From Sphingomonas sp. A2-49 (GTDB lineage: Bacteria > Pseudomonadota > Alphaproteobacteria > Sphingomonadales > Sphingomonadaceae): a DNA stretch of 64,000 bases. Below the pieces are notes generated by a model. It saw only the letters and a list, made by a program, of their open reading frames with translations. It was not told the DNA's origin and did no database searches. The position numbers and the translations under genes are program-made. Location of the stretch: assembly GCF_025548555.1 (NCBI RefSeq), contig NZ_JAJLPA010000006.1:1-64000 (forward strand). Reading direction: 5' to 3'. This document shows positions 1-64,000 of the stretch, one piece after another; within the stretch, counting starts at the first letter, position 1; each line of letters opens with the position of its first letter.

Positions 1-114
1 GAGAACCTGATCGATGAGCAGGCGCATGCGCCTTTATCGATCGAAACCGACTGGACATGCGCGCATGCCACCCGGCCCCTGAATCAGCGACCGAGTTCAT
101 CGATTGAGGTTCTC
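1..114. repeat. Imperfect inverted repeat at the window edge
   Basis: The first 17 bases (gagaacctgatcgatga) are nearly the reverse complement of bases 97-114 (tcatcgattgaggttctc), differing by one small insertion. Between the arms lies a second palindrome, ggcgcatgcgcc, at about 24-35. The structure could be a terminator, a recombination site or the end of an element that continues to the left. The window starts here, so the full extent cannot be judged. Confidence 0.35.
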
Positions 115-438
115 ACGCCCCACCTCCTGGCTTTCACAGGAGGTACGGCGATCATGGAAGGCCGGCGGGCAGATCGCAATAGACCATTGCGATCCGCCGC
201 GGCGTGTTTGCCACCCTTCCATATAAGATGCCGTTTTTTGCGCATAAGTATCGTGCATCTTCTGGGCGATAACGTGCATCGCTAGCGAAAGCTGATAGGC
301 CTTACCGCATCGAATTAGGAACTGTTGTTTGAGGCTCGACGACGCGCAGCTGCATCGGTGATCTGAATCGGGCACTCGCAAACCGTCGGTTTTGGTATTG
401 AAACCGCTGGCGGCAGCAATGATCGTCCAGCCCACCAT
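97..438 (-). CDS. Weakly supported hypothetical ORF (113 aa)
   Basis: This is an open frame of 113 codons in the lower-GC DNA left of tRNA-Thr. I recognise no domain. The translation is rich in Ser, Arg and Cys with no clear hydrophobic core, and its stop lies inside the inverted repeat at 97-114. There is no convincing ribosome binding site. It may be a chance frame. If it is not real, 1-499 holds no gene that I can support. Confidence 0.2.
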   Translation of the reverse strand: MVGWTIIAAASGFNTKTDGLRVPDSDHRCSCASSSLKQQFLIRCGKAYQLSLAMHVIAQKMHDTYAQKTASYMEGWQTRRGGSQWSIAICPPAFHDRRTSCESQEVGRENLNR

Positions 439-499
439 CCTGCTTATAATACAGTAGCTCTGTTACCCAAAAAAAAAATGGCAGCGGCCCCGATACAGG

Positions 500-3367
500 T
501 CACCCTATGCTTTGCTGGAACTTGTACTTTCTTGCCCTGAGATTAAAGGCTTCTAGTCCGCCCTCCATGACGTGCGTTATTGCATCTCGCACAGCGGGAG
601 TTTCTATTGCGCCGTCGCAGATTATACTAATCGTCGCAGTGCCAATCTTTAGCCGGCCTTCCGTCCGATTGGCTGACATCACAATAACTTTGTCTGCATC
701 CCCATTCACGACGAGGTTTGAATTATGGGTAGCAAAAATTATCTGCCGGCGGGATTTTGAGGTTCTTATTAGGCGTACAATGCTCATCATCACACGGTTA
801 TCGAGGTCGTCTTCTGGCTGATCTATGATGAGAGTCCCAGCGCTCTGTCGTAGTAAAAGACGGAGTAACGCAGATGCCTGCTGACCGGGAGACGCCATGT
901 TGAATGGTATGTCTCGACCATCGCTCACGTACGTAAGAGCTATGGTGTCTCTAGGCGTGGCCGAAAGAATTGCGGCTACAGCATGATCAGATAGGTTTTG
1001 ATAAACCCGAACTGCTTGCAAGTCAGTAAGCTTATTTTTACCGTCGAACATTGCGGCTGATAATGCAGCGATCGCGTCCTTTCCAGGCAATACGGGGCTA
1101 CCCGCTAGGATTTTCGTTCGGTAGATGTCGAGCATGCCCTCAGCAGCCTGAGACCACCCCGGTCCACCCGCGTGCATAATTGCGCCGACCCAGTCGGAGC
1201 AATGTTGCTCGGGGTCGCGAAATCGACTGCCCTCCAACACGGCACACAGGGCTTCCACCGCTTCTGACGGCAGCCGATCGCGTTTAACTCTCGCCTTCAG
1301 GGAGCCTTCGGACTTATCCACTACCTCGGCAGCGGTTCGCGCCAGCAAGTCGCTCCGCGTTACGAGCAGGTCGGCAAGCTTCTTTCGCGTTAGCCCCAGC
1401 CGCGCAATGTTCGGCTCGGCACGCTTCGCCTTTTCGGAGGCTACGTCTTCAAGGGCAGTGGCTTCACGCAGCTCAGCTGTGAGCCGCTCAGCATCCGCAA
1501 TCAAAAATTTGTGTTCGTTCTGACGTCCCTTAGCGGCATCATACCGCGCTTGGAAATCGCCAAAATCTACGTCGAAGGCTTCGATGGCCCGCTGACGCTT
1601 TACCTCGACGGCCTCCAAGCCGGTTAGAATGCCTCTTACGGCACTTAAAGCCTCGGCACGGGCGTCGGCTATCGCGCCGCACAGAGAAGAAAGATGAGGG
1701 AAGCCTATGGCGTCGCCATGCCGCCCCAAATCAATGGCGAGATGCGATTTAACGAGTTCCCCCAGCGCCTCACGATCAACGACGATGCGGCGACCGACCT
1801 CGTCCAAGTAGTTGCGAGCGCTGCCATAGCGAGGAGCTTCTGCTAGCGTATCTAAATCCTGCTTTTGGACCCCTCCGTCGTGAAGACGCTGAGTGAGGGC
1901 CTCAAGTCGCCTGCGAATATCGGCGACGCGTCGAGAGGCCTCGTCTAGCTCGAACTGAAACTGCCAACGAGCTGCTGCGCCTTGCAATGCCGTTGCCATC
2001 TCCCGCCGAGCATTCGCTATTTCCTGATCAATCCGCCGGCGCTCGCCGATAACTTCAGCTGCTGCAATGCCGGTAATGTTGTCGGCCGCAGCAGCGGCAT
2101 CGACCATGGTCGTAGAAAGTTCTTTTTGATGGAAGGCACGTGCCGGAAATCTTCGTTGCGCCTCAGCGATCGTGACCGTCTCCGGATCATTCTTCCCAAC
2201 CCGTACTTCGATTTGGTCTGGCTGATTGCCCGATCTCCGCCATGTCTCGATGACGCCTTCACGGTCAAGAACCACCTTAACGAAGCCCCCGTTGAGGGTT
2301 TGTTCGACTAACTGTGCTTCCCGCTCACGAAGTGTCCGACGCTCGCCGTCCTCCCCATAAATGTCCAGCTCCGCCCGTCCCAACCCGAACCGTAGGTATT
2401 CCAGAAGAGAACTCTTACCCGAACCGCGGCCTCCAATAACGCTGTTGAACCCGTCATTGAATATGCAGCTGAGAGGGTTCGCGCCCGTGAGACTTGAAGA
2501 GACCTCAATCGACAAAATTCGTGCGGACGGCCTGTCTGGCTCTGCATAGGCGAGGCGAGCCTCATCTGCCAAAAAGGCCTGGCGAAACCCCTCCATATTG
2601 GGCTCACCGAGCTTGATCCAGCATTCATGCGCCCCTAGGCGGTCCCAGCTTGCCCTCTTGTTATCGCCTGTCGCGAGGACTGCTCGGCGGCGAGTTCCCC
2701 ATTCCTCGATCCGACCTTGTATCTTGTCGAGCGTGGTAGCGTCTAGCGACGGGAAAGCTGTCTCAATATATACTCCATCTGACAGTAGTGCTTTGGCGCG
2801 CGGCGCTTGACTAGGAGCGTTCAGAGACTTGTGAGCGCCCTCGTTGCCGAAATGTGGTATGAGTATGACCCGGTCGCGAAGGACATCGTCCGTCTGAACG
2901 GAATTCATCAGGTCAGCGACGGTTAATCCGCAGTGAGCCGTTTCGCACGTCTTCTCGTCTTCTAAGCTCGCCGCTTCTACTGCTGGCAATTTCGCTAGAA
3001 CTCGCGTCCATTCCTGCTGCGTAGTTTCTGGGCCGAACAGCGCAAGACATTGCACTCCGTCCGAGCAGGTAATCTCTATACCCGGCAGCACAATGAGTTC
3101 ACGGGGAGTCGCTAAGGCGTGAGCCGCCTGCATCACATACGGGATCATAGCCACATCATGATGATCGGTCACCGCGATTATAGACAATTGTCGGGCGAGG
3201 GCCGCATGCACGAATTCCTCCGCCCACTTCTGACGCGCCGCTTCTTGTTCTTGAGTTCCACCGGCCAAGCCGGGTCCACCAACCCAACTACGGTCGCGTG
3301 GCGTATGGCACTGCGCATCGATGCGATGCCAAACGGTTCCGGGATGAAATCCAATTTCGTGAGCCAT
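500..3367 (-). CDS. PHP-domain / SMC-like AAA ATPase (TrlF-type)
   Basis: About 955 residues. The N-terminus is a PHP-type metallo-phosphoesterase domain: DAQCHTP near residue 18, AVTDHHD at 65-71, VLPGIEI, and later ILIPHFGNE and LATGDNKR. A split SMC/ABC ATPase follows. Its Walker A motif GGRGSGKSS is near residue 312, a long Arg/Ala/Glu-rich coiled-coil middle comes next, then an SPGQQ signature near 824, Walker B TLIIDQPEDDLD near 845 and an ATHNSN H-loop near 880. I recall proteins of this layout as TrlF-family AAA-like ATPases, found in variable regions. The start at 3367 (MAHEIGFHPG) was chosen over an upstream frame extension that looks unlike coding sequence. GC is lower than in the flanking core genes and the gene lies next to a tRNA, suggesting acquired DNA. 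A role in DNA processing or phage defence is inference. Confidence 0.8.
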   Translation of the reverse strand: MAHEIGFHPGTVWHRIDAQCHTPRDRSWVGGPGLAGGTQEQEAARQKWAEEFVHAALARQLSIIAVTDHHDVAMIPYVMQAAHALATPRELIVLPGIEITCSDGVQCLALFGPETTQQEWTRVLAKLPAVEAASLEDEKTCETAHCGLTVADLMNSVQTDDVLRDRVILIPHFGNEGAHKSLNAPSQAPRAKALLSDGVYIETAFPSLDATTLDKIQGRIEEWGTRRRAVLATGDNKRASWDRLGAHECWIKLGEPNMEGFRQAFLADEARLAYAEPDRPSARILSIEVSSSLTGANPLSCIFNDGFNSVIGGRGSGKSSLLEYLRFGLGRAELDIYGEDGERRTLREREAQLVEQTLNGGFVKVVLDREGVIETWRRSGNQPDQIEVRVGKNDPETVTIAEAQRRFPARAFHQKELSTTMVDAAAAADNITGIAAAEVIGERRRIDQEIANARREMATALQGAAARWQFQFELDEASRRVADIRRRLEALTQRLHDGGVQKQDLDTLAEAPRYGSARNYLDEVGRRIVVDREALGELVKSHLAIDLGRHGDAIGFPHLSSLCGAIADARAEALSAVRGILTGLEAVEVKRQRAIEAFDVDFGDFQARYDAAKGRQNEHKFLIADAERLTAELREATALEDVASEKAKRAEPNIARLGLTRKKLADLLVTRSDLLARTAAEVVDKSEGSLKARVKRDRLPSEAVEALCAVLEGSRFRDPEQHCSDWVGAIMHAGGPGWSQAAEGMLDIYRTKILAGSPVLPGKDAIAALSAAMFDGKNKLTDLQAVRVYQNLSDHAVAAILSATPRDTIALTYVSDGRDIPFNMASPGQQASALLRLLLRQSAGTLIIDQPEDDLDNRVMMSIVRLIRTSKSRRQIIFATHNSNLVVNGDADKVIVMSANRTEGRLKIGTATISIICDGAIETPAVRDAITHVMEGGLEAFNLRARKYKFQQSIG

Positions 3368-3526
3368 GCACTCTGCATAGCCTACTGAAGCGTTGTAGGG
3401 GAACGCTCTACGGGACAGTTTGACAAGCGCAACGACGCCCCACGTAGGACCCAAGTGGGTCTCCCACGCGAACGGCCTTCCGCCTTCGTGAGCGCCGCTA
3501 ACCTACTGAGAGTGCGTCTGGAAAGA

Positions 3527-3602
3527 TGGTGCCGCTTACAGGACTCGAACCTGTGACCCCCGCATTACGAATGCGATGCTCTACCAGCTGAGCTAAAGCG
3601 GC
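3527..3602 (-). tRNA. tRNA-Thr (anticodon CGT)
   Basis: On the minus strand a complete cloverleaf can be read. The acceptor stem is gccgctt/aagcggc, the D-arm contains agctcagctggtagagc, and the anticodon loop ttcgtaa gives anticodon CGT, which reads ACG (Thr). The T-arm contains ggttcgagtcc, and a CCA is encoded at 3529-3527. Its 3' end faces the lower-GC segment that holds the PHP/SMC gene, which is the geometry expected of a tRNA-associated island. No second copy of the tRNA end is visible inside this window. Confidence 0.95.
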
Positions 3603-3768
3603 ACGGGCGAAGCGGCCTGTCGGCCGTTCGGGTGGTGCGCCTAACAGCTAAGATCGGGGCTGACAAGCGTCCCTTTCTCTGTGCCCGTCTTTACGTCCCG
3701 TTTACCACGGCGCGTGCACAAGCAGGACGAACCGGGACCGTCGGGTCCCGCGTAAGAAGGGTTTGGGC

Positions 3769-5049
3769 ATGGATAGCGCGCGCGGCTTCGAGGACGAGCG
3801 GATGGGGCTCGACGACGCGGTCGACACGGCCGTCGACCGGGGCGACGTCGACGAGGGCGGCGTCGAGGATGCCGTGTTCGACCTCGGCGGCGACGAGCGG
3901 CGCATGCATGTGCGCGCCTACAATCACTGGGTGTCGCTGCTGAAGGGGCGCGCCTATCCGGGCATCGACGATCTCGACCCCGCCAGCATCGCCGATTTCG
4001 GGCCGCACAGCGTGCTGCTCGACTTCACCGGCGGGATCGAGGATCCGACGATCGCCTATCTCGGCCGCACGCTGCGCGAGGAATGCGGGCTGGAAACCAG
4101 CATCACGCGCATCGCCGAGGTGCCGGGCCGGTCGCTGCTGTCGCGGCTGACCGACCATTACCTCCAGATCATCGCGAACCGCGCGCCGATCGGCTTCGAG
4201 GCCGAATTCGTCGGCACCCGCGGCCGCACGACGCTGTACCGCGGCATCCTGATGCCCTTCTCGTCCGAGGGCACGTCGATCGACTTCATCTACGGCGTCA
4301 TCAACTGGAAGGAGATGGTCGACGCCGCGACGCAGGCGACGCTGGACGCCGAACTCGACGCCGCGGTCCGCACCGGGCCCAAGCCGCCCGCCGATTCGCA
4401 CGTCTGGGCGGATGGCCCGAGTGGCGGATTCGAGGCGTCGGACGAGCCGGTCGAGGCGGTGTCCGGCGGGTCGCTCGGCGACCGGTTGACGATGGCGCGC
4501 GAAAGCGCCGCGGCGGTGCGTGCCGCCGACACCCGCGGGCGATCCGCCCTGTACCGCGCGCTCGGGCGCGCGCACGATTTCGCGCTCGCCTGCGATGGCG
4601 ATGCCGACGGCTATGCTGAGCTGCTCGCCAGCGCCGGGATAAAGTTGCAACCACGCGCACCGATGACGCCGGTGGTGAAGCTCGTCTTCGGCGCCGAATA
4701 CGACAAGACCCGCCTTGCCGAATATGCCGCGGTGCTGGGCCATGCCCGCCGCCACGCCGTGCCGGCAGGCGGGCTGGCACCGTTCCTCGACGCGACGGAG
4801 GGCGGCATCAAGGCGGTCGTCGCCGCCGAGCGGCTGGCACGCCGGCCCGCGGGCAAGCCCGACGTCTTCGACCGCGCCGCCGCGGAACTGCGCGCGCTGC
4901 CGACACTCGGCAGCGTCGCGATGGGCCTCGACGGCGACGAGTTCGTCGTGCTGCTCGGCCGCGCGGGACGCGACGGAACGGTGGACGTCATCAAGCGCGT
5001 CGAGGGCAAGGGGCTGATCGAAAGCATCGTCCGCAAGTCCGCTGCCTGA
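3769..5049 (+). CDS. PAS domain-containing protein
   Basis: A 426-residue soluble protein. Residues ~45-190 resemble the PAS-like sensor domain of a family common in sphingomonads (VRAYNHWVSLLKGRAYP, HSVLLDFTGGIEDP, GFEAEFVGTRGRTTLYRG, IDFIYGVINWKEM). The rest is Ala-rich and lacks a kinase, GGDEF or EAL signature. The ATG at 3769 is preferred over the TTG at 3763 because aagaagg ends 8 bases before it. The gene stands alone between tRNA-Thr and the glutamate dehydrogenase gene. A signalling or regulatory role is likely, but the ligand and partner are unknown. Confidence 0.8.
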   Translation: MDSARGFEDERMGLDDAVDTAVDRGDVDEGGVEDAVFDLGGDERRMHVRAYNHWVSLLKGRAYPGIDDLDPASIADFGPHSVLLDFTGGIEDPTIAYLGRTLREECGLETSITRIAEVPGRSLLSRLTDHYLQIIANRAPIGFEAEFVGTRGRTTLYRGILMPFSSEGTSIDFIYGVINWKEMVDAATQATLDAELDAAVRTGPKPPADSHVWADGPSGGFEASDEPVEAVSGGSLGDRLTMARESAAAVRAADTRGRSALYRALGRAHDFALACDGDADGYAELLASAGIKLQPRAPMTPVVKLVFGAEYDKTRLAEYAAVLGHARRHAVPAGGLAPFLDATEGGIKAVVAAERLARRPAGKPDVFDRAAAELRALPTLGSVAMGLDGDEFVVLLGRAGRDGTVDVIKRVEGKGLIESIVRKSAA

Positions 5050-5153
5050 CCCGGCCGATGTCGCAGCGCGCCCTATAGAAAATTGCGCCGCAACGTAATT
5101 TTCGCAGCGCAGCAAAGCTTGAGGTCCGCTGTTCACAGGCGCATAGGCGCGCC

Positions 5154-8100
5154 ATGGCCGACCATAACCAGACCATGGCCGAGGCGCTCGCCGCCCGGCT
5201 GACCAAGGGCGCGCTACCGGGGGAGCTGACCGGCTTCGGTGCGGTGGAGCGGGCCGCAGCGGCCGCCTTCGTCGCGCAGACCGCGGGCAGGCGAGAAGAC
5301 GGACGGCCCGCGATCGCGCTGGAGGCGCTGGCGTCGGACGACATGCGGCGGCGGATGCGGCTCGCGATCGTCAACGACGACATGCCGTTCCTGGTCGATT
5401 CGATCGCCGCGGCGATCGGCGAGCAGGATCTCGACATCGACCGCGTGATCCATCCCGTCGTTCGCGTCCGCCGCGATGCGGAGGGCGCACTCGCCGACAT
5501 CGGCGGCGCCGGCCAGCCCGAATCGATGATCTACATCGAGCTGGAGCGTGCCGACGCGCGCGACCGCCGCGACCTGATCGAGGGGCTGAGCGCGGTGCTG
5601 GCCGACGTGCGTGCCGCCGTCACCGACTGGCCCCAGTTGCAGAAGGCGATGGCGCGCGACGAGGCGACCCTGCCGCAGGGCGAGGGCGCGGCGCTGCTGC
5701 AATGGTTCCTCGACGGGCAATTCACGCTGCTCGGCCATCAGGTGTGGCGGCGCGACGGCAGCGCCGGCGAGGCGCTGGGCCTGGCGCGCAACCCGCACGA
5801 CACGCCGGTGCTGGCGGAGGCGAGCCGTGCGCTCGCGATCCAGTGGTTCGAGGATGGCGGCGAGGCGCCGCTGCTCCTCAAGTCCAGCCTGATCTCGACC
5901 GTGCACCGGGCGGTACCGCTCGACCTGGTGCTGGTGCCGATCGTCGAGGCGGGAGAGGTCACCGGCCTGTCGATCCACGCCGGACTGTGGACCAGCGCGG
6001 CGCTGAGCGCGCGCCCGCGCGACATACCCGTGCTGCGCGCCCGCCTGTCGGCGCTCGAGGCCAAGTTCGGGTTCGATCCCAGGGGCCATGCGGGCAAGGC
6101 GCTGACGCATGCGCTGACCGCCCTGCCCCATGACCTCGTCGTCGCCTTCCCCGCCCCCGCGCTGGAGGAGGTGGTCCTGACCGCGATGAGCCTCGCCGAC
6201 CGGCCGCGGCCTGCGCTGGTGCTGGTCCAGTCGGCGCTCGGCCGGCACCTGTTCGCCTTCGCCTGGCTGCCGCGCGACGACCTTACCACCGCGCGCCGCG
6301 TCGCCATCGCACAGATGCTGACCGAGGCGTCGAACGGCAGCGTGCTCAACTGGTCGATCAGCCTCGACGACGGCGTGGTCGCGCTGCTGCGCTACACGAT
6401 CGACCTGCGCGGATCGGGCCGGATGCCGGACACCGAACCCCTCGCCGAGCGACTGCGCCGGATGGTGCGCGGCTGGGTGTCGGACGTCGAGGCGGCGCTC
6501 GCCGAACGGGTGCCCGCGGCACGCGCCGCACGGCTGGGGCTACGCTGGGCGCAGGCGTTCCCGCCCAACTACCGCAACGTCAGTACCGCGGCGGAGGCGG
6601 CGGCGGACATCCTGCGTCTTGCGGGACTGGACGATGCCGACGCCCGTTCGGTCCGCATCTTCCCGGTCGTTCCCGGCGAGGATCGCCAGCTCAAGATCTA
6701 CAAGTCGCACGGCGCGCTCGCCCTGTCGGATGCGGTGCCGGTGCTCGAGAATTTCGGCTTTCGCGTGATCGGCGAGCTGCCGACCCGACTGCGCGAGGAC
6801 AATGACAGCTACGTCCACGATTTCGTCGTCGAGAGCGACGCGAGCGGTGACGGTCACGATGCCGCCGTGCTGGAAGGCGCGATCGCCGCGGCGCTGGAGG
6901 GCAAGGCGGAAAACGACGCGTTCAACCGCCTGATCGTCGACGTCGGCCTGTCGCCGCAATCGGTCGTGCTGCTGCGCGCGTGGTTCCGCTATCTGCGCCA
7001 GGCCGGGCTGCCTTACGGATTGACGACGGTGGTCGACGCGCTGCGCCGCGCGCCCGCGCTCGCCAAGGCACTGATCGCGCGCTTCGCCGCCGCGCACGAT
7101 CCCGCGCATCCCGGCGACGTCGCCGCCGCGGACGAGACGATCGAACGCGGCCTCGACGCGGTGTCGGCGATCGACGACGATCGCATCCTGCGCGCCTATC
7201 GCGACCTGATCGCCGCCTGCCTGCGCACCAACGCCTTCGCCCCCGCCGCGGCGGAAGCGCTGGCGTTCAAGCTCGACAGCCAGCTGATCCCGGGCCTGCC
7301 CGCCCCCGTGCCGTGGCGCGAGATCTGGGTCTATTCGCCGCGGATCGAGGGCATCCACCTGCGTGCCGGCCCGGTCGCGCGCGGCGGCCTGCGCTGGTCG
7401 GACCGGCGCGACGATTTCCGTACCGAGATCCTCGGCCTCATGAAGGCGCAGCGCGTCAAGAACGCGGTGATCGTGCCGACCGGCGCGAAGGGCGGCTTCT
7501 ATCCCAAGCAATTGCCCTCGCCCGCGGTCGATCGCGACGCATGGCTGGCGGAAGGGACCGAAAGCTATCGCATCTTCATCCGTTCGCTGCTGTCGATCAC
7601 CGACAATATCGTCGACGGCGCGGTCGTGCATCCGGATGGCGTGCGCGTGCTCGATGGCGAGGACCCCTATTTCGTCGTCGCCGCCGACAAGGGCACCGCG
7701 ACGTTCAGCGACGTCGCCAACGCATTGGCTCTGGAGCGCGATTTCTGGCTGGGCGACGCCTTCGCCAGCGGCGGCAGCGTCGGCTACGACCACAAGGCGA
7801 TGGGCATCACCGCCAAGGGCGCCTGGGTCTCGGTACAGCGCCATTTCGCCGAGCGCGGCGTCGATGTGCAGACCCAGCCGATCACGGTCGTCGGTTGCGG
7901 CGACATGTCGGGCGATGTCTTCGGCAACGGTATGCTGCTGTCGAAGGCGCTGAAGATCGTCGCGGCGTTCGACCATCGCCACATCTTCATCGATCCCGAT
8001 CCCGACCCCGCCGCCAGCTGGACCGAACGCGCGCGCATGTTCGCGCTGCCGCGGTCGAGCTGGGCGGATTACGACGCCGCGCTCATCAGCGCCGGCGGCG

Positions 8101-9758
8101 GCGTGTTCGCGCGTAGCGACAAGGTGATCCGCCTGTCGCCGGAGGCCCGCGCCGCGCTGGGCATCACCGCGACCGAGATGGACCCGGCGAGCCTGATCTC
8201 CGCGATCCTGACCGCGCCCGCCGACCTGCTGTGGTTCGGCGGGATCGGCACCTATGTGAAGGCCGCGGTGGAGAACAACGTCGCGGTCGGCGATCCCGCC
8301 AACGACCGCCTGCGGGTGGATGCGGAGGACCTGCGCGTCACGGCGATCGGCGAGGGCGCGAACCTGGGCGTCACGCAGGCGGCGCGTATCGCCTTCGCCA
8401 GCCGCGGCGGCCGGATCAACACCGACTTCATCGACAATTCGGCCGGCGTCGACTGCTCGGACAACGAGGTCAACATCAAGATCGCGCTGAACCGCGAGAT
8501 GAACGAGGGCCGGCTGGGGTTCGAGGAGCGCAACGCGCTGCTCGCCAGCATGACCGACGACGTCGCGCACCTGGTGCTGGAGGACAATCGCCTCCAGACG
8601 CTGGCGCTGTCGATCGCGGAAGCGGACGGCGCGTCCGCGATCCCGAGCTACGTCCGCGTCATCGAGATCTTCGAGGGCGCAGGGCGGCTCGACCGCGCGG
8701 TCGAGGGGCTCGCGGGCAACGAGGACCTGCTGCGCCGCGGGCAGGAAGGCCTTGGCCTGACCCGGCCGGAGCTCGCCGTGCTGCTGGCGACTGCGAAACT
8801 CGCGTTGCAGGACGGCATCGAGCACGCCCCGCTGGCGATGGCGCCGGAACTCGCCCCCGATCTCCACGCCGCCTTCCCCGCGGCGATGCAGCGCGACTTC
8901 GCGGCCGCGATCGACGCGCACCGTCTGCGCGGACAGATCGTCGCCACCAAGCTCGCCAACCGGATCGTCAATCGCCTCGGCATCCGTTCGCCGTTCGAGC
9001 TGGCCGAGGAGGAGGGCGAGGCGATCGCCGACATCGCCGCAATGTTCGTCGTCGCCGAGCGCCTGTTCGGCCTCGACGCGCTCTGGGCGGAGATCGAGGG
9101 CGCCGAGATCGCCGAGGGCGCGCGCATCGCGCTGTTCAACGAGATGGCGGTGGCGACGCGCTCGCACATCGCCGACCTGCTCCGCGCGAGTGCGCCGGGG
9201 ACATTGCCCGGGACGATGATCGACCGGCTCGGCAAGGGCATCGCGCAGCTCGAACGGCAGACCGATTCGCTGCTGCTCGAGGAAGCGAGCGCGCAGGGCG
9301 CGCGCATCGCCGCCGAACTGGAAGCCGCGGGCGCGCCCGCCGACCTCGCGCGGCGTGTCGTGCGGCTGTTCGACCTCGACGGTGCGGTGGGGCTGGCGGC
9401 GCTCGGCGAGCGGCTGGGCCTGGACGAGATCGAACTGACCCGGGCGTTCACGCATCTGGGACAGGCGCTGGGGCTCGACTGGGCGCAGGCGACCGCGGCG
9501 CGGATCGTGTCTAGCGACCCGTGGGAGCGGCTGCTGCTCGCCGGCCTGACGCGCGATTTCCAGCAGCAGCGGCTGGAATTCCTCGCACGCAACGGCGCCG
9601 CCGATCCGCGCGGCGCGGTCGATGCGTGGCTCGCCGCCAATGCGGCGCGCGTCGGCCAGTTCAAGGCGGTGATCGATCGCGCCCGCCACGCGGCGCAGCC
9701 GAACGCCGCAATGCTGGCGCAGATCGCCGGCCAGGCGCGTGTGCTGCTGGGACGCTAG
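5154..9758 (+). CDS. gdhZ: NAD-specific glutamate dehydrogenase, large (~160-180 kDa) type
   Basis: 1534 residues, the size of the large bacterial NAD-GDH class (about 1550-1620 aa; GdhZ in Caulobacter). It oxidatively deaminates glutamate to 2-oxoglutarate and ammonia with NAD in the cytoplasm. The long N-terminal regulatory half includes the conserved start of this class (IVNDDMPFLVDSIAAAI). The catalytic dehydrogenase domain begins near residue 738 with GPVARGGLRWSDRRDDFRTE, followed by the lysine-bearing TGAKGGFYPKQ and a nucleotide-binding stretch (VVGCGDMSGDVFGNGMLLS). A long C-terminal domain follows. The gene appears monocistronic and is followed by a strong hairpin at 9803-9829. The start is a plain ATG with weak Shine-Dalgarno signal. 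Confidence 0.95.
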   Translation: MADHNQTMAEALAARLTKGALPGELTGFGAVERAAAAAFVAQTAGRREDGRPAIALEALASDDMRRRMRLAIVNDDMPFLVDSIAAAIGEQDLDIDRVIHPVVRVRRDAEGALADIGGAGQPESMIYIELERADARDRRDLIEGLSAVLADVRAAVTDWPQLQKAMARDEATLPQGEGAALLQWFLDGQFTLLGHQVWRRDGSAGEALGLARNPHDTPVLAEASRALAIQWFEDGGEAPLLLKSSLISTVHRAVPLDLVLVPIVEAGEVTGLSIHAGLWTSAALSARPRDIPVLRARLSALEAKFGFDPRGHAGKALTHALTALPHDLVVAFPAPALEEVVLTAMSLADRPRPALVLVQSALGRHLFAFAWLPRDDLTTARRVAIAQMLTEASNGSVLNWSISLDDGVVALLRYTIDLRGSGRMPDTEPLAERLRRMVRGWVSDVEAALAERVPAARAARLGLRWAQAFPPNYRNVSTAAEAAADILRLAGLDDADARSVRIFPVVPGEDRQLKIYKSHGALALSDAVPVLENFGFRVIGELPTRLREDNDSYVHDFVVESDASGDGHDAAVLEGAIAAALEGKAENDAFNRLIVDVGLSPQSVVLLRAWFRYLRQAGLPYGLTTVVDALRRAPALAKALIARFAAAHDPAHPGDVAAADETIERGLDAVSAIDDDRILRAYRDLIAACLRTNAFAPAAAEALAFKLDSQLIPGLPAPVPWREIWVYSPRIEGIHLRAGPVARGGLRWSDRRDDFRTEILGLMKAQRVKNAVIVPTGAKGGFYPKQLPSPAVDRDAWLAEGTESYRIFIRSLLSITDNIVDGAVVHPDGVRVLDGEDPYFVVAADKGTATFSDVANALALERDFWLGDAFASGGSVGYDHKAMGITAKGAWVSVQRHFAERGVDVQTQPITVVGCGDMSGDVFGNGMLLSKALKIVAAFDHRHIFIDPDPDPAASWTERARMFALPRSSWADYDAALISAGGGVFARSDKVIRLSPEARAALGITATEMDPASLISAILTAPADLLWFGGIGTYVKAAVENNVAVGDPANDRLRVDAEDLRVTAIGEGANLGVTQAARIAFASRGGRINTDFIDNSAGVDCSDNEVNIKIALNREMNEGRLGFEERNALLASMTDDVAHLVLEDNRLQTLALSIAEADGASAIPSYVRVIEIFEGAGRLDRAVEGLAGNEDLLRRGQEGLGLTRPELAVLLATAKLALQDGIEHAPLAMAPELAPDLHAAFPAAMQRDFAAAIDAHRLRGQIVATKLANRIVNRLGIRSPFELAEEEGEAIADIAAMFVVAERLFGLDALWAEIEGAEIAEGARIALFNEMAVATRSHIADLLRASAPGTLPGTMIDRLGKGIAQLERQTDSLLLEEASAQGARIAAELEAAGAPADLARRVVRLFDLDGAVGLAALGERLGLDEIELTRAFTHLGQALGLDWAQATAARIVSSDPWERLLLAGLTRDFQQQRLEFLARNGAADPRGAVDAWLAANAARVGQFKAVIDRARHAAQPNAAMLAQIAGQARVLLGR

Positions 9759-9802
9759 GGAACGATCGACGGTCGGAAGCGGACCGGTCCGTCCCGGCCA
9801 CC

Positions 9803-9829
9803 GTCACCCCGGACCGGTTCCGGGGTGAC
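9803..9829. terminator. Perfect 11-bp-arm hairpin after NAD-GDH
   Basis: The arms gtcaccccgga and tccggggtgac flank a 5-base loop (ccggt). It lies 45 bases after the dehydrogenase stop and before the convergent PepSY gene. It looks like the REP-type palindromes frequent between sphingomonad genes and could terminate both genes. There is no T-run. Confidence 0.6.
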
Positions 9830-9997
9830 CGGCCGGCAGACGCTCCAGCCCGCCCCTCGCCGTGCGGTGGCTTCCGGTGCAGGTCCGAGAGTGTAGGTCG
9901 GCCCGGACGATCCGGCCCGGCGACCGGTCGAGGGCGCGATGGGGATCGACCGCATCCGCGGTTCCGACGCCGCAGGTCGGGTCGCCCCCCGCCCGGA

Positions 9998-11098
9998 TCA
10001 GCGCCGCGCCAGTTTCGCGCGCCAGCCGCGGGCGCGCCACCACATGATGATTCCCGTCACCGCCAGCGCGGCCGGCAACACGCCGCCGATAAAGATGACG
10101 ACCTGCCACACGATCCCCATCCCCTCGCCGTCATGGATGCGGCGCATCAGCAGCGCCGGCCCGCCCGGCGTGCGCGACGGCGCGGCGACCGCGATGCCGC
10201 CGTCGTCGGCGACCTTGACCGTCGCTCCCCCGGCGTAGATCACCGTCCAGTCCGGCGTCCGGTCGGTCGGCCAGGCGATGCTGCGGATCGTGCCGCGGCG
10301 GACCGCCTTCGCCCGCTCGACGACGATGGCGAGCGGCTGCGCGGGCGCCGCGAGCGCCTGCGCCCGCATCAGCGTGGCGCGGTCCGGCCCGCGCTGCGCC
10401 GGGGCGCCGCCGCTCAACGCGGCGAAGAACGCGGGGAAGCTGATCCACGCCCCCGTCAGCGACAGCACGAACAGCGGCAGCGCGACCCAGAACCCCATCA
10501 GGTAATGGAGGTTGCTGTCGGTGTTGCGATGCCGGCGCCAGCGCAGGCCCTTCAACCAGCGGCCGACGGTCGGCCACCACAGCCACAGGCCGGTGAACGA
10601 CGAGATCATCATCGCGACGCCGATCCAGCCGACGATCTGTCGCCCGACGCCCGGCACCTGAAGGCTGCCGTGGAGGACGTGGAGGAAGCGGACGAGGCCG
10701 GCGTTGCTCGCCGCCACCTGCAGCACGCGTGCGCTGGGCGGGTCGAGGTAGACCATCGTGCGCACCGGCGGGCCGCGCCTCGCCCCCGGCGCCCCGCCGT
10801 CCGCCGCCTGCGCGGGTTGTGCGGCGACCACCACCGGGTCGCCGTCCGCGGTCATCGTCAGCTGCGCGATCCGGTCCCCCGGCTTGAGCGCGGCGCGTGC
10901 CGCGTCCAGATAGGCATCTGGCGCGAGCAACGTGCGGCCGGTGGTCGCATAGCGCGCCGGATTGACGATCCGGTCGAGCCCGTCGTGCCAGACGAGCGCC
11001 GCGCCCGACAGCGAGAGCGGCACGATCAGGATCGCGAGGATCAGCCCGATCCATTTGTGGACCTGGAACCACGTCCTGCGCCACGCCAGCTTGTTCAT
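9998..11098 (-). CDS. PepSY-associated TM helix protein (iron-related membrane protein)
   Basis: 366 residues starting [18 protein letters not shown], the typical opening of PepSY_TM proteins. The first membrane helix (GLILAILIVPLSLSGAALVWH) is followed by a periplasmic PepSY-like region, two central helices (VGWIGVAMMISSFTGLWLWW and MGFWVALPLFVLSLTGAWI), and a final helix pair near the C-terminus. Family members are often iron-regulated and are proposed to act as inner-membrane reductases during siderophore use. The start at 11098 was chosen because it overlaps the upstream gene's stop in a TCAT/ATGA junction and because the earlier frame is non-coding. It is the last gene of the iron operon that begins at 14636. 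Confidence 0.85.
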   Translation of the reverse strand: MNKLAWRRTWFQVHKWIGLILAILIVPLSLSGAALVWHDGLDRIVNPARYATTGRTLLAPDAYLDAARAALKPGDRIAQLTMTADGDPVVVAAQPAQAADGGAPGARRGPPVRTMVYLDPPSARVLQVAASNAGLVRFLHVLHGSLQVPGVGRQIVGWIGVAMMISSFTGLWLWWPTVGRWLKGLRWRRHRNTDSNLHYLMGFWVALPLFVLSLTGAWISFPAFFAALSGGAPAQRGPDRATLMRAQALAAPAQPLAIVVERAKAVRRGTIRSIAWPTDRTPDWTVIYAGGATVKVADDGGIAVAAPSRTPGGPALLMRRIHDGEGMGIVWQVVIFIGGVLPAALAVTGIIMWWRARGWRAKLARR

Positions 11099-11445
11099 TC
11101 GTCGCTCCCGTCCCCGGTCGGGGTCGCATGCAGCCCCTGTTCGGTCAATCGTGCCGCAAAAAGCCAGCTGCGCAGCGCGCTGGCGAGGTTCGGCGGGTCG
11201 TCCGCCGCGATCCGCAGCACGTCGATCTGCGCCACCAGCACCGACAGCGGCAGCGCATGCGCCACCGCCGCCAGCTCCAGCGCGCGCCAATAGGCGGGCT
11301 CGAGGCTGATCGAGGTCTGGTGTCCGGCGATCGTGATCGACCGCTTGACCGGACCTTCGAAGCCGAACGCCGGGGCCGCGACGGTGCGCGTTTCGGGGGC
11401 GCGCGTCTCGGGGGCGCGCGTTTCGGGGGGACGGGAATCAGGCAT
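11095..11445 (-). CDS. Ribbon-helix-helix domain protein
   Basis: 116 residues. The core [20 protein letters not shown] at about 34-53 matches the RHH_4-type ribbon-helix-helix fold: a basic beta strand followed by two helices. The N-terminus contains three PETRA-type repeats encoded by a 15-bp tandem repeat at 11386-11430. The gene overlaps the dioxygenase gene upstream by 8 bases and the PepSY gene downstream by 4, so it is translationally coupled within the iron operon. It may be a small DNA-binding regulator, but its target is not visible. Confidence 0.7.
11386..11430. repeat. Three tandem 15-bp repeats inside the RHH gene
   Basis: Units gcgcgtttcgggggc, gcgcgtctcgggggc and gcgcgtttcgggggg follow one another without gaps. 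On the coding strand they give repeated Pro-Glu-Thr-Arg-Ala near the N-terminus. Because the unit is 15 bp, copy-number changes would keep the frame and only alter the length of the flexible N-terminal tail. Confidence 0.8.
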
Positions 11446-12121
11446 CCGCCCACCGCCGCAACAGGTTGTGATAGATGCCGGTCAGCCGGACCACGGCGGC
11501 GTCGCCCTGCCCCTGCGCTGCCGCGACCGACTGGATCGCATCGTCCAGTTCGAACAGCGTCCGCCGCTCGCCGTCGTCGCGGACCATGGATTGCAGCCAG
11601 AAGAAGCAGGCGGTGCGCACCCCGCGCGTCACCGGGGTCACCCGATGCAGGCTGGACGCGGGGTAGAGGATCATGTGCCCCGCGGGCAGCTTCACCGTCT
11701 GGGGTCCGAAGCGATCCTCGATCACCAGCTCGCCGCCGTCATAGGCGTCGGGATCCTCGAGGAACAACGTCGCCGACAGGTCGGCGCGGATGCGGAAATC
11801 GGTGCCGCGCCGGATGCGGATCGCATTGTCGACGTGCAACCCGAAATCCTGGCCACCCGCATAGCGGTTGAACAGCGGCGGGAACACCTTCAGCGGCAGC
11901 GCCGCGGCGAAGAACAGCGGCGAGCGGCCGAGCGCCTCCAGCACCAGCGCGCCCGCCTCCTGCGCCTGTGCCGACTCCTCGGGCAATTGCTGGTTGCGCT
12001 TGGCGAGCGCGGCCTGCGGGCCCGAGGTGACGTTGCCGTCCACCCACGTCGCGCCGTCGATCAGCGCGCGCAGCCGCGCCACGCCGTCGGCGTCGAGCAC
12101 ATCGGGGATCGCGGTCAGCAT
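11438..12121 (-). CDS. piuC: PKHD-type Fe(II)/2-oxoglutarate hydroxylase (PiuC-like)
   Basis: 227 residues, the usual length of the PiuC/YbiX family of Fe(II)- and 2-oxoglutarate-dependent oxygenases. Iron ligands are visible as H96 and D98 in HVDNAI and H159 in SSLHRV, with the 2-oxoglutarate-binding arginine likely R169 in TRGVRT. The start [10 protein letters not shown] is standard for the family. These genes usually sit beside TonB-dependent siderophore receptors, as here: the receptor gene ends 55 bases upstream on the same strand. The substrate is not known; modification or turnover of a siderophore is inferred from context. Confidence 0.9.
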
Positions 12122-12176
12122 GGCATGGCTCGTCGAGGTCCTTCCCGCCGCAGGCGACGGCGCGGCGTTAGCAAGG

Positions 12177-14636
12177 TCAGAAGCTGTAGAACAGGCTGAG
12201 CACCGCCGAGCGTCCTTCGCCGGGCGCCGCCCAGCCGTTGTTGCGGATCGCGGTGAAATACCGCTCGTTCGTAAAGTTCTGCACGTTCAACTGCGCGGTC
12301 AGGCCGCCGGCGAAGCTGTAGGCCAGATAGGCGCGGTGGATCAGATAGTCGTCCGATCGATATTGCGTCGGGGCGGCGAGCGTCGCGGCGTTCAGTGCGA
12401 AGCTGCCCTGATAGGTCAGGCCGTAACCGACCTCCAGCCCGAACGGCAGCTTGTAGGTGGTGAAGAGGCTGCCCGAATGGTCGGGGGTCTGGACGAACGG
12501 CGTGTCGCGCTGCGGATCGGGCACGGCGGCGCTGTTGCCGCACGCCGCGCTCGGCCTGGCGAGACAGGCGTCGGACACCGACTGGACGATGCGGCCGTCG
12601 AGATAGGTGTAGTTGGCGAACATCGTCCAGTTGCGCGTCACGTTGCCCGACACGCCGAGCGCCGCGCCGTCGACGCGGGCGCGGCCATCGAGCACCTGCG
12701 TCGCGGCGGGCAGCGCCGGGTCGTTCGAGGCGACACGATAGTTGCTGCGTTCGTTGCGGAACACCGCCGCGGTCAGTTCCAGCCGGCGCCCGAACAGCCC
12801 CGCCTTGACGCCCGCCTCGTAATTGCGTGCCGTTTCGGGCGCGACGGCGCAGGTGTCGACGACCACGGAATTGGTCGTGCCGACGCAGCCCAGACGTACC
12901 GTCGCCGACGACGGCGTCCTGGCGTTGGCGTAGCTGGCATAGACGCTGACGTCGCGGACGGGATGGACGACCGCGCCGAACCGGTACGAGAAGAGCCGTT
13001 CGTGGTTCGACTGCGGCAGCGCGAGCGCGCCGGCGAGCGGCGCCGTCCCCGGCGGCACGACGGCCAGCGGCAGGTTGCGGAACGTGGCGTCCTGCTGTTC
13101 CCAGCGCACGCCGCCGTTGAGTTCGAGATAGCGGCCGAGCTCGAGCGTATCGAACAGGTAGACCGCGACGTTCGTCGTCCGCGACTTCGACTGCGCGGTG
13201 ATCGTGCGGTTGACCGGGCCGGTATAGGCGGTGTCCGGCTTGCCGATGGCGATCGGCGGCAGGATCAGCGCCTGTCCCGCGGCATTGCGGATCAGCGAGG
13301 CGGACGTGATCGCATAATCCTCCACCGATGCCGCCATGCCCGTATTGGCGACGTTGCGGATACCGCCCTTGGCGCCCGTTTCCAGCCGGATGTCGGTCTG
13401 GTTGACCAAGAGCTGGTTCTCCTGATCGCGCACCAGCCCGCGCGGGCCGTTCGGCTGGAAGAACCCCGCCGCGACCGGGATCGTCACCGAATTGGTGCCC
13501 GGACGATAGACGCCGGCGGCATCGACGACGTTCGAGAAGGTCGCGGTGCACGCGCCGCCGGTCGGCGTGCGACTGGTCGCGGCGAGGCAAAAGGTCCCCT
13601 GCGGTGCGCTCGTCACGCTATCCTGGCCGACCCGCTGCCAGCGCGTCAGGTTGCGGACCGACAGCGCATCGCTGACCCGGTGACGGACGGTCGCGGTGAA
13701 GCGGTCCACCGTCGTATCCTGGCGATCGAGGTTGGCGATGCCGAAATAGTCGCTGCGGCCGACGCCGGGCAGCGCACCGTCGTACAGGCCGTTCCTGAAA
13801 TAGGGGACGCCATAGATCGGCGTGTTGCGGTCCTCCTGATGGACATAGGCGAGCGTCAGGCTGGTCGGGCCGTCGATGCCGATCGTCACCGACGGCGCCA
13901 GCCCCCAGCGCCGGTACCGCTCGACGTCGCGGCCCGGCACGTCGTTGTGGTGATAGGCGCCGTTCAGCCGTATCGCCACGTCGTCGCCGATCCGGCGGTT
14001 GGCATCGACCGCACCACGCCGGTAATCGTCGCTGCCGACCGACCCCTGCACGATGGTCAGATCCTCCGGCCGCGGCTCCTTGGTGACGAGGTTGATCGTG
14101 CCGCCGACGCTGCCCGATCCGTTGAACACCGAATTGGCGCCGTTATAGACCTCGATCTGCTGGATGTTGAACGGGTCGGTGCGGCTGTATTGCGCACTGT
14201 CGCGGATGCCGTCGACGGTGATGTCGTTGTTCGCCGAATAGCCGCGCAGGTTGATGCTGTCGCCATAGCCGCCGCCGCCCTCGCCCGCGCCGAAGGTGAT
14301 GCCGGGAATCGTCTGGAGCGCGTCGCGCAGCGTCTGCAGATTCTGCTTGCGGATGACCTGGTCGGAGATGACGGTGATCGTCTGCGGCGTATCGATCAGC
14401 GTGCTCGTCGCCTTGGGGCTCTCGACGACGGTCGGCTCGATCGCCGCCTTGCCGTTGACGACGATATCGTCACGCCCGACCGCGCGCCGACCGTCCTGAT
14501 CCTCGGCGATCGCCTTCGCGCGCTCCGCGGGCGTCTCCGACGACGCAGGCGCCGGGGCGGGCGCCGGCGCGGCCATGGCCGGGGCCGAAGCGATGAAGCC
14601 CACGCAGGAAAGCGCGAGGAAGTGCGAAGTCGGCAT
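12177..14636 (-). CDS. TonB-dependent siderophore receptor
   Basis: 819 residues. A cleavable signal peptide ([23 protein letters not shown]) leads to an Ala/Pro linker, a TonB-box-like DDIVVNGKA near 60, and then the plug domain ([64 protein letters not shown]). A ~600-residue beta-barrel follows, ending in aromatic FYSF as outer-membrane proteins do. The plug is of the FhuA/Fiu siderophore-receptor subclass. A Fur-like box lies 28 bases upstream of the start. It is the first gene of the operon with PiuC, the RHH protein and the PepSY protein. Which siderophore it binds cannot be read from the sequence. Confidence 0.93.
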
Positions 14637-14663
14637 GATGATCCCCTTTGACGAGGAGCCGAC

Positions 14664-14681
14664 TAATGCGAATGATTATCA
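14664..14681 (-). promoter_or_regulatory. Fur-box-like operator before the siderophore receptor
   Basis: Read on the minus strand, tgataatcattcgcatta closely follows the classic Fur consensus of GATAAT-like hexamers (gataatgataatcattatc). It lies 28-45 bases upstream of the receptor start codon, where bound Fur would block initiation. Sphingomonads can also use Irr or RirA, so the exact regulator is inferred. Confidence 0.65.
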
Positions 14682-14779
14682 ACGTCAACGCTATTGAGAG
14701 TCACCCGCAACTTCTGCGCGGGCGGCCGGCGCCGCCGCGCACCGGCTGCCGACCGTCGGCGCGCGACCGCGGGCGCCCG

Positions 14780-14989
14780 TCAGGTCGCGGCCAGCGAACG
14801 ACCCACGCCCGCGCCCGCCGGCGCATCTGCCCGATCCCCCGCCCCTGACGCGTCGTCGATCGCCGCATCGTCGTCCCGCAGCAGGTCGATCGCATTCTGC
14901 AGATGACAGACGGCGGCGCTGGTCGGGCCCCGTTCCAGAATGGCCATCGCCCTCATCATGAGACACAGAGCCTGGTTCGACGATTCCAT
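14780..14989 (-). CDS. Small hypothetical protein (69 aa)
   Basis: The frame starts MESSNQALCLMMRAMAILER and continues AAVCHLQNAIDLLRDDDAAI, two amphipathic helices followed by an Asp/Ala/Gly-rich tail. The ATG at 14989 has a good ribosome binding site (gggaggaa, 9 bases upstream), which decides this start over longer frames. I recall similar short proteins in sphingomonads but know no function. It lies upstream of the siderophore receptor on the same strand, with the Fur-like box in the gap, so it is probably a separate transcript. Confidence 0.55.
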   Translation of the reverse strand: MESSNQALCLMMRAMAILERGPTSAAVCHLQNAIDLLRDDDAAIDDASGAGDRADAPAGAGVGRSLAAT

Positions 14990-15364
14990 TGCGATCAGTT
15001 CCTCCCACCATAGCCGGCGACACCCGCAGCCTTTCGATGCGGTACTCCCGTATGAACGACGACCGTGTCGTGCTGTGCCGCGCCATAGCACCAAATTCAG
15101 ACCAAAAACATGATTTGCCGACTACGACGTTGTTTCCGCTCGCGAAATATTGCTGCCGTATCATCGAAAGATGGCGGGATTTCGCAAAAATACTAGCATC
15201 TGGCCATGATACCGATCAGAGATGTTTCGGACGTGACCGTTGACGTACGCAATGATCCTATCGGTCGCGACGGGGCGTTGCAAATCTGCAACTGGTCAAG
15301 CATAATCCATGCCCTTGAGCGATAGGGGGAGGCAAAACTGCGGTCATTTTCGTCGCGGCGACCG
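14990..15364. promoter_or_regulatory. Divergent intergenic region with a gttgca dyad
   Basis: 375 bases without a supported gene, between the divergent 69-aa protein and the AraC-type regulator. It is less GC-rich than its surroundings. One clear dyad, gttgca-aatc-tgcaac, lies at 15277-15292, about 73 bases before the GTG start of the regulator, where an autoregulatory operator could be. Promoters for both genes must lie here, but I cannot assign them. Confidence 0.35.
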
Positions 15365-16378
15365 GTGACCAGCCCGTCCCGGCACCCGCATGCGCTGTGG
15401 CGGCCCCAGCCCCAGTTCGCGCACACGGTCACCGACGTGCGCGCGCTCGAACCGCTGAACGCCGGCGGCGGCATCGCCGTGGCGTTCGCCGCGCTGCCCA
15501 AGACGGCGCTGCACATCGCGTTCGGCGGCAGCCAGACCGAACAGCTCAGCGTCTGGACGACGCGGACCGAGTCCGGTTTCCGGACCACCCGCAAGATCGA
15601 CGCCGATCTCGTCACCATCCGCTTCGTCCACAGCGGCGCGATGTCGCGCATCGGCACCCGCGGCAACGACATCGCCGTCGCCTTCGATCAGGCCCTGTTC
15701 GGCAATTTCGAGGACATGCGCTACGAACAGGCATCGCCCGGCTTTTCGGCGATCACCGCGACGGTGGGACGCGACGCGATCGTCACCGCCTGCCAGACGC
15801 TCGGCGGGTCGGGCTGTCCCGTCCTGCCGCAATTCGCGCCGGTGGTCGACACGGGAAGCCTCGGGCTCGCGGCGTTGCGGCATACCGTCGGCCTGTTGCT
15901 GCACCACCTGCCCGAAAAGGGGAGCGAGGCGGATCTGATGACGCCGCTGCTCGAGGAGCTGCTCGTCTATCAGTTCGTCAGCGCATGGCCGGCGACAGGG
16001 GCGCCGGCCGGCGGTCGCACCGGCGGCACCGCCGTGGCAGACCGGCCGGTACGGATGGCGGTCGACTATATCGAGGCGAACCTGCGCCACCGGATCGCGA
16101 TCGCGGAGATCGCCGCGGCGTCCGGCCTCAGCGTCCGCATGCTCCAGATCGCCTTCAAGCGCCGGCTGGGATACAGCCCGGTGCAATATCTGATCGCGCG
16201 CCGCCTCGACCGGGTGCACGCCGACCTGCTGGGGACGGAGGGGCGGACGGTACGCCAGATCGCGACGGACTGGGGTTTCGTCCACATGAGCGATTTCGGC
16301 CGGCGCTATCGCGAGCGGTTCGGCCATACCCCCGGCGAGGCGCTGCTGATGCGGGCGGGGCCAGGCCCCGTCGCCTGA
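15365..16378 (+). CDS. AraC-family transcriptional regulator
   Basis: 337 residues with a GTG start. The first ~200 residues form a ligand-binding region of no family that I can name. Residues ~235-330 are the paired helix-turn-helix AraC domain (RIAIAEIAAASGLSVRMLQIAFKRRLG, then VRQIATDWGFVHMSDFGRRYRERFG with the conserved FGRRYRERFGHTP signature). The gene faces away from the iron operon and toward metE. PchR-type AraC proteins often control neighbouring siderophore receptors, so regulation of that operon is plausible, but nothing in the sequence proves it. Confidence 0.85.
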   Translation: MTSPSRHPHALWRPQPQFAHTVTDVRALEPLNAGGGIAVAFAALPKTALHIAFGGSQTEQLSVWTTRTESGFRTTRKIDADLVTIRFVHSGAMSRIGTRGNDIAVAFDQALFGNFEDMRYEQASPGFSAITATVGRDAIVTACQTLGGSGCPVLPQFAPVVDTGSLGLAALRHTVGLLLHHLPEKGSEADLMTPLLEELLVYQFVSAWPATGAPAGGRTGGTAVADRPVRMAVDYIEANLRHRIAIAEIAAASGLSVRMLQIAFKRRLGYSPVQYLIARRLDRVHADLLGTEGRTVRQIATDWGFVHMSDFGRRYRERFGHTPGEALLMRAGPGPVA

Positions 16379-16398
16379 TCCCACACGCCGAGACGTTC

Positions 16399-16418
16399 AT
16401 ATAAAGAATTCTTTATAT
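16399..16418. promoter_or_regulatory. 20-bp perfect palindrome in the metE promoter region
   Basis: The sequence atataaagaattctttatat is a perfect 20-bp palindrome and strikingly AT-rich in a ~68% GC setting. It is followed at 16423 by ttgacg, a plausible -35 element, so a bound protein would cover the promoter. ArsR-family methionine regulators of alphaproteobacteria (SahR/SamR type) are reported to bind palindromes of about this form. I infer such an operator, but the regulator is not in this window. Confidence 0.6.
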
Positions 16419-16460
16419 CCCGCTTGACGCGGCCCCACCCGATCGGGATGCTTGGGGCGT

Positions 16461-16655
16461 CAAGGTTCTCCGGCACGGGTTCGCCCGTGCCGGAGCTAAG
16501 ACGGGAAGCCGGTGCGCCCCCTTATCGGGCAAGGCCGGCGCTGCCCCCGCAACTGTAAGCGGCGAGCGGCGGTCATGACGTGTCACTGGCGGGGCGACCC
16601 GCCGGGAAGGCCAGACCGTTCGCACCGACCCGCGAGCCAGGAGACCTGCCTTCGA
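16461..16655 (+). promoter_or_regulatory. Cobalamin (B12) riboswitch
   Basis: The leader begins with a GC-rich hairpin (cggcacgggttcgcccgtgc region, 16471-16493). The conserved cobalamin-riboswitch blocks follow: ggaagccggtgc at 16504-16515, the core gctgcccccgcaactgtaag at 16540-16559, and the B12 box gagccaggagacctgcc at 16634-16650. A candidate expression platform is the ccccg/cgggg hairpin at 16758-16775, just before the metE start. B12 binding would be expected to shut off metE, because the B12-dependent methionine synthase MetH can then replace it. Confidence 0.93.
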
Positions 16656-16787
16656 CGCCATACGTCCACCGGCGGGGTGCCCGGTCTGGCCGCTTGCCGA
16701 ACCGTGGCCGGAGCACTGCTTCGTTCGCGTGGCCGGTGCGTGCGTCCGTCCGGTCTGCCCCGCCCTTCATCGGGGTTGCATGAAGAC

Positions 16788-19079
16788 ATGACCGTTACCG
16801 TCGCCACACTGGGGTTCCCCCGCATCGGTCCACGCCGCGAACTGAAGTTCGCGCTGGAACGCTTCTGGTCCGGCAAGACCGGCGAAGCCGAACTGCTCGA
16901 CGCCGCCGCGGGGTTGCGCACCGCCGCCTGGGCGCGGCAGCACGCGCTGGGCGCCGACTGGCTGCCGTCCAATGATTTTTCCCTGTACGACCATGTGCTC
17001 GACACCAGCGTGATGCTCGGTGCGGTGCCGGGGCGCTACGCCGTCGCCGACGGCGAGGCCACGCTGGCGACCTATTTCGCGATGGCGCGCGGATCGACCG
17101 GCGACGGACATTGCGATCATGCGCACGGCGTCACCGCGGGCGAGATGACCAAATGGTTCGACACCAACTATCATTACATCGTGCCGGAGATCACCGCCGG
17201 CCAGCGCCTGACCCTCGGCCGCCTGAAGATCGTCGAGGACTATCGCGAGGCGAAGGCGCAGGGGTATGAGACGCGGCCGGTGCTGCTCGGCCCGGTCACC
17301 TGGCTCAGCCTCGCCAAGGGGAGCGACACCGATCGGTTCGCGCGGCTCGACGAGGTGCTGGCGCTCTATGCGGTGATCCTGGGCCACCTGCGCCATGCGG
17401 GCGCGGCGTGGGTGCAGATCGACGAACCGGTCCTCGTCACCGACCTGTCGCCCGAGCAGGGACAGGCGTTCGCACGCGCCTATGCACGGCTGGCGGAGGC
17501 TGGGCCGAAGCTGATGCTGACGACCTATTTCGGTGCGCTCGACGACAATCTCGCGCTGGCCGCGGCGTTGCCGGTCGCCGGGCTCCACGTCGATCTGGTC
17601 CGCGCGCCCGAGCAGCTGGACGCGGTGCTCGCCGCCTGGCCCGCCGACCGGCTGCTGTCACTCGGCGTCGTCGACGGGCGCAACGTCTGGCGGGCCGATT
17701 TGCCCGCGCTGCTCGACCGGCTCGAACCGGTCGCGGCGAGGCGCGACCTCGTGCTCGCGCCGTCGTGCTCCTTGCTGCACGTCCCGCACGACCTCGCGCT
17801 CGAACCGGCGCTCGATGACGAACTGCGCCAGTGGCTGGCCTTCGCGGTGCAGAAGATCGGGGAACTCGACATCCTCAAGCGCGCGCTGAACGCGGGACGC
17901 GCCGGCGTCGCCGATGCGCTGGCGGCCTCCGCCGAGGCCGCCGCCGCACGCCGGGTATCGCCGCGTATCCACGACGCCGCCGTCGCCGGACGGATCGCCG
18001 CCGTCACCCCGGCGATGGAGCGCCGCCGCTCCCCCTATGGCGCGCGGGTCGAGGCGCAACGCGCCGCGCTCGCCCTGCCCGCCTTCCCGACCACCACGAT
18101 CGGTTCGTTCCCGCAGACCGCGGCGGTGCGCCACGCGCGCGCCGAGCACAATCGCGGCCGGCTCGACACGGCGGAATACGAGCTGTTCCTGCGCGAGGAA
18201 ACCGAACGCGCGATCCGCTGGCAGGAACAGGTCGGGCTCGACATGCTGGTCCACGGCGAATTCGAGCGCAACGACATGGTCCAGTATTTCGGGGAGCGGC
18301 TGTCGGGCTTCGCCTTCACCGTCAACGGCTGGGTGCAGAGCTATGGCTCGCGCTGCGTCCGGCCGCCGATCCTCTATGGCGACGTGTCCCGGCCGGAGCC
18401 GATGACGGTCGACTGGTGGCGCCATGCGCAGGGACTGACCGATCGCCCGGTAAAGGGCATGCTGACCGGTCCGGTCACGATCCTCAACTGGTCCTTCGTG
18501 CGCGACGACCAGCCGCGCGCGGCGTCGTGCCGCCAGATCGCGCTCGCCATCCGCGACGAGGTGATCGACCTCGAAGCGGCGGGATGCCGGGCGATCCAGA
18601 TCGACGAGGCCGCGCTGCGCGAAGGTTTGCCGCTCCGCACCGCCGCGGCGCAGGCCTATCTGGACTGGGCGGTCGCCTGTTTCCGGCTGTCTGCGGCGGG
18701 CGTGGCCGATGCGACGCAGGTCCACACCCACATGTGCTATTCGGAATTCAACGCGATCCTCGCCGACATCGCGGCGATGGATGCCGACGTCATCTCGATC
18801 GAAACGGCGCGATCGCAGATGGAGTTGCTGGAGGCGTTCGCGCAGCACGGCTATCCCGCCGCGATCGGACCGGGCGTCTACGACATCCATTCCGCGCGCG
18901 TGCCGACGCAGGACGAAATGGTCGCGCTGATGCGACTCGCCCAGTTGCACCTGCGTCCCGACCAATTGTGGGTGAACCCCGATTGCGGGCTGAAGACGCG
19001 CGGCTGGGACGAGGTGCGCCCGGCGATCGCGGCGATGGTCGCCGCCGCCCGGACGCTGCGCGCCGACGTCGACGCCTGA
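16788..19079 (+). CDS. metE: Cobalamin-independent methionine synthase MetE
   Basis: 763 residues, the normal MetE length. It transfers the methyl group of 5-methyltetrahydropteroyltri-glutamate to homocysteine in the last step of methionine synthesis. The N-terminus TVATLGFPRIGPRRELKFAL and the C-terminal catalytic domain (FPTTTIGSFPQTAAVRHAR) are diagnostic. Zinc ligands can be read as H648 and C650 in HMCYSE, E672 in SIETAR and C733 in NPDCGLKTR. The ATG at 16788 follows the riboswitch leader; an upstream open frame from 16512 runs through the riboswitch and is rejected. The gene converges with cobT across a strong hairpin. Confidence 0.97.
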   Translation: MTVTVATLGFPRIGPRRELKFALERFWSGKTGEAELLDAAAGLRTAAWARQHALGADWLPSNDFSLYDHVLDTSVMLGAVPGRYAVADGEATLATYFAMARGSTGDGHCDHAHGVTAGEMTKWFDTNYHYIVPEITAGQRLTLGRLKIVEDYREAKAQGYETRPVLLGPVTWLSLAKGSDTDRFARLDEVLALYAVILGHLRHAGAAWVQIDEPVLVTDLSPEQGQAFARAYARLAEAGPKLMLTTYFGALDDNLALAAALPVAGLHVDLVRAPEQLDAVLAAWPADRLLSLGVVDGRNVWRADLPALLDRLEPVAARRDLVLAPSCSLLHVPHDLALEPALDDELRQWLAFAVQKIGELDILKRALNAGRAGVADALAASAEAAAARRVSPRIHDAAVAGRIAAVTPAMERRRSPYGARVEAQRAALALPAFPTTTIGSFPQTAAVRHARAEHNRGRLDTAEYELFLREETERAIRWQEQVGLDMLVHGEFERNDMVQYFGERLSGFAFTVNGWVQSYGSRCVRPPILYGDVSRPEPMTVDWWRHAQGLTDRPVKGMLTGPVTILNWSFVRDDQPRAASCRQIALAIRDEVIDLEAAGCRAIQIDEAALREGLPLRTAAAQAYLDWAVACFRLSAAGVADATQVHTHMCYSEFNAILADIAAMDADVISIETARSQMELLEAFAQHGYPAAIGPGVYDIHSARVPTQDEMVALMRLAQLHLRPDQLWVNPDCGLKTRGWDEVRPAIAAMVAAARTLRADVDA

Positions 19080-19085
19080 CCGCGA

Positions 19086-19117
19086 CCGGCCGCGCCGTCT
19101 GCGGACGGCGCGGCCGG
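19086..19117. terminator. Bidirectional hairpin between metE and cobT
   Basis: Two perfect 14-base arms (ccggccgcgccgtc and gacggcgcggccgg) enclose a 4-base loop. The hairpin starts 7 bases after the metE stop and ends 11 bases before the cobT stop on the opposite strand, so it probably ends both transcripts. There is no strong U-tract. Confidence 0.75.
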
Positions 19118-19127
19118 AATCGCGCGA

Positions 19128-20954
19128 TCAGGGCGTGTCGAACAGCGCGGCGAGCTGCTCGATGATCGTGCCGCCCAGTTGCTCGGCATCCATGATCGTC
19201 ACCGCGCGCGCATAATATCGCGTCACGTCGTGACCGATGCCGATCGCGACGAGTTCCACCGGCGACTTGCCCTCGATCCAGCCTATGACCTGTCGCAGAT
19301 GGCGTTCCAGATAGCTGCCCGAATTGACCGACAGCGTCGAATCGTCGACCGGCGCGCCGTCGCTGATGACCATCAGGATGCGGCGTTCCTCGGGCCGCGC
19401 CATCAGCCGCGCATGCGCCCAGAGCAGCGCCTCGCCGTCGATATTCTCCTTCAGTAACCCCTCGCGCATCATCAGGCCGAGGTTGGTGCGCGCGCGCCGC
19501 CACGGCTCGTCCGCCTTCTTGTACACGATGTGGCGGACGTCGTTCAGCCGCCCCGGCTGCGGCGGACGCCCGGCGGCGAGCCACGTCTCGCGCGCCTGCC
19601 CGCCCTTCCACGCTCGGGTGGTGAAGCCCAGGATCTCAGTCTTCACGCCGCACCGTTCCAGCGTGCGCGCGAGGATGTCGGCGCTGATCGCCGCGATGCC
19701 GATCGGGCGCCCGCGCATCGACCCCGAATTGTCAATCAGCAGCGTCACCACCGTGTCGCGGAAATCGGTTTCGCGCTCGATCTTGTAGCTCAGCGACTGG
19801 CCCGGCGTGACGACGACGCGGGCGAGGCGCGCGGCATCGAGCATGCCTTCGTCCTGGTCGAAGTCCCACGACCGCGACTGCTGCGCCATCAGCCGCCGCT
19901 GCAGCCGGTTGGCGAGCTTCGACACCGCCGATTGCGGGTGTGCGAGCTGCTGGTCGAGATAGCCGCGCAGCCGCGCCAGTTCCTCGGCGTCGCACAGATC
20001 GGTCGCGGCGACGACCTCGTCGAACTGCGTCGTCCACGGCTTGTATTCGAACTGCGGCATGAAGTCGCTGTTCGGCCGGTTGGGACGCACCGGCTGCATC
20101 CCCTCGTCGCCGTCGTCGCCGGGCTCGCCGTCGAGGTCGTCCATCGATTCGTTGCCGAATTCCTGGCCCTCGCCGTCCTCGCTGTCGGATTCCTGCGCCT
20201 CGCCGCGGGCATCGACCTCGCCCTCGCCCTGACCGCCCTGCTCGTCGTCGCCGTCCTCGCCCTCGTCCTGCTGCTGGTCGTCGGTGCCCTCGTCCTCCGA
20301 TCCGCCGTCGTCGGCATCCTCGGGCAGCACCTCGCCCTCGACCAGCTCCAGATCCTCGAGCATCTTCATCGCCAGGCTCTGGAAGGCGCGCTGGTCGTCG
20401 AGCGCGAGGTTGAGCGCGGACAGGTCGGTGCGCGAATCGATCCATTCGCGCACCAGCGCGAGGCCGGGCGCCGCGGCGGCAGGTGCCTCCTGCCCGGTCA
20501 GCTTTTCGCGAACCAGCAGCGACAGCGCGGTCGACAGCGGCACCTCCTCGCGGGTGCGGGCGCGCGTGATCGGATCCGCGCGCAGGCGGACGTCGAGCGA
20601 ATGGGACAGATTGTCCGCGATGCCGGCATAGCCGCGGCTGCCCAAGGCCTCGACCCGCGCGGTCTCCACGGCGTCGAACACCGCGCGCGCCACCGCCTCG
20701 GCCGGCGCGCCCTTCAGGTGCATCGCGGTGTCGTGATGCTTCAGCCGCAGGGCGAAGCCGTCCGCGAACCCACGCGCCTCGGCGACCTGCTCGGGCGGCA
20801 GCGCGCGCGCGGGCATCGGCACCTTGATATGCTTGCCCGATTGCGTCGGCGCATCGGCGGTATAGGCCAGTTCGACCTCCGGCTCCTCCGCGATTGCACG
20901 CGCGGTGCCGGCAAGCACCGCCTTGAACCGGTCGAGGGGGGTTTCGTTGGCCAT
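19128..20954 (-). CDS. cobT: Cobaltochelatase subunit CobT
   Basis: 608 residues. CobT works with CobS as the ATP-driven chaperone part of aerobic cobaltochelatase (CobNST), which inserts cobalt into hydrogenobyrinate diamide. Visible parts are an N-terminal helical region ([20 protein letters not shown]), a very acidic Asp/Glu/Gln/Gly stretch at about 210-290, and a C-terminal von Willebrand-type domain with the MIDAS motif DNSGSMRG near residue 404. Its start overlaps the HepT stop by one base (TGATG). The upstream partner cobS is separated from it by the MntA/HepT pair. CobN is not in the window. Confidence 0.93.
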
Positions 20955-21295
20955 CAGTCTTCCAGCGCGCGAAGCGCGGCGAAACGCAATGCCGGAACTT
21001 CGTTCTTCAAGATACCGTACAGAACTGCCACGTCGATATCGTCATAAGCGTGCCGCAACATATTGCCCAGTCCACGCACGCGCTCGAAAGGCAAGTCCGG
21101 CAGGATTGCCGCCATTTCGACCGGCCCGATCTTCACGACCGCTTCGGTGATCCGTTCCAGACACCGCTGTGTGGCATCCAGCACGATGTCGCTATCTGCA
21201 AATGCAGCCGCATCCTGCCCGGCGATATAACGCTCGATCCGATCCGCGTTGACGACGACATCGCCGAGGCGACGGGAAACATCCTTAGAAGACAT
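20954..21295 (-). CDS. hepT: HepT-like toxin, DUF86 (HEPN) domain
   Basis: 113 residues, the size and helical pattern of DUF86/HepT proteins ([19 protein letters not shown], then [24 protein letters not shown]). HepT toxins are HEPN ribonucleases or AMPylation targets, neutralised by a MntA nucleotidyltransferase encoded next to them, as here. The motif reads R74-x7-H82-A-Y84. The arginine four residues before His in many HepT proteins (RxxxxHxY) is glycine here, so activity may differ. The gene overlaps mntA by 11 bases upstream and cobT by 1 base downstream, so all are likely read from one mRNA. Confidence 0.8.
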
Positions 21296-21587
21296 GGACG
21301 CGGTCCCGGTCGATTTCGGCGCGCAGCCGTTCGTTGCGGCTGGGCTCGGTCATGAAATCGACCTTCGCCCCGATCATTTCCTCGATCTTGCCCCCGATAC
21401 CGAAGAAGCCGAACGAACCCAGCCCACGCACTGCGTCGTAATCGACCGACGCAACCAGATCGACGTCCGAGTCCGGCCGCGCCTCGTCACGCGCCGTCGA
21501 ACCGAAGATCGCCAGATGCGTGATCCCCAGCTTCCGCAAATCCTCTTCGCGTGAGCGGAGACGCGCAAGAGCTTCGGCCCGCGTCAT
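21285..21587 (-). CDS. mntA: MntA-like nucleotidyltransferase antitoxin
   Basis: 100 residues. The minimal nucleotidyltransferase motif GSX10DXD is complete: G29-S30 in LAIFGSTARDE, then D41 and D43 in SDVDLVA. In MNT-HEPN systems this enzyme modifies the tyrosine of HepT with AMP groups and silences it; Y84 of the neighbouring HepT is the expected target. The ATG at 21587 (MTRAEALARLRS) was chosen; it lies 4 bases after the cobS stop. The longer frame runs back into cobS. Together these make a TA cassette sitting inside the cobS-cobT operon. Confidence 0.85.
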   Translation of the reverse strand: MTRAEALARLRSREEDLRKLGITHLAIFGSTARDEARPDSDVDLVASVDYDAVRGLGSFGFFGIGGKIEEMIGAKVDFMTEPSRNERLRAEIDRDRVHVF

Positions 21588-21591
21588 GGCC

Positions 21592-22596
21592 TTACACCTT
21601 CCCCACCACGCTTTCGGGCAGGTCCTTGCCGAATACACGCTGGTAATATTCCGCGACCAGCGGCCGTTCGTTCTCGTCGCACTTGTTGAGGAACGACAGG
21701 CGGAAGGCGAAGCCGACGTCGCCGAAGATCAGCGTGTTCTGTGCCCAGGTGATGACGGTGCGCGGGCTCATGACGGTCGAGATGTCGCCGTTGACGAAGC
21801 CCTTGCGCGTCATGTCGGCGACGCGGACCATGTTGTCGACGGTCTTTTTGCCCTCCGGCTTGTCGTATTCGCCTGATTTGGCCAGCACGATCTGCGATTC
21901 GACCGCGGCGGGCAAATAGTTGAGCGTGACGACGATGTTCCACCGGTCCATCTGGCCCTGGTTGATCTGCTGCGTGCCGTGGTACAGCCCGCTGGTATCG
22001 CCGAGGCCGACGGTGTTCGCGGTCGCGAACAGGCGGAACCAGGGGTTCGGGCGGATGACGCGGTTCTGGTCGAGCAGGGTCAGCTTGCCCTCCGTCTCGA
22101 GCACGCGCTGGATCACGAACATCACGTCCGGGCGCCCGGCGTCATATTCGTCGAAGACGAGCGCGGTCGGCGTCTGCAACGCCCAGGGGAGCAGCCCCTC
22201 GCGGAACTCCGTCACCTGCTGGCCGTCGCGCAGCACGATCGCGTCGCGGCCGATCAGGTCGATACGGCTGATGTGCGCGTCCAGGTTGATGCGGATGCAC
22301 GGCCAGTTGAGCCGCGCCGCGACCTGTTCGATGTGGCTCGACTTGCCGGTGCCGTGATAGCCCTGCACCATCACGCGGCGGTTGTGCGCGAAGCCCGCCA
22401 GCACCGCCAGCGTCGTATCGGCGTCGAAGACATAGGCGGGGTCGAGGTCGGGGACGCGCTCGTCCGCCTCGCTGAAGGCGGGCACCTGCATGTCGCTGTC
22501 GATCCCGAACAGGTCGCGCACGCCGACCATCCGGTCGGGCGCGTCCATGATCGTCGTCTCGCGGCTGTCGGGCTGGATGTTGGGGATGTCGTTCAT
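21592..22596 (-). CDS. cobS: Cobaltochelatase subunit CobS
   Basis: 334 residues, the AAA+ ATPase subunit of aerobic cobaltochelatase. Walker A is YHGTGKSS near residues 80-87, Walker B is [14 protein letters not shown], and the sensor region [20 protein letters not shown] follows. The start [10 protein letters not shown] at 22596 was preferred over a frame beginning ten codons earlier. Its partner CobT is encoded downstream on the same strand after the MntA/HepT pair. Cobalt chelation serves the B12 that also controls metE nearby, although no joint regulatory site is visible. Confidence 0.94.
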
Positions 22597-22705
22597 CGCG
22601 TCGGGGTACCGTTCCGGGGCTGGCAATCGAAGGGGCGGCCCTCCTGAACGCGCGAGGCGAGCGAACGGCGCAACGGACGATCAGTGGAAACGGATTGCGC
22701 CGCCG

Positions 22706-23410
22706 TCAAGCCGCCGCGGGGTCGATCCGCTCCGGCAGCGAAAACAGGTCGGCGAAGCGAGCCGCCGCGTCCCGGTCGCCGACGACGCGCATCGTGCCGT
22801 CCGCCTCCGCCGCCGCGATCGGACGCTTGAGGTAGATCCAGACGACCAGCGGCGTCGGATCCGCCTCGATCACCACGTCCGCGCCCGCCGGGTCGTCGCG
22901 CACGATCGTCAGCGCGCCGTCCGCCAGCCGCGCGAGGAAGCGGTCGCCGCCGGTGCGGAAGCCGATCGTCATCGCCAGCCCGCGCGCCCTGTCGCGGTCG
23001 ATCATCGTGCGCATCGACAGCATCGCCGAGGCGGGCGAGAAGGGCAGCGTCGGATCATGCAGCGGCGAGCGCGTCGCCCAGCGCCCCATCGTCTGGAGCA
23101 CCGGTTCGACCTCATACCCCCAGGGCGTCAGGGCATAGGCCTGCACCGACGCGGGCGGCGGCAGCTTCTGCCGCACCAGCAGCCCGACGCCCTCCAGGCT
23201 GTCGAGCCGCTGCGTCAGCACGTTGGCGCTGATCCCGGTCAGCTGCGCACGCAATTCGCCGAACCGCCGCGGCCCGAACATCAGTTCGCGCAGGATCAGC
23301 AGCGACCAGCGCTCGCCGACGAATTCCAGTGCCAGCGCGGTTCCGCAGGCATCGTCGTACCAGCGCTTGCGGCGCGCATCGCGCCCTTCAGTTACTTTTT
23401 CTGACTCCAT
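22706..23410 (-). CDS. HxlR-type winged-helix regulator with SCP2-like domain
   Basis: 234 residues. The N-terminal ~110 residues are an HxlR winged helix (FVGERWSLLILRELMFGPRRFGELRAQL, ISANVLTQRLDSLEGVGLL). The C-terminal half (DRFLARLADGALTIV, ADVVIEADPTPLVVWIYLKRP) looks like an SCP2 sterol-binding-type domain, a known fusion partner. The start at 23410 (MESEKVTEG) is the ATG closest to the HxlR domain. A GTTAC-like dyad just upstream, in the divergent promoter it shares with the VOC operon, fits autoregulation and control of that operon. Confidence 0.85.
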   Translation of the reverse strand: MESEKVTEGRDARRKRWYDDACGTALALEFVGERWSLLILRELMFGPRRFGELRAQLTGISANVLTQRLDSLEGVGLLVRQKLPPPASVQAYALTPWGYEVEPVLQTMGRWATRSPLHDPTLPFSPASAMLSMRTMIDRDRARGLAMTIGFRTGGDRFLARLADGALTIVRDDPAGADVVIEADPTPLVVWIYLKRPIAAAEADGTMRVVGDRDAAARFADLFSLPERIDPAAA

Positions 23411-23411
23411 G

Positions 23412-23426
23412 GTTGCTTTATGTAAC
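23412..23426. promoter_or_regulatory. HxlR-type operator (GTTgC-N5-GTAAC)
   Basis: The sequence gttgctttatgtaac lies directly before the regulator's start codon and 50 bases before the VOC gene. It is a near-perfect dyad of the GTTAC-N5-GTAAC form recognised by HxlR/YodB-type proteins. A related half-site, agttac, occurs at 23390-23395 inside the regulator's first codons. Confidence 0.55.
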
Positions 23427-23476
23427 CATCGGGCGCATCCATTACCAGACGCGATTCGGGAGAGGAATGGCTTGCC

Positions 23477-23917
23477 ATGGCAAAGATGATCTTCGTGAAC
23501 CTGGCGGTGACGGACGTCGCCGCCGCCACGACCTTCTACGAGGCGCTGGGTTTCGAAAGAAACCCGACGTTTTCCAATCCACAGGCGTCGGCGATGCGAT
23601 GGTCGGACACGATCTCGGTCATGCTGCTCGACCACGCTTTCTATGCGACCTTCACCGACAAGGCGATCATCGACGCGCGCACGCAAAGCGGCGCGCTGCT
23701 CGCGCTGTCCTTCGATGATCGCGCGGCGGTGGATACGATCACCGACGCCGCGGTTGTGGCGGGCGGACGCGAGCTGCACGAACCGGAAGATCACGGCTTC
23801 ATGTACAGCCGCGCGTTCGAGGATCTCGACGGCCACGGCTGGGGGCCGTTCTACATGGACATGGCCGCCGCCGAACAGGCGATGGGCCAGCCGGCGGACA
23901 CGCAGGCGCCGGCATGA
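23477..23917 (+). CDS. VOC (glyoxalase-like) family protein
   Basis: 146 residues with the single VOC fold pattern (MIFVNLAVTDVAAATTFYEALGF at the start, EDLDGHGWGPFYMDM at the end). This is the glyoxalase/bleomycin-resistance/dioxygenase superfamily; members bind a divalent metal and act on many small molecules, so the substrate is unknown. It is the first gene of a run of six (23477-27104) in which nearly every stop overlaps the next start, divergent from the HxlR regulator that probably controls it. Confidence 0.85.
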   Translation: MAKMIFVNLAVTDVAAATTFYEALGFERNPTFSNPQASAMRWSDTISVMLLDHAFYATFTDKAIIDARTQSGALLALSFDDRAAVDTITDAAVVAGGRELHEPEDHGFMYSRAFEDLDGHGWGPFYMDMAAAEQAMGQPADTQAPA

Positions 23918-24648
23918 CCGCCGCCCCGACGCAGCCGGTCGTCACCGCCTTCGACTGGGTGCCCGGCTTTGCGCGCGGACAGGTCCGCGACCTGCGCGTG
24001 CGCTGGGCGCTGGAGGAGGTCGGCGAGCCCTATACCGTTCGCTACCTGGCGCAGGGCGACCAGAAGCGCCCCGACCATCGTGCACGTCAGCCGTTCGGCC
24101 AGGTGCCGACCTACGAACAGGATGGCGTCGTCCTGTTCGAATCGGGCGCGATCGTGCTGCATGTCGCCGAACGTCATCCCGGCACGCTGCTGCCCGTGGA
24201 CGGTGCGGCGCGCGCGCGGGCGATCGAATGGATGTTCGCCGCGCTCAACACGGTCGAACCGCCGATCATGGATCATGCGATCTGCACGCTGTTCGAGCGC
24301 GACCGGCCGTGGTCGGCCGAGCGCCTGCCCGCGGTGCTGCAACGGATCGACGATCGCCTGCGCGACCTGTCGCAGCGGCTCGGCGAGCGGACGTGGCTGG
24401 ACGGCGACGCCTTCACGGCCGGCGACCTGCTGATGGTCACCGTATTGCGGATCGTTGCCGAGGACGGGCTGCTGGACGGCCACCCGAACCTCGTCGCCTA
24501 TGTCGCCCGCGGCACCGCCCGGCCCGCCTTCCGCCGCGCGCTCGATGCGCAGCTCGCGGGGTTCACCGGCACGCCGCCGCCGGCGATCGAGGCGTGGCTC
24601 AGGGCGCAGGGCCTCGACGGGTCCGCCGACGGGGAGGCCGCACGATGA
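23914..24648 (+). CDS. Glutathione S-transferase family protein
   Basis: 244 residues. An N-terminal thioredoxin-like GST domain (LRVRWALEEVGEPYTVRYL; PFGQVPTYEQDGVVLFESGAI with the cis-Pro and the Glu-Ser glutathione-binding pair) is followed by a helical C-terminal domain containing WLDGDAFTAGDLLMVTVLRI. The start overlaps the VOC stop by 4 bases (ATGA). The setting among VOC and SRPBCC proteins suggests detoxification of an electrophile, but the sequence does not show the substrate. Confidence 0.88.
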   Translation: MTAAPTQPVVTAFDWVPGFARGQVRDLRVRWALEEVGEPYTVRYLAQGDQKRPDHRARQPFGQVPTYEQDGVVLFESGAIVLHVAERHPGTLLPVDGAARARAIEWMFAALNTVEPPIMDHAICTLFERDRPWSAERLPAVLQRIDDRLRDLSQRLGERTWLDGDAFTAGDLLMVTVLRIVAEDGLLDGHPNLVAYVARGTARPAFRRALDAQLAGFTGTPPPAIEAWLRAQGLDGSADGEAAR

Positions 24649-25361
24649 CCTATATCGACGGCTTCGTCGTGGCGGTGCCGACCGCCCGCCGCGACGCCTA
24701 TCGCGACCATGCCGTGCGCGGGTGGGCCATGCTGCACGCCGCCGGCGCGACGCGGATGTGCGAGACATGGGGCGACGACGTGCCGCACGGCACGCGCACC
24801 GACTTCCATCGCGCGGTACAGGCGGGCGACGACGAGACGGTGGTGTTCAGCTGGATCGAATATCCCGACAAGGCGACCCGCGACGCCGTCGCCGCCCGGA
24901 TCATGACCGACCCCGCGATGGGTGAACTGGCGGCGGCGATGCCGTTCGACGCCGCGCGGATGATCCATGGCGGGTTCGAGGCGCTGGTCGACGCCGGCAC
25001 CCCGTCGGGCGCGGACGGCTATGTCGACGGCTTCCTGATGGCGGTGCGGGATCGCGACGCCTATGTCACGATGGCGCAGCGGGCGGAAGGCGCGTTCCGC
25101 GACCATGGCGCGACGCGCGTCGTCGAGGCCTGGGGCAGCGACGTCGCGCCGGGCGAGGTCACCGGCTTCCCGCAGGCGACGCAGCTGCAAGACGGAGAGA
25201 GCGTCGTCTTCTCCTGGGTCGAATGGCCGTCGAAGGCGGCGCGCGATGCGGGCATGCCCGCGACGATGGCGGATGCGCGCATGCAGACCCCGCCCGATGC
25301 GCTGCCGTTCGATGGCAAGCGCATGGTCTATGGCGGTTTCGCCAAACTCTTCCAAGCCTGA
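24645..25361 (+). CDS. Tandem DUF1428 protein
   Basis: 238 residues made of two DUF1428 units in tandem, residues ~1-115 and ~123-238. Each repeats the same landmarks: YxDGFxxAV near the start, a VExWG/CETWGDDVPxG block, VVFSWxEWPxKAxRDA, and a closing MPFDxxRMxxGGF. DUF1428 is a ferredoxin-like alpha/beta fold usually present once per protein, so this is an internal duplication. The ATG at 24645 overlaps the GST stop (ATGA). Function is unknown. Confidence 0.85.
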   Translation: MTYIDGFVVAVPTARRDAYRDHAVRGWAMLHAAGATRMCETWGDDVPHGTRTDFHRAVQAGDDETVVFSWIEYPDKATRDAVAARIMTDPAMGELAAAMPFDAARMIHGGFEALVDAGTPSGADGYVDGFLMAVRDRDAYVTMAQRAEGAFRDHGATRVVEAWGSDVAPGEVTGFPQATQLQDGESVVFSWVEWPSKAARDAGMPATMADARMQTPPDALPFDGKRMVYGGFAKLFQA

Positions 25362-25375
25362 CAGGAGTGACGGAC

Positions 25376-26164
25376 ATGTCCCTGGCCGATGGTCATCCGA
25401 TCTGGTTCGAACTGAGCACGCCCGATCACCATGCCGCCGCGGCATTCTACGAGGCGGTGTTCGCGTGGAGCACCCGGGCCTCGCCGGTCGCCGAACACGG
25501 CGGTTACCTGATCGCGTCCGCGCCGGACGGCGACGCCATCGCCGGGCTGATGACGCCGCCGCCGGGGGCGCCCGCGGCGGGCGGCTGGTCGGTCTATTTC
25601 CTCGCCACCGACCTGTCCGCGTCGCTGGTCCGCGCGGCCGATCTCGGCGGCAGGGTGGTGTTCGGGCCGATGCAGATTCCCCATGTCGGCCGGTTCGCCG
25701 TCCTGCTCGATCCACAGGGCATCCCGCTGTCGCTGATGCAGCCCGATGCGCCGGACCCCGCGCGCCCGTTCCGGCAGGGGCCGGACGCACGCGGTCATGC
25801 GGTGTGGATCGAACTCGCCACGCCCGATCCCGACGGCGCCTTCGCCTTTTACGGCGGCTTGTTCGGCTGGACGCGCGAAGGCGGCATGCCGATGGGCGAG
25901 ATGGGCGATTACGCCTTCATCGGCGCGGGCGACCAGCGGCCGGGGGCGATCATGTCGAGCACGCTCACCCGCGCGCCGGCACACTGGAACAGCTATGTCC
26001 TGGTCGCCGACATCGATGCCGCGATCGCCGCGGCGACGGCACGCGGCGGCAAGCTGATCCAGGGCCCCGACCCGATCCCCGGCGGCGACCATTCCGCCAA
26101 TATCGTCGATTGCCACGGCCATCAGGTCGGGCTGGTCGGCCCGCGTCCGGGAACGGCGGCATGA
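25376..26164 (+). CDS. VOC family protein with two glyoxalase-like domains
   Basis: 262 residues with two VOC modules. The first begins HPIWFELSTPDHHAAAAFYEAVFAW and the second begins HAVWIELATPDPDGAFAFYGGLFGW near residue 140. Two-module VOC proteins of this length are common in actinobacteria and sphingomonads and resemble CFP30B-type hydrolases. The ATG at 25376 has an acaggag ribosome binding site 8-14 bases upstream; it is the only clear start gap in the operon. Confidence 0.85.
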   Translation: MSLADGHPIWFELSTPDHHAAAAFYEAVFAWSTRASPVAEHGGYLIASAPDGDAIAGLMTPPPGAPAAGGWSVYFLATDLSASLVRAADLGGRVVFGPMQIPHVGRFAVLLDPQGIPLSLMQPDAPDPARPFRQGPDARGHAVWIELATPDPDGAFAFYGGLFGWTREGGMPMGEMGDYAFIGAGDQRPGAIMSSTLTRAPAHWNSYVLVADIDAAIAAATARGGKLIQGPDPIPGGDHSANIVDCHGHQVGLVGPRPGTAA

Positions 26165-26649
26165 CCCGGCCGATGGCGATCTGCCTGTGGTTCGACGGCG
26201 CAGCGGAGGAGGCGGCGAACTTTTACGCCGCGACCTTCCCCGATTCGCGCGTCGATGCGGTCCACCGCGCGCCCGGCGACTATCCCGCGGGGCGGAAGGG
26301 CGATGCGCTGACCGTCGACTTTACCGTCTGCGGCACGCCGTTCGTCGGCCTCAACGGCGGCGGCGGGGTGGCGCACGGCATGGCGATCTCGTTCCAGATC
26401 TTCACCGACACGCAGGCGGAAACCGACCGGCTGTGGAACACGATCGTCGGCAACGGCGGCAAGCCCAGCCAGTGCAGCTGGTGCACCGATCGCTGGGGGA
26501 TCAGCTGGCAGATCGTGCCGCGCGCGCTGATAGCGGCGCTGTCGCATCCCGATCCCGGCGCCCGCTCGCGCGCCTTCACCGCGATGATGGGCATGGGCAA
26601 CATCGATATCGCCGCGATCGAGGCGGCCGTCCGGGGAGACGCAGCATGA
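26161..26649 (+). CDS. VOC family protein, PhnB/3-dmu-9_3-mt type
   Basis: 162 residues. The pattern ICLWFDGAAEEAANFYAATFPDSRV, followed by GTPFVGLNGGG, SQCSWCTDRWGISWQIVP and the C-terminal MMGMGNIDIAAIEAA, is that of the PhnB-like VOC subfamily (annotated '3-demethylubiquinone-9 3-methyltransferase' in Pfam, although most members are not methyltransferases). The start overlaps the upstream stop by 4 bases. It is the third VOC gene of the operon. Confidence 0.87.
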   Translation: MTRPMAICLWFDGAAEEAANFYAATFPDSRVDAVHRAPGDYPAGRKGDALTVDFTVCGTPFVGLNGGGGVAHGMAISFQIFTDTQAETDRLWNTIVGNGGKPSQCSWCTDRWGISWQIVPRALIAALSHPDPGARSRAFTAMMGMGNIDIAAIEAAVRGDAA

Positions 26650-27104
26650 GCGACCGTTACGAACTCAGCATCACCCGCCTGATCGACGCGCCGGTCGACG
26701 CGGTATGGCGTGCCTGGACCGAGAATACCGGCGCATGGTTCTGCCCTGCACCCTGGACCGCGGAATTCGTGACGCAGGACCTGGTGGCGGGCGGCCGGTC
26801 GGAGATCGTGATGCGCGGACCGAACGGCGAGGAAAACCGGCTGGAGGGCGTGTATCTGGAGGTCGTGCCGGGCGCGCGGATCGTCTCGACCGACGCCTTC
26901 ACCGTTGACTGGGTGCCGGCGGGACCGTTCATGGTGCGCATCGACGCCTTCGCCGAGGAGGACGGCAAGACCCGCTACACCGCGACCGCGCGCCACTGGA
27001 CCGCGGAGGCGAAGGACAATCATGCCGCCATGGGGTTCGAGGGCGGCTGGAACGCCGCGACCGACCAGCTGGAAGCCATCGCGCTGCGCCTCGCCGGGCG
27101 CTGA
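26646..27104 (+). CDS. SRPBCC (AHSA1-like) family protein
   Basis: 152 residues. The START-like fold is recognisable from ITRLIDAPVDAVWRAWTE at the N-terminus, YLEVVPGARIVSTDAF in the middle and MGFEGGWNAATDQLEAIA at the C-terminus. Members bind small hydrophobic ligands and are often found beside VOC/PhnB genes, as here. The start overlaps the VOC stop by 4 bases. It is the last gene of the operon; the repeat block at 27197 follows. Confidence 0.87.
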   Translation: MSDRYELSITRLIDAPVDAVWRAWTENTGAWFCPAPWTAEFVTQDLVAGGRSEIVMRGPNGEENRLEGVYLEVVPGARIVSTDAFTVDWVPAGPFMVRIDAFAEEDGKTRYTATARHWTAEAKDNHAAMGFEGGWNAATDQLEAIALRLAGR

Positions 27105-27196
27105 CGCGGGCCACGGGGTCGGACGGGGTCGGTGAACCGGGGCTGCACCTCGCGGACCGGAGCGGTCGGCGATCGGGGCAGCTGCGGAACCCATTT

Positions 27197-27707
27197 ATGC
27201 GCCTCCCCGGCGCAGGCCGGGACCCAGTTGGGCAACGCGGAGCGAGGCACGCTTCGCCTGCCATGATCGTCCCCCAACTGGGCCCCGGCCTGCGCCGGGG
27301 TGCCGACGATGTGGAGCGGCTTGCACAACCGAAGACGTTGGAAATGGCGAAGCCGCAGTACCCACTGACGCGCCTCCCCGGCGAAGGCCGGGGTCCAGTC
27401 GGACAGGCGGAGCGAGGCGCACTTCGCCTTCGCCATGATCGCCCCCCGACTGGGCCCCGGCCTGCGCCGGGGTGCCGACGATGTGGAACGGCTCGCACAA
27501 CCGAAGACGTTGGAAACGGCGAAGCCGCCGTACCCACTGACGCGCCTCCCCGGCGAAGGCCGGGGTCCAGTTGGGCAGGCGGAGCGAGGCACGCTTCGCC
27601 TGCCATGATCGTCCCCCAACTGGGCCCCGGCCTTCGCCGGGGTGCGGCCGATGTGGAAGCGGTCCGCAAGGTCAATGACGTTGAAAAGGGCGAAGCGGCG
27701 GCACCCT
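27197..27707. repeat. Three tandem ~171-bp repeats with GC-rich palindromes
   Basis: Units start at 27197, 27368 and 27540. Each opens with a (t/a)gcgcctccccggcgaaggc-type block, then has a gcggagcgaggc block, a ccccggcctgcgccggggtg palindrome, and an aaccgaagacgttggaaa block. Units 2 and 3 are nearly identical at their starts; unit 3 decays after about 100 bases, and fragments of a fourth unit follow (27715-27760). Open frames through this DNA have no recognisable protein. It looks like an amplified intergenic palindromic element. The stretch 27105-27196 shows no feature. Confidence 0.85.
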
Positions 27708-27744
27708 ATCACGCGCCCCCCCGACTGGGCCGGCAACTTTCGCC

Positions 27745-27756
27745 GGGGGGGGGGGG
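27745..27756. repeat. Run of 12 guanines
   Basis: Twelve consecutive G residues lie at the decayed end of the repeat block, about 50 bases from the stop of the J-domain gene. The tract is intergenic. Such runs slip easily during replication and sequencing, so its length is uncertain. Confidence 0.7.
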
Positions 27757-27805
27757 CGATGCGGAGCGGCAAGATCCCGTCGCGCCGCTCCGCACCGCGC
27801 GCCGT

Positions 27806-28414
27806 TCACACGAACGCGGGCGCCTGCCGCAATTGCTGATAGGCGGCGATCACCTGTTGCAGCATCGCCTCGTGGCTACGGTCGCCGCCGTTGCGGTCGG
27901 GATGATAGCGGCGCACCAGTTCCGAATACCGTTTGCGCAGCGCCGAACGGTCGGCGTCCGCGCCGAGGCCGAGCACCTTCAGGCTGGCGCGGTCCTGCCC
28001 CGACAAGGGCTTGCCGTCGGGCCGGTCCGGTGCCGCCTCGCGCCGGTAGCGGGCCGCGATCGCGTCGAGCGGATCGCTGAAATCGGCCCAGCGCGGCCCC
28101 TGGTCGCCGCTGCCGGCGCGGGCGAAGGCGCGCGTCTCGCGCTCCCAGCCGGCCAGCGGCCGCTGGGCATGATGGATCTCGTCCGCGGTCATGCCGTCGA
28201 AATAATTGTAGCGACTGTTGAACGCGCGGACGTGATCGAGGCACATCCAGCGGAACGCGCCCGGCCCGCCGCCGTCCGACGCCCCCTCCAGCGGGGGCGC
28301 GCGGAACTCGCCCGGCTCCGCGCAGCCCGGCTCGGCACACACCCTGCCCTGCGACTCCATCCGGCCGTGGAACCGCGTCTGCGGCCGCTCCTTCTTCTCA
28401 CTCGCGCGCGTCAC
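27806..28414 (-). CDS. J-domain (DnaJ-like) protein
   Basis: 202 residues. The J domain is C-terminal, at about 143-202: KVLGLGADADRSALRKRYSELVRRY followed by the catalytic HPD tripeptide at 171-173, then RNGGDRSHEAMLQQVIAAYQQLR. The N-terminal half carries CAEPGCAEPGEFRAP and WMCLDHVRAFN, a Cys-containing segment typical of this alphaproteobacterial J-protein class. It should stimulate an Hsp70 partner (DnaK); a client is not known. It is divergent from bolA, with only 40 bases between the starts. Confidence 0.9.
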   Translation of the reverse strand: MTRASEKKERPQTRFHGRMESQGRVCAEPGCAEPGEFRAPPLEGASDGGGPGAFRWMCLDHVRAFNSRYNYFDGMTADEIHHAQRPLAGWERETRAFARAGSGDQGPRWADFSDPLDAIAARYRREAAPDRPDGKPLSGQDRASLKVLGLGADADRSALRKRYSELVRRYHPDRNGGDRSHEAMLQQVIAAYQQLRQAPAFV

Positions 28415-28454
28415 GAACGCTCCCTAATTGGCGCAATCCGGCTATATAGGTTCG

Positions 28455-28757
28455 ATGACCGACACCGCCACCACGCCGCTCCCGGCCGCTGCGCCGCTCG
28501 CCGACATCATTGCCGACCGGCTGACCCGCGCGCTCGAACCGACGCATCTGGAGGTCGTCAACGACAGCCACCACCACGCCGGCCACATGGGCGACGACGG
28601 CACCGGCGAATCGCACTTCACCGTGATCGTGGAGAGCCCCGCGTTCGCCGGCGCCAGCCGCGTCGCGCGGCAGCGCGCGGTGAACCAAGCGCTCGCCGAT
28701 CTGTTGTCGACACGCATCCATGCGCTCGCCATCAGGGCCCGCGCGCCGGGGGAGTGA
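28455..28757 (+). CDS. bolA: BolA family protein
   Basis: 100 residues. The BolA fold is shown by LADIIADRLTRALEPTHLEVVNDSHHHAGH followed by ESHFTVIVESPAFAGASRVARQRAVN; the His in SHHHAGH and the later FTV strand are the conserved parts. BolA proteins pair with monothiol glutaredoxins and influence iron-sulfur status and gene expression. The ATG at 28455 (MTDTATTPL) was preferred to a frame start nine codons earlier because it matches the family length. Confidence 0.9.
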   Translation: MTDTATTPLPAAAPLADIIADRLTRALEPTHLEVVNDSHHHAGHMGDDGTGESHFTVIVESPAFAGASRVARQRAVNQALADLLSTRIHALAIRARAPGE

Positions 28758-28761
28758 CGCG

Positions 28762-29481
28762 ATGACCTATCGGCTCTGGTACTGGCCGACGATCCAGGGC
28801 CGCGGCGAATTCGTCCGCCTCGCGATGGAAGCGGCCGGCATCGCCTATGAGGATCGCGCCCGCGCGGTGGGTGCGGGCGCGATGATGGAGGATCTGGAGG
28901 CGCGGACCAAGAACGGCCGCGGCCCCTTCGCCCCGCCCTATCTGGTCCTGCCCGACGCGGACGGCGGCGACGCGATCGCGCAGGTCGCCAACATCCTCGA
29001 CTATCTGACCGAGCGCCACGATCTGGCACCGGTCGCCGAGCGCCGGTGGCTCCACCAGCTGCAGCTGACCATCGCCGATTGCGTCGCCGAGGTGCACGAC
29101 GTCCACCATCCGGTCGGCACGATGGACTATTACGATGACCAGAAGCCGGAGGCGGCGCGCGCCGCGGCGCAGTTCCGCGCCGAACGCATGCCCAAGTTCC
29201 TCAACCATTTCGAGGATGCCGCCGATGCGGGCGACGGGCCGTTCCTGCTCGGCGAACGCTGGACCTGCGCCGACACGTCGCTGTTCCAGCTGATCGAGGG
29301 CCTGCGCTACATGTTCCCGCTGCGCATGGCGACGCTCGCGCCCGACTATCCCGCGCTGGCGCGGCTCCACGACGCGGTGGCGCACGTGCCGGGGGTGCGC
29401 GACTATCTGCAGGAAGACCGCCGGCTGGGCTTCAGCACCGAAGGCATCTTCCGCCACTATCCCGAACTCGACACCGCCTGA
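28762..29481 (+). CDS. Glutathione S-transferase
   Basis: 239 residues. The N-terminal thioredoxin fold resembles sigma/alpha GSTs (MTYRLWYWPTIQGRGEFVRLAMEAAG; Tyr3 and the Arg of GRGE are in the usual glutathione-site positions). The helical C-terminal domain contains GPFLLGERWTCADTSLFQLIEGLRYMFP with the N-capping Asp. The start lies 4 bases after the bolA stop, so it is probably cotranscribed with bolA. The reaction is unassigned. Confidence 0.88.
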   Translation: MTYRLWYWPTIQGRGEFVRLAMEAAGIAYEDRARAVGAGAMMEDLEARTKNGRGPFAPPYLVLPDADGGDAIAQVANILDYLTERHDLAPVAERRWLHQLQLTIADCVAEVHDVHHPVGTMDYYDDQKPEAARAAAQFRAERMPKFLNHFEDAADAGDGPFLLGERWTCADTSLFQLIEGLRYMFPLRMATLAPDYPALARLHDAVAHVPGVRDYLQEDRRLGFSTEGIFRHYPELDTA

Positions 29482-29555
29482 CCGGCGCGTTCGGCACGGC
29501 AGCGTTTCCAGATTGCCACCTTCGCCCGGGCGGCGGGGACGGCTAGACGGCGGAC

Positions 29556-30005
29556 GTGACCCGCATTCCCCGCCCCGCCGCCCGCATCCTGCTCGTCGAC
29601 GCCGCCCGGCGCGTCCTGCTGATGCGCTTCACCCCCGACGACCGCCCGCCGCTGTGGTGCACGCCGGGCGGCGCCGTCGATCCCGGCGAAAGCTACGAGG
29701 CCGCCGCCCGCCGCGAATTGTGGGAAGAGGTCGGCCTCGACACCAATTGCGGGCCGCAGGTCGCGCAACGCACCGCCGAATTCCTGACCTTCGAGGGCGT
29801 CGAGGTGATCGCGGACGAGCGCTATTTCCGCGTCGACGTCGACACCCTTGCGGTGCGGGCGGGCGCGCTCACCGCGCTGGAGCGGCGCCTGCTCGCCGGA
29901 TCGCGCTGGTTCGCCGTGCACGAACTGGCCGACTGGCCCGAAACCATCTACCCTGCCGATCTGGCCGATCTGCTCGCCGCGACGGAGCCGCACCATGTTC
30001 GATGA
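29556..30005 (+). CDS. Nudix hydrolase
   Basis: 149 residues with a GTG start. The Nudix box is complete: GGAVDPGESYEAAARRELW followed at once by EEVGL, fitting GX5EX7REUXEEXGU at about residues 38-61. Such enzymes hydrolyse nucleoside diphosphates linked to another group. The presence of FTPDDRPPLWCTPGG fits the RppH/ADP-ribose-type broad group, but the substrate cannot be named. It overlaps the following pirin gene by 11 bases, so translation is probably coupled. Confidence 0.92.
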   Translation: MTRIPRPAARILLVDAARRVLLMRFTPDDRPPLWCTPGGAVDPGESYEAAARRELWEEVGLDTNCGPQVAQRTAEFLTFEGVEVIADERYFRVDVDTLAVRAGALTALERRLLAGSRWFAVHELADWPETIYPADLADLLAATEPHHVR

Positions 30006-30894
30006 TTTCGTCCTCCAGACCATCACGCCCGTCACCCACGATCTGGGCGGGTTCAAGGTGCACCGCACCCTCCCCAATCGCGAACGCACGATGGTCGGCC
30101 CCTTCCTGTTCTTCGACCAGATGGGGCCGGCGCATCTGGAGGTCGGCAACGGCATCGACGTGCGCCCGCACCCCCATATCAACCTGGCGACGGTCACCTA
30201 TCTGTTCGACGGCGCGATCGACCATCGCGATTCGCTGGGCACCGCGGCACGGATCGAGCCGGGCGCGGTCAACCTGATGACCGCGGGCCACGGCATCGTC
30301 CATTCCGAACGCTCGCCCGGGGACGAGCGCGCGCACGGCCCGCAGCTGTCCGGTATCCAGACCTGGCTGGCGCTGCCCGAGGCGCAGGAAGAGATCGCGC
30401 CCGCGTTCGAACACGTCGCCAAGGCGCAGCTGCCGACGATCGCCGCGCACGGCGCGCGGGCGCGAATCATCATGGGCGCGCTGTGGGGACAGGCTGCGCC
30501 GACCACCACCTATGCCGGCACGGTCTATGCCGACATCGTCCTCGATCCGGGCGCCAGCATCCCGATCGACGCCGCGGCGGAGGAACGCGCGGTGTACCTC
30601 GCGATGGGCGAGGCGACGCTGGAGGGCGTGCCGCTCGAACCGATGAAGCTCTACGTCCTGCGGCCGGGCATCGCCGCGACGCTGCGCTCGGCGCGCGGAG
30701 GGCGCGCGATGCTCGCGGGCGGCGATGCCTTCGCGACGCCGCGTCACGTCTGGTGGAATTTCGTCTCCTCCCGCCGCGAGCGTATCGACGAGGCGAAGCG
30801 GGCATGGAAGGCGGGCGAATTCCCGACCGTGCCGGGCGACGACAAGGAATGGATCCCGATCCCGCAGGTCCCCAATACGGTAAGCTACCCGTAA
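29995..30894 (+). CDS. Pirin family protein
   Basis: 299 residues, a bicupin. The N-terminal cupin has the metal-binding histidines in RPHPHINLATVTYLFDG and GHGIVHSERSPG; the C-terminal pirin cupin contains RAVYLAMGEATLEGVPLEP. Bacterial pirins have been reported as quercetinases or redox-linked regulators. This one is of the longer YhhW-like/acyl-type with the RERTMVGPFLFFDQMGP signature. The ATG at 29995 lies inside the end of the Nudix gene. A second, different pirin lies at 59470-60342. Confidence 0.9.
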   Translation: MFDDFVLQTITPVTHDLGGFKVHRTLPNRERTMVGPFLFFDQMGPAHLEVGNGIDVRPHPHINLATVTYLFDGAIDHRDSLGTAARIEPGAVNLMTAGHGIVHSERSPGDERAHGPQLSGIQTWLALPEAQEEIAPAFEHVAKAQLPTIAAHGARARIIMGALWGQAAPTTTYAGTVYADIVLDPGASIPIDAAAEERAVYLAMGEATLEGVPLEPMKLYVLRPGIAATLRSARGGRAMLAGGDAFATPRHVWWNFVSSRRERIDEAKRAWKAGEFPTVPGDDKEWIPIPQVPNTVSYP

Positions 30895-30974
30895 GCCCTG
30901 CGGCCCGCCGTCCACCGCCGAAGCGCGGGGGCGGCGCGGACCGGACGGCGACGGTTACGAACAGGAGAGGCCCC

Positions 30975-31859
30975 ATGACGATACCCCCGCTGCGCCGCAT
31001 CGCGCTGTCCACCGGCGTCGAGCTGGACGTCGCGATCGCCGGCGACCCCGCGCATCCGCCGGTGATCCTGCTGCACGGCTTTCCCGAATCGCACCGGACA
31101 TGGCGGGGCGTGATCCCCGATCTGGCGCGCGACCATTATGTCGTCGCCCCCGACCAGCGCGGCTTCGCCCGCTCGTCCAAGCCCGCGGGCGTCGAATCCT
31201 ATGCCGCCGACCGCATCCTCGCCGACCTGATCGCGCTCGCCGACGCGCTGGGGATCGACCGCTTCACGCTGGTCGGCCACGACTGGGGCGGCGCGATCGC
31301 GTGGATGGCGGCGCTCGCGCGGCCCGATCGCGTCGCGCGGCTGGTCATCGTCAACGCGCCGCATCCCTTCCTCTTCCAGCGCGCGCTGTTCGACGAGCCC
31401 GCGCAGCGCAAGGCGAGCCAGTACATCACCCGCTTCCGCGACACCGGCCTCGACCGGGGTCTGGTCGGCGCCGGGTTGGAACGGTTCCTGGGATCGACCT
31501 TCGCCCACCATATCACCGGCGGAATCGCGGGCGAGGACAAGGCGGCCTATCTCGACGAATGGTCGCAGCCGGGGGCGATGACCGCGATGCTTAACTGGTA
31601 TCGCGCCTCGGCCGTGATCGTGCCGGCGATGGACGAGGATCCGCCGCGGCCCGCGTTCCTCGACCGGCCGTTCCCGCCGGTGACGCAGGACACGCTGGTG
31701 ATCTGGGGCATGCGCGACGCGGCGCTGCTGCCGGTGCTGGTCGACGACCTGGGGCCGTACGTGCCGCGGCTGACCGTCGAAAAGATCGACGCGGGGCATT
31801 TCGTCCCTTGGGAAAAGCCGGAGGCGGTCGTCGCGGCGATGCGGCGCTGGTCGATCTGA
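30975..31859 (+). CDS. Alpha/beta hydrolase (epoxide hydrolase/haloalkane dehalogenase-like)
   Basis: 294 residues. The oxyanion HG appears in LLHGFPESHRTW (residues 34-45), and the nucleophile elbow GHDWGG puts Asp103 as the catalytic nucleophile, typical of epoxide hydrolases and dehalogenases rather than esterases. The later acid and base are in VIWGMRDAAL and DAGHFVPWEKPE. The motif APDQRGFARSSKP supports the epoxide-hydrolase group. A strong ribosome binding site (acaggagagg) precedes the ATG at 30975. The substrate is unknown. Confidence 0.88.
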   Translation: MTIPPLRRIALSTGVELDVAIAGDPAHPPVILLHGFPESHRTWRGVIPDLARDHYVVAPDQRGFARSSKPAGVESYAADRILADLIALADALGIDRFTLVGHDWGGAIAWMAALARPDRVARLVIVNAPHPFLFQRALFDEPAQRKASQYITRFRDTGLDRGLVGAGLERFLGSTFAHHITGGIAGEDKAAYLDEWSQPGAMTAMLNWYRASAVIVPAMDEDPPRPAFLDRPFPPVTQDTLVIWGMRDAALLPVLVDDLGPYVPRLTVEKIDAGHFVPWEKPEAVVAAMRRWSI

Positions 31860-31973
31860 AGCTGTCCGGTTGCTGACCGGCGCATTCCCGGGCGGTTCAG
31901 GCGCATGGACCCAAAAGCGGTTCATGCGTTTTCGCTGTCGCGCAAAGCGCACCGCAAACTGGGAGAGTATCCA

Positions 31974-32456
31974 ATGCGTAAGATCATCATCGCCGCGCTC
32001 GCCGCCGCGACCATCCTGCCGGCCGGCGCCGCGAGCGCGCAGAGTGCCCGCGAAGTGCGCCAGAGCGCGCGCGAGGTTCGCCAGAGCGAGCGCGAACTGG
32101 CCGAGGCACGCCGCTACGGCGACCGCGGCGACGTCCGCGAGGCGCGCCGCGAGGTGCGCGAGGACCGTCGCGAACTGCGCGAGGACTGGCGCGACTATCG
32201 CCGCGACCATCGCAACGTCTACACCCGCGGCGCCTATGCCGGCCCGCGCGGCTATCGCTATCGCCCGGTCAACGTCGGCTATCGCTTCGCGCCCGAATAT
32301 TACGGGCGGAACTATTGGATCAACGACTACAACACCTATCGCCTGCCGCGGCCGGGCTACGGCTACCAGCGCTGGGTCCGCTACGGCAACGACGTGGTGC
32401 TCGTCGACACCCGCTCGGGCCGCGCCGTGCAGGTGTACAACCGCTTCTTCTACTGA
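31974..32456 (+). CDS. RcnB-family periplasmic protein
   Basis: 160 residues. A signal peptide (MRKIIIAALAAATILPAGAASAQ) is followed by a highly charged Arg/Glu helix region with a repeated REVRQS/REVRED motif (residues ~25-75), then a Tyr/Arg-rich segment ending WVRYGNDVVLVDTRSGRAVQVYNRFFY, the hallmark of RcnB-like proteins. RcnB of E. coli is a periplasmic nickel/cobalt homeostasis protein; most family members are uncharacterised. It converges with the DUF2332 gene across a hairpin terminator. Confidence 0.85.
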   Translation: MRKIIIAALAAATILPAGAASAQSAREVRQSAREVRQSERELAEARRYGDRGDVREARREVREDRRELREDWRDYRRDHRNVYTRGAYAGPRGYRYRPVNVGYRFAPEYYGRNYWINDYNTYRLPRPGYGYQRWVRYGNDVVLVDTRSGRAVQVYNRFFY

Positions 32457-32463
32457 TGCCGCC

Positions 32464-32485
32464 GGGGAGGGGTCGCGCCCTCCCC
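32464..32485. terminator. Hairpin between rcnB-like and DUF2332 genes
   Basis: The arms ggggaggg and ccctcccc are separated by a 6-base loop, 7 bases after the RcnB stop and 20 bases before the convergent gene's stop. It probably terminates both transcripts. Confidence 0.65.
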
Positions 32486-32504
32486 GTGTCGCTGTCGTCG
32501 GTCC

Positions 32505-33596
32505 TCAATCCGCCTCGTACGCGCCACGCCGCATGACATAGTCGCGCGTGGCATATGGCGGGGCCAGCCCCTCGACCCACGCACCGTGCGCATGGGTCAG
32601 CGCGACCAGCTCCATCGGCGTTTCGGCCGGCCAGCCGCGGACCCGCACCTCATGGCGGTGGAGATCGCGGTTGGGCTCCATCATCACCCAGCCGAGCGGC
32701 CGGTCGGTGCTCGCGCTGGCCGCCGCTGCCGCCATCGCCGCGACGATCCGCATGCGGGCGTCGTCGGTCAGATACTGCCACACCACCGAATGCATCAGCA
32801 CGCGCGTGACGCCCGCCGCCTGCGGTTCGGCGAGCCGGGCCTCGACCCAGTCGGCGGCGTCGCCCTGCGCCAGGTCGACGCCCTGCGCGCGCGCCTCGCC
32901 GATCGCCGCCGCCAGCCGCGCCAGCCGATCCTGCGCGTCGACCCAGACATAGGCCGCGAGCCGCGCGGCCTGCGCGGGATCGGCGACGTCGACCGGGGCG
33001 ATATCGACGCCGCGCGCGCCGACGATCGCGACCTTCGCGGCGGGCGGCGCGACGCCGCGCCACGCCGGTGCGATCCGCACCGCCGCATCCGGGGGACCGA
33101 CCCCGACACCGCCCAGATCGAACCGGTAGCGCCCGATCATCAGGTTCAGTCCCGCGCTCGATCCGATTTCCAGCACCTCGATCCGCGGACCGTAACGGCG
33201 CGCCAGATGCAGCAGGCCGGTCATCAGCCCCGCCGATCGCGCCGCCTCGTTCGTCTGCGGCGGTCCGTCGAGCCACGGCAGCAGCGTCGCGTCGTGCCGG
33301 ACGAGCGCTACACGCAGGACCGCGTCGATATCGGCGTCGTCGCCGGCGAAGAGCCGGCTCAGCGCCGGGTCCACGCCGGCGCGGTGCAGCGCGTGCAGCC
33401 CGCCGACCAGCCGCAGCGCCAGCGCGTCCGCCACCGGCTCCCCCGGCCAGTCGAGCGCGCGCCGCCCGGTGGCGCTGTCGCGGTCGAGCGCGGTGGCGAG
33501 GCCGGCGCACAGACGCGCCGTGACCGGCGCCGCCATCGCCGCGCAATATTCCGCCTGGATCCCGAACGCCGCCCGGTTTTCCGCCTCGCCCGCCAT
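32505..33596 (-). CDS. DUF2332 family protein
   Basis: 363 residues. The segment [26 protein letters not shown] is the conserved signature of DUF2332 and resembles a Rossmann nucleotide-binding loop of methyltransferase type; MHSVVWQYL and a closing [11 protein letters not shown] are also conserved. Function is unknown; a SAM-binding role is suggested only by the ExGSSAG motif. It is divergent from hisG. Confidence 0.85.
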
Positions 33597-33655
33597 GCCT
33601 GCCTCCTTGCGGCATCATGTTGCGCCTGCGCGCCCCCGCCCGTAAAGCCCGGCGC

Positions 33656-34324
33656 GTGTCCAGCCCCCTAGTCATCGCCGTGCCGAAAGGCCGCATCCTC
33701 GCCGAGGCGCTTCCCCTGCTCGCCCGCGCCGGCGTGCATCCCGAGGCCGCGTTCGGCGATCCCGACAGCCGCGCGCTGCGGTTCGCGACCGACGTGCCGG
33801 ACATCGCGCTGATCCGCGTCCGCGCGTTCGACGTCGCGACCTTCGTCGCGCACGGCGCCGCGCAGCTCGGCATCGTCGGGTCGGACGTGCTGGCGGAATT
33901 CGATTATTCCGAACTCTACGCGCCCGTCGATCTCGGCATCGGCCATTGCCGCATCTCGGTCGCCGAGCCCGCCGCGATGGCCGCGCACGACGATCCGCGC
34001 GGGTGGAGCCACGTCCGCGTCGCCACCAAATACCCGCATATCACCGCCGCGCATTTCGCCGCGCGCGGCGTGCAGGCCGAATGCGTCAAGCTGAACGGTG
34101 CGATGGAACTGGCGCCGACGCTGGGCCTCGCCCCGCGGATCGTCGACCTCGTCTCGTCGGGACGGACGCTGAAGGAAAACGGGCTGGTCGAGGTCGAGGT
34201 GATCGCGGAGGTCACCAGCCGGCTGATCGTCAACCGCGCCGCGATGAAGACCCGCCCCGCCGTCGTCCCCCTCGTCGAGGCGTTCCGTCGCGCCGTCGCC
34301 ACCGCCAGCGAGCAAGCCGCATGA
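33656..34324 (+). CDS. hisG: ATP phosphoribosyltransferase HisG (short form)
   Basis: 222 residues from the GTG at 33656, the length of the short HisG form that lacks the C-terminal regulatory domain and normally needs HisZ. It catalyses the first step of histidine synthesis, joining ATP and PRPP. Landmarks are [52 protein letters not shown] and [17 protein letters not shown] (PRPP loop region). The GTG is chosen because it directly precedes the conserved N-terminus; an ATG at 33617 would add 13 Arg/Ala-rich residues. It overlaps hisD by 4 bases. Confidence 0.93.
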
Positions 34325-35616
34325 TCCGCCTCGACACCACCGACGCCGGCTTCGCCGGCGCCTTCGCCGCGCTGGTCGAGGGCCGGCGCGAAGCGTCCGC
34401 GGACGTCGCGCGCGACGTCGCCACCATCGTCCGCGCGGTCCGCGACGATGGCGAGGCCGCGGTCGCCGCCTTCACGCGCAAGCTCGACCGCCACGATCTC
34501 GCCGACACCGGCTGGCGGATCGAACCTGCCGCCTGCGCCGCGGCCTATGACGCGCTCGACCCCGCCCTGCGCGCGGCGCTCGACCTCGCCGCCGCCCGCA
34601 TCCGCGCCTATCACGAGCGCCAGACGCCCGCCGACACCGATTACGTCGACGCCGCCGGGGTCCGCCTCGGCGCGCGCTGGCGCGCCGTCGACGCGGCGGG
34701 CATCTACGTCCCCGGTGGCCGCGCCGCCTATCCGTCGTCGCTGCTGATGAACGCGATCCCCGCCCGCGTCGCCGGGGTCGAGCGGCTGGTGATGGTCACG
34801 CCGACCCCGGATGGCGAGATCAACCCCCTCGTCCTCGCCGCCGCGCACCTCGCCGGGATCGACGAGGTGTGGCGGATCGGCGGCGCCCAGGCGATCGCCG
34901 CGCTCGCCTATGGCGCCGGCCGCATCGCCCCCGTCGACGTCGTCACCGGCCCCGGCAACGCCTGGGTCGCCGAGGCGAAGCGCCAGGTCTATGGCGTCGT
35001 GGGCATCGACATGGTCGCCGGCCCCAGCGAGATCGTCGTCGTCGCCGATGCGCGCAACGATCCGACATGGACCGCCGCCGACCTGCTCAGCCAGGCCGAA
35101 CACGACGTCACCACCCAGTCGATCCTGTTCACCGACGACGCCGCCTATGCCGACCGCGTCGCGCAGGCGGTCGAGGACGAACTCGCGATCCTGCCCACCG
35201 CCGCGGTCGCACGCGTGGCATGGGAGGCCAACGGCGCGATCGTCGTGGTGCGCGACCTCGACGAGGCGTGCCCGCTCATCGACCGCCTCGCTCCCGAACA
35301 TCTCCAGCTCGCGGTCGACGATCCGCAGGCGCTGTTCGACCGCGTGCGCCACGCCGGCAGCGTGTTCCTCGGCCGCCACACGCCGGAGGCGATCGGCGAT
35401 TATGTCGCCGGCCCCAACCACGTCCTGCCCACCGGCCGCCGTGCGCGGTTCGCCAGCGGCCTGTCGGTACTCGACTTCATGAAGCGCACCAGCTTCCTGG
35501 GCCTCGACGAGGCGGCGCTGGCGCAGCTCGGCCCGGCAACGGTCGCGCTGGCGCATGCGGAAGGACTGCCGGCGCACGCGCGCTCCGTCGCGCTGCGGCT
35601 GCGCCTCAACCGGTAG
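34321..35616 (+). CDS. hisD: Histidinol dehydrogenase HisD
   Basis: 431 residues, normal for HisD, which oxidises L-histidinol to histidine in two NAD-dependent steps. Signature parts are [53 protein letters not shown] with a zinc-ligand histidine, and the catalytic LAPEHLQL. The start overlaps the hisG stop (ATGA), so the two are translationally coupled. No other his genes follow. Confidence 0.96.
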
Positions 35617-35859
35617 GCCGCGACTCACGCCGGGACACGAAGCCGCGAAGATGTCTCGCCCCCGGTCGGTGAGGTCGATCGGCGCGCGCGCGTCGCATCC
35701 GCGTCGTGGCGACACCGGGCGGTCGGCGCGTCACGACCCCCTTCGCGCGGTCGAACCTTTGCGTGAATCAATCGGCCCCCGGACGCATCCCGGACCGGGG
35801 CTGCGACGTACCTTCCGCCAGCAACCCTGTCACGGGTGCGACACGAGAAGGATGCACGC

Positions 35860-36414
35860 ATGTCCAAGATCCATTTCCGCAGCGCGATCGCCGCGGTTGC
35901 CCTGCTCGCCGCCGGTCCGGCGATGTCCGCCGCCAAGAACCCGATGGTCGGCGGTGCCGCGATGTACCCGACCAAGACGATCGTCGAGAATGCGGTCAAT
36001 TCCAAGGATCACACCACGCTCGTCGCCGCGGTGAAGGCCGCCGGCCTCGTCGACACGCTGTCGGGCCCGGGTCCGTTCACCGTCTTCGCGCCGACCAACG
36101 CCGCCTTCGCCAAGCTGCCCGCCGGCACCGTCGACACGCTGGTGAAGCCCGAGAACAAGGCGACGCTGACCAACATCCTCACCTATCACGTCGTATCGGG
36201 CACGATGACGTCGAAGCAGCTGCTCGACGCGATCAAGACCGGCGGCGGCAAGGCGACGCTGACCACGGTCCAGGGCGAGCCGCTGACCGCGTCGCGGATG
36301 GGCAACACGATCATGCTCACCGACGCAAAGGGCGGCACGAGCCACGTCACGATCAAGGACGTCATGCAGTCGAACGGCGTCATCCACGTCGTCGACACCG
36401 TGCTAATGCCCTGA
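35860..36414 (+). CDS. Fasciclin (FAS1) domain secreted protein
   Basis: 184 residues. A signal peptide (MSKIHFRSAIAAVALLAAGPAMSA) is followed by one FAS1 domain: TIVENAVNSKDHTTLVAAVK, GPFTVFAPTNAAFAKLPAGT, LTNILTYHVV, and the closing NGVIHVVDTVLMP. Single-FAS1 secreted proteins of this sort are common in sphingomonads and are thought to mediate adhesion. The ATG at 35860 is chosen for its gagaagga ribosome binding site and because it gives a proper signal peptide. A strong hairpin follows at 36485. Confidence 0.92.
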   Translation: MSKIHFRSAIAAVALLAAGPAMSAAKNPMVGGAAMYPTKTIVENAVNSKDHTTLVAAVKAAGLVDTLSGPGPFTVFAPTNAAFAKLPAGTVDTLVKPENKATLTNILTYHVVSGTMTSKQLLDAIKTGGGKATLTTVQGEPLTASRMGNTIMLTDAKGGTSHVTIKDVMQSNGVIHVVDTVLMP

Positions 36415-36484
36415 ACCCGATTGCCGGTCGCCGCACCATCCGGTCGGCGCCGGCGATCCGCGAGGTCCGCCACCCTCTCGCGGC

Positions 36485-36513
36485 GTCCCCTTCCCGCTCC
36501 ACGGGAAGGGGAC
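36485..36513. terminator. Perfect 12-bp-arm hairpin after the fasciclin gene
   Basis: The arms gtccccttcccg and cgggaaggggac surround a ctcca loop. It lies 71 bases after the fasciclin stop and before nusB. The sequence is also typical of dispersed intergenic palindromes in these genomes, so it may be a repeat that doubles as a terminator. Confidence 0.65.
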
Positions 36514-36579
36514 ATCCGCCCGCCGCCGCGACAGGCAGAGGGGTGACGAACGCGCCGCGCAGGACTACATGCCCGCCCG

Positions 36580-37038
36580 ATGTCCCGAACCCCGAACCGC
36601 ACCCAGGCGCGCGCCGCCGCCCGCCTCGCCGCCGTCCAGGCGCTCTACCAGCAGGAGATGGAGGGCACCGCCCTCCCGGCGCTGCTCCACGAATTCCACA
36701 ATCACCGGCTCGGCGCGACGATCGAGGGCGCGGAATATGCCGACGCCGACGTCGCGTTCTTCGACGACCTCGTTTCCGGTACCACCGCGCGGGCCGGCGA
36801 GATCGACCTCGCGATCGAACAGAAGCTCGCCAAGGGCTGGACGCTCGCCCGGCTCGACAAGCCGATGAAGGCGATCCTGCGCGCCGGCACCTACGAACTG
36901 ATGGCGCGGGCCGACGTGCCGGTCGGAGCGACGATCAGCGAATATGTCGACGTCGCCCATGCCTTCTACGAACGGCGCGAGGCGGGCTTCGTCAACGGCC
37001 TGCTCGACGGCATCGCCCGGGACGTGCGCGCGGGCTGA
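36580..37038 (+). CDS. nusB: Transcription antitermination factor NusB
   Basis: 152 residues, the normal NusB length. The pattern ARAAARLAAVQALYQQEMEG at the N-terminus and MKAILRAGTYELMARADVPVG followed by SEYVDVAHAFYERREAGFVNGLLD at the C-terminus is diagnostic. NusB binds the boxA RNA with NusE (S10) in rRNA antitermination. It is followed by thiL 89 bases downstream on the same strand, a pairing often conserved in proteobacteria. Confidence 0.95.
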   Translation: MSRTPNRTQARAAARLAAVQALYQQEMEGTALPALLHEFHNHRLGATIEGAEYADADVAFFDDLVSGTTARAGEIDLAIEQKLAKGWTLARLDKPMKAILRAGTYELMARADVPVGATISEYVDVAHAFYERREAGFVNGLLDGIARDVRAG

Positions 37039-37127
37039 ACCGGACGACGGCGTTCCGCCCCAGGTCCATTTCCGACCCGACGCACCTTGGCGTCGCCACC
37101 GCACCTGCTAGTGCGTCCTCGATTGCC

Positions 37128-38027
37128 ATGACCGAATCCGAATTCCTCGTCGCACTGCGCGCCCTGCCGCTCCATCCGGGGGCACGCGGGCTGCGCGACG
37201 ATGCCGCGCGGCTGACGCATGCGCCGCTGGTGGTCACCACCGACACGCTGGTCGAGGGCGTCCATTTCCTGCCCGGCGACGCGCCGGCGGACGTCGCGTG
37301 GAAGCTTGTCGCGACCAACCTGTCCGACATCGCGGGCAAGGGCGCGCGCCCCGATGGCATCCTGCTCAACTATCCGCTGCGCGACGCCGACTGGGATCGC
37401 GGCTTCCTCGCCGGCCTCGGCGAAGTGCTCGCCGCCTGCGGCACCGCGCTGCTCGGCGGCGACACGGTAACGCTGCCGCCGGGGGCGCCGCGCATCCTGA
37501 CCGTCACCGCCTTCGGCTGCGACACCCCCGCACCGCCACGCGGCGGCGCGGGCGAGAACGACGCCTTGTGGGTGACGGGCACGATCGGCGATGCGGGCGC
37601 GGGCCTTGCCATCGCGCGCGGCGAACCCGGCCCGGCGGCGCTCGCCGCGCGCTATCGCCGGCCGATGCCGCGCCTCGCGGAAGGCCGCGTGCTCAGCCGC
37701 ATCGCGCATGCGATGATGGACGTCAGCGACGGGCTGCTGATCGATGCGGCGCGGATGGCGGCGGCGAGCGGGCTGGCGGCGGAGATCGACATCGCCGCGA
37801 TCCCGCTGTCCGACGCCTGTCGCGCGCATGCGGGCGACGACCGCGCGGCGCGGCTCGCCGCGGCGAGCGCGGGCGACGATTACGAACTGCTGTTCGCGAT
37901 GCCGGCGAACACCGTGCCGCCGGTGGCCGCGACGCGGATCGGCCGCTTCCTGCGCGGCACGGGGCTGCGGCTGGTCGACGGTCCCGAAGCGATCGACCTG
38001 CCCGCCCGACTCGGCTTCGAGCACTGA
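37128..38027 (+). CDS. thiL: Thiamine-monophosphate kinase ThiL
   Basis: 299 residues. ThiL phosphorylates thiamine monophosphate to the active diphosphate. The N-terminal LRDDAARL with the metal-binding Asp pair, VVTTDTLVEGVHF, LVATNLSDIAGKGARPDGIL, LLGGDTV and MMDVSDGLLIDAARMA are the family motifs. The start MTESEFLVAL at 37128 follows the usual N-terminus. It is probably cotranscribed with nusB. Confidence 0.95.
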   Translation: MTESEFLVALRALPLHPGARGLRDDAARLTHAPLVVTTDTLVEGVHFLPGDAPADVAWKLVATNLSDIAGKGARPDGILLNYPLRDADWDRGFLAGLGEVLAACGTALLGGDTVTLPPGAPRILTVTAFGCDTPAPPRGGAGENDALWVTGTIGDAGAGLAIARGEPGPAALAARYRRPMPRLAEGRVLSRIAHAMMDVSDGLLIDAARMAAASGLAAEIDIAAIPLSDACRAHAGDDRAARLAAASAGDDYELLFAMPANTVPPVAATRIGRFLRGTGLRLVDGPEAIDLPARLGFEH

Positions 38028-38176
38028 CGCCGCGCGGGCGCCGCCCCGCATGCCGCGCAGCCTCGTTCCAACGACCGCTTGCGCTCCCCGCATCGCCGCC
38101 ATAGCCTCCCGCCCAAGCGCGAGGAGATCGGGGTCACACCGGTCCGGGGCGTCAACAGGAGAAGGGATTTGCGCGA

Positions 38177-40351
38177 ATGACCACGGTCGCCATCGCCATC
38201 CTCTGCGGCGTCATCGCCGTGGTCTATGGCTTCGTCACCAGCCAACAGGTCTTGCGGGCCTCGCCCGGGGACGCCCGGATGCAGGACATCGCAGCCGCCA
38301 TCCAGGAAGGCGCCAAGGCCTATCTGGGCCGCCAATATACCACCATCGCGATCGTCGGCGTCATCGTCGCCGTGATCCTGTTCTTCGCGCTGGGCGCGAT
38401 ATCGACGATCGGCTTCGTCATCGGCGCGGTGCTCTCCGGGGTCGCCGGCTATGTCGGCATGAACATCTCGGTCCGCGCCAACGTCCGCACCGCGGAGGCC
38501 GCGCGCACCTCGCTGCAGGGCGGGCTGACGATGGCGTTCCGATCGGGCGCGGTCACCGGCATGCTCGTCGCCGGGCTGGGCCTGCTCGCGATCAGCAGCT
38601 TCTTCTGGTACCTGACCGGCCCCGCCGGCCACGCCCCCAACGACCGGATCATCGTCGAGGCGCTGACCGCGCTCGCGTTCGGCGCGTCGCTGATCTCGAT
38701 CTTCGCGCGGCTCGGCGGCGGCATCTTCACCAAGGCCGCCGACGTCGGCGCCGACCTCGTCGGCAAGGTCGAGGCGGGCATTCCGGAGGACGATCCCCGC
38801 AACCCCGCGGTGATCGCCGACAACGTCGGCGACAATGTCGGCGATTGCGCGGGCATGGCCGCCGACCTGTTCGAAACCTATGTCGTCACGCTGGGCGTCA
38901 CGATGATCTCGATCGCGCTGCTGATCCGCGCGGACGCGGCCGAACTGATGCGGCTGATGACGCTGCCGCTGCTCGTCGGCGGGGTGTGCATCATCACCTC
39001 GATCATCGGCACCTACATGGTGCGGCTCGGCAAGGGCAGCATCATGGGGGCGCTGTACAAGGGGTTCTGGACGTCGGCGCTGCTGTCGATCCCGGCGATC
39101 TATCTGGCGACGCAATATGTGCTCGGCGATCTCAATCGCACGATCGGCAGCGCCGGCTTCCTCGATGCCGTGTCGGACGACCTGACGACCGGGGTCGACA
39201 CGCCCGCGGGCACGGTGGAAACGGTCGCGAGCTTCACCGGCATGGACCTGTTCTGGTGCATGGTCATCGGCCTCGCCGTCACCGGGCTGATCGTCTGGAT
39301 CACCGAATATTACACCGGCACCAACTATCGCCCGGTGAAGTCGATCGCCGCTGCCAGCCAGACCGGCCACGGCACCAACGTCATCCAGGGCCTTGCGATC
39401 AGCCTCGAATCGACCGCGCTGCCGACGCTGGTGATCGTCGTCGCGGTGATCGCCACCTATCAGCTCGCCGGCATCATCGGCATCGCCTTCGCCGCGACGG
39501 CGATGCTGGCGCTCGCCGGGATGGTGGTGGCGCTCGACGCCTATGGCCCGGTCACCGACAATGCGGGCGGCATCGCCGAGATGGCGGGCCTGCCCGACGA
39601 CGTCCGCCAGCGCACCGACGCGCTCGACGCGGTCGGCAACACGACCAAGGCGGTGACCAAGGGCTATGCGATCGGATCCGCGGGGCTCGCCGCGCTGGTG
39701 CTGTTCGGCGCCTACACGACGGACCTCAAGACCTATTTCCCCGACGTCACCGTCGATTTCAGCCTGTCCAACCCCTATGTCATCGTCGGGCTGCTGCTCG
39801 GCGCGCTGCTGCCCTATCTGTTCGGCGCGTTCGGCATGACCGCGGTCGGCCGCGCGGCGGGCGCGGTGGTCGAGGAGGTGCGCAGCCAGTTCCGCGACAA
39901 TCCCGGCATCATGGAAGGCACCAGCCGCCCCAATTACGGCCGCACCGTCGACCTCGTCACCCGCGCGGCGATCAAGGAGATGATCGTTCCCAGCCTGTTG
40001 CCGGTGGTCAGCCCGATCGCCCTGTACTTCATCATCACCGCGGTCGCCGGCCAGGCGCAGGGCTTCGCCTCGCTCGGCGCGATGCTGCTCGGCGTCATCG
40101 TCTCCGGCCTGTTCGTCGCGATCTCGATGACCAGCGGCGGCGGCGCCTGGGACAATGCCAAGAAATATATCGAGGACGGCAATTACGGCGGCAAGGGATC
40201 GGAAGCGCACAAGGCTGCGGTGACCGGCGACACCGTCGGCGATCCGTACAAGGACACCGCAGGTCCCGCGGTCAATCCGATGATAAAGATCACCAATATC
40301 GTCGCGTTGCTCCTGCTCGCCGCGCTCGCCGCGAGCGGCGGCACCGGCTGA
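38177..40351 (+). CDS. hppA: Membrane-bound H+-translocating pyrophosphatase, K+-independent type
   Basis: 724 residues with about 16 membrane helices. It couples hydrolysis of pyrophosphate to proton export across the inner membrane. The pyrophosphate site is visible in [19 protein letters not shown] and [20 protein letters not shown], and again near the C-terminus ([32 protein letters not shown]). The motif [16 protein letters not shown] at 487-502 has Lys491 and Thr494 at the positions that separate subtypes, which places it in the K+-independent class. A strong ribosome binding site (caggagaagg) precedes the start. A hairpin at 40361 follows. Confidence 0.96.
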
Positions 40352-40360
40352 CCGGCGCGC

Positions 40361-40400
40361 GGCCCCGCTCCGTGTCCCGCGGCGGGACCGGATCGGGGCC
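40361..40400 (+). terminator. Nested hairpin after hppA
   Basis: The outer arms ggccccgctccg and cggatcggggcc pair with one mismatch, and an inner tcccgcggcggga palindrome lies between them. The structure starts 10 bases after the hppA stop. Confidence 0.6.
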
Positions 40401-40472
40401 CTTGCAGCGCGCTGCGGCTTTGCTAGCCTGAACCGCCGGCGGCCGTGGGGACGGTCGCCCCCGGGGAGACGA

Positions 40473-40589
40473 GCGCCCTATCGCTATATCGAACAGCCGC
40501 TCGGCGACCATCATTTCACCCGCAGCGAGGACCGGCTGGAATTCCTGAAGGCGATGGGGGCGTTCCTGGCACAGCACAACCCGGCCTGA
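40473..40589 (+). pseudogene. C-terminal remnant of an S9 (prolyl oligopeptidase) family peptidase
   Basis: Only about 38 codons remain, reading APYRYIEQPLGDHHF and then LEFLKAMGAFLAQHNPA before a stop at 40587. This matches the extreme C-terminus of alpha/beta-hydrolase S9 peptidases, including the catalytic His region (GDHHF). No start codon or upstream peptidase sequence is present; what precedes it in frame is GC-rich and unrecognisable. The rest of the gene was presumably lost when the hppA-methyltransferase junction formed. The remaining bases between 40401 and 40695 show nothing else. Confidence 0.65.
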
Positions 40590-40695
40590 CGCGGGCCGGC
40601 GGGCGCATCCGTTTCCGCGCCATCTGTGCCCGCGAAGCCGCCGGAACGGAGCAGCCCTTCGCCCACGCCGTCGCGCCCCCCGGCACAATGGCCGC

Positions 40696-42168
40696 ATGCG
40701 CAACCGACCCGACAACCACCTCTATTACGGCGACAACCTCCGCGTCCTGCGCGAGCATGTCGCCGATGCCAGCGTCGACCTGATCTACCTCGACCCGCCG
40801 TTCAATTCGAACGCGAGCTACAACATCCTCTTCAAATCCCCCGCCGGCACCGGCTCGGACGCGCAGATCGAGGCGTTCCAGGACACCTGGCATTGGAACG
40901 ACAGTGCGGAAGACGCCTTCGACCAGGTCGGCAGGAGCGGCCACGTCGCGACGTTCGACCTGCTCAACGCCATGCGCCGGTTTCTCGGCGAGAACGACAT
41001 GATGGCGTATCTGACGATGATGGCCGTGCGATTGCTGGAACTGCACCGCGTCCTCAAGGACAGCGGCAGCCTGTATCTGCACTGCGACCCGACCGCGAGC
41101 CACTACCTGAAACTGCTGCTGGACGGCGTTTTCGGCAAACGCCAATTCGCGAACGAGATCGTCTGGTGCTATCGACGCTATACCGCCGCGAGCAATCGCT
41201 ATCAGCGCCTGCACGATACGTTGCTCTTCTACAGCAAGTCGGACACCCGCACGTTCAACGACGTCCGGGTGCCGTATGGCGAATCGTCCGGCCAGCGCGA
41301 TTCGCATTACAAGCAGGATGAGGACGGCCGATGGTTCCGGTGGCAGAAGCGTCGGGATCAGGAACCGTACAGGATCTACCTGTCGGAGGGCGTTCGCCTC
41401 GGCGACTGGTGGGACCTGCCGATCATCAACGCGTCGTCGCATGAACGTCTCGGGTATCCGACCCAGAAACCGGTGGCCCTGCTCGAACGGATCGTCGCCG
41501 CCTCGTCCAACGAGGGCGACGTCGTGCTCGACCCCTTCTGCGGCTGCGGCACCGCGATCCATGCCGCGCAGAAACTCGGGCGCCACTGGATCGGCATCGA
41601 CGTCACCCACCTTGCCATATCGCTGATCGAGAAGCGGATGCAGGCCGCCTTCCCCGACGCCGCCTTCACCGTCGAGGGCACGCCCAAGGACATTGCATCC
41701 GCCGAGGATCTCGCCCGTCGCGACAAATACCAGTTCCAATGGTGGGCGGTGTCGATGATCGACGCGGTCCCCTATGGCGGTCGCAAGAAGGGCGCCGACG
41801 GCGGCATCGACGGCCTCATCTACTTCAAGCCCGACGGCAGGCGGACCGACAAGGCGATCGTGTCGGTGAAGGGCGGCGACAATGTCGGGGTCACGATGAT
41901 CCGCGACCTGCATTCCGCGATGACGCGCGAGGGCGCGCCGATCGGCGTGTTCGTCACCCGCGTGCCGCCGACCCGCCCGATGCTGCGCGAAGCGACCGCA
42001 GTCGGCCGGTTCGAGGACGGCTTCGGCCGCACCTATGCCCGGCTCCAGATCCTGACCGTCGCCGACCTGTTCGCCGGCAAACGCCCCGACCTGCCCTACC
42101 CCGACCCCACCGCCGCCTTCCGCCGCGCCGCGCGCGAGGATACGGGGCGACAGGGGTCGCTGCTGTAG
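40696..42168 (+). CDS. DNA methyltransferase fused to an Mrr-like nuclease domain
   Basis: 490 residues. The N-terminal part is a beta-class amino-methyltransferase (N6-adenine or N4-cytosine): catalytic DPPF at 33-36, then the SAM-binding DPFCGCGT at 279-286, in the beta order. YPTQKPVALLERIV lies just before the latter. The C-terminal ~130 residues contain GADGGIDG (D372) and VSVKGG (K392), the D...xxK core of Mrr/PD-(D/E)xK restriction nucleases with Ser in place of the usual Glu/Gln, then GAPIGVFVTRVPPTRPM. One polypeptide may thus hold both modification and cleavage functions. No specificity subunit or separate nuclease gene adjoins it; a peptidase remnant lies upstream, a sign of DNA replacement. 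The recognition sequence is unknown. Confidence 0.85.
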   Translation: MRNRPDNHLYYGDNLRVLREHVADASVDLIYLDPPFNSNASYNILFKSPAGTGSDAQIEAFQDTWHWNDSAEDAFDQVGRSGHVATFDLLNAMRRFLGENDMMAYLTMMAVRLLELHRVLKDSGSLYLHCDPTASHYLKLLLDGVFGKRQFANEIVWCYRRYTAASNRYQRLHDTLLFYSKSDTRTFNDVRVPYGESSGQRDSHYKQDEDGRWFRWQKRRDQEPYRIYLSEGVRLGDWWDLPIINASSHERLGYPTQKPVALLERIVAASSNEGDVVLDPFCGCGTAIHAAQKLGRHWIGIDVTHLAISLIEKRMQAAFPDAAFTVEGTPKDIASAEDLARRDKYQFQWWAVSMIDAVPYGGRKKGADGGIDGLIYFKPDGRRTDKAIVSVKGGDNVGVTMIRDLHSAMTREGAPIGVFVTRVPPTRPMLREATAVGRFEDGFGRTYARLQILTVADLFAGKRPDLPYPDPTAAFRRAAREDTGRQGSLL

Positions 42169-42205
42169 GCGTAAGGCGGCCCGACGACGATCGGGGCGAC
42201 GGGCG

Positions 42206-43264
42206 TCAGCGCAGGGCGCGATGGCGGGGCAGGCCGTCGGGCGTCACCTCCGCCTTGCGGACGATGCCGCCGCGCCGCCAGTAGACCTCGAAATAACGCC
42301 CCTGTCCGCGGACCTCCTCGATCATGACGATGTCGCGGGGTGCGGCGATCGCGGGGAGCGCAGCGCGGACCGCCGGCGGCAGTCCGGAGACGGGCACGAC
42401 ACGTTCGACGACGAGCCGACCGTCTTCCTCGCGCTCGATCGCGGCCTGGCGCAGCCCGCCCCAATACAGCTGGACCTCGCGTTCGTCGCCGGGGGCCACA
42501 TAGGCGACCCATGCGCGGTGGATCGTCATGATGCGGGTGCCCGACAGGCTGAACATCGCGACCCCCGACACGACCATCGCGATCAGGCCGGCGCGCCGGA
42601 AGACGCTCTCGCGCAGCCACGACAGGACATGTCGCGCGGCCAGCGACGCCAGCAGAGCGGCGGTGGCGACGAGGGCGCCCGCGACCAGCGCCGAGCGGGG
42701 CAGCAGGCCGAAGCCGGCGTAGAGCGCGATCTTGAGCAGGTGCAGCAGCACCTCGTTCGTCGCGCGCGTCGCCACGATCTCGTCCTTGCCGAGGCCCATC
42801 CGGTAATAGGATCGGTTGAAGACGACGCCGACCGCGCCGGTGAAGCCCGACAGCAGGCCGGCCGCGGCGCCGAGCCAGGGCAGGCGCGCGAGCGGCAGCG
42901 GCGGTTCCGGCGTCGCATCCGGACCGCGCCGGAACAGCGCCGGCAGGTTGAGCAACAGGAAGCAGCCGAGCAGGAATTCGACATAGGCCGGCTCGAATCG
43001 GGTCAGCAGCCACGCGCCGATCGCGGCGGCGGGCAGCGCGGTCGGCACGAAGCGACGGACGACGTCCCAGCGGATATGGCGGCGGAACAGCCAGATGCGC
43101 GATATCGCGCTGGCCGCGGTGCCGATCGACAGCGCGCCGGGGATCGATACGACGGGCAGGATCAGCCGCAGCAGCGGCACCAGGACCAGCCCGGCACCGC
43201 CGCCGGCGACCGCGCTGACGACGAAGGCGAGGAAGGCGGCGACGAAAAGGAGCGCGACGATCAT
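42206..43264 (-). CDS. TauE/SafE (TSUP) family membrane transporter
   Basis: 352 residues. About eight membrane helices in two halves occupy residues 1-250 (FVVSAVAGGGAGLVLVPLL and GLLSGFTGAVGVVF are the paired family motifs). Family members export sulfite, sulfonates or related organic anions. Unusually, a soluble ~100-residue C-terminal tail follows (AYVAPGDEREVQLYWGGLRQ, EVRGQGRYFEVYWRR), longer than in standard TSUP proteins. The substrate is not known. It converges with the methyltransferase gene. Confidence 0.82.
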   Translation of the reverse strand: MIVALLFVAAFLAFVVSAVAGGGAGLVLVPLLRLILPVVSIPGALSIGTAASAISRIWLFRRHIRWDVVRRFVPTALPAAAIGAWLLTRFEPAYVEFLLGCFLLLNLPALFRRGPDATPEPPLPLARLPWLGAAAGLLSGFTGAVGVVFNRSYYRMGLGKDEIVATRATNEVLLHLLKIALYAGFGLLPRSALVAGALVATAALLASLAARHVLSWLRESVFRRAGLIAMVVSGVAMFSLSGTRIMTIHRAWVAYVAPGDEREVQLYWGGLRQAAIEREEDGRLVVERVVPVSGLPPAVRAALPAIAAPRDIVMIEEVRGQGRYFEVYWRRGGIVRKAEVTPDGLPRHRALR

Positions 43265-43508
43265 GGCGCCGCGCTATCGCATATCGCACGCGCGCGGCCA
43301 TCCCGCGATGCCCTGTCCCCCGCCGGCCGGACGTGATCGGACACGACCGCCGGATTGCGCGCCAAGGCCAACATGCCCATATCCGATCGGTACGGCAGCC
43401 ATGCGCGACGCGGCCGGGACGTCGCCCGTCCGTTCCGCCCGGATTGCTTCCCTTTTTCGGCCGCCTGCGCTATGGGCGCGCCCGACAGACGCGAACAGAG
43501 GTTGATTT

Positions 43509-43754
43509 TTGGCCAAGGAAGAACTGCTCGAGATGCGCGGCCGCGTGGTGGAATTGCTCCCCAACGCGATGTTCCGTGTCCAGCTCGAAAACGATCACGA
43601 GATCCTCGGGCACACCGCGGGCAAGATGCGCAAGAACCGCATCCGCGTGCTGGTGGGCGACGAGGTGCTGGTCGAACTCACCCCGTACGACCTGACCAAG
43701 GGGCGGATCACCTATCGCTTCATGCCCGGCCGCGGCGGCCCCGGCCCGCAATAA
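43509..43754 (+). CDS. infA: Translation initiation factor IF-1
   Basis: 81 residues. IF-1 is a single S1-like OB domain that occupies the ribosomal A site during initiation: [56 protein letters not shown] are all invariant blocks. The start is TTG at 43509, which alone gives the canonical AKEELLEM N-terminus. The C-terminus has a Gly/Pro tail (RGGPGPQ) beyond the typical 72 residues, as in other alphaproteobacteria. It is the first of four closely spaced genes. Confidence 0.96.
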
Positions 43755-43771
43755 GCAGCCGGGCGGCGTCC

Positions 43772-44356
43772 ATGCCGCTGGTTCCCTTGCAGCTCGTCCT
43801 CGCTTCCTCCTCGCCGCGCCGGCGCGACCTGCTGGCGCGCCTTGGCTGCGTGCCCGATCGCATCGCCGCGCCGGCGATCGACGAAAGCCCGCACCGGGGC
43901 GAGCGGCCCCGCGCCTATGCGCTGCGGCTCGCGATCGAAAAGGCGCGCGCGGTCGCGCGTGCACCGGGCGAGGTGGTGATCGCGGGCGACACCACGATCG
44001 CACTGGGCAACCGGATCCTGCCCCCGGCCGAGACCGAGGGGGTGCAGCGCCACCTGCTCGGCCTGCTGTCGGGACGGCGCCACCATGCGCTGTCCGCGGT
44101 CTGCGTGATCGCGCCCGACGGCACCGAGCGCACCCGCCTGTCCGCCACGATCGTCGCCTTCCGCCCGCTCTCCACGGCGGAGATCGACGCCTATGTCGCC
44201 TGCGGCGAAGGATTGGGCAAGGCAGGCGGCTATGCCATCCAGGGCCGCGCCGAGGCGTTCGTCCGCTTCATCCACGGCAGTCATTCGGGCGTGATCGGCC
44301 TGCCCCTCACCGAAACCCGCGCCCTGTTGCGCGCCGCCGGCCTGCCGCTTGCCTGA
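43772..44356 (+). CDS. maf: Maf family nucleotide pyrophosphatase
   Basis: 194 residues. The family motif LVLASSSPRRRDLLARLG opens the protein, followed by RLAIEKARAVA, VVIAGDTTIALG with the catalytic Asp, and GKAGGYAIQGRAEAFVRFIHGSHSGVIG-type closing blocks. Maf enzymes hydrolyse non-canonical nucleoside triphosphates such as dTTP/UTP or modified pyrimidines. The start lies 17 bases after infA and the stop overlaps the TTG start of the next gene by 8 bases. Confidence 0.94.
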   Translation: MPLVPLQLVLASSSPRRRDLLARLGCVPDRIAAPAIDESPHRGERPRAYALRLAIEKARAVARAPGEVVIAGDTTIALGNRILPPAETEGVQRHLLGLLSGRRHHALSAVCVIAPDGTERTRLSATIVAFRPLSTAEIDAYVACGEGLGKAGGYAIQGRAEAFVRFIHGSHSGVIGLPLTETRALLRAAGLPLA

Positions 44357-45290
44357 GTGGCTGTACGAGGCCGGGATCGGCGAAGCGCGTGCCGCTCTCG
44401 TCGACGATGGCGTCATCGTCGAAGCCGCGATCGAGCGCCCCGCCGCGCTCCGCCTCGGCACCGTCGCGCCGGCACGTCTCGTCGAACTGACCGCGGGCGG
44501 CATGGGCCGGCTGGACGTGGGCGGCGCCGACGCGGTGATCGCGCGCATTCCCGCCGGCGCGACCAAGGGCGCGACGCTGACGGTCGAGGTCGTCCGCGAA
44601 TCGATCCCCGAACCCGGCAGGCCCAAGCCGGCGCGGGCGGTAGCGACCGACGCCCCGCCCCGCCCCGGTCCGGACCTGCTCGCGCGGCTGTCGGCGGGCC
44701 CGCATCCCGTCCGCACGATCCGCGCGCACGAGCCCGATGCGCTCGAGGCGGCGGGCTGGTCCGAGCTGCTGGAGGAAGCGACCGGGGGCGAAATCGCCTT
44801 CGCGCTCGGGAGCCTGCGGCTGTCGCCGACCCCGGCGATGACGTTGTTCGACGTCGACGGCCCCCCGCCGCTCGAACCCCTCGCCATCGCCGCCGCGCGC
44901 GCGGTCGCCGCCGCGATCCGCCGCCACGGCATCGGCGGATCGATCGGCGTCGACTTTCCGACGCTGACCGGCAAGGCCGCGCGCCAGGCGATCGCCGATG
45001 CGGTCGATGCCGCCCTGCCGCCGCCGTTCGAGCGCACAGCCGTCAACGGCTTCGGGTTTCTCCAGATCGTCCGCCCGCGCCCCCGTGCGTCGCTGCCCGA
45101 ACTGCTGCGCGCCGACCCGGCCGGTGCGGCGGCGCTGGCGATGCTGCGTCGCCTCGAACGCGATCCGCCGGGCAGCCCGCTCCGCCACCGCCTGTCGCCC
45201 GCCGTCCATGCCCGGCTCTCCGCCCGGCCCGACTGGCTGGCGGAGCTCGCCCGCCGTACCGGCGTTACCCACCAGTTGGACTGCGCATGA
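44349..45290 (+). CDS. Ribonuclease E/G-like protein
   Basis: 313 residues from a TTG start. It resembles the short RNase E/G-family proteins of the infA-maf-yacG cluster in alphaproteobacteria (PEWLYEAGIGEARAALVDDG at the N-terminus; SIGVDFPTLTGKAARQAIADA with the Asp region of the DNase-I-like subdomain; VNGFGFLQIVRPRPR). At about 313 residues it is much shorter than RNase G (~490), lacks the zinc-link and small domains, and its N-terminal S1-like part looks degenerate. Catalysis is therefore uncertain. It overlaps maf and yacG, each by a few bases. Confidence 0.82.
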   Translation: MPEWLYEAGIGEARAALVDDGVIVEAAIERPAALRLGTVAPARLVELTAGGMGRLDVGGADAVIARIPAGATKGATLTVEVVRESIPEPGRPKPARAVATDAPPRPGPDLLARLSAGPHPVRTIRAHEPDALEAAGWSELLEEATGGEIAFALGSLRLSPTPAMTLFDVDGPPPLEPLAIAAARAVAAAIRRHGIGGSIGVDFPTLTGKAARQAIADAVDAALPPPFERTAVNGFGFLQIVRPRPRASLPELLRADPAGAAALAMLRRLERDPPGSPLRHRLSPAVHARLSARPDWLAELARRTGVTHQLDCA

Positions 45291-45460
45291 CCACCAGCCG
45301 ATGCCCGATCTGCGCCAGAGCGGCGACCCCCGAACACGCCCCCTTCTGTTCGCGCGGGTGCCGCGACCGCGACCTGTTGCAATGGCTGCGCGAAGGATAT
45401 CGCGTTCCGGTGCGCGATGACGAGCAAGACGGGCTGGACAGCACCGATCGACCTGACTAA
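45287..45460 (+). CDS. yacG: DNA gyrase inhibitor YacG
   Basis: 57 residues. YacG is a small zinc protein that binds GyrB and inhibits gyrase. The four zinc ligands are C6 and C9 in CPIC and C21 and C25 in FCSRGCRDRDLLQWL, with the typical acidic C-terminal tail. The ATG at 45287 overlaps the stop of the RNase gene by 4 bases. It closes the infA-maf-RNase-yacG cluster and is followed by tRNA-Phe. Confidence 0.95.
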   Translation: MTTSRCPICARAATPEHAPFCSRGCRDRDLLQWLREGYRVPVRDDEQDGLDSTDRPD

Positions 45461-45501
45461 AGGCCGCGCTTCCGAACGCGAGCACGCTCGCTTTCCACCC
45501 T

Positions 45502-45577
45502 GCCCGGGTAGCTCAGTTGGTAGAGCATGCGACTGAAAATCGCAGTGTCGGCGGTTCGAATCCGTCCCCGGGCACCA
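45502..45577 (+). tRNA. tRNA-Phe (anticodon GAA)
   Basis: A full cloverleaf is readable: acceptor gcccggg/cccgggc, D-arm agctcagttggtagagc, anticodon stem-loop with ctgaaaa (anticodon GAA), T-arm cggttcgaatccg and an encoded CCA at 45575-45577. Bases 45531-45577 are repeated exactly at 59384-59430, because the integrative element used this 3' half as its attachment site. The gene remains intact at the left end. Confidence 0.97.
45531..45577. repeat. attL: 47-bp direct repeat in tRNA-Phe
   Basis: The repeat starts at the anticodon stem (gactgaaaatcgcagtg) and ends with ccgggcacca. It is identical to 59384-59430; the bases on either side differ. It marks the left junction of the integrative element. 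Confidence 0.93.
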
Positions 45578-45583
45578 CCTTTT

Positions 45584-45597
45584 CAATGACTTAGCGG
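45584..45597. repeat. Left copy of a 14-bp terminal inverted repeat
   Basis: The sequence caatgacttagcgg lies 6 bases inside attL. Its exact reverse complement, ccgctaagtcattg, lies at 59328-59341, 42 bases inside attR. It may be an integrase or accessory-factor binding site. Confidence 0.75.
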
Positions 45598-45623
45598 ACA
45601 TAATGCCGCTGCCCCACGGGCCG

Positions 45624-45641
45624 TCTGTAATTCCTGTGTAA
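45624..45641. repeat. Left copy of an 18-bp direct repeat (candidate integrase arm site)
   Basis: The sequence tctgtaattcctgtgtaa matches 59249-59266 (tctgtaattcttgtgtaa) with one difference, in the same orientation. In both places it sits just inside the element end, in front of a gctgccc motif. Paired repeats near each end fit arm-type sites of a tyrosine recombinase. Confidence 0.65.
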
Positions 45642-45661
45642 TTAGGCGCGGGCTGTTAGGG

Positions 45662-46816
45662 CTAGCCTGACGATGGCATCGCGATGCCCAGATGATTGAT
45701 CGCGCTATCGATATGCACCCCATCTACGTGGGCATATCGCAGCACCATCGATAACGTTTTATGGCCGCTAACCCGCTGAATGGTTGGCAAGTCGATACCC
45801 GCTTTCACTAATCTGGTTATCGCTGTGTGACGCATTACGTGGGGCGTGACCTTCATCGGATCCAAACCAGCGCGCACTACCGAGCGTTGGAATGCTTTTC
45901 GAAATGTATGCCGGTAGCCTGTTGTGCTTCCTGTCCCGCCCGCGAAAATATACCCCCCTAAAACCCCTCTACGTCGCAGTTCATCATCTAGCACCGCAGC
46001 TAGTTGAGGCGGGATTGGCTGATCGCGCTCTCCTGCTTTAGCTTCTGGAATAAACAAGCGCCTGCGATTCGCGTCGTAGTGCTCCCACCGGAGGCGTCGC
46101 GCTTCTCCATGCCGCATTGACGTTTGGAGGCATATCAATACGAAAAGCCAAACGTCACCGTCCTGGTCTTCCCTAGCCGCCTTCAATAAAGCGGTGCATT
46201 CGCCATCAGACAGCGCAACGATCCGCCCAGCGCCTTCACGAAGTCGCTCGATAGTAGGGACCTTATCTTTAGCGATTACTCCCCACCGAGCGAGCTTGCG
46301 CAGCATGTGAGATAGGGTGGCCAACTCCCGGTTGATCGTGCCAGCCTTGGCACCGCCGCGTCGCCGAAGCTGTACAAACTCGCGTACGCTCGACTCGCTT
46401 ACCGAATCGATACGGAACGATCCGAAGAACGGTTGCAAACGCATTTCGATATGCCGGGATTTGCGCTCAATCCCCTTACCGCCTTCTGCGGATAACCTTC
46501 CGATGTAGGCCGCCGCACCGGATACGAAGGACGGAGCCATTTTACGCCCCGTAGGTAGGTCGAGGCGATCCTCGCGCGCCCGGGTACGAAGCGTTTCGAT
46601 CAATCGCTCCGCCTGCTCGCGGGTAACCCCCTCGCTCTCCCTTCCCACGGTGCGGTGTATGCGCTGCCCGTCCACCATTGCAGCCACCCGGTAGACGAGG
46701 TCGCCGCTCGCGGTACGCTCTACCGTTATTCCGCCCTCGGTCAGCCTTTGGCCGGCGGTCAGAGCGCTAATATTTCTACGACTTAATTTTGGGAAAGAAC
46801 GCGCCATAAGATACAC
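45662..46816 (-). CDS. int: Tyrosine-type site-specific integrase
   Basis: 384 residues. The N-terminal arm/SAM-like domain precedes a catalytic domain carrying all active residues: R235 in TSMRHGEARRL, K260 in PEAKAGERD, H326 and R329 in HVMRHTAIT, H352 in SGHKTLS and the nucleophile Y361 in LRYAHVD. It would catalyse integration at, and excision from, the tRNA-Phe 3' end 85 bases away. A second possible start (M4) would shorten it by three residues. Base composition is lower in GC than the chromosomal genes. Confidence 0.93.
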   Translation of the reverse strand: MYLMARSFPKLSRRNISALTAGQRLTEGGITVERTASGDLVYRVAAMVDGQRIHRTVGRESEGVTREQAERLIETLRTRAREDRLDLPTGRKMAPSFVSGAAAYIGRLSAEGGKGIERKSRHIEMRLQPFFGSFRIDSVSESSVREFVQLRRRGGAKAGTINRELATLSHMLRKLARWGVIAKDKVPTIERLREGAGRIVALSDGECTALLKAAREDQDGDVWLFVLICLQTSMRHGEARRLRWEHYDANRRRLFIPEAKAGERDQPIPPQLAAVLDDELRRRGVLGGYIFAGGTGSTTGYRHTFRKAFQRSVVRAGLDPMKVTPHVMRHTAITRLVKAGIDLPTIQRVSGHKTLSMVLRYAHVDGVHIDSAINHLGIAMPSSG

Positions 46817-46984
46817 CCAAACAAATCTATCAGCAAATTAGTCGCTACTATCGCGCCTTAAGAAACCCACTTAAAGACTACGCATCAATAACTACGCTTA
46901 CAAGCTGTTGTGCCGAAACTTTGGCTCACTTAGAGCGCGAATCGTCGGCCGGAATCGACCGCGCCGCAACTATGAGTATCAATT

Positions 46985-46998
46985 TTGACTGGAGTCAA
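46985..46998. promoter_or_regulatory. Dyad ttgact-gg-agtcaa at the excisionase start
   Basis: A perfect 6-bp-arm palindrome covers the start codon of the HTH gene and lies in the int-xis divergent region (46817-46984 is otherwise AT-rich). Autorepression by the HTH protein is a plausible use. Confidence 0.4.
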
Positions 46999-47182
46999 CA
47001 CTTGCGCGACGCCCGACGGGCGTCTAAGTCGCGCCGATGCTGCGCGCTACCTGGGGCTTAGCCCTGCCACCTTAGCCAATTGGAAGCTAAAAGGCTTTGG
47101 CCCCCGACCCGTTAAGGTTGCCGGTCGCTGCTTTTACTGGCTTGCTGACCTCGACGCCTTTATTCGTCAGGGGGTACTGTAA
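46985..47182 (+). CDS. Excisionase-like helix-turn-helix protein
   Basis: 65 residues from a TTG start. LSRADAARYLGLSPATLANWKLKGFGPRPVKVAGRCFYW is a MerR/AlpA-type winged HTH as found in excisionases and small element regulators, ending with LADLDAFIRQGVL. The TTG overlaps a perfect dyad (ttgact-gg-agtcaa, 46985-46998) that may be an operator. It is divergent from the integrase gene across 168 bases, and its stop directly abuts the next start. A role as directionality factor or regulator is inferred from position. Confidence 0.75.
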   Translation: MTGVNTCATPDGRLSRADAARYLGLSPATLANWKLKGFGPRPVKVAGRCFYWLADLDAFIRQGVL

Positions 47183-47515
47183 ATGAGTTTACTAAGGCGA
47201 AAGCCGAGCAGAACTTGGGTATCCGATATCTTCGACTCCTCCGTGGTAGCCAAAAACGGCGGACCGGTTCGTAGGAGTCTGGCCAGCATCAAAAAGAACT
47301 CGTCACCCGCTCGCGTTATCAAAGAGGCGCAAGCGCGAAGCTGGCTTATCTATGAGGTAGGGCCGTACTGGTTGTTTCATGCGGGCTACCTGCGGCACGG
47401 CTCGGTCATAAGGAAAGCCCCCTCGTTTCCGCGTGCCCGCAGAAGGCGCAGAAAGCGCCGCAAGGTTGGTGCAGCGCCGTCTGCGGCGACCGGAGCCACC
47501 CTGCCAGGGCTGTAG
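47183..47515 (+). CDS. Hypothetical protein, basic C-terminus (110 aa)
   Basis: 110 residues starting with the base after the excisionase stop. The middle (KEAQARSWLIYEVGPYWLFHAGYL) is well formed and aromatic; residues ~80-95 are almost all Arg/Lys (PRARRRRRKRRKV). No known family is recognised. The basic tail suggests nucleic-acid binding. It is probably cotranscribed with the excisionase-like gene. Confidence 0.5.
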   Translation: MSLLRRKPSRTWVSDIFDSSVVAKNGGPVRRSLASIKKNSSPARVIKEAQARSWLIYEVGPYWLFHAGYLRHGSVIRKAPSFPRARRRRRKRRKVGAAPSAATGATLPGL

Positions 47516-47892
47516 GTTCGCGCACTCGATTTACGAGCTTCGTAAATACTAAGGAGTGCGGGGGCTCGAACCCCTCACTAGACATCGCAAGGATGATCTG
47601 TGAGGATCGTATTTATCCCCCGCATCCGTAGCTAACAAGCCGGTCTAACTATTAGATGAAAAGCCCCCACCAAAAGGACATTAGTATCGTCACCACTAAT
47701 CAAGTTAAGTATCGTCGGTCATGCGTGCATATTAACACGATACTAAACTAATCTTTCTTAACATACCATAAAGTTTACTTAACATGTGGCAACATAAAAG
47801 CGTGTGAATTGTAGATCACTAGCTGTTGCCCACCCCGATTTTCCTGTCATTTAGCCTGGCTCCTGCGGCATTCCGCCGCATTTGGAGCTAAA
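47516..47892. other. AT-rich intergenic region with nested hairpins
   Basis: 377 bases without a supported gene, before the polymerase-like gene. At 47521-47560 the arms cgcactc and gagtgcg enclose an inner perfect hairpin tttacga-gct-tcgtaaa (47530-47546). A ggggctcgaacccc hairpin follows. From 47690 to 47800 the DNA is very AT-rich with repeated cttaaca/acttaaca words. Hairpins, AT-rich DNA and repeats beside a putative replicase gene could make a replication origin; this is inference. Confidence 0.4.
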
Positions 47893-49221
47893 ATGAAAAC
47901 CGCAACTACCCTACCCGCCACCTCACTTTCGCTTGTGGCGCCGTCTGCCAATAGTCCGTTTGATCGGGATGCGCCTACCGCCCGCATGTACCTTAGCTCG
48001 CGGACTAAAAGCGCCGTGGCGGTATCCACCATCACAGGCCTCGCTAACGACATCACTGACTTAAGGGGGAATCGGAAGACGGCTAGCGCCGAATACCACT
48101 TGGCCCTCGGAGCCATGGTGGCCGAGCTTGCTCGCGCTGCCTCGCATAGCCCACCGCTCGGATGCTATCGGCCGCTTCGCGCCAGCGATTTTCCTAGCGG
48201 AGGTATCGGCTACAGGCCCTTCAATCGCGCCCTCAACGATATGATCCGCCACGGGTACGTTACCACCGGGGGAGGTGAATCTGCTTGGAGGGAGCGCCTA
48301 GGATCGGTCACGCGCATCTACGTCACCCCTAAGCTCACCGATTACCTATCGGTGCATGGGATCACCGTTGCCGACAGGGAAAAGCACTTCCAATACAAGC
48401 CTGCTATGGACGACATTCCGCCTGTCCAGCTTCGAGCGACTTTAGATAAGGATAGGGGCAAGCCTCGTCGCGGTAAGAAACTCAAAGTCGACACGGCGAA
48501 TCCCGTGGTCGCTGGCCACGTAAATCAAATTAGGCGGATTAATGAGTATGTGCATCGCCAAACAGTGATCGGACCCAAGCAAGATAGGCTGGATATCGCG
48601 CTATACCGGGGATTCAATCTTGGCGACGCGCCGGGCCACAACTATACAAAAGGTGGTAGAGTTTACGCTGCCTATCAAAGCTTCGAAAGAGCTGATCGGG
48701 ATCATATAACGATAAATGGCCTATCAACTATCGAGGTCGATATCTCTGCCTGCTTTCTTACCATCGTTCATTACCTCCTAAAGCGCCCCTTCTCTGGCAA
48801 GAACGATCCTTATGCCGGCCCGTCTATTCACCGGGACATCGTAAAAGCGTGGGTTAACCTCACCATCGGCTACGGACAGTATCATACCCGCTGGCCGCAA
48901 GAGGCAATCGATAGGTTAGAAGAAAAGGGTCACAACAATGTTAGAAAGACACATCCCATAGCAAGCGTCAAAGAAGAGGTCCTAACCAATATCCCAATTG
49001 TAGGAGAATGGGTAGAGAGCATCTACACATGGGCGGACCTATTTTTTATCGAAAGTCAGATCGTCATCCGTACGATCGAACGCCTTGCTTTCGAGTATAA
49101 CGTTCCTTGCTTGCCGATTCATGACGCGGTCCGCGTACCCGTCAAACAGGTCGTGTTAGCTAAAGAGGTTTTAAGAGAGTCTTTCTCGCATTACACGGGC
49201 TTAATGCCCATCGTAGCCTAA
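47893..49221 (+). CDS. Diverged family-A-polymerase-like protein (candidate replicase)
   Basis: 442 residues. No standard domain is obvious, but three spaced motifs match the palm/fingers of family A polymerases. A motif-A-like TIEVDISACFLTIVHYLL has D283. A motif-B-like HRDIVKAWVNLTIGYGQ has R314, K318, N322 and Y327-G328, although K to Y is one residue longer than in Pol I. A motif-C-like LPIHDAV has H410-D411, preceded by a helix FFIESQIVIRTIERLA. The order and overall spacing fit. The N-terminal ~230 residues are unassigned and contain a basic stretch (KDRGKPRRGKKLK). It has a good start after ggagctaaa. In an element lacking other replication genes it is the best replicase candidate. I recall comparable unannotated proteins in alphaproteobacterial islands, but this is inference. 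Confidence 0.55.
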   Translation: MKTATTLPATSLSLVAPSANSPFDRDAPTARMYLSSRTKSAVAVSTITGLANDITDLRGNRKTASAEYHLALGAMVAELARAASHSPPLGCYRPLRASDFPSGGIGYRPFNRALNDMIRHGYVTTGGGESAWRERLGSVTRIYVTPKLTDYLSVHGITVADREKHFQYKPAMDDIPPVQLRATLDKDRGKPRRGKKLKVDTANPVVAGHVNQIRRINEYVHRQTVIGPKQDRLDIALYRGFNLGDAPGHNYTKGGRVYAAYQSFERADRDHITINGLSTIEVDISACFLTIVHYLLKRPFSGKNDPYAGPSIHRDIVKAWVNLTIGYGQYHTRWPQEAIDRLEEKGHNNVRKTHPIASVKEEVLTNIPIVGEWVESIYTWADLFFIESQIVIRTIERLAFEYNVPCLPIHDAVRVPVKQVVLAKEVLRESFSHYTGLMPIVA

Positions 49222-49722
49222 TATATTATCTAGAAAAAAAATATTATTAAAGGATTATTTCTTTTTTTTTCCTATATTTCCTTTCTTATCTCTCTCTTCT
49301 CCCCCCTCCTCCTTCTCTCCTCATACGGGTAGAGGTTAGTAAAGGAAAGGGGTGAAGGGGGAAATAACGTAACGTCGTCTAGAGAATGGTAGGAGCGAAG
49401 AAACGTAAGCTTGCCACGCGGTAAGATTGCCTAAAACATTTCGCGCTTCGGCGATAACAAGCGCCTCGAATGCGCACGATAACCGCGCATATCGGCTAAA
49501 TCGCCCCAGGATGGCCGCAGGATGGCGAAGTGAGCGTACGGGCTACGTGGGTAGCTTAATTAGGCAAAGGCCCTCTCCACGCGGCTTATAGGCATCATCG
49601 CGGGTTGTTACCGACGCCCCCATACGTCAATAGTGCAATGGCCCCACCCCACATACCGGCGCAGCAACCATCAGTCCGTTCACCGAGGACCAGACCGCAG
49701 CATGTAGCCCGCCGACACTGAT
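49222..49722. other. Intergenic region with a long polypyrimidine tract
   Basis: 501 bases with no gene that I can support. It starts with an A/T-rich stretch, then from 49258 to 49321 runs almost purely C/T with a few A, including ctctctcttctccc-type blocks. A purine-rich stretch follows at 49327-49365 (ggtagaggttagtaaaggaa and on). Such homopurine-homopyrimidine DNA can form triplexes. The rest (49366-49722) is ordinary, with only short chance frames. Confidence 0.45.
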
Positions 49723-49896
49723 TCAGCCATTCGCCTTCCGCGTCATGCGTCCGGTGCTGAATCCCGCGAGCCAAGCACGGCATAGCTCCAACCGGTCATT
49801 GCAGAACGGACAGTCAAGGCGCGTACCTTCGGGATCGACACCGGTTTTGAACCCTTGTCCGTAAACAAGGGCAATTAGTTCGTCCGTGTCGTCCAT
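49723..49896 (-). CDS. Rmf/CrpP-like small protein (57 aa)
   Basis: A short gene read directly from the sequence: MDDTDELIALVYGQGFKTG, then a Cys pair in DCPFCNDRLELC, then RAWLAGFSTGRMT before the stop. The layout (Gly-rich GxGxxxG, CPF/CPY, then R-AWLAGF) is that of the Rmf/CrpP fold family, which includes ribosome modulation factor and many phage/island homologues. Function in islands is unknown; ribosome hibernation or stress tolerance would be inference. The ribosome binding site is weak. The frame is intact and codon use is sensible. Confidence 0.6.
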   Translation of the reverse strand: MDDTDELIALVYGQGFKTGVDPEGTRLDCPFCNDRLELCRAWLAGFSTGRMTRKANG

Positions 49897-50131
49897 ACGC
49901 TACGCCAACGCCATACAGGGTCACACCGGCGGGGATAACGCAGTAGGATGCGATATGGGCGCAATTCTTGAAGCATTATCGGACCAAAGCGTAAGCCCGG
50001 TGGTATGATATAGCTTAAAAACGGACGCTAAGGCCCCTTAGAGCGCCGAAAGGGGTGAAGATGCTACAGGAGTAGCCAACCCATGCCATCTCGCTCACAC
50101 GGGCCTTATTTGCGCGCTTGCCGTAGTTGGG

Positions 50132-50422
50132 TTGCGCGATCATCGGCTAGCGATTTTCAAGTGTGAGGATGGCGGAAAATCAGAGCCGACATCCTGGACG
50201 GACCGGTACGGCGACGACAATGCCTTTCTAGGACTTCGGAGCTGTAAGTTTCTGCACATTCGGAAGAGTAAGATAAGTGTGCAAATTAAATGTCCAAATT
50301 GCGCCGCTCGATCTCGCCAGCAAGGGCATCGGCGAACGGATCACCGGCTTCCCCACCGGATGCTGCATATGCATGGCGCAAACCTTCATCCGTTAAGCCC
50401 CGGGGATCCGTCATCCGATTAG
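50132..50422 (+). CDS. Possible Com-like zinc-ribbon protein (96 aa), perhaps decayed
   Basis: A TTG-start frame whose middle reads SCKFLHIRKSKISVQIKCPNC, close to the treble-clef end of phage-Mu Com-type translational regulators (which end in VxIKCPRC). Only one cysteine of the expected first pair is present nearby, and the C-terminal third is antisense to the HEPN gene. It may be a degraded copy or a chance match. No ribosome binding site is evident. The stretch 49897-50131 holds no other feature. Confidence 0.3.
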   Translation: MRDHRLAIFKCEDGGKSEPTSWTDRYGDDNAFLGLRSCKFLHIRKSKISVQIKCPNCAARSRQQGHRRTDHRLPHRMLHMHGANLHPLSPGDPSSD

Positions 50423-50927
50423 GTGCAGCCAGCAGCTTGACAAAGGTATAACAACTTAGCCCAAACGACGTCTTGTGGCTATTGTAAGGAAATTTGCTTC
50501 CCACAGGATAGTTATGCTCTGTTGATCGCACTGCGACTACGGCAGCTAGCTCCGATACCTCGCGAGCTATTAGGGGGTTCTCGAAGTCAATAAGAAGCCT
50601 AGCGTGGGCAAAGCAGTTTCTAACCTTCCTGATCCGTTGTAGGTCGTCAGCCATTCTATCAGTTATTACGGAGAAGGCCTGTGCTACGACGATCTTAGAG
50701 TTAAAATCCGACAGCGGCCCCCGATTTTCGAAGAGCTTCTCTGCAATATCGGTTGCCTCGCTTTTCAGCGATGATGTTATTAGCTCCTCCAAGGCTGACT
50801 CGACCATAGACGCCCCAACGATAGCCGCTGTTCTATCACTCTCCCTATGCAGGGTGAGCATCATTTCTTCCGCTTGCTGCGGCTCGGGGAGGCGCGAAGT
50901 TAGAGAGCGCAGCGGTTCCCGTGGCAT
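50286..50927 (-). CDS. HEPN-type protein (MltR-like, RxxxxH motif)
   Basis: 213 residues. The helical core ASMVESALEELITSSL and IRKVRNCFAHARLLIDFENP resembles the MltR/HEPN group. R103-N-C-F-A-H108 is a perfect RX4-6H catalytic motif of HEPN ribonucleases, set in the usual RNxFAH context. HEPN proteins act in toxin-antitoxin and abortive-infection systems, but the MltR branch is regulatory, so the role is open. No nucleotidyltransferase partner is adjacent. GC is low and the gene belongs to the integrative element. Confidence 0.65.
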   Translation of the reverse strand: MPREPLRSLTSRLPEPQQAEEMMLTLHRESDRTAAIVGASMVESALEELITSSLKSEATDIAEKLFENRGPLSDFNSKIVVAQAFSVITDRMADDLQRIRKVRNCFAHARLLIDFENPLIAREVSELAAVVAVRSTEHNYPVGSKFPYNSHKTSFGLSCYTFVKLLAAPNRMTDPRGLTDEGLRHAYAASGGEAGDPFADALAGEIERRNLDI

Positions 50928-50954
50928 AAACTCGGTGTCGTATGGACTATCGAT

Positions 50955-51170
50955 TTAGGCAAGGCCGATAATCGTCGGAAGCTTCGCATAGGCGAAACAT
51001 CGCCAACCCCTAGCATGCTGCTGTTTAAGGTTGGGACGCGGCTTACGGATCTCCGCCTCGCCAGCCTTGCGCATTCCTTGCGGGGTAGAACAGGCGCTAG
51101 ACCGCTCTAGGACGCTCGCCAGCAGTATGAGGATCGCGTTTGCTAGTATCAGAGCCGAAGAAGGCGTCAT
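50955..51170 (-). CDS. Small membrane or lipoprotein-like ORF coupled to SRAP operon (71 aa)
   Basis: 71 residues starting MTPSSALILANAILILLASVLERSSACST, a hydrophobic N-terminus that could be a signal peptide or membrane anchor, followed by a basic segment. The start ATG overlaps the stop of the 38-aa ORF by the ATGA at 51167-51170, and that ORF overlaps the SRAP stop in the same way. The double coupling makes both short frames more credible than length alone. No family recognised. Confidence 0.45.
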   Translation of the reverse strand: MTPSSALILANAILILLASVLERSSACSTPQGMRKAGEAEIRKPRPNLKQQHARGWRCFAYAKLPTIIGLA

Positions 51171-51283
51171 CGTCGCTGTAGGGCTGCTCTGGACGTCTTT
51201 ACGGCCTCCGCTTTCGGCGCGAGCATCAGGCGCTTAACGTAGTCGGCATCGATCACGGCGGGCAATGCAAACGGCTTTGTCAT
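51167..51283 (-). CDS. Very short ORF between SRAP and the 71-aa ORF (38 aa)
   Basis: 38 residues, starting MTKPFALPAVIDADYVKRLM and ending RAALQRR. Both ends are ATGA overlaps: its start overlaps the SRAP stop at 51280-51283 and its stop overlaps the next start at 51167-51170. The chance of two such junctions by accident is low, so translation by coupling is plausible. No homologue recalled. Confidence 0.45.
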   Translation of the reverse strand: MTKPFALPAVIDADYVKRLMLAPKAEAVKTSRAALQRR

Positions 51284-51876
51284 AGGACCGCCATAAGCTG
51301 CGATGGGTAAGGCGTCGCCAACGTCAAAGCGTCCTCAACCGGTGCCTGTAGCCACCTGTCGTAATCCTCTTCATGCAAGACGACAGGCATGGCCTTCGGA
51401 TGGATTGCGCCGACCAAGTGGGTTGAAGGGTCGTCCTCATAGCCGGTGGTGAGGAAGGCATAGGCGGGAGCATCCCCTGTAGGTCGCCACACTCCTGCGA
51501 ATGCAAAAATCGGACGCGATGGCACAGAGAACCAATAGGGCCTCTTCTTGCCCGTAGTTGGATCGGGATCGACGCTCCACTCTTGAAAGCTGGTTACGGG
51601 TACAATGCAACGCCGATCGGGATTGGCTAGTGCCGAGCGCCAAAACGGGCTCACGTAGTTGCGGACGTTGACGACGGGGTTGCGGACGCCTTGGGGCGGG
51701 GGAAAGCCCCACCGCATAGCCTGTAGCTGCCTGTCCGCCGCCGAACCTGTGACGACAAGGCCCGACCGACCCGGCGACACATAATCCTTCGCTAGGGCGA
51801 CTCCTAGCGCCTCCACGGCAACGAAGGCAGCCGCAATGTCATGGGGCGAGGCCTTCAGATTGTAGAGGTTGCACAT
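51280..51876 (-). CDS. SOS response-associated peptidase (SRAP/HMCES-YedK family)
   Basis: 198 residues. SRAP proteins form a covalent bond through Cys2 with abasic sites in single-stranded DNA. The catalytic MCNLYNL start (Cys2), the NVRNYVSPFWRSAL block, the acidic FQEW segment and AIHPKAMPVVLHEEDY with the active-site His are all present. The gene lies in the integrative element, upstream of two overlapping short ORFs. Phages and islands often carry SRAP genes, perhaps to protect single-stranded intermediates, which fits a replicating element. Confidence 0.92.
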   Translation of the reverse strand: MCNLYNLKASPHDIAAAFVAVEALGVALAKDYVSPGRSGLVVTGSAADRQLQAMRWGFPPPQGVRNPVVNVRNYVSPFWRSALANPDRRCIVPVTSFQEWSVDPDPTTGKKRPYWFSVPSRPIFAFAGVWRPTGDAPAYAFLTTGYEDDPSTHLVGAIHPKAMPVVLHEEDYDRWLQAPVEDALTLATPYPSQLMAVL

Positions 51877-51911
51877 GGGGCTAGGGTGCCATTTACCGTT
51901 CGCGATGCCAA

Positions 51912-51970
51912 TGACCGCTTCCGCCCAAAAAGCGGACCTTCCGCTTTCGCCCAGTAGCGGACATTCAGCG
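51912..51970. repeat. Palindromic repeat copy (agcggac/gtccgct family)
   Basis: A run of gaccgcttccgccc, aaagcggaccttccgctttc and gcccagtagcggacattcag gives several overlapping hairpins. The same words (ccgctttcgcccag-agcggacatt) recur at 53775-53812 and at 52208-52216. They form a small family of intergenic palindromes inside the element, one of which the IS interrupts. Confidence 0.7.
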
Positions 51971-51989
51971 GATCAGCCATATAGATCCT

Positions 51990-52196
51990 ATGAGCCTCGT
52001 CTTGCTTTTCGGCGGTGTGGTGATCGTCGCCTTGGTTGCGTTCTTCGCCGCGCGCGGCTCATCGCGGCCCCGATCCGGGCCTCACAACAACTGGCGCAAC
52101 GAGGACTATCTGTCTCGCGATGCTGCTGGCAGCTGGACGGAGGGAGCCACCTACAGCAAGTCAAAGCCGAAGGATGTTTCGGGTCTCGGCTTGTAG
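51990..52196 (+). CDS. Small membrane-anchored hypothetical protein (68 aa)
   Basis: 68 residues: one N-terminal membrane helix (MSLVLLFGGVVIVALVAFFAA) followed by a polar tail (NNWRNEDYLSRDAAGSWTEG). Codon use is regular, but there is no strong ribosome binding site. It lies between two copies of the palindromic repeat, just left of the IS1182 insertion. No family recognised. Confidence 0.45.
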   Translation: MSLVLLFGGVVIVALVAFFAARGSSRPRSGPHNNWRNEDYLSRDAAGSWTEGATYSKSKPKDVSGLGL

Positions 52197-52219
52197 GTTG
52201 CCAACGTCCGCTTTCCACC

Positions 52220-53769
52220 GAGGCTGTGTGAAAACGTGCTGATGTGGTAGAGTTCTGGCGCTGATGGAGGTGCTGGGATGAGCCGTTTCATCGAGGGGAG
52301 CGACCGGCGGGAAAGGCTGCTGCTGCCGGACTGCATTGACGATTATGTAGGCGCGGACAGCCCGGTTCGGGTGGTCGACATGTTCGTGGACGAGTTGGAC
52401 TTGAGCGAGCTGGGCTTTGGCGCAGCAGCCGCGACGGGGCGACCGGGTTATCATCCGGCGACCATGCTCAAGCTCTACGTCTACGGTTACCTCAACCAGG
52501 TGCATTCGAGCCGGCGGCTGGAGCGCGAGGCGGGTCGCAACGTCGAATGCATGTGGCTCACAGGCAAGCTCGCGCCTGACTTCAAAACCATCGCCGACTT
52601 CCGCCGCGATCATGGTGCAGCGATACAGGCGGCATGCCGGCGCTTTGTCCTGGTCTGCCGCAACCTGGGTCTCATCGCGGGCGGTACGGTGGCGGTGGAT
52701 GGCAGTCGGCTGCGGGCGGTGAATGCGCGCGACCGGAACTTCACGCCTGTCACGATCCGGCGCCGGATGGAACAGGTCGATGCCAGCATCCAGCGTTATC
52801 TCGGCATGCTCGACACCGCCGACCGGCAGGAGGGCGAGGCGTCCGGGTTGCGCACCGCGCGGCTGACGACGCGGCTGGATGCCTTGCGCCGGCAGATGCG
52901 CGACCTGGAAGCCATGGAGCAGGCAGTCGTGGCCGCGCCCGACCGGCAGATCTCGCTGACCGACCCGGACGCGCGCGCAATGGCATCGGCGGGAGGTGGC
53001 ACAGGCCTTGTCGGCTACAACCTCCAGGCAGCGGTCGACGCGGACACTCACATCGTCGTGGCGCACGAAGTGATCAATCTTGGTCACGACCGCACGTCGC
53101 TGGCGAGCATGGGGCAGCAGGCGCGCGACGCGACCGGCGTCGATACGCTCACCGTACTGGCCGATCGCGGGTACTTCTCGGGCCCGGAGGTGCTGGCCTG
53201 CGAGAAGGCCAGCGTCGTGGCGATCTGCCCCAAGCCACTGACCTCGGGCGCCAAGGGAAAGGGGCGCTTCGGCAAGCAGGATTTCGTCTACCAACCCGAT
53301 ACCGATACCTATCGCTGCCCTGCCGGCGAAACCCTGACCAGGCGCTTCTCCAGTCTGGAACATGGGCTGACGCTCCATGGCTATGCGACGCCCGCCTGTC
53401 GCTTCCGCTGCGCTGTAAAGGCGAACTGCACCGCCGGCATCGAACGGCGTATCAAGAGATGGGAGCATGAAGAGGTGGTCGAGGCCATGCAGGCCCGGCT
53501 CGACCGCTGGCCCGATGCCATGCGCGTGCGACGACGAACGGTGGAACACGTTTTCGGCACTCTGAAAGACTGGATGGGCCGAAGCCACTTCAAGACACGA
53601 AGGCTCGGGAACGTCGCGACCGAGGCCAGCCTCCACATCCTCGCTTACAACATCAAGCGCGCCATCGCCCTCCTCGGCGTGCCAAGGCTCATCGCAGCAA
53701 TGCAGGCCTGAACGGCCAACCCGCGCGCATCGACTCAACCAATGCGCACAGCCGTTTCCACACAGCCTC
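52220..53769 (+). mobile_element. IS1182-family insertion sequence (1550 bp)
   Basis: Terminal inverted repeats gaggctgtgtgaaaacg (52220-52236) and cgtttccacacagcctc (53753-53769) match at 16 of 17 positions. A 4-bp duplication, cacc, flanks it at 52216-52219 and 53770-53773. One transposase gene fills the element. Rejoining the flanks restores gtccgctttccaccagaagcggac, so the insertion is in the loop of a palindrome. Confidence 0.92.
52278..53711 (+). CDS. tnp: IS1182-family transposase
   Basis: 477 residues. The N-terminal RPGYHPATMLKLYVYGYLNQVHSSRRLEREA and LTGKLAPDFKTIADFRRDHG are typical of IS1182 transposases. The DDE catalytic residues are expected in VAVDGSRL, in LADRGYFSG, and in the C-terminal RRRTVEHVFGTLK region with the E. 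The start has ggagg 12 bases upstream. The frame is intact, so the IS may still be active. Confidence 0.92.
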   Translation: MSRFIEGSDRRERLLLPDCIDDYVGADSPVRVVDMFVDELDLSELGFGAAAATGRPGYHPATMLKLYVYGYLNQVHSSRRLEREAGRNVECMWLTGKLAPDFKTIADFRRDHGAAIQAACRRFVLVCRNLGLIAGGTVAVDGSRLRAVNARDRNFTPVTIRRRMEQVDASIQRYLGMLDTADRQEGEASGLRTARLTTRLDALRRQMRDLEAMEQAVVAAPDRQISLTDPDARAMASAGGGTGLVGYNLQAAVDADTHIVVAHEVINLGHDRTSLASMGQQARDATGVDTLTVLADRGYFSGPEVLACEKASVVAICPKPLTSGAKGKGRFGKQDFVYQPDTDTYRCPAGETLTRRFSSLEHGLTLHGYATPACRFRCAVKANCTAGIERRIKRWEHEEVVEAMQARLDRWPDAMRVRRRTVEHVFGTLKDWMGRSHFKTRRLGNVATEASLHILAYNIKRAIALLGVPRLIAAMQA

Positions 53770-53773
53770 CACC

Positions 53774-53812
53774 AGAAGCGGACATTCCGCTTTCGCCCAG
53801 AAGCGGACATTA
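53774..53812. repeat. Palindromic repeat copy, right of the IS
   Basis: The sequence agaagcggacattccgcttt, then cgcccagaagcggacatt, continues the palindrome split by the IS and repeats the family seen at 51912-51970. It overlaps the 3' end of the next minus-strand gene by a few bases. Confidence 0.7.
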
Positions 53813-54142
53813 CGAACGATATCGCGACACTAGCCTCTTCCACGTCTTGTCATCGGGGTACGGCGGCTGTTCGTCATCAGGGCGGTCGCGGGTAATCTGG
53901 CAGTCTATCGTGCCTTTAGGGCGCGCTACAGGGCAGCTAGAGCAGCGAAACCGTTTGGCAGCGTCCGGTAGCCCATCATCCCATCCGCGAAGCTGGAAAA
54001 GCCACCAAAGGGCCACAGCGTCGAAGCGTCGGACTCGTTTGCAGCAGCGGCAGGTGACCGTGATGGTTCGCCGATGCAGCGCGCAATGTTCGAGGTTGCG
54101 CAGCTTCCTGTTAATATGATCGTATGCGGCATCGGCTGCCAT
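53810..54142 (-). CDS. Cys-rich hypothetical protein (zinc-finger-like, 110 aa)
   Basis: 110 residues. Cysteines are grouped as CRCCKRVRRF at about 31-40 and RFRCSSC near 65-71, consistent with a small zinc-binding unit. The segment DAVALWWLFQLRGWDDGL between them is hydrophobic and helical. I recall related short proteins in alphaproteobacterial phage-derived regions but know no function. It starts 6 bases after the 67-aa gene upstream on the same strand and is probably cotranscribed with it. Confidence 0.6.
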   Translation of the reverse strand: MAADAAYDHINRKLRNLEHCALHRRTITVTCRCCKRVRRFDAVALWWLFQLRGWDDGLPDAAKRFRCSSCPVARPKGTIDCQITRDRPDDEQPPYPDDKTWKRLVSRYRS

Positions 54143-54148
54143 ACGGCG

Positions 54149-54352
54149 TCACAGGACGGCAGCTAGTAGCAACTGCACTTCGTCCGTCGACAGCACGGCC
54201 TTCGCCCTCTGCGCGGCTCCTACGGCCTGCCTGTAATGGACAGTGCCAAACCGCTCGGCATCCTCGAACGGCAGCGCACTCCATTCCTCGCTTGGATAGC
54301 ACTCGTCATAAATCGCCCTAGCGGCGGCGCGTAGCTGCATATCGTGGCGCAT
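54149..54352 (-). CDS. Hypothetical protein (67 aa)
   Basis: 67 residues starting MRHDMQLRAAARAIYDECYP and containing EEWSALPFEDAERFGTVHYR, then AVGAAQRAKAVL. The ATG at 54352 is chosen for a ribosome binding site (acgggag, 8 bases upstream); longer frames upstream look non-coding. It forms a two-gene unit with the Cys-rich protein downstream. Function unknown; phage-type small proteins with this composition are common. Confidence 0.55.
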   Translation of the reverse strand: MRHDMQLRAAARAIYDECYPSEEWSALPFEDAERFGTVHYRQAVGAAQRAKAVLSTDEVQLLLAAVL

Positions 54353-54584
54353 CGTCTCGACTCCCGTTCCTCGCCGATTGGATATGGAACAAAGGAAGAA
54401 CGATTCGCAAGGCGCTTGATTGGAGCGGAAGCCACAGCCGCTCGATCGCCATATGGTCCCCCGCCGCAACTGGACGTTAGCGGTGCGTGGGTGTCCGTCC
54501 GATGCCGTTTGGCGAGACATCGGTCGGTTGCCGATGGCAGCTTCAAGCCAACATAACTTCGTCCAATTTTTGAATTAGCTTGGA

Positions 54585-54995
54585 CTACAAGCCCCTTAAG
54601 CCGCCCCAAATAATACTCACATCGACAGATGTGACGATATTTTTTGCGTTAACATCAACAAGCACACGGATGTCATGGTACTCCGTTAATCCCCACCATC
54701 TATTATCTACGAACATTTTTCGGCAGAGCAGGGAAAGTTGGCGAGGGTCAGCAATTTTTTTGTCGAGCACCTCACAAGCGAAGCCATTCTGCATCAAAAT
54801 CGACATGGCCACTTCAAGCCGTTCACCAATATGAAGGCGTGCCTTGATGGCCCCCGCCTCTCGCTCGACTGGCCTATTCATGCCGGTATGTTGGCACGAC
54901 GAAATTATTGCAGCAAACGCGAGCAAGGTCGACCGACATAGTCGGTTTCGAACACGTAATTCGTGAGTATGAGCCTTACACAAGAGGACGATCAC
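54585..54995 (-). CDS. Predicted lipoprotein (136 aa)
   Basis: 136 residues from a GTG start. The segment RSTLLAFAAIISSCQH looks like a lipoprotein signal with lipobox ISSC (Cys34), though the positively charged n-region before it is long. The mature part ends with FVDNRWWGLTEYHDIRVLVDV followed by SVDVSIIWGGL, beta-strand rich. It overlaps the upstream membrane protein gene by 20 bases, suggesting coupling. No family recognised. Confidence 0.5.
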   Translation of the reverse strand: MIVLLCKAHTHELRVRNRLCRSTLLAFAAIISSCQHTGMNRPVEREAGAIKARLHIGERLEVAMSILMQNGFACEVLDKKIADPRQLSLLCRKMFVDNRWWGLTEYHDIRVLVDVNAKNIVTSVDVSIIWGGLRGL

Positions 54996-55245
54996 GATAA
55001 AAGTACAAATTGCGAATTGCTAACAACGACATAAAGACAAGTGGGACACCTGATCCGATGAAAAGTCCGACCACTGGATAGTACCAGAGGCCGTACATCA
55101 TCGGCCCAGCAACCACGATGGGGGTCAAAAGCACGCGTGCACGAATGTCGTGTTGAACGACCGCACAGCCCCAGCCCAATATCGCAAGATATGTAATAGC
55201 AACGACCTGTATGGTCCAATACTCGATGAAGTTTGCCATGCCCAT
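54976..55245 (-). CDS. Small membrane protein (89 aa, about three TM helices)
   Basis: 89 residues, three hydrophobic stretches (YWTIQVVAITYLAILGWGCAVV; VLLTPIVVAGPMMYGLWYYP; LFIGSGVPLVFMSLLAI) ending in a basic tail. It shares a 20-base overlap with the lipoprotein gene downstream. It is one of five short envelope-like genes in a row (54585-56229), all on the minus strand. Function unknown. Confidence 0.5.
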   Translation of the reverse strand: MGMANFIEYWTIQVVAITYLAILGWGCAVVQHDIRARVLLTPIVVAGPMMYGLWYYPVVGLFIGSGVPLVFMSLLAIRNLYFYRDRPLV

Positions 55246-55273
55246 TCCTGCCTACAGGCCGGCCATTTACAGG

Positions 55274-55489
55274 CTAACCCTTGCCAGCATTTATAAAGAT
55301 TGAGTCAAAACATCGACAGCAACGAGGTTTGTATTTAATAGGCGCGCCAACGCTCCGCACTCTGCGATTGACTAGCTGACTAGCGACCGCAGCCCATCCA
55401 ATACCTTCGCCGCCGCCCAATGAGCAGCCAACCGCTAGGCCGACTAGCGGTAAGACGATCACTAACACGCATCCGAATGCGACCGGCAA
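55274..55489 (-). CDS. Small hypothetical membrane ORF (71 aa)
   Basis: 71 residues with one N-terminal hydrophobic segment (MPVAFGCVLVIVLPLVGLAVGC) and a Cys/Arg-containing tail (PRCCRCFDSIF). A lipobox-like VGCS may occur at about residue 20-23. It follows the pattern of its neighbours but is less convincing on its own. No family recognised. Confidence 0.35.
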   Translation of the reverse strand: MPVAFGCVLVIVLPLVGLAVGCSLGGGEGIGWAAVASQLVNRRVRSVGAPIKYKPRCCRCFDSIFINAGKG

Positions 55490-55617
55490 CGAAGCCAGCG
55501 ACCGCTCGTTACTTGATGTCCCTTTGCTCCCACCTTCAAAAAATGAAGGTAATCGATCCGAAATCGGCTATGCGGGATTATATAGTTAGCGTCGGCCAGC
55601 GTAGCGTTGCCTTCACT

Positions 55618-55827
55618 TCACTCCGACCGCGGTGCTAATTGGTCGCCTCTGATGCGGATTGCCGCCGCCAGTGCGATCGTAGCGCCAAAAAACGCGACTG
55701 CTGCCCACCAATAATATCTGATCGGGGTAAAGTGCTCGATCGTCATTTCGGTAAGGGAAAGGAGTGATCCTATGCTCGCCAGCAAAAGCGCGATCCTTAG
55801 TGCAGTATCAGTAATACGGTCTATCAT
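55618..55827 (-). CDS. Small membrane protein (69 aa, two TM helices)
   Basis: 69 residues: ALRIALLLASIGSLLSLTEM and YYWWAAVAFFGATIALAAAI are two membrane helices joined by a short loop. The small two-helix form could be holin-like or part of an unknown envelope system. It lies in the minus-strand run of short envelope-like genes. Confidence 0.45.
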   Translation of the reverse strand: MIDRITDTALRIALLLASIGSLLSLTEMTIEHFTPIRYYWWAAVAFFGATIALAAAIRIRGDQLAPRSE

Positions 55828-55941
55828 TTGCTTATCCCCGCAATTTCGATTCTGGGTAGCGTATAATGCTTGATAAACGACTGCTATACCCCAAAAAAGC
55901 GAATGTTCCGAGCACGCCTCGCCGCGCTCAACGTTTAAGGT

Positions 55942-56229
55942 CTAACGATCGTGATGGTAGCGGATATTCGGCCGCGCTCGCTCTGATAAAAGTTTGTCGA
56001 TCCGATCATCGATCCCGCGAGCATTAAGACGAAAACAAATAAACAGGTAAATAGCCGCGACAATACTAATAACGGCAAAGCCTATACCCGCAGCTCGGGC
56101 AATCTGCCCGGTCAGGCTATCGAGGCGTATAGCAATGCGGAGAACGACGCTAAGCATACCGCATGAAAGCGTAACAACGAGCGGTAACCGTTTTGCTACG
56201 GATCGTTGGCCGCGGCTTCCAAAAACCAT
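55942..56229 (-). CDS. Small membrane protein (95 aa, two TM helices)
   Basis: 95 residues with a basic N-terminus, two hydrophobic helices (LPLVVTLSCGMLSVVLRIAI; AAGIGFAVISIVAAIYLFICF) and a charged C-terminal tail (ARGIDDRIDKLLSERARP). It is the first of the run of short envelope-like genes and follows the nuclease fragment. No family recognised. Confidence 0.45.
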   Translation of the reverse strand: MVFGSRGQRSVAKRLPLVVTLSCGMLSVVLRIAIRLDSLTGQIARAAGIGFAVISIVAAIYLFICFRLNARGIDDRIDKLLSERARPNIRYHHDR

Positions 56230-56323
56230 GTTTCCCTCTTTGACCCATCACGTAGGCGCACGGCGATCCGACTGATGTTGATAGCTCGCTAACGGGGTGT
56301 ACCCGCCAATAGCGAACCTTTTG

Positions 56324-56581
56324 CTAACGCCCCCAAGCAGACGCTTCCGTCGACCGCAGCACCCTGCTCGGACACGTTCGTAGAACTCGTATACCGTTGT
56401 CCCATCGCGCCTTATAGACCGCCAGTCCATGTTGAAGCTGCCAGCATGACAAATCGCCTTTGTCGCTCGACGAGGTAGCCAAGGTGCGTCCGTAGCGATC
56501 CTGACCAGCGCGGTTGATACGGATCACCTTATCCATTCGGATAGGCACGGCGCGGAAGGGCTTGCGTGGACGAACGCTCAT
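56324..56581 (-). CDS. C-terminal fragment of a thermonuclease (SNase)-like protein
   Basis: 85 residues. The core RAGQDRYGRTLATSSSDKGD followed by LSCWQLQHGLAVYKARWDNG matches the second half of SNase-like nucleases (the D-R-Y-G-R-T-L-A strand and the following loop). The N-terminal half with the first catalytic Arg and calcium-binding Asp is missing; upstream lies the serine recombinase gene, whose stop overlaps this start by 4 bases (ATGA). It is either a truncated relic or a reduced protein expressed with the recombinase. Confidence 0.5.
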   Translation of the reverse strand: MSVRPRKPFRAVPIRMDKVIRINRAGQDRYGRTLATSSSDKGDLSCWQLQHGLAVYKARWDNGIRVLRTCPSRVLRSTEASAWGR

Positions 56582-57156
56582 GCGGCGGCACAGTAGCGCT
56601 TTACCGTCGCCAACGAGATATCGAAATGCGCCGCCGTAGTAGCAATGCTAGCTGCGTTTTGCTTTCGCCATGCGACCACATGATTTCGATCGTGAGCAAC
56701 CGGACGGCCTAGACTGACCTTGCCCCGATGGGTCTTGCCCGTGCTAGCCAGCGAAGCCCGCGCCGCTGCCCGACCGGCATCGCAGCGCTCCCTAATCCGC
56801 TGGCGCTCCATTTCGGCAACCTGTGCCAGCACCGCTACGATAAGCTCGCCAACGCCCTTAGCGATCGGTCCAAGGCCCCGCACGTCGACGGTCACCCCCT
56901 TGTCGATCAGGCGCCGGATAGTAGCTTGTATGTCGAGGGCGTCGCGGCCTAGCCGATCGATCGAATAGATGCAGACCGTGTCGCCCTCGCGAACGTAGCC
57001 GAGCAACGCAGCAAAGCCGGGGCGATCGGCGGCGAGTACCGCGCCGGACACGCCCTCGTCGACGAACTCGCGCTCGAAAGGACCGCTAAGGGCTTGCCGC
57101 TGCGCTTCGATGCTCTGGTCCGCTGTGGAACAACGATAGTAGGCAATGCGGGACAT
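56578..57156 (-). CDS. Serine recombinase (resolvase/invertase family)
   Basis: 192 residues. The catalytic domain begins MSRIAYYRCSTADQSIEAQRQAL with nucleophile Ser10, followed by DEGVSGAVLAADRPGF, the IYSIDRLGRDALD block, and the long helix ending VAEMERQRIRERCDAGRAAA. The C-terminus (HVVAWRKQNAASIATTAAHFDISLATVKRY) is a helix-turn-helix. Such enzymes resolve cointegrates or invert DNA. A dyad gatatg-N6-catatc at 57207-57224 lies just upstream and could be its site. Start codon ATG with no unusual features. Confidence 0.92.
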   Translation of the reverse strand: MSRIAYYRCSTADQSIEAQRQALSGPFEREFVDEGVSGAVLAADRPGFAALLGYVREGDTVCIYSIDRLGRDALDIQATIRRLIDKGVTVDVRGLGPIAKGVGELIVAVLAQVAEMERQRIRERCDAGRAAARASLASTGKTHRGKVSLGRPVAHDRNHVVAWRKQNAASIATTAAHFDISLATVKRYCAAA

Positions 57157-57506
57157 AACGGCTCCGAGTCGCTCATAAGGTAGGGGTATTATATGAGCTA
57201 GGCGCTGATATGCGGAGTCATATCTTCTGAGCGGCGCGTTGGAACGTCTTTAGGGGTGGCTCATGACTTACAACTTCCGAGCAGAGCAACGGCGCGGTCA
57301 GCAATCCGGCCGGGGTGAGGACTGGCATTGGTAACGCGCTACGCGGGAGAACGAACCGCGTCCGACAAGGCGGGCCGGTTAGGCGTGTCATAATCGTGGG
57401 GGCCGGGGAGCGTGAGGTACGGGGGTAACGCTCGCTTATTGTTGTCTGATTGCCCTGTTGCATGCCACTATAAACTCCAGGTCGTAGACGGATCGTGGAG
57501 TGCTCG
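57157..57506. promoter_or_regulatory. Divergent intergenic region upstream of the recombinase
   Basis: 350 bases without a supported gene between the divergent recombinase and DUF4145 genes. A dyad gatatg-cggagt-catatc lies at 57207-57224, a possible recombinase binding (res) site. The rest is unremarkable; open frames across it have no recognisable protein. Confidence 0.35.
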
Positions 57507-58319
57507 ATGGGAAACAAGTTGCCGCTTGCCGAGAGCTGGGTCTGCCCTCACTGCAATTTTGCGCAAATGAAGTCTGCGTCTAAATCCGCTTCCAAAAACA
57601 TTCATATTGATATAGACGGACTAGCGGACGGCAACGTATTGCTTGGCTACAATGCTCTTGGCTGCGTAAACCCAAAATGTATGAAGCTAACGATATCGGC
57701 GTTTCTCTTGCCGGCAGCTCAAATGAGTTCCGTGGATGGGCCGAAATTCTATTATCGTGGCGGCCCTTTTATCGCAAACGTTAGGTTTCTACCCCGTGGG
57801 ACAAGCAAGCCGCAGCCGTCATACATACCTCGACCCCTTGTGATCGATTATGAAGAGGCCTGTGCTATCAGGGACCTAAGTCCAAAAGCGTCTGCGACTC
57901 TCGTTCGAAGGTGCTTACAGGGTATGATCCGCGATTTCTGCGACATCAAGAGAGGTACACTAGCTCAAGAAATCAAGGCTCTGCGCGAAGCGGTGGAAGG
58001 TGGATTGGGTCCAAAGGGCGTCGATATAGATACCGTCGAGGCGATCGATCATGTCCGATCTATCGGTAATATCGGGGCACATATGGAGAAAGACATCAAT
58101 ATAATCGTTGATGTTGACGCAGATGAAGCTCAAATGCTTATCGATCTAGTCGAGGTTCTGTTTGTCGAGTGGTACGTTGCACGGGAACGCCGAAACGAAA
58201 GCCTTAAGGCAATCAAGGCGCTTAGCTTGCGCAAAGCGGATGATCGCAATCCTCAGCCGGTGTTAACGCCCCCGGATGCCACCGGGTTACTGACCGTGTT
58301 GGATGATAAATCTGCCTAG
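57507..58319 (+). CDS. DUF4145 domain protein
   Basis: 270 residues. An N-terminal zinc-ribbon-like part (WVCPHCNFAQ and ALGCVNPKCMKLTISAF) precedes the DUF4145 helical core (IDYEEACAIRDLSPKASATLVRRCLQGMI, VDIDTVEAIDHVRSIGNIGAHME, VDADEAQMLIDLVEVLFVEWYV). DUF4145 belongs to the broad HEPN-like group often found near restriction systems. The ATG at 57507 is preferred over an upstream GTG for the ggag ribosome binding site 6 bases before it. Beside an HNH endonuclease at the element end, a defence role is plausible. Confidence 0.8.
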   Translation: MGNKLPLAESWVCPHCNFAQMKSASKSASKNIHIDIDGLADGNVLLGYNALGCVNPKCMKLTISAFLLPAAQMSSVDGPKFYYRGGPFIANVRFLPRGTSKPQPSYIPRPLVIDYEEACAIRDLSPKASATLVRRCLQGMIRDFCDIKRGTLAQEIKALREAVEGGLGPKGVDIDTVEAIDHVRSIGNIGAHMEKDINIIVDVDADEAQMLIDLVEVLFVEWYVARERRNESLKAIKALSLRKADDRNPQPVLTPPDATGLLTVLDDKSA

Positions 58320-58426
58320 GTTGTTGCAATAGGGCAAATACAACTAATCCCACACCGTGGAATTGTTTTTATCGATAAAATCGAGGTTGCGAGCCGTTTG
58401 CTCTTTGCTTTATTATCATATTAACG

Positions 58427-59179
58427 CTAATCGTAGTGTTCGCGCTCACTCGCCAAGTATTTCTGCTGAAGCGCGGGCAACGAAAGGGCATTACGCTGCC
58501 TATGGGCCATGCGATGGCAATTAGCACATAGCAGGGCGAGGTCTGCGAGCTTCGTCAATGTGCCGGGTTTTAGGGTGTGGACCGGCTTAGTGTGGTGTAC
58601 TTCGATATAGCCGGCACCTAGCTCACCATATGCTCGTTCGAAGTCGAATCCGCAAACCTCGCAAGCCAACAACCCCGCCGCTGCCGCTGCCTTACGCTTC
58701 TGGCGTACAAGCTTCGGATCGCGCTCATAGCGTTTGTGGAGACGCATGATGACGCCGCCCTCTTCACCTTCGTAAGGCTCAACCGGCGGTAGCTTTGCTA
58801 GGGCCGCCTCGTCTACGCCTATAACGGCCTGCCTTATCGCCTCTGCGTCTGTAGCTAGATCAGCTAGCCGACCGTAGTATTCGGCCCACAGCACGCGTTC
58901 TAGGCGGTTTCCACGCTGCATACCGACCTTGCCTTGGTCGAGGTACACCGGGTCGGACGAACGGAAGTTCATGACCTTTAGGTACACGCCATTGCGGTTC
59001 CGAAGCGTGTCGCTGCCGCCGCCGCCGTTAAGCCGGTGCATCTTGTTTAGGACTGCGGACAGCGCCTCTATCGCAACGTCATCTTTCGCGGTCGGGTTAC
59101 CCCCTGTCTTTACGTATAGGTCGAGGGCTAGGGTTAGCTCGTCTCTGGACCAGATCGGGTTGCGCGGGGGCTTAGCCAT
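58427..59179 (-). CDS. HNH endonuclease (McrA-like)
   Basis: 250 residues. The N-terminal half (RNPIWSRDELTLALDLYV; NRNGVYLKVMNFRSSDP) matches the DNA-recognition part of HNH enzymes related to type IV restriction McrA proteins. The C-terminal HNH domain has ACEVCGFDFERAYG, IEVHHTKPV with the catalytic histidines, and LLCANCHRMAH, so the zinc Cys pairs are complete. It may cleave modified DNA. It is the last gene before attR and converges with the DUF4145 gene. Confidence 0.88.
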   Translation of the reverse strand: MAKPPRNPIWSRDELTLALDLYVKTGGNPTAKDDVAIEALSAVLNKMHRLNGGGGSDTLRNRNGVYLKVMNFRSSDPVYLDQGKVGMQRGNRLERVLWAEYYGRLADLATDAEAIRQAVIGVDEAALAKLPPVEPYEGEEGGVIMRLHKRYERDPKLVRQKRKAAAAAGLLACEVCGFDFERAYGELGAGYIEVHHTKPVHTLKPGTLTKLADLALLCANCHRMAHRQRNALSLPALQQKYLASEREHYD

Positions 59180-59248
59180 TAGACTGATCGTAAAGCCGCA
59201 GCCGGTACTGACAAGCTGTGAGAACCAGCGCGCTCGCTGCCCTCCCCT

Positions 59249-59266
59249 TCTGTAATTCTTGTGTAA
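59249..59266. repeat. Right copy of the 18-bp direct repeat
   Basis: The sequence tctgtaattcttgtgtaa is the second copy of 45624-45641 (one mismatch, same orientation). It lies about 118 bases inside attR. Confidence 0.65.
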
Positions 59267-59327
59267 CTGATCCGGGAAAACGCGGGAAGATGGGTGATCG
59301 GTAGGGACGTTCGGTACGGCCTTTAGG

Positions 59328-59341
59328 CCGCTAAGTCATTG
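59328..59341. repeat. Right copy of the 14-bp terminal inverted repeat
   Basis: The sequence ccgctaagtcattg is the exact reverse complement of 45584-45597. It lies 42 bases inside attR. Confidence 0.75.
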
Positions 59342-59383
59342 ATAAGGGAAGGATTGGGAACCTTCGGGATGAAGGTTCTCATA

Positions 59384-59430
59384 GACTGAAAATCGCAGTG
59401 TCGGCGGTTCGAATCCGTCCCCGGGCACCA
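59384..59430. repeat. attR: second copy of the 47-bp tRNA-Phe end
   Basis: An exact copy of 45531-45577, beginning gactgaaaatcgcagtg and ending in ccgggcacca. It lacks the 5' half of the tRNA and so is not a functional tRNA gene. It marks the right end of the integrative element; the chromosome resumes with GC-rich DNA. Confidence 0.93.
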
Positions 59431-59469
59431 TTACCCCGCCGCCGCCGCTGAACCCCCGACCCGCGCGCG

Positions 59470-60342
59470 TCACACCGCGGGCAGCGGTCCGTCGCCGTCG
59501 AACAGCCCCGCCTGATAATCGCGGATCGCCGCCGCGATCTCGTCGCGGGTGTTCATCACGAAGGGGCCGTGCGCGACGACGGGTTCGCCGATCGGATCGG
59601 CGTGGCCGAACAGCAGCACCGCATCCTCCGACGCGGTAATCCGCACCGCGTCGCCGTCGTCGCCGACCGTGGCGAGCGTCCAGCGCTCCAGCACGACGTC
59701 GCCGCTGCGCACCCGCCCCGACACCACATAGAGCAGCACCGACCTGCCGCACGGTGTCGGCAGGTCGACGCACGCGCCCGCCGCGAGCCGTACGGTCGCC
59801 AGAGTCACCCCGGTCGACGACGCGATCGGCCCCGCCGTATCGCCGATCGTCCCGGACACGAGGTCGATCCGTCCGCGTCCGTCGGCGACGGGCAGCGCGG
59901 GGATCGCCTCCGCCTGCAACCCCGTATAGCGCGGCGCGGTCATCTTGAGACGCGACGGCAGGTTGACCCACAGTTGCAGGATCTCGAGCGGCCCGCCGTC
60001 GCGCTTGAACGCGGGCGGCGAAACCTCGGCGTGGATCAGCCCCGATCCGGCCGTCATCCACTGCACGCCGCCCGCCGCGATGACGCTGGCATGGCCGCCC
60101 GAATCGTGATGCGCCAGCGTGCCGGCGAGGATGAAGGTCACCGTTTCGAACCCGCGATGCGGGTGCGGGCCGAACGGCAGGCCCGCATTGCCCGGCCGGT
60201 AGGTCTGCGGCCCGTGGTGGTTGAGGAACAGGAACGGGTCGACCTGGGGCAGGCCCGGCCCCGGCAGCGGCCGCCGCGTCACGAGATCGCCGATGTCGTC
60301 GCGGTGCGCGCGATGCAAGGCGGTGATGGTGCGAAACGTCAT
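59470..60342 (-). CDS. Pirin family protein
   Basis: 290 residues, a bicupin. The N-terminal cupin carries the metal histidines in GPHPHRGFETVTFILAG and GSGLIHAEVSP. The C-terminal cupin is seen in GRSVLLYVVSGRVRSGDV. The start MTFRTITALHRA at 60342 is at the normal family position. It differs clearly from the first pirin (29995-30894). A quercetinase-like or redox-sensing role is known for relatives; the role here is unknown. Confidence 0.9.
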   Translation of the reverse strand: MTFRTITALHRAHRDDIGDLVTRRPLPGPGLPQVDPFLFLNHHGPQTYRPGNAGLPFGPHPHRGFETVTFILAGTLAHHDSGGHASVIAAGGVQWMTAGSGLIHAEVSPPAFKRDGGPLEILQLWVNLPSRLKMTAPRYTGLQAEAIPALPVADGRGRIDLVSGTIGDTAGPIASSTGVTLATVRLAAGACVDLPTPCGRSVLLYVVSGRVRSGDVVLERWTLATVGDDGDAVRITASEDAVLLFGHADPIGEPVVAHGPFVMNTRDEIAAAIRDYQAGLFDGDGPLPAV

Positions 60343-60428
60343 ATGCTGTCCTCCGGGCCGCTGCGTTGCCCCCTCCGGCCGCCCCGCGGCAAGCCGGCAG
60401 GCGCGCAACGCAGCGTTTCGCCGCCGCG

Positions 60429-62354
60429 CTACTCCGCGCGATCCGCCGGCGTCCGGCTGCCGGGGAAATAGGACAGGTGCGGCGGCTGGTTGTAGGCGGT
60501 GTTCTGCCACGCGACGCCCAGCCGGTAGACGGGGTCCTGCATCGGCGTGACCAGCCGGTGCCGGGTCGGATAGGGCGTCGTGTAGATACGCAATTCGCGA
60601 TTGTCCGCGGTGCGCCAGATCACCTCCTCGCGCCAGTCGCCCAGGATATCGGCCTGGAGCGCCGGATTCGCCTTGGTGCCGTTGTTCGACGCGACGTCTT
60701 CGGGGTGGAGCAGCGGGGTGGCGGTGCCCGTCCGCCAGTCCCACTTGCTGATCGTCGTGCCGTCGAGCAGCTCCTGCAACAGGTCGCCGTCCCAATAGAG
60801 CGCGAAATTGGTCTGGCGCGGTGCCGGCCCGATCGCGTTGCCCCTGACGTCGAACAGGTCGCGGCTGTTCGATCCCCAGAATTCGGCGCCGACGTGGCGC
60901 GGATCGATATCGGCGGCGAGCCCGCGACCGGTGTCCCGGTCGGCGGGCTTGGTCCACAACACCGCGCCGGTGCGCGCGTCGAGCAGCGCCGATCCGATCC
61001 CGCCGTTGCGCTTCACCTCTTCGTGCACGCCCCATTTCTCCAGCCCCGGCCGCAGCGGGTCGAGGTCGGCGACGTGCATCGCATCGCCGTGATACAGTGG
61101 ATCGGTCCAAAGACCCTTGCCGTCGTCGTCGATCGCCATCGATCCGTAGATCACCTCGTCGCGGCCGTCGCCGTCGACATCGGCGATGCTCAGCTCGTGG
61201 TTGCCGCGTCCCGCATAGTCGGCGTTGCCGGGCGCCGCGCTGTCGAACAGCCAGCGGCGCGTGAGCGTGCCGCCGCGATAGTCCCAGGCGGCGACGGTGG
61301 TTCGCGCATAATAGCCGCGCCCGAAGATCATGCTGGGCAGCCGGCCATCGAGATAGGCGACGCCGGCGAGGAACCGGTCCGAACGGTTGCCGTAGCCATC
61401 ACCCCAGGTGTCGCGCAGTTGCTCGAACGTCGGATCGCCACCCGGATAGCGGGGCGGATCGTAGGGCGCGGTGGCGAGCGCCCGGCCGCTGCGCCCGTCG
61501 AACACGGTCAGATATTCCGGCCCCTTCAGGATGCGCCCCTGAAGCGGCGCGACCCTGGTGCCGTCGGCGAGCACCCTGGCGCCGGTGCGGTCGGGCTGCG
61601 GCACTTCACCGTCATGGCCGCGCCAGTCGGCCCTCGCGTCGCCGATCACCGCGCCCGTGCCGTCGACCGTCCCGTCGGCAGTCTTCATCGCGACTTCGGC
61701 GCGACCGTCGCCGTCGAAGTCGAACACCTGGAATTGCGTATAGTGCGCGCCGGCGCGGACGTTGCGGCCGAGGTCGATCCGCCACAGCCGCCGCCCGTCC
61801 AGCGTATAGGCATCGAGGAAGACGTTGCCGGTGTAGCCCGCCTGGCTGTTGTCGTGGCTGTTGGTCGGGTCCCATTTCAGCACGACCTCATACCGGCCGT
61901 CGCCGTCGAGGTCGCCGACCGAGGCGTCGTTGGCGGTATAGCCATAGGTCTCGCCCGCGGGCGTCGTGCCGCCGGGGGGCGGCGTCAACGGGATCGACAG
62001 ATAGCCGCGCGGCAACATCAGCGCGGCGGGGCCGGGTGCCCCGGCCCGCCCGGCGGTCAGCGCGCGAATCGTGTAGCGCGCCGTCGCGCTGCCCTGCGGA
62101 TCGACGAAGGCGGTCGCGTCGGCGATCGGCCGCGGATTGATCTTGCGCCCGTCGCGATAGACGTCGAAACGGATCGTCGGCGCATCGGTGGCGAGCAGTC
62201 GCCAGCCGACCAGCCAGCCGCCGTCGCGCGCGGGCGAGGCGATCAGGCCGCGGTCCAGCCGCTCGCTGCTCCGCCCGGGGGCGGCATGCGCGGTGGCGAC
62301 GCCGGCGGCGCCGGCGAGCAACGCGGCCAAATGCCTGATTCGGTGGGCAGCCAT
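60429..62354 (-). CDS. Rhamnogalacturonan lyase (polysaccharide lyase family 11)
   Basis: 641 residues. A signal peptide (MAAHRIRHLAALLAGAAGVATAHA) leads to a beta-sandwich and an eight-bladed propeller typical of PL11. The conserved calcium-binding DLDGDGRYEVVLKWDPTNSHDNS, DFDGDGRAEVAMKTADGT, GNHELSIADVDGDGRDEVIYG and LGDWREEVIWRT motifs are all present. PL11 enzymes cut rhamnogalacturonan I of pectin by beta-elimination. The ATG at 62354 is preferred for the aggaag ribosome binding site and for a proper signal peptide. It is divergent from a TonB-dependent receptor, a pairing expected of a pectin-use locus. Confidence 0.95.
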   Translation of the reverse strand: MAAHRIRHLAALLAGAAGVATAHAAPGRSSERLDRGLIASPARDGGWLVGWRLLATDAPTIRFDVYRDGRKINPRPIADATAFVDPQGSATARYTIRALTAGRAGAPGPAALMLPRGYLSIPLTPPPGGTTPAGETYGYTANDASVGDLDGDGRYEVVLKWDPTNSHDNSQAGYTGNVFLDAYTLDGRRLWRIDLGRNVRAGAHYTQFQVFDFDGDGRAEVAMKTADGTVDGTGAVIGDARADWRGHDGEVPQPDRTGARVLADGTRVAPLQGRILKGPEYLTVFDGRSGRALATAPYDPPRYPGGDPTFEQLRDTWGDGYGNRSDRFLAGVAYLDGRLPSMIFGRGYYARTTVAAWDYRGGTLTRRWLFDSAAPGNADYAGRGNHELSIADVDGDGRDEVIYGSMAIDDDGKGLWTDPLYHGDAMHVADLDPLRPGLEKWGVHEEVKRNGGIGSALLDARTGAVLWTKPADRDTGRGLAADIDPRHVGAEFWGSNSRDLFDVRGNAIGPAPRQTNFALYWDGDLLQELLDGTTISKWDWRTGTATPLLHPEDVASNNGTKANPALQADILGDWREEVIWRTADNRELRIYTTPYPTRHRLVTPMQDPVYRLGVAWQNTAYNQPPHLSYFPGSRTPADRAE

Positions 62355-62709
62355 GATCTTCCTCTCCATCGTGTTCATGTCAGGCAATTACCGCCTGTCT
62401 CAATAATCATGATTGCATTTCAGATTTTGGCAACATAGGATCGGAACACCGGTCCAGTATGTGGACATTCGGGATCGGCACGGGATGCCACGACGACGGT
62501 AACAGCCGGGTCGCACTGGAGGGGACGCGAATGACAAGGCCGATGCAGCGACAGGTTCGACCCGCGCCGCGCCCATGGGCGCCCGCCGCCGGCGCGCCCG
62601 CAGCTCACCGCTCCGCCGGCTGACGCCCGCCGAACCATATCATCGGGGCGACCGCGACGACACGCAGCGCCCATCGGCCGCAACGCGGCCCAACAGGGGA
62701 GATACCATC
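62355..62709. promoter_or_regulatory. Divergent promoter region of the pectin locus
   Basis: 355 bases without a gene. Two dyads stand out: aatcatgatt at 62405-62414 and gtcca-N5-tggac at 62452-62466. Either could bind a regulator shared by the lyase and the TonB receptor. No promoter can be assigned with confidence. Confidence 0.35.
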
Positions 62710-64000
62710 ATGACCGCCAGCCGCCAGGCCGCCCGCACCACCCTTGCGACGACGTCCGTCCTCGCCATCGCGCTCGCCTGCGCCGCCACGCCGGCCATCG
62801 CGCAGACCGGCCCGGTCCCCGGCGATCGCAACGTCGCGCCGTCGTCGGCCGCGGTCGAGCCGAAGTCGCCCGCCGAAACGCCCGCGACCAATCCCGCGCC
62901 CGCCGACGCCCCGGTCCAGACCGCCACCGGAACGCCCGACGCCAACGATCCCGAGGCGAAGCCCGAGGACATCCTGGTCGTCGGCACCCGCGCCTCGCTG
63001 CAATCCGCCATCGCGCGCAAGCGCAACGCGGGCACCGTGGTCGATTCGATCGTCGCCGACGACATCGCGAGCTTCCCCGACAAGAACGTCGGCGATTCGC
63101 TGTCGCGCATCACCGGCGTGCAGCTGCAACGCGACTTCGGCGAGGGCGTGAAGGTATCGATCCGCGGCGTCGAACCCGACCTCAACCGCGTCGAGATCAA
63201 CGGCGTCAGCCAGGCGTCCGCGACCGGCGACCGGTCGGGCGATTTCCGCGAACTGGCGACCGAGCTCGTCAAGTCGATCGACGTGTTCAAGGGCTATCAG
63301 GCTAGCCTGACCGAAGGCGGCATCGGCGGCACCGTTCGGGTGGAAACGCGCAAACCGCTCGAACTGAAGCAGGCGCTCGGCTCGGTCGTCTTCTCCGAAC
63401 AGCATCTGGACACGACGCAGGACTGGCGGCCGCGCGGCACGATCGTGCTGGGCACGCCCAAGTTCCTCGTCGAAGGCCTCGGCGTGCTGCTCAACGTCAC
63501 CTACGACGACAAGTCGACGCGGCAGGATTACGCCAGCAACACCAACTACAGCCGGCTCGCCGACTTCGACCATTCGGACCAGAAGACGGTCGCCGACCCG
63601 CTCTATTCAAGCTTCAACACCTATGCGAGCTGCGCCGGTGTCGGCGGCCAGAACACGTCGAATGCGACCGCGCGCCGCCTCGCCTGCGAAACCCAGTTCT
63701 TCGACTGGGCACCGACCGTTCCGCGCTATCGCAACCTCGTCCGCCGCGACAAGCGCATCTCAGGCGACCTCACCGTCCAGTACGAGGTCGCATCCAATTT
63801 CCGCGCCTATGCGGAAGCCACGATCAACAATCGCGACCAGCGGCTGTTCGACACCAACTACTCGCTCGATATGGGCCGGTTCCAGCGCTACCAGCTCGAC
63901 CCCGTCCTCGGCGCCGGCCTGAACAACGCCACGTCGCGGCCACAGGTCAAGCAGAGCAGCGCGACGGTCGACGCCAATCACGTCGTCACCAGCTACCAGA
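62710..64000 (+). CDS. TonB-dependent receptor (partial, 5' part)
   Basis: At least 430 codons, open at the window edge. A signal peptide (MTASRQAARTTLATTSVLAI, ending in AIAQ), then a Pro/Ala-rich linker, the TonB box-like EDILVVGTRASLQSAIARKR, and the plug domain with DIASFPDKNVGDSLSRITGV and VSIRGVEPDLNRVEINGVS. The barrel begins after GGIGGTVRVETRKPL. The RASLQSAI-type box and the PDKNVGDSLSRI plug are those of the Caulobacter-type carbohydrate receptors. With the PL11 lyase it probably imports pectin oligosaccharides; this is inferred from context. Confidence 0.93.
   Translation, partial: MTASRQAARTTLATTSVLAIALACAATPAIAQTGPVPGDRNVAPSSAAVEPKSPAETPATNPAPADAPVQTATGTPDANDPEAKPEDILVVGTRASLQSAIARKRNAGTVVDSIVADDIASFPDKNVGDSLSRITGVQLQRDFGEGVKVSIRGVEPDLNRVEINGVSQASATGDRSGDFRELATELVKSIDVFKGYQASLTEGGIGGTVRVETRKPLELKQALGSVVFSEQHLDTTQDWRPRGTIVLGTPKFLVEGLGVLLNVTYDDKSTRQDYASNTNYSRLADFDHSDQKTVADPLYSSFNTYASCAGVGGQNTSNATARRLACETQFFDWAPTVPRYRNLVRRDKRISGDLTVQYEVASNFRAYAEATINNRDQRLFDTNYSLDMGRFQRYQLDPVLGAGLNNATSRPQVKQSSATVDANHVVTSYQ

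Follow-up and report, generated by a model that had tools for sequence, protein, structure and literature searches.

Organization of the tRNA-Phe element

The window analyzed here, a 64,000-nucleotide stretch of contig NZ_JAJLPA010000006.1 of Sphingomonas sp. A2-49, harbors an integrative element of ~13.9 kb. The setting given in the initial annotation was confirmed: a tRNA-Phe gene is located at 45502–45577, and the last 47 bp of this gene recur without mismatch at 59384–59430. Starting from the tRNA, the gene order is tyrosine recombinase (minus strand), excisionase-like helix-turn-helix (HTH) protein, polymerase, cargo, serine resolvase, DUF4145 protein, and HNH protein. The features outside the polymerase gene are the following:

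45502..45577, plus strand, tRNA-Phe (GAA), insertion site
45531..45577, unstranded, att repeat at the tRNA end, 47 bp, 100% identical to 59384–59430
45662..46816, minus strand, tyrosine recombinase (integrase), 384 aa (PF00589, E 2.1e-26; 48% and 45% identity in the related loci L080 and L081)
46985..47182, plus strand, excisionase-like HTH protein, 65 aa (HTH_17 below cut-off; PHROG 66 excisionase, E 8e-8; conserved in L080 and L081)
47516..47892, unstranded, non-coding stretch 5' of the polymerase gene, in which AGTATCGT occurs three times within 62 bp, weak candidate origin
56578..57156, minus strand, serine resolvase (gamma-delta type), 192 aa (PF00239, E 7.5e-29; homolog in 15 of 18 related neighborhoods)
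59384..59430, unstranded, att repeat at the far end of the ~13.9-kb element, identical to the repeat at the tRNA end

The GC content of 1-kb bins wholly inside the island is about 52–65%, and that of most of the preceding 40 kb about 70%. The probable cargo includes SRAP, a PD-T7-4-like protein, and an HNH nuclease. Comparison of 16 ORFs of the element with Pfam revealed no helicase, primase, or Rep family, which agrees with the earlier claim that other replication genes are missing.

The DNA upstream of the polymerase gene, initially described as AT-rich and hairpin-rich, is so only mildly: the 380 nt in question have 45% GC versus 52–65% in the island bins, and the inverted repeats have arms of 10–13 nt. 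The clustering of three AGTATCGT copies within 62 bp was equaled in 1 of 300 shuffles. Among 20 upstream regions tested, those of L083 and L095 each had three dispersed copies of another 8-mer (equaled in 5 and 9 of 300 shuffles, respectively), and the other 17 contained none; the AGTATCGT repeats are not conserved in relatives. Because 20 regions were tested and the repeats are unlike or absent in relatives, this signal was treated as weak, and the stretch 47516–47892 is a possible origin at best.

Two further candidates from this region were rejected. A tRNA-like T-arm seen by eye near 47556–47640 had no match in Rfam. The ORF at 47183–47515, considered as an SSB- or MP-like partner, gave no tblastn match at E ≤1 in 19 related loci and belongs to no Pfam, PHROGs, or NCBIfam family; judged by these searches, it is probably not a conserved gene.

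The polymerase gene and its conserved residues

The gene at 47893–49221 is a complete ORF of 442 codons on the plus strand with an ATG start. A protein search of the same genome retrieved a single match, the protein itself. Its features are:

47893..49221, plus strand, TV-Pol/divPolA2-type polymerase gene, 442 aa (ORF; PHROG 4756, E 1.7e-19; AF2 model; fold matches; conservation)
47980..48357, plus strand, N-terminal domain, residues ~30–155, probable winged helix (separate AF2 model; VIA Z 5.5–6.7; sub-threshold PDB profile matches)
48397..49218, plus strand, predicted polymerase (palm-fingers) domain, residues ~169–442 (VIA model ranges 169/173–442 versus apPol, Taq, mtRNAP, and T7 RNAP)
48658..48660, plus strand, R256 codon, beta-hairpin Arg (GGR) (52/52; aligned to TGR of Pol I)
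48739..48741, plus strand, codon of D283, the catalytic Asp of motif A (52/52; aligned to the Asp in the Pol I segment DYSQIE)
48832..48846, plus strand, R314–K318 codons, fingers RxxxK motif (R 50/52, K 52/52)
49120..49125, plus strand, H410–D411 codons, motif C (H 50/52, D 52/52; aligned to VHDEL of Pol I)

Conservation was assessed in an alignment of 52 full-length homologs (A3), from which short fragments, duplicates, and six weak matches (L040–L045) were left out. The sequences came from 36 ORFs minus four (two duplicates, two short) and from 38 ORFs minus 18 (10 duplicates, eight fragments). The residues D283, K318, and D411, on which the initial annotation had staked its polymerase reading, are each conserved in 52 of 52 rows. 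The motif segments proposed there (TIEVDISACFL with D283; R314-K318-N322-Y327-G328; H410-D411) are all present at these residues, but the N..YG part of motif B did not hold: Asn occurs at position 322 in 14/52, Tyr at 327 in 3/52, and Gly at 328 in 8/52 rows. Since N322, Y327, and G328 are not conserved, motif B is reduced to RxxxK, whose R314 is found in 50/52 rows; H410 of motif C is equally frequent (50/52).

Conservation extends to residues that had not been considered earlier, namely R256 of the GGR hairpin (52/52), R239 (52/52), Y307 (51/52), E281 (50/52), and D305 (47/52). Altogether, R239, G255, R256, D283, K318, and D411 are invariant in these 52 rows with a mean column identity of 17%, and at least 90% conservation was recorded for N217, F241, R269, E281, D305, Y307, R314, L383, L407, and H410.

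Similar values were obtained for 80 named loci outside A3, the best 80 of 289 relatives, a few of which may come from the same genomes as some A3 rows. Here, K318 is Lys in 77 of 77 and D411 Asp in 74 of 75 aligned sequences (one Gln), which are fair tests; the counts for D283 (78 of 79, one Tyr) and R256 (80 of 80) are favored by the scan patterns, which contained the hairpin and motif A. Seven phage proteins possess D283, K318, and D411 without exception (7/7 each). In the left-out set of nine fragments and six weak loci, which gave 13 hits, the aligned residues are Asp for D283 (9/9) and D411 (6/6) and Lys for K318 (6/7, Cys in L040), the remainder being gaps. The 455-aa proteins of L040, L042, and L043 match mainly in the N-terminal part (profile positions 39–214), and neither the hairpin Arg nor the Lys is present in their aligned sequences; they may be diverged or inactive relatives.

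Predicted structure

The AlphaFold2 (AF2) model computed on the 52-row alignment has a pLDDT of 90.7 and a pTM of 0.87. As the initial annotation had supposed, residues ~170–442 assume the family-A/T7-RNAP palm-fingers fold in this model (Foldseek match to Taq, 2e-5; VIA Z 14.4–14.6). The Foldseek search against PDB gave 25 matches at E ≤0.001, all of them family-A DNA polymerases with Taq Pol I as the best (E 2e-5); T7 RNAP was found at E 2.8e-3. The Foldseek TM-scores are low, about 0.3, with an rmsd of 10–15 Å across the whole alignment. Over about residues 170–442, VIA-align superposed the model on apPol (Z 14.6, 3.6 Å, 227 aligned), yeast mtRNAP (Z 14.6, 3.3 Å, 247 aligned), and T7 RNAP (Z 14.4, 3.5 Å, 244 aligned), so DNA and RNA polymerases are not distinguished by these scores. 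Among predicted viral structures, the best matches were the 'DNA polymerase' of Rheinheimera phage Barba31A (E 1.4e-19) and other proteins of 400–450 aa; the replication protein of Zamilon virophage was matched at E 4.1e-4.

Neither an exonuclease domain nor a canonical thumb was seen in the model. The search for a two-helix thumb revealed a single long helix (204–221) ahead of the hairpin, and R256 lies within the strand E254–258. The model points to a real polymerase fold of the family-A/T7-like superfamily, and the 442-aa protein would accordingly be a putative nucleotide polymerase.

The N-terminal part (residues 24–175), modeled separately by AF2 with a pLDDT of 90.5, is an alpha/beta domain with the element order E-H-H-E-H-E-E-H. 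Foldseek produced no match for it at E ≤0.001; winged-helix matches appeared at E ≥0.18, next to several proteins of other folds such as O-methyltransferases and H-NOX. All 50 VIA rows have Z values of 5.5–6.7, below the caution line of 8 of this tool. They comprise 23 MarR, PadR, GntR-like, ArsR, Fur, Z-beta, and other DNA-binding proteins and 27 small ribosomal chains, probably eS10/eS19 and mostly eS10, which are likewise winged-helix proteins. The profile of this domain retrieved 13 PDB chains at E 0.13–1.8. Six of these (two PadR, two MarR, ORC2, and FadR) are winged-helix proteins; the rest include proteins of other folds, for example influenza HA2 and ExbD. Because the VIA list is uniform and the element order wing-like, the N-terminal domain is predicted to be a winged helix, and we consider this identity probable. 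This probable identity is an addition to the published descriptions, in which the domain is called all-helical or unrecognizable. In the literature surveyed, one paper mentions both TV-Pol and a winged helix, and there the latter term refers to another protein.

Annotation and distribution of the family

The protein is indeed unannotated, as claimed at the outset, with regard to Pfam and NCBIfam, and the PHROG that covers it is labeled 'unknown function'. No Pfam family matched the 442-aa protein at E ≤1, and none of the 32 members of a second alignment (A2) matched a polymerase family of Pfam; six unrelated or HTH families were hit by one member each, the best being HTH_3 (1.9e-4). NCBIfam contained no family at E ≤0.001 for the 52 members, and its match to the window protein at E 0.09 was regarded as chance. 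PHROG 4756 (unknown function) matched the window protein at E 1.7e-19 and all 32 of the A2 members.

Other searches returned little. The best PDB match by sequence was coronavirus spike (E 0.24), also attributed to chance, and the A2 profile retrieved a gas vesicle protein (E 0.17) followed by the regulator TrmB (1.0). With the window protein as query, tblastn against phages gave no match and the plasmid search one record. Short patterns taken from the protein itself found nothing in IMG/VR, and none of their 20 matches in GTDB genomes was a relative. Sequence-only searches were nearly blind to the protein.

Homologs were detected in 21 of 296 genomes of the order by single-sequence search, in 31 of 397 genomes of the family with a profile of ten close relatives, and in 24 of 289 genomes of the class with phrog_4756, the genome of strain A2-49 being counted each time; the last search gave 0 of 14 in control genomes. 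When a related subset was used to scan GTDB genomes, 289 relatives were recovered, the best 80 of which are mostly labeled as alphaproteobacterial, with a few from elsewhere, e.g., Cyclobacteriaceae, Comamonadaceae, and Gammaproteobacteria.

Relationship to TV-Pol and divPolA2

The initial annotation had suggested a short, unannotated replicase type. While the label 'unannotated' stands, the type itself was known before: a 2008 paper reported TV-Pol from mobile elements (PMC2579912), and the phage polymerases divPolA2 followed in 2024 (PMC11348598). The family is already described but poorly characterized, and it may plausibly serve integrative elements as a replicase.

The defining features of TV-Pol are a coiled-coil thumb, an Arg in the beta-hairpin, a pair of Asp in the palm, and an Asp together with RxxxK in the fingers (Iyer, Abhiman, and Aravind, 2008; PMC2579912). 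The window protein is likewise a minimal mobile-element polymerase with the hairpin Arg, two palm Asp, and the fingers Asp (D305, 47/52) plus RxxxK. One TV-Pol subset has an extra N-terminal domain and occurs beside a gamma-delta resolvase, lambda integrase, or transposase, as is the case for the window element with its integrase and serine resolvase; another is linked to a D5-like helicase, which is not required of all members (PMC2579912) and is absent from the window element (16 ORFs versus Pfam). A figure legend of the same paper lists Paracoccus denitrificans and many Rhodobacterales, and the Paracoccus, Sulfitobacter, and Roseovarius relatives found here match genera named in it (PMC2579912). 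In P. denitrificans DSM 413 (L164), a relative with 97% identity to the query of the named-genome scan is encoded in two overlapping reading frames. Two differences concern structure: the window model has a single thumb-like helix versus a two-helix antiparallel thumb, and its N-terminal domain is modeled as alpha/beta with a predicted winged helix, whereas the 2008 prediction was all-helical, although this may be the same domain. The window family is very likely TV-Pol, matched by most published criteria and by genera rather than by accession. The protein MAP_030 of phage Ma-LMM01 was discarded as proof of this identity: it is the top match of that phage but a weak one (E 0.0019 with A3, 0.029 with the 32-row profile), its motif C can be read as HDG or HNS, and R239, G255, E281, Y307, and R314 are unmatched.

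The divPolA2 proteins have, according to PMC11348598, an active palm, no thumb like that of other DNA polymerases, no exonuclease, and an N-terminal domain without detectable similarity. The window protein belongs to the same PHROG 4756 family and shares the palm without canonical thumb or exonuclease as well as an N-terminal globular domain. It differs in its setting, an integrative element, since the published set is located in phages that also carry a regular replicase (PMC11348598). The phage relatives L102–L104 match phrog_4756 at E 3e-73 or better. A profile of seven phage proteins, including the divPolA2 representative AUR84708 (L156) and a Barba18A protein (L155), was matched by A3 in hhalign with a probability of 100 (E 1e-52, residues 66–436), versus 0.9 and 0.1 for the integrase and resolvase controls; a ten-row profile (A1) still reached 99.8 (E 3e-29).

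In a tree of 60 sequences, all seven phage rows cluster together (98/92), and the window protein falls in a separate group of 17 rows from elements and genomes (100/100); because the tree is arbitrarily rooted and the branches of AUR84708 and the Barba protein are long, the direction of transfer is not readable from it. Because the phage rows group apart, the window protein is filed as a relative in the divPolA2 family, by sequence, and not as phage divPolA2 itself. In AUR84708, the letters in columns F288, G326, and A412 are E, Y, and E, as at these places in Pol I, and the H410 column is Phe; judging from these columns, this protein looks like a bridge to Pol I.

Comparison with Pol I and T7 RNA polymerase

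The likeness to Pol I consists in the palm-fingers fold (Taq, E 2e-5) and in the in-register alignment of motif A, motif C, and the Arg of the hairpin; the window protein differs by the lack of an exonuclease domain or canonical thumb. In hhalign, A3 aligned to Pol I with a probability of 61 (E 8e-5), the hairpin Arg, D283, and H410-D411 being in register and motif B out of register. The assignment of RxxxK to the fingers is based on order, spacing, and the modeled fold match. With T7 RNAP, represented by five sequences, A3 reached a probability of 28 (E 6e-4) in motif C only. The corresponding A1 values were 2.5 for Pol I, 0.2 for T7 RNAP, and 2.4 for the integrase control. Since only the phage match survives with A1, the bond to divPolA2 is firm by sequence and that to Pol I mainly structural.

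The main alternative is a single-subunit RNA polymerase that transcribes the genes of the element or synthesizes primers of RNA; the winged helix would then be the domain that binds promoters. This we regard as unlikely. It is consistent with the Z values, which are equal for mitochondrial and T7 RNAPs and for DNA polymerases, with the HDS motif C, which aligned to that of T7 RNAP, and with the GGRxY hairpin, which resembles that of T7 RNAP. Among the 32 members, two also weakly matched a PHROG RNA polymerase model, one model per member (E 0.0058 and 0.015). Motif C carries Ser after HD in 40/52 rows, so that most members have HDS, not the HDE of Pol I; being more like T7 RNAP than Pol I in this motif is also an observation against a primase-polymerase.

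Two positions argue against the RNA polymerase. At the sugar-gate position (D283+5), His occurs in 36/52 and Phe in 5/52 rows; a bulky residue thus stands in 41/52 where Pol I has Glu and where T7 RNAP carries Gly. Such a residue appears compatible with dNTP selection. Eight residues after the Lys (K+8), N, G, or S is present in 47/52 rows, so that the Tyr which T7 RNAP carries here (Y639) is missing from the family. The A3 profile is, in addition, closer to Pol I than to T7 RNAP (61, E 8e-5, versus 28, E 6e-4, the latter with five T7 sequences). As for the literature, PMC11348598 leaves undecided whether divPolA2 is a DNA or an RNA polymerase, and the one characterized TV-Pol uses dNTPs (PMC7581432).

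Related elements

The integrase was detected in 14 and the resolvase in 15 of 18 related neighborhoods, versus 2 and 0 of 20 control stretches of 19 kb; the HMMs were built iteratively from the same neighborhoods, which favors these counts, and the same HMMs were applied to the controls, placed at hand-chosen round-number positions in 13 of the 18 polymerase-bearing genomes. The integrase match in L088, a 61-aa fragment, was left out of the count. In independent named loci of at least 15 kb, the integrase was present in 36 of 42 and the resolvase in only 8 of 42. A tRNA gene occurred in 12 of 18 neighborhoods versus 4 of 20 controls. Element ends were sought in the 12 neighborhoods with an ARAGORN tRNA, as exact repeats of at least 18 nt: seven have an exact repeat of the tRNA gene of 27–57 bp, L096 has one of 18 bp, and four have none.

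Two sister elements are inserted in tRNA-Leu (L080) and tRNA-Tyr (L081). Their identities to the window proteins are, respectively, 48% and 45% for the integrase, 48% and 56% for the HTH protein, 48% and 40% for the polymerase, and 78% and 76% for the resolvase. In L086, the polymerase and an integrase lie between two tRNA-Arg copies 4.1 kb apart, together with small ORFs without identification. This is an apparent 4.1-kb element with integrase and polymerase as its two recognizable genes, and its repeat pair may be two tRNA-Arg genes rather than strict att sites. The same layout, with restriction-type cargo, was found on a plasmid of Sphingomonas parapaucimobilis (L105), where the polymerase is labeled 'hypothetical protein'. 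The polymerase gene thus belongs to the core of an integrative element that targets tRNA genes.

These elements bear on a second alternative, in which the polymerase is itself cargo, either a defense gene or an accessory polymerase for repair or anti-restriction. The element does contain probable cargo (SRAP, the PD-T7-4-like protein, and the HNH nuclease), and divPolA2 phages have a regular replicase besides (PMC11348598). However, the polymerase adjoins the integrase and the HTH gene in both sister elements, where the majority of the remaining window genes are unmatched. It is also one of two recognizable genes of L086, and it gave no PADLOC match at E ≤0.01. We consider the cargo explanation improbable, more so than the RNA polymerase.

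Proposed role

That the protein has a palm fold but no catalytic activity, and is retained as an initiator that binds DNA or has a structural part, is highly improbable: palm relatives that have lost catalytic residues are reported beside SSB-like proteins in Bacillota elements (PMC10061031) and L040, L042, and L043 (455 aa) are without the hairpin Arg and the Lys in the alignment, but both metal-binding Asp and the RxxxK Lys are conserved in 52 of 52 rows and nearly so in 80 more loci.

The reading we prefer, with moderate confidence, is an element-encoded primase-polymerase that would start replication of the excised circle. It is based on the analogy with CcPol-MP and on the polymerase being a constant gene of the element. 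The predicted fold, the invariant residues, the whole-length profile match to phage divPolA2, the association with recombinase genes, the L086 element, and the sugar-gate residue speak for it. Points against it are the equal fold scores for DNA and RNA polymerases, the weak sequence link to Pol I, the resolvase count of 8 of 42 named loci, the absence of the upstream repeats from relatives, and the individually weak winged-helix matches. Fold prediction, catalytic residues, family, att repeats, and gene association are shown; catalysis, a DNA rather than RNA product, priming, an origin, and a circle are inferred. The tyrosine recombinase, with the HTH protein as the likely excisionase, would excise the element as a circle. 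The winged-helix domain would then bind element DNA, perhaps the AT-rich stretch just 5' of its own gene. The polymerase domain would make a DNA primer or the first strand, D283 and D411 holding two metal ions. Host replication enzymes, including the helicase that seems to be absent from the element, would finish the process, and the serine resolvase would separate multimers.

CcPol, a TV-Pol of SCCmec, together with its partner MP extends primers and primes with dNTPs, priming being dependent on the two catalytic Asp; its authors knew in 2020 of no other biochemically characterized TV-Pol (PMC7581432). Both systems have an element-encoded TV-Pol. They differ in that CcPol needs the small partner MP in order to prime and comes with a helicase (PMC7581432), whereas no helicase or SSB-like partner was recognized in the vicinity of the window gene, which is an observation against a primase-polymerase. 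CcPol also lacks the N-terminal domain of many TV-Pols (PMC10061031). Pipolins are comparable in the way they work, being integrative elements with their own polymerase, but theirs is of family B (PolB).

A wider interpretation is tentative and rather doubtful. It holds that the protein is a one-protein replication starter, combining winged-helix origin binding with a family-A-type primase-polymerase and acting without a helicase or SSB partner of its own; it would be the family-A counterpart of pipolins across Alphaproteobacteria, and phage divPolA2 would have been captured once from it.

The analysis connects the unlabeled PHROG 4756, the phage divPolA2 of 2024, and the TV-Pol mobile-element polymerases of 2008, which are separate in the literature and databases consulted, and it proposes a probable identity for the N-terminal domain. 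The apparent 4.1-kb element with integrase and polymerase would offer a clean system for the question of whether such enzymes replicate their element. With 289 relatives in one GTDB scan, hundreds of genes could be named by a model in Pfam or NCBIfam.

Element ends and integrase

Inverted repeats of 31 nt (84%) were located immediately internal to both ends of the island, close to the att repeats (45578-45608 and 59317-59347). These repeats are possible integrase arm sites. In two related tRNA-Cys elements, L082 (4352-5971) and L085 (3146-4633), the integrase reading frame continues across the att repeat and reaches well past the end of the recombinase domain, in an extension that may be translated.

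Polymerase gene surroundings and possibly diverged relatives

The sequence AGTATCGT is present in three copies, two direct and one inverted, at 47681-47749, preceding the polymerase gene by about 150-210 nt. This triple is unusual in comparison with shuffled sequences (1/300); such copies were not found upstream of the gene in its relatives. Directly past the stop codon, the DNA is first homopyrimidine-rich and then purine-rich (49228-49345), a stretch that could possibly act as a terminator or form structured DNA.

Three small (1.4 Mb) genomes encode 455-aa proteins (L040, L042, and L043), which match the polymerase family mainly in the N-terminal domain; in the alignment they have neither the hairpin Arg nor the fingers Lys. 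Perhaps these proteins are relatives that have diverged or are inactive.

Probable cargo genes and other features

The following features were identified in the island and, in the last case, elsewhere in the window:

51280-51876, SRAP (SOS-associated peptidase) gene (Pfam, E 5.5e-25)
52203-53786, insertion sequence with a DDE transposase (52278-53711)
57495-58319, DUF4145 protein (PADLOC PD-T7-4 match, E 1e-10)
58427-59179, HNH protein (HNH/type-IV restriction model matches, E about 1e-7)
16447-16667, cobalamin riboswitch (E 2.4e-24)

The insertion sequence terminates in imperfect inverted repeats of 34 nt (76%). Repeats of the AGCGGACATT type occur at 51930 and 53776, with a third, more diverged one at 56310.

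The HNH protein shares 74% identity with its counterpart in L081, the sister element in tRNA-Tyr. Together with the DUF4145 protein, it probably represents defence cargo of the island.
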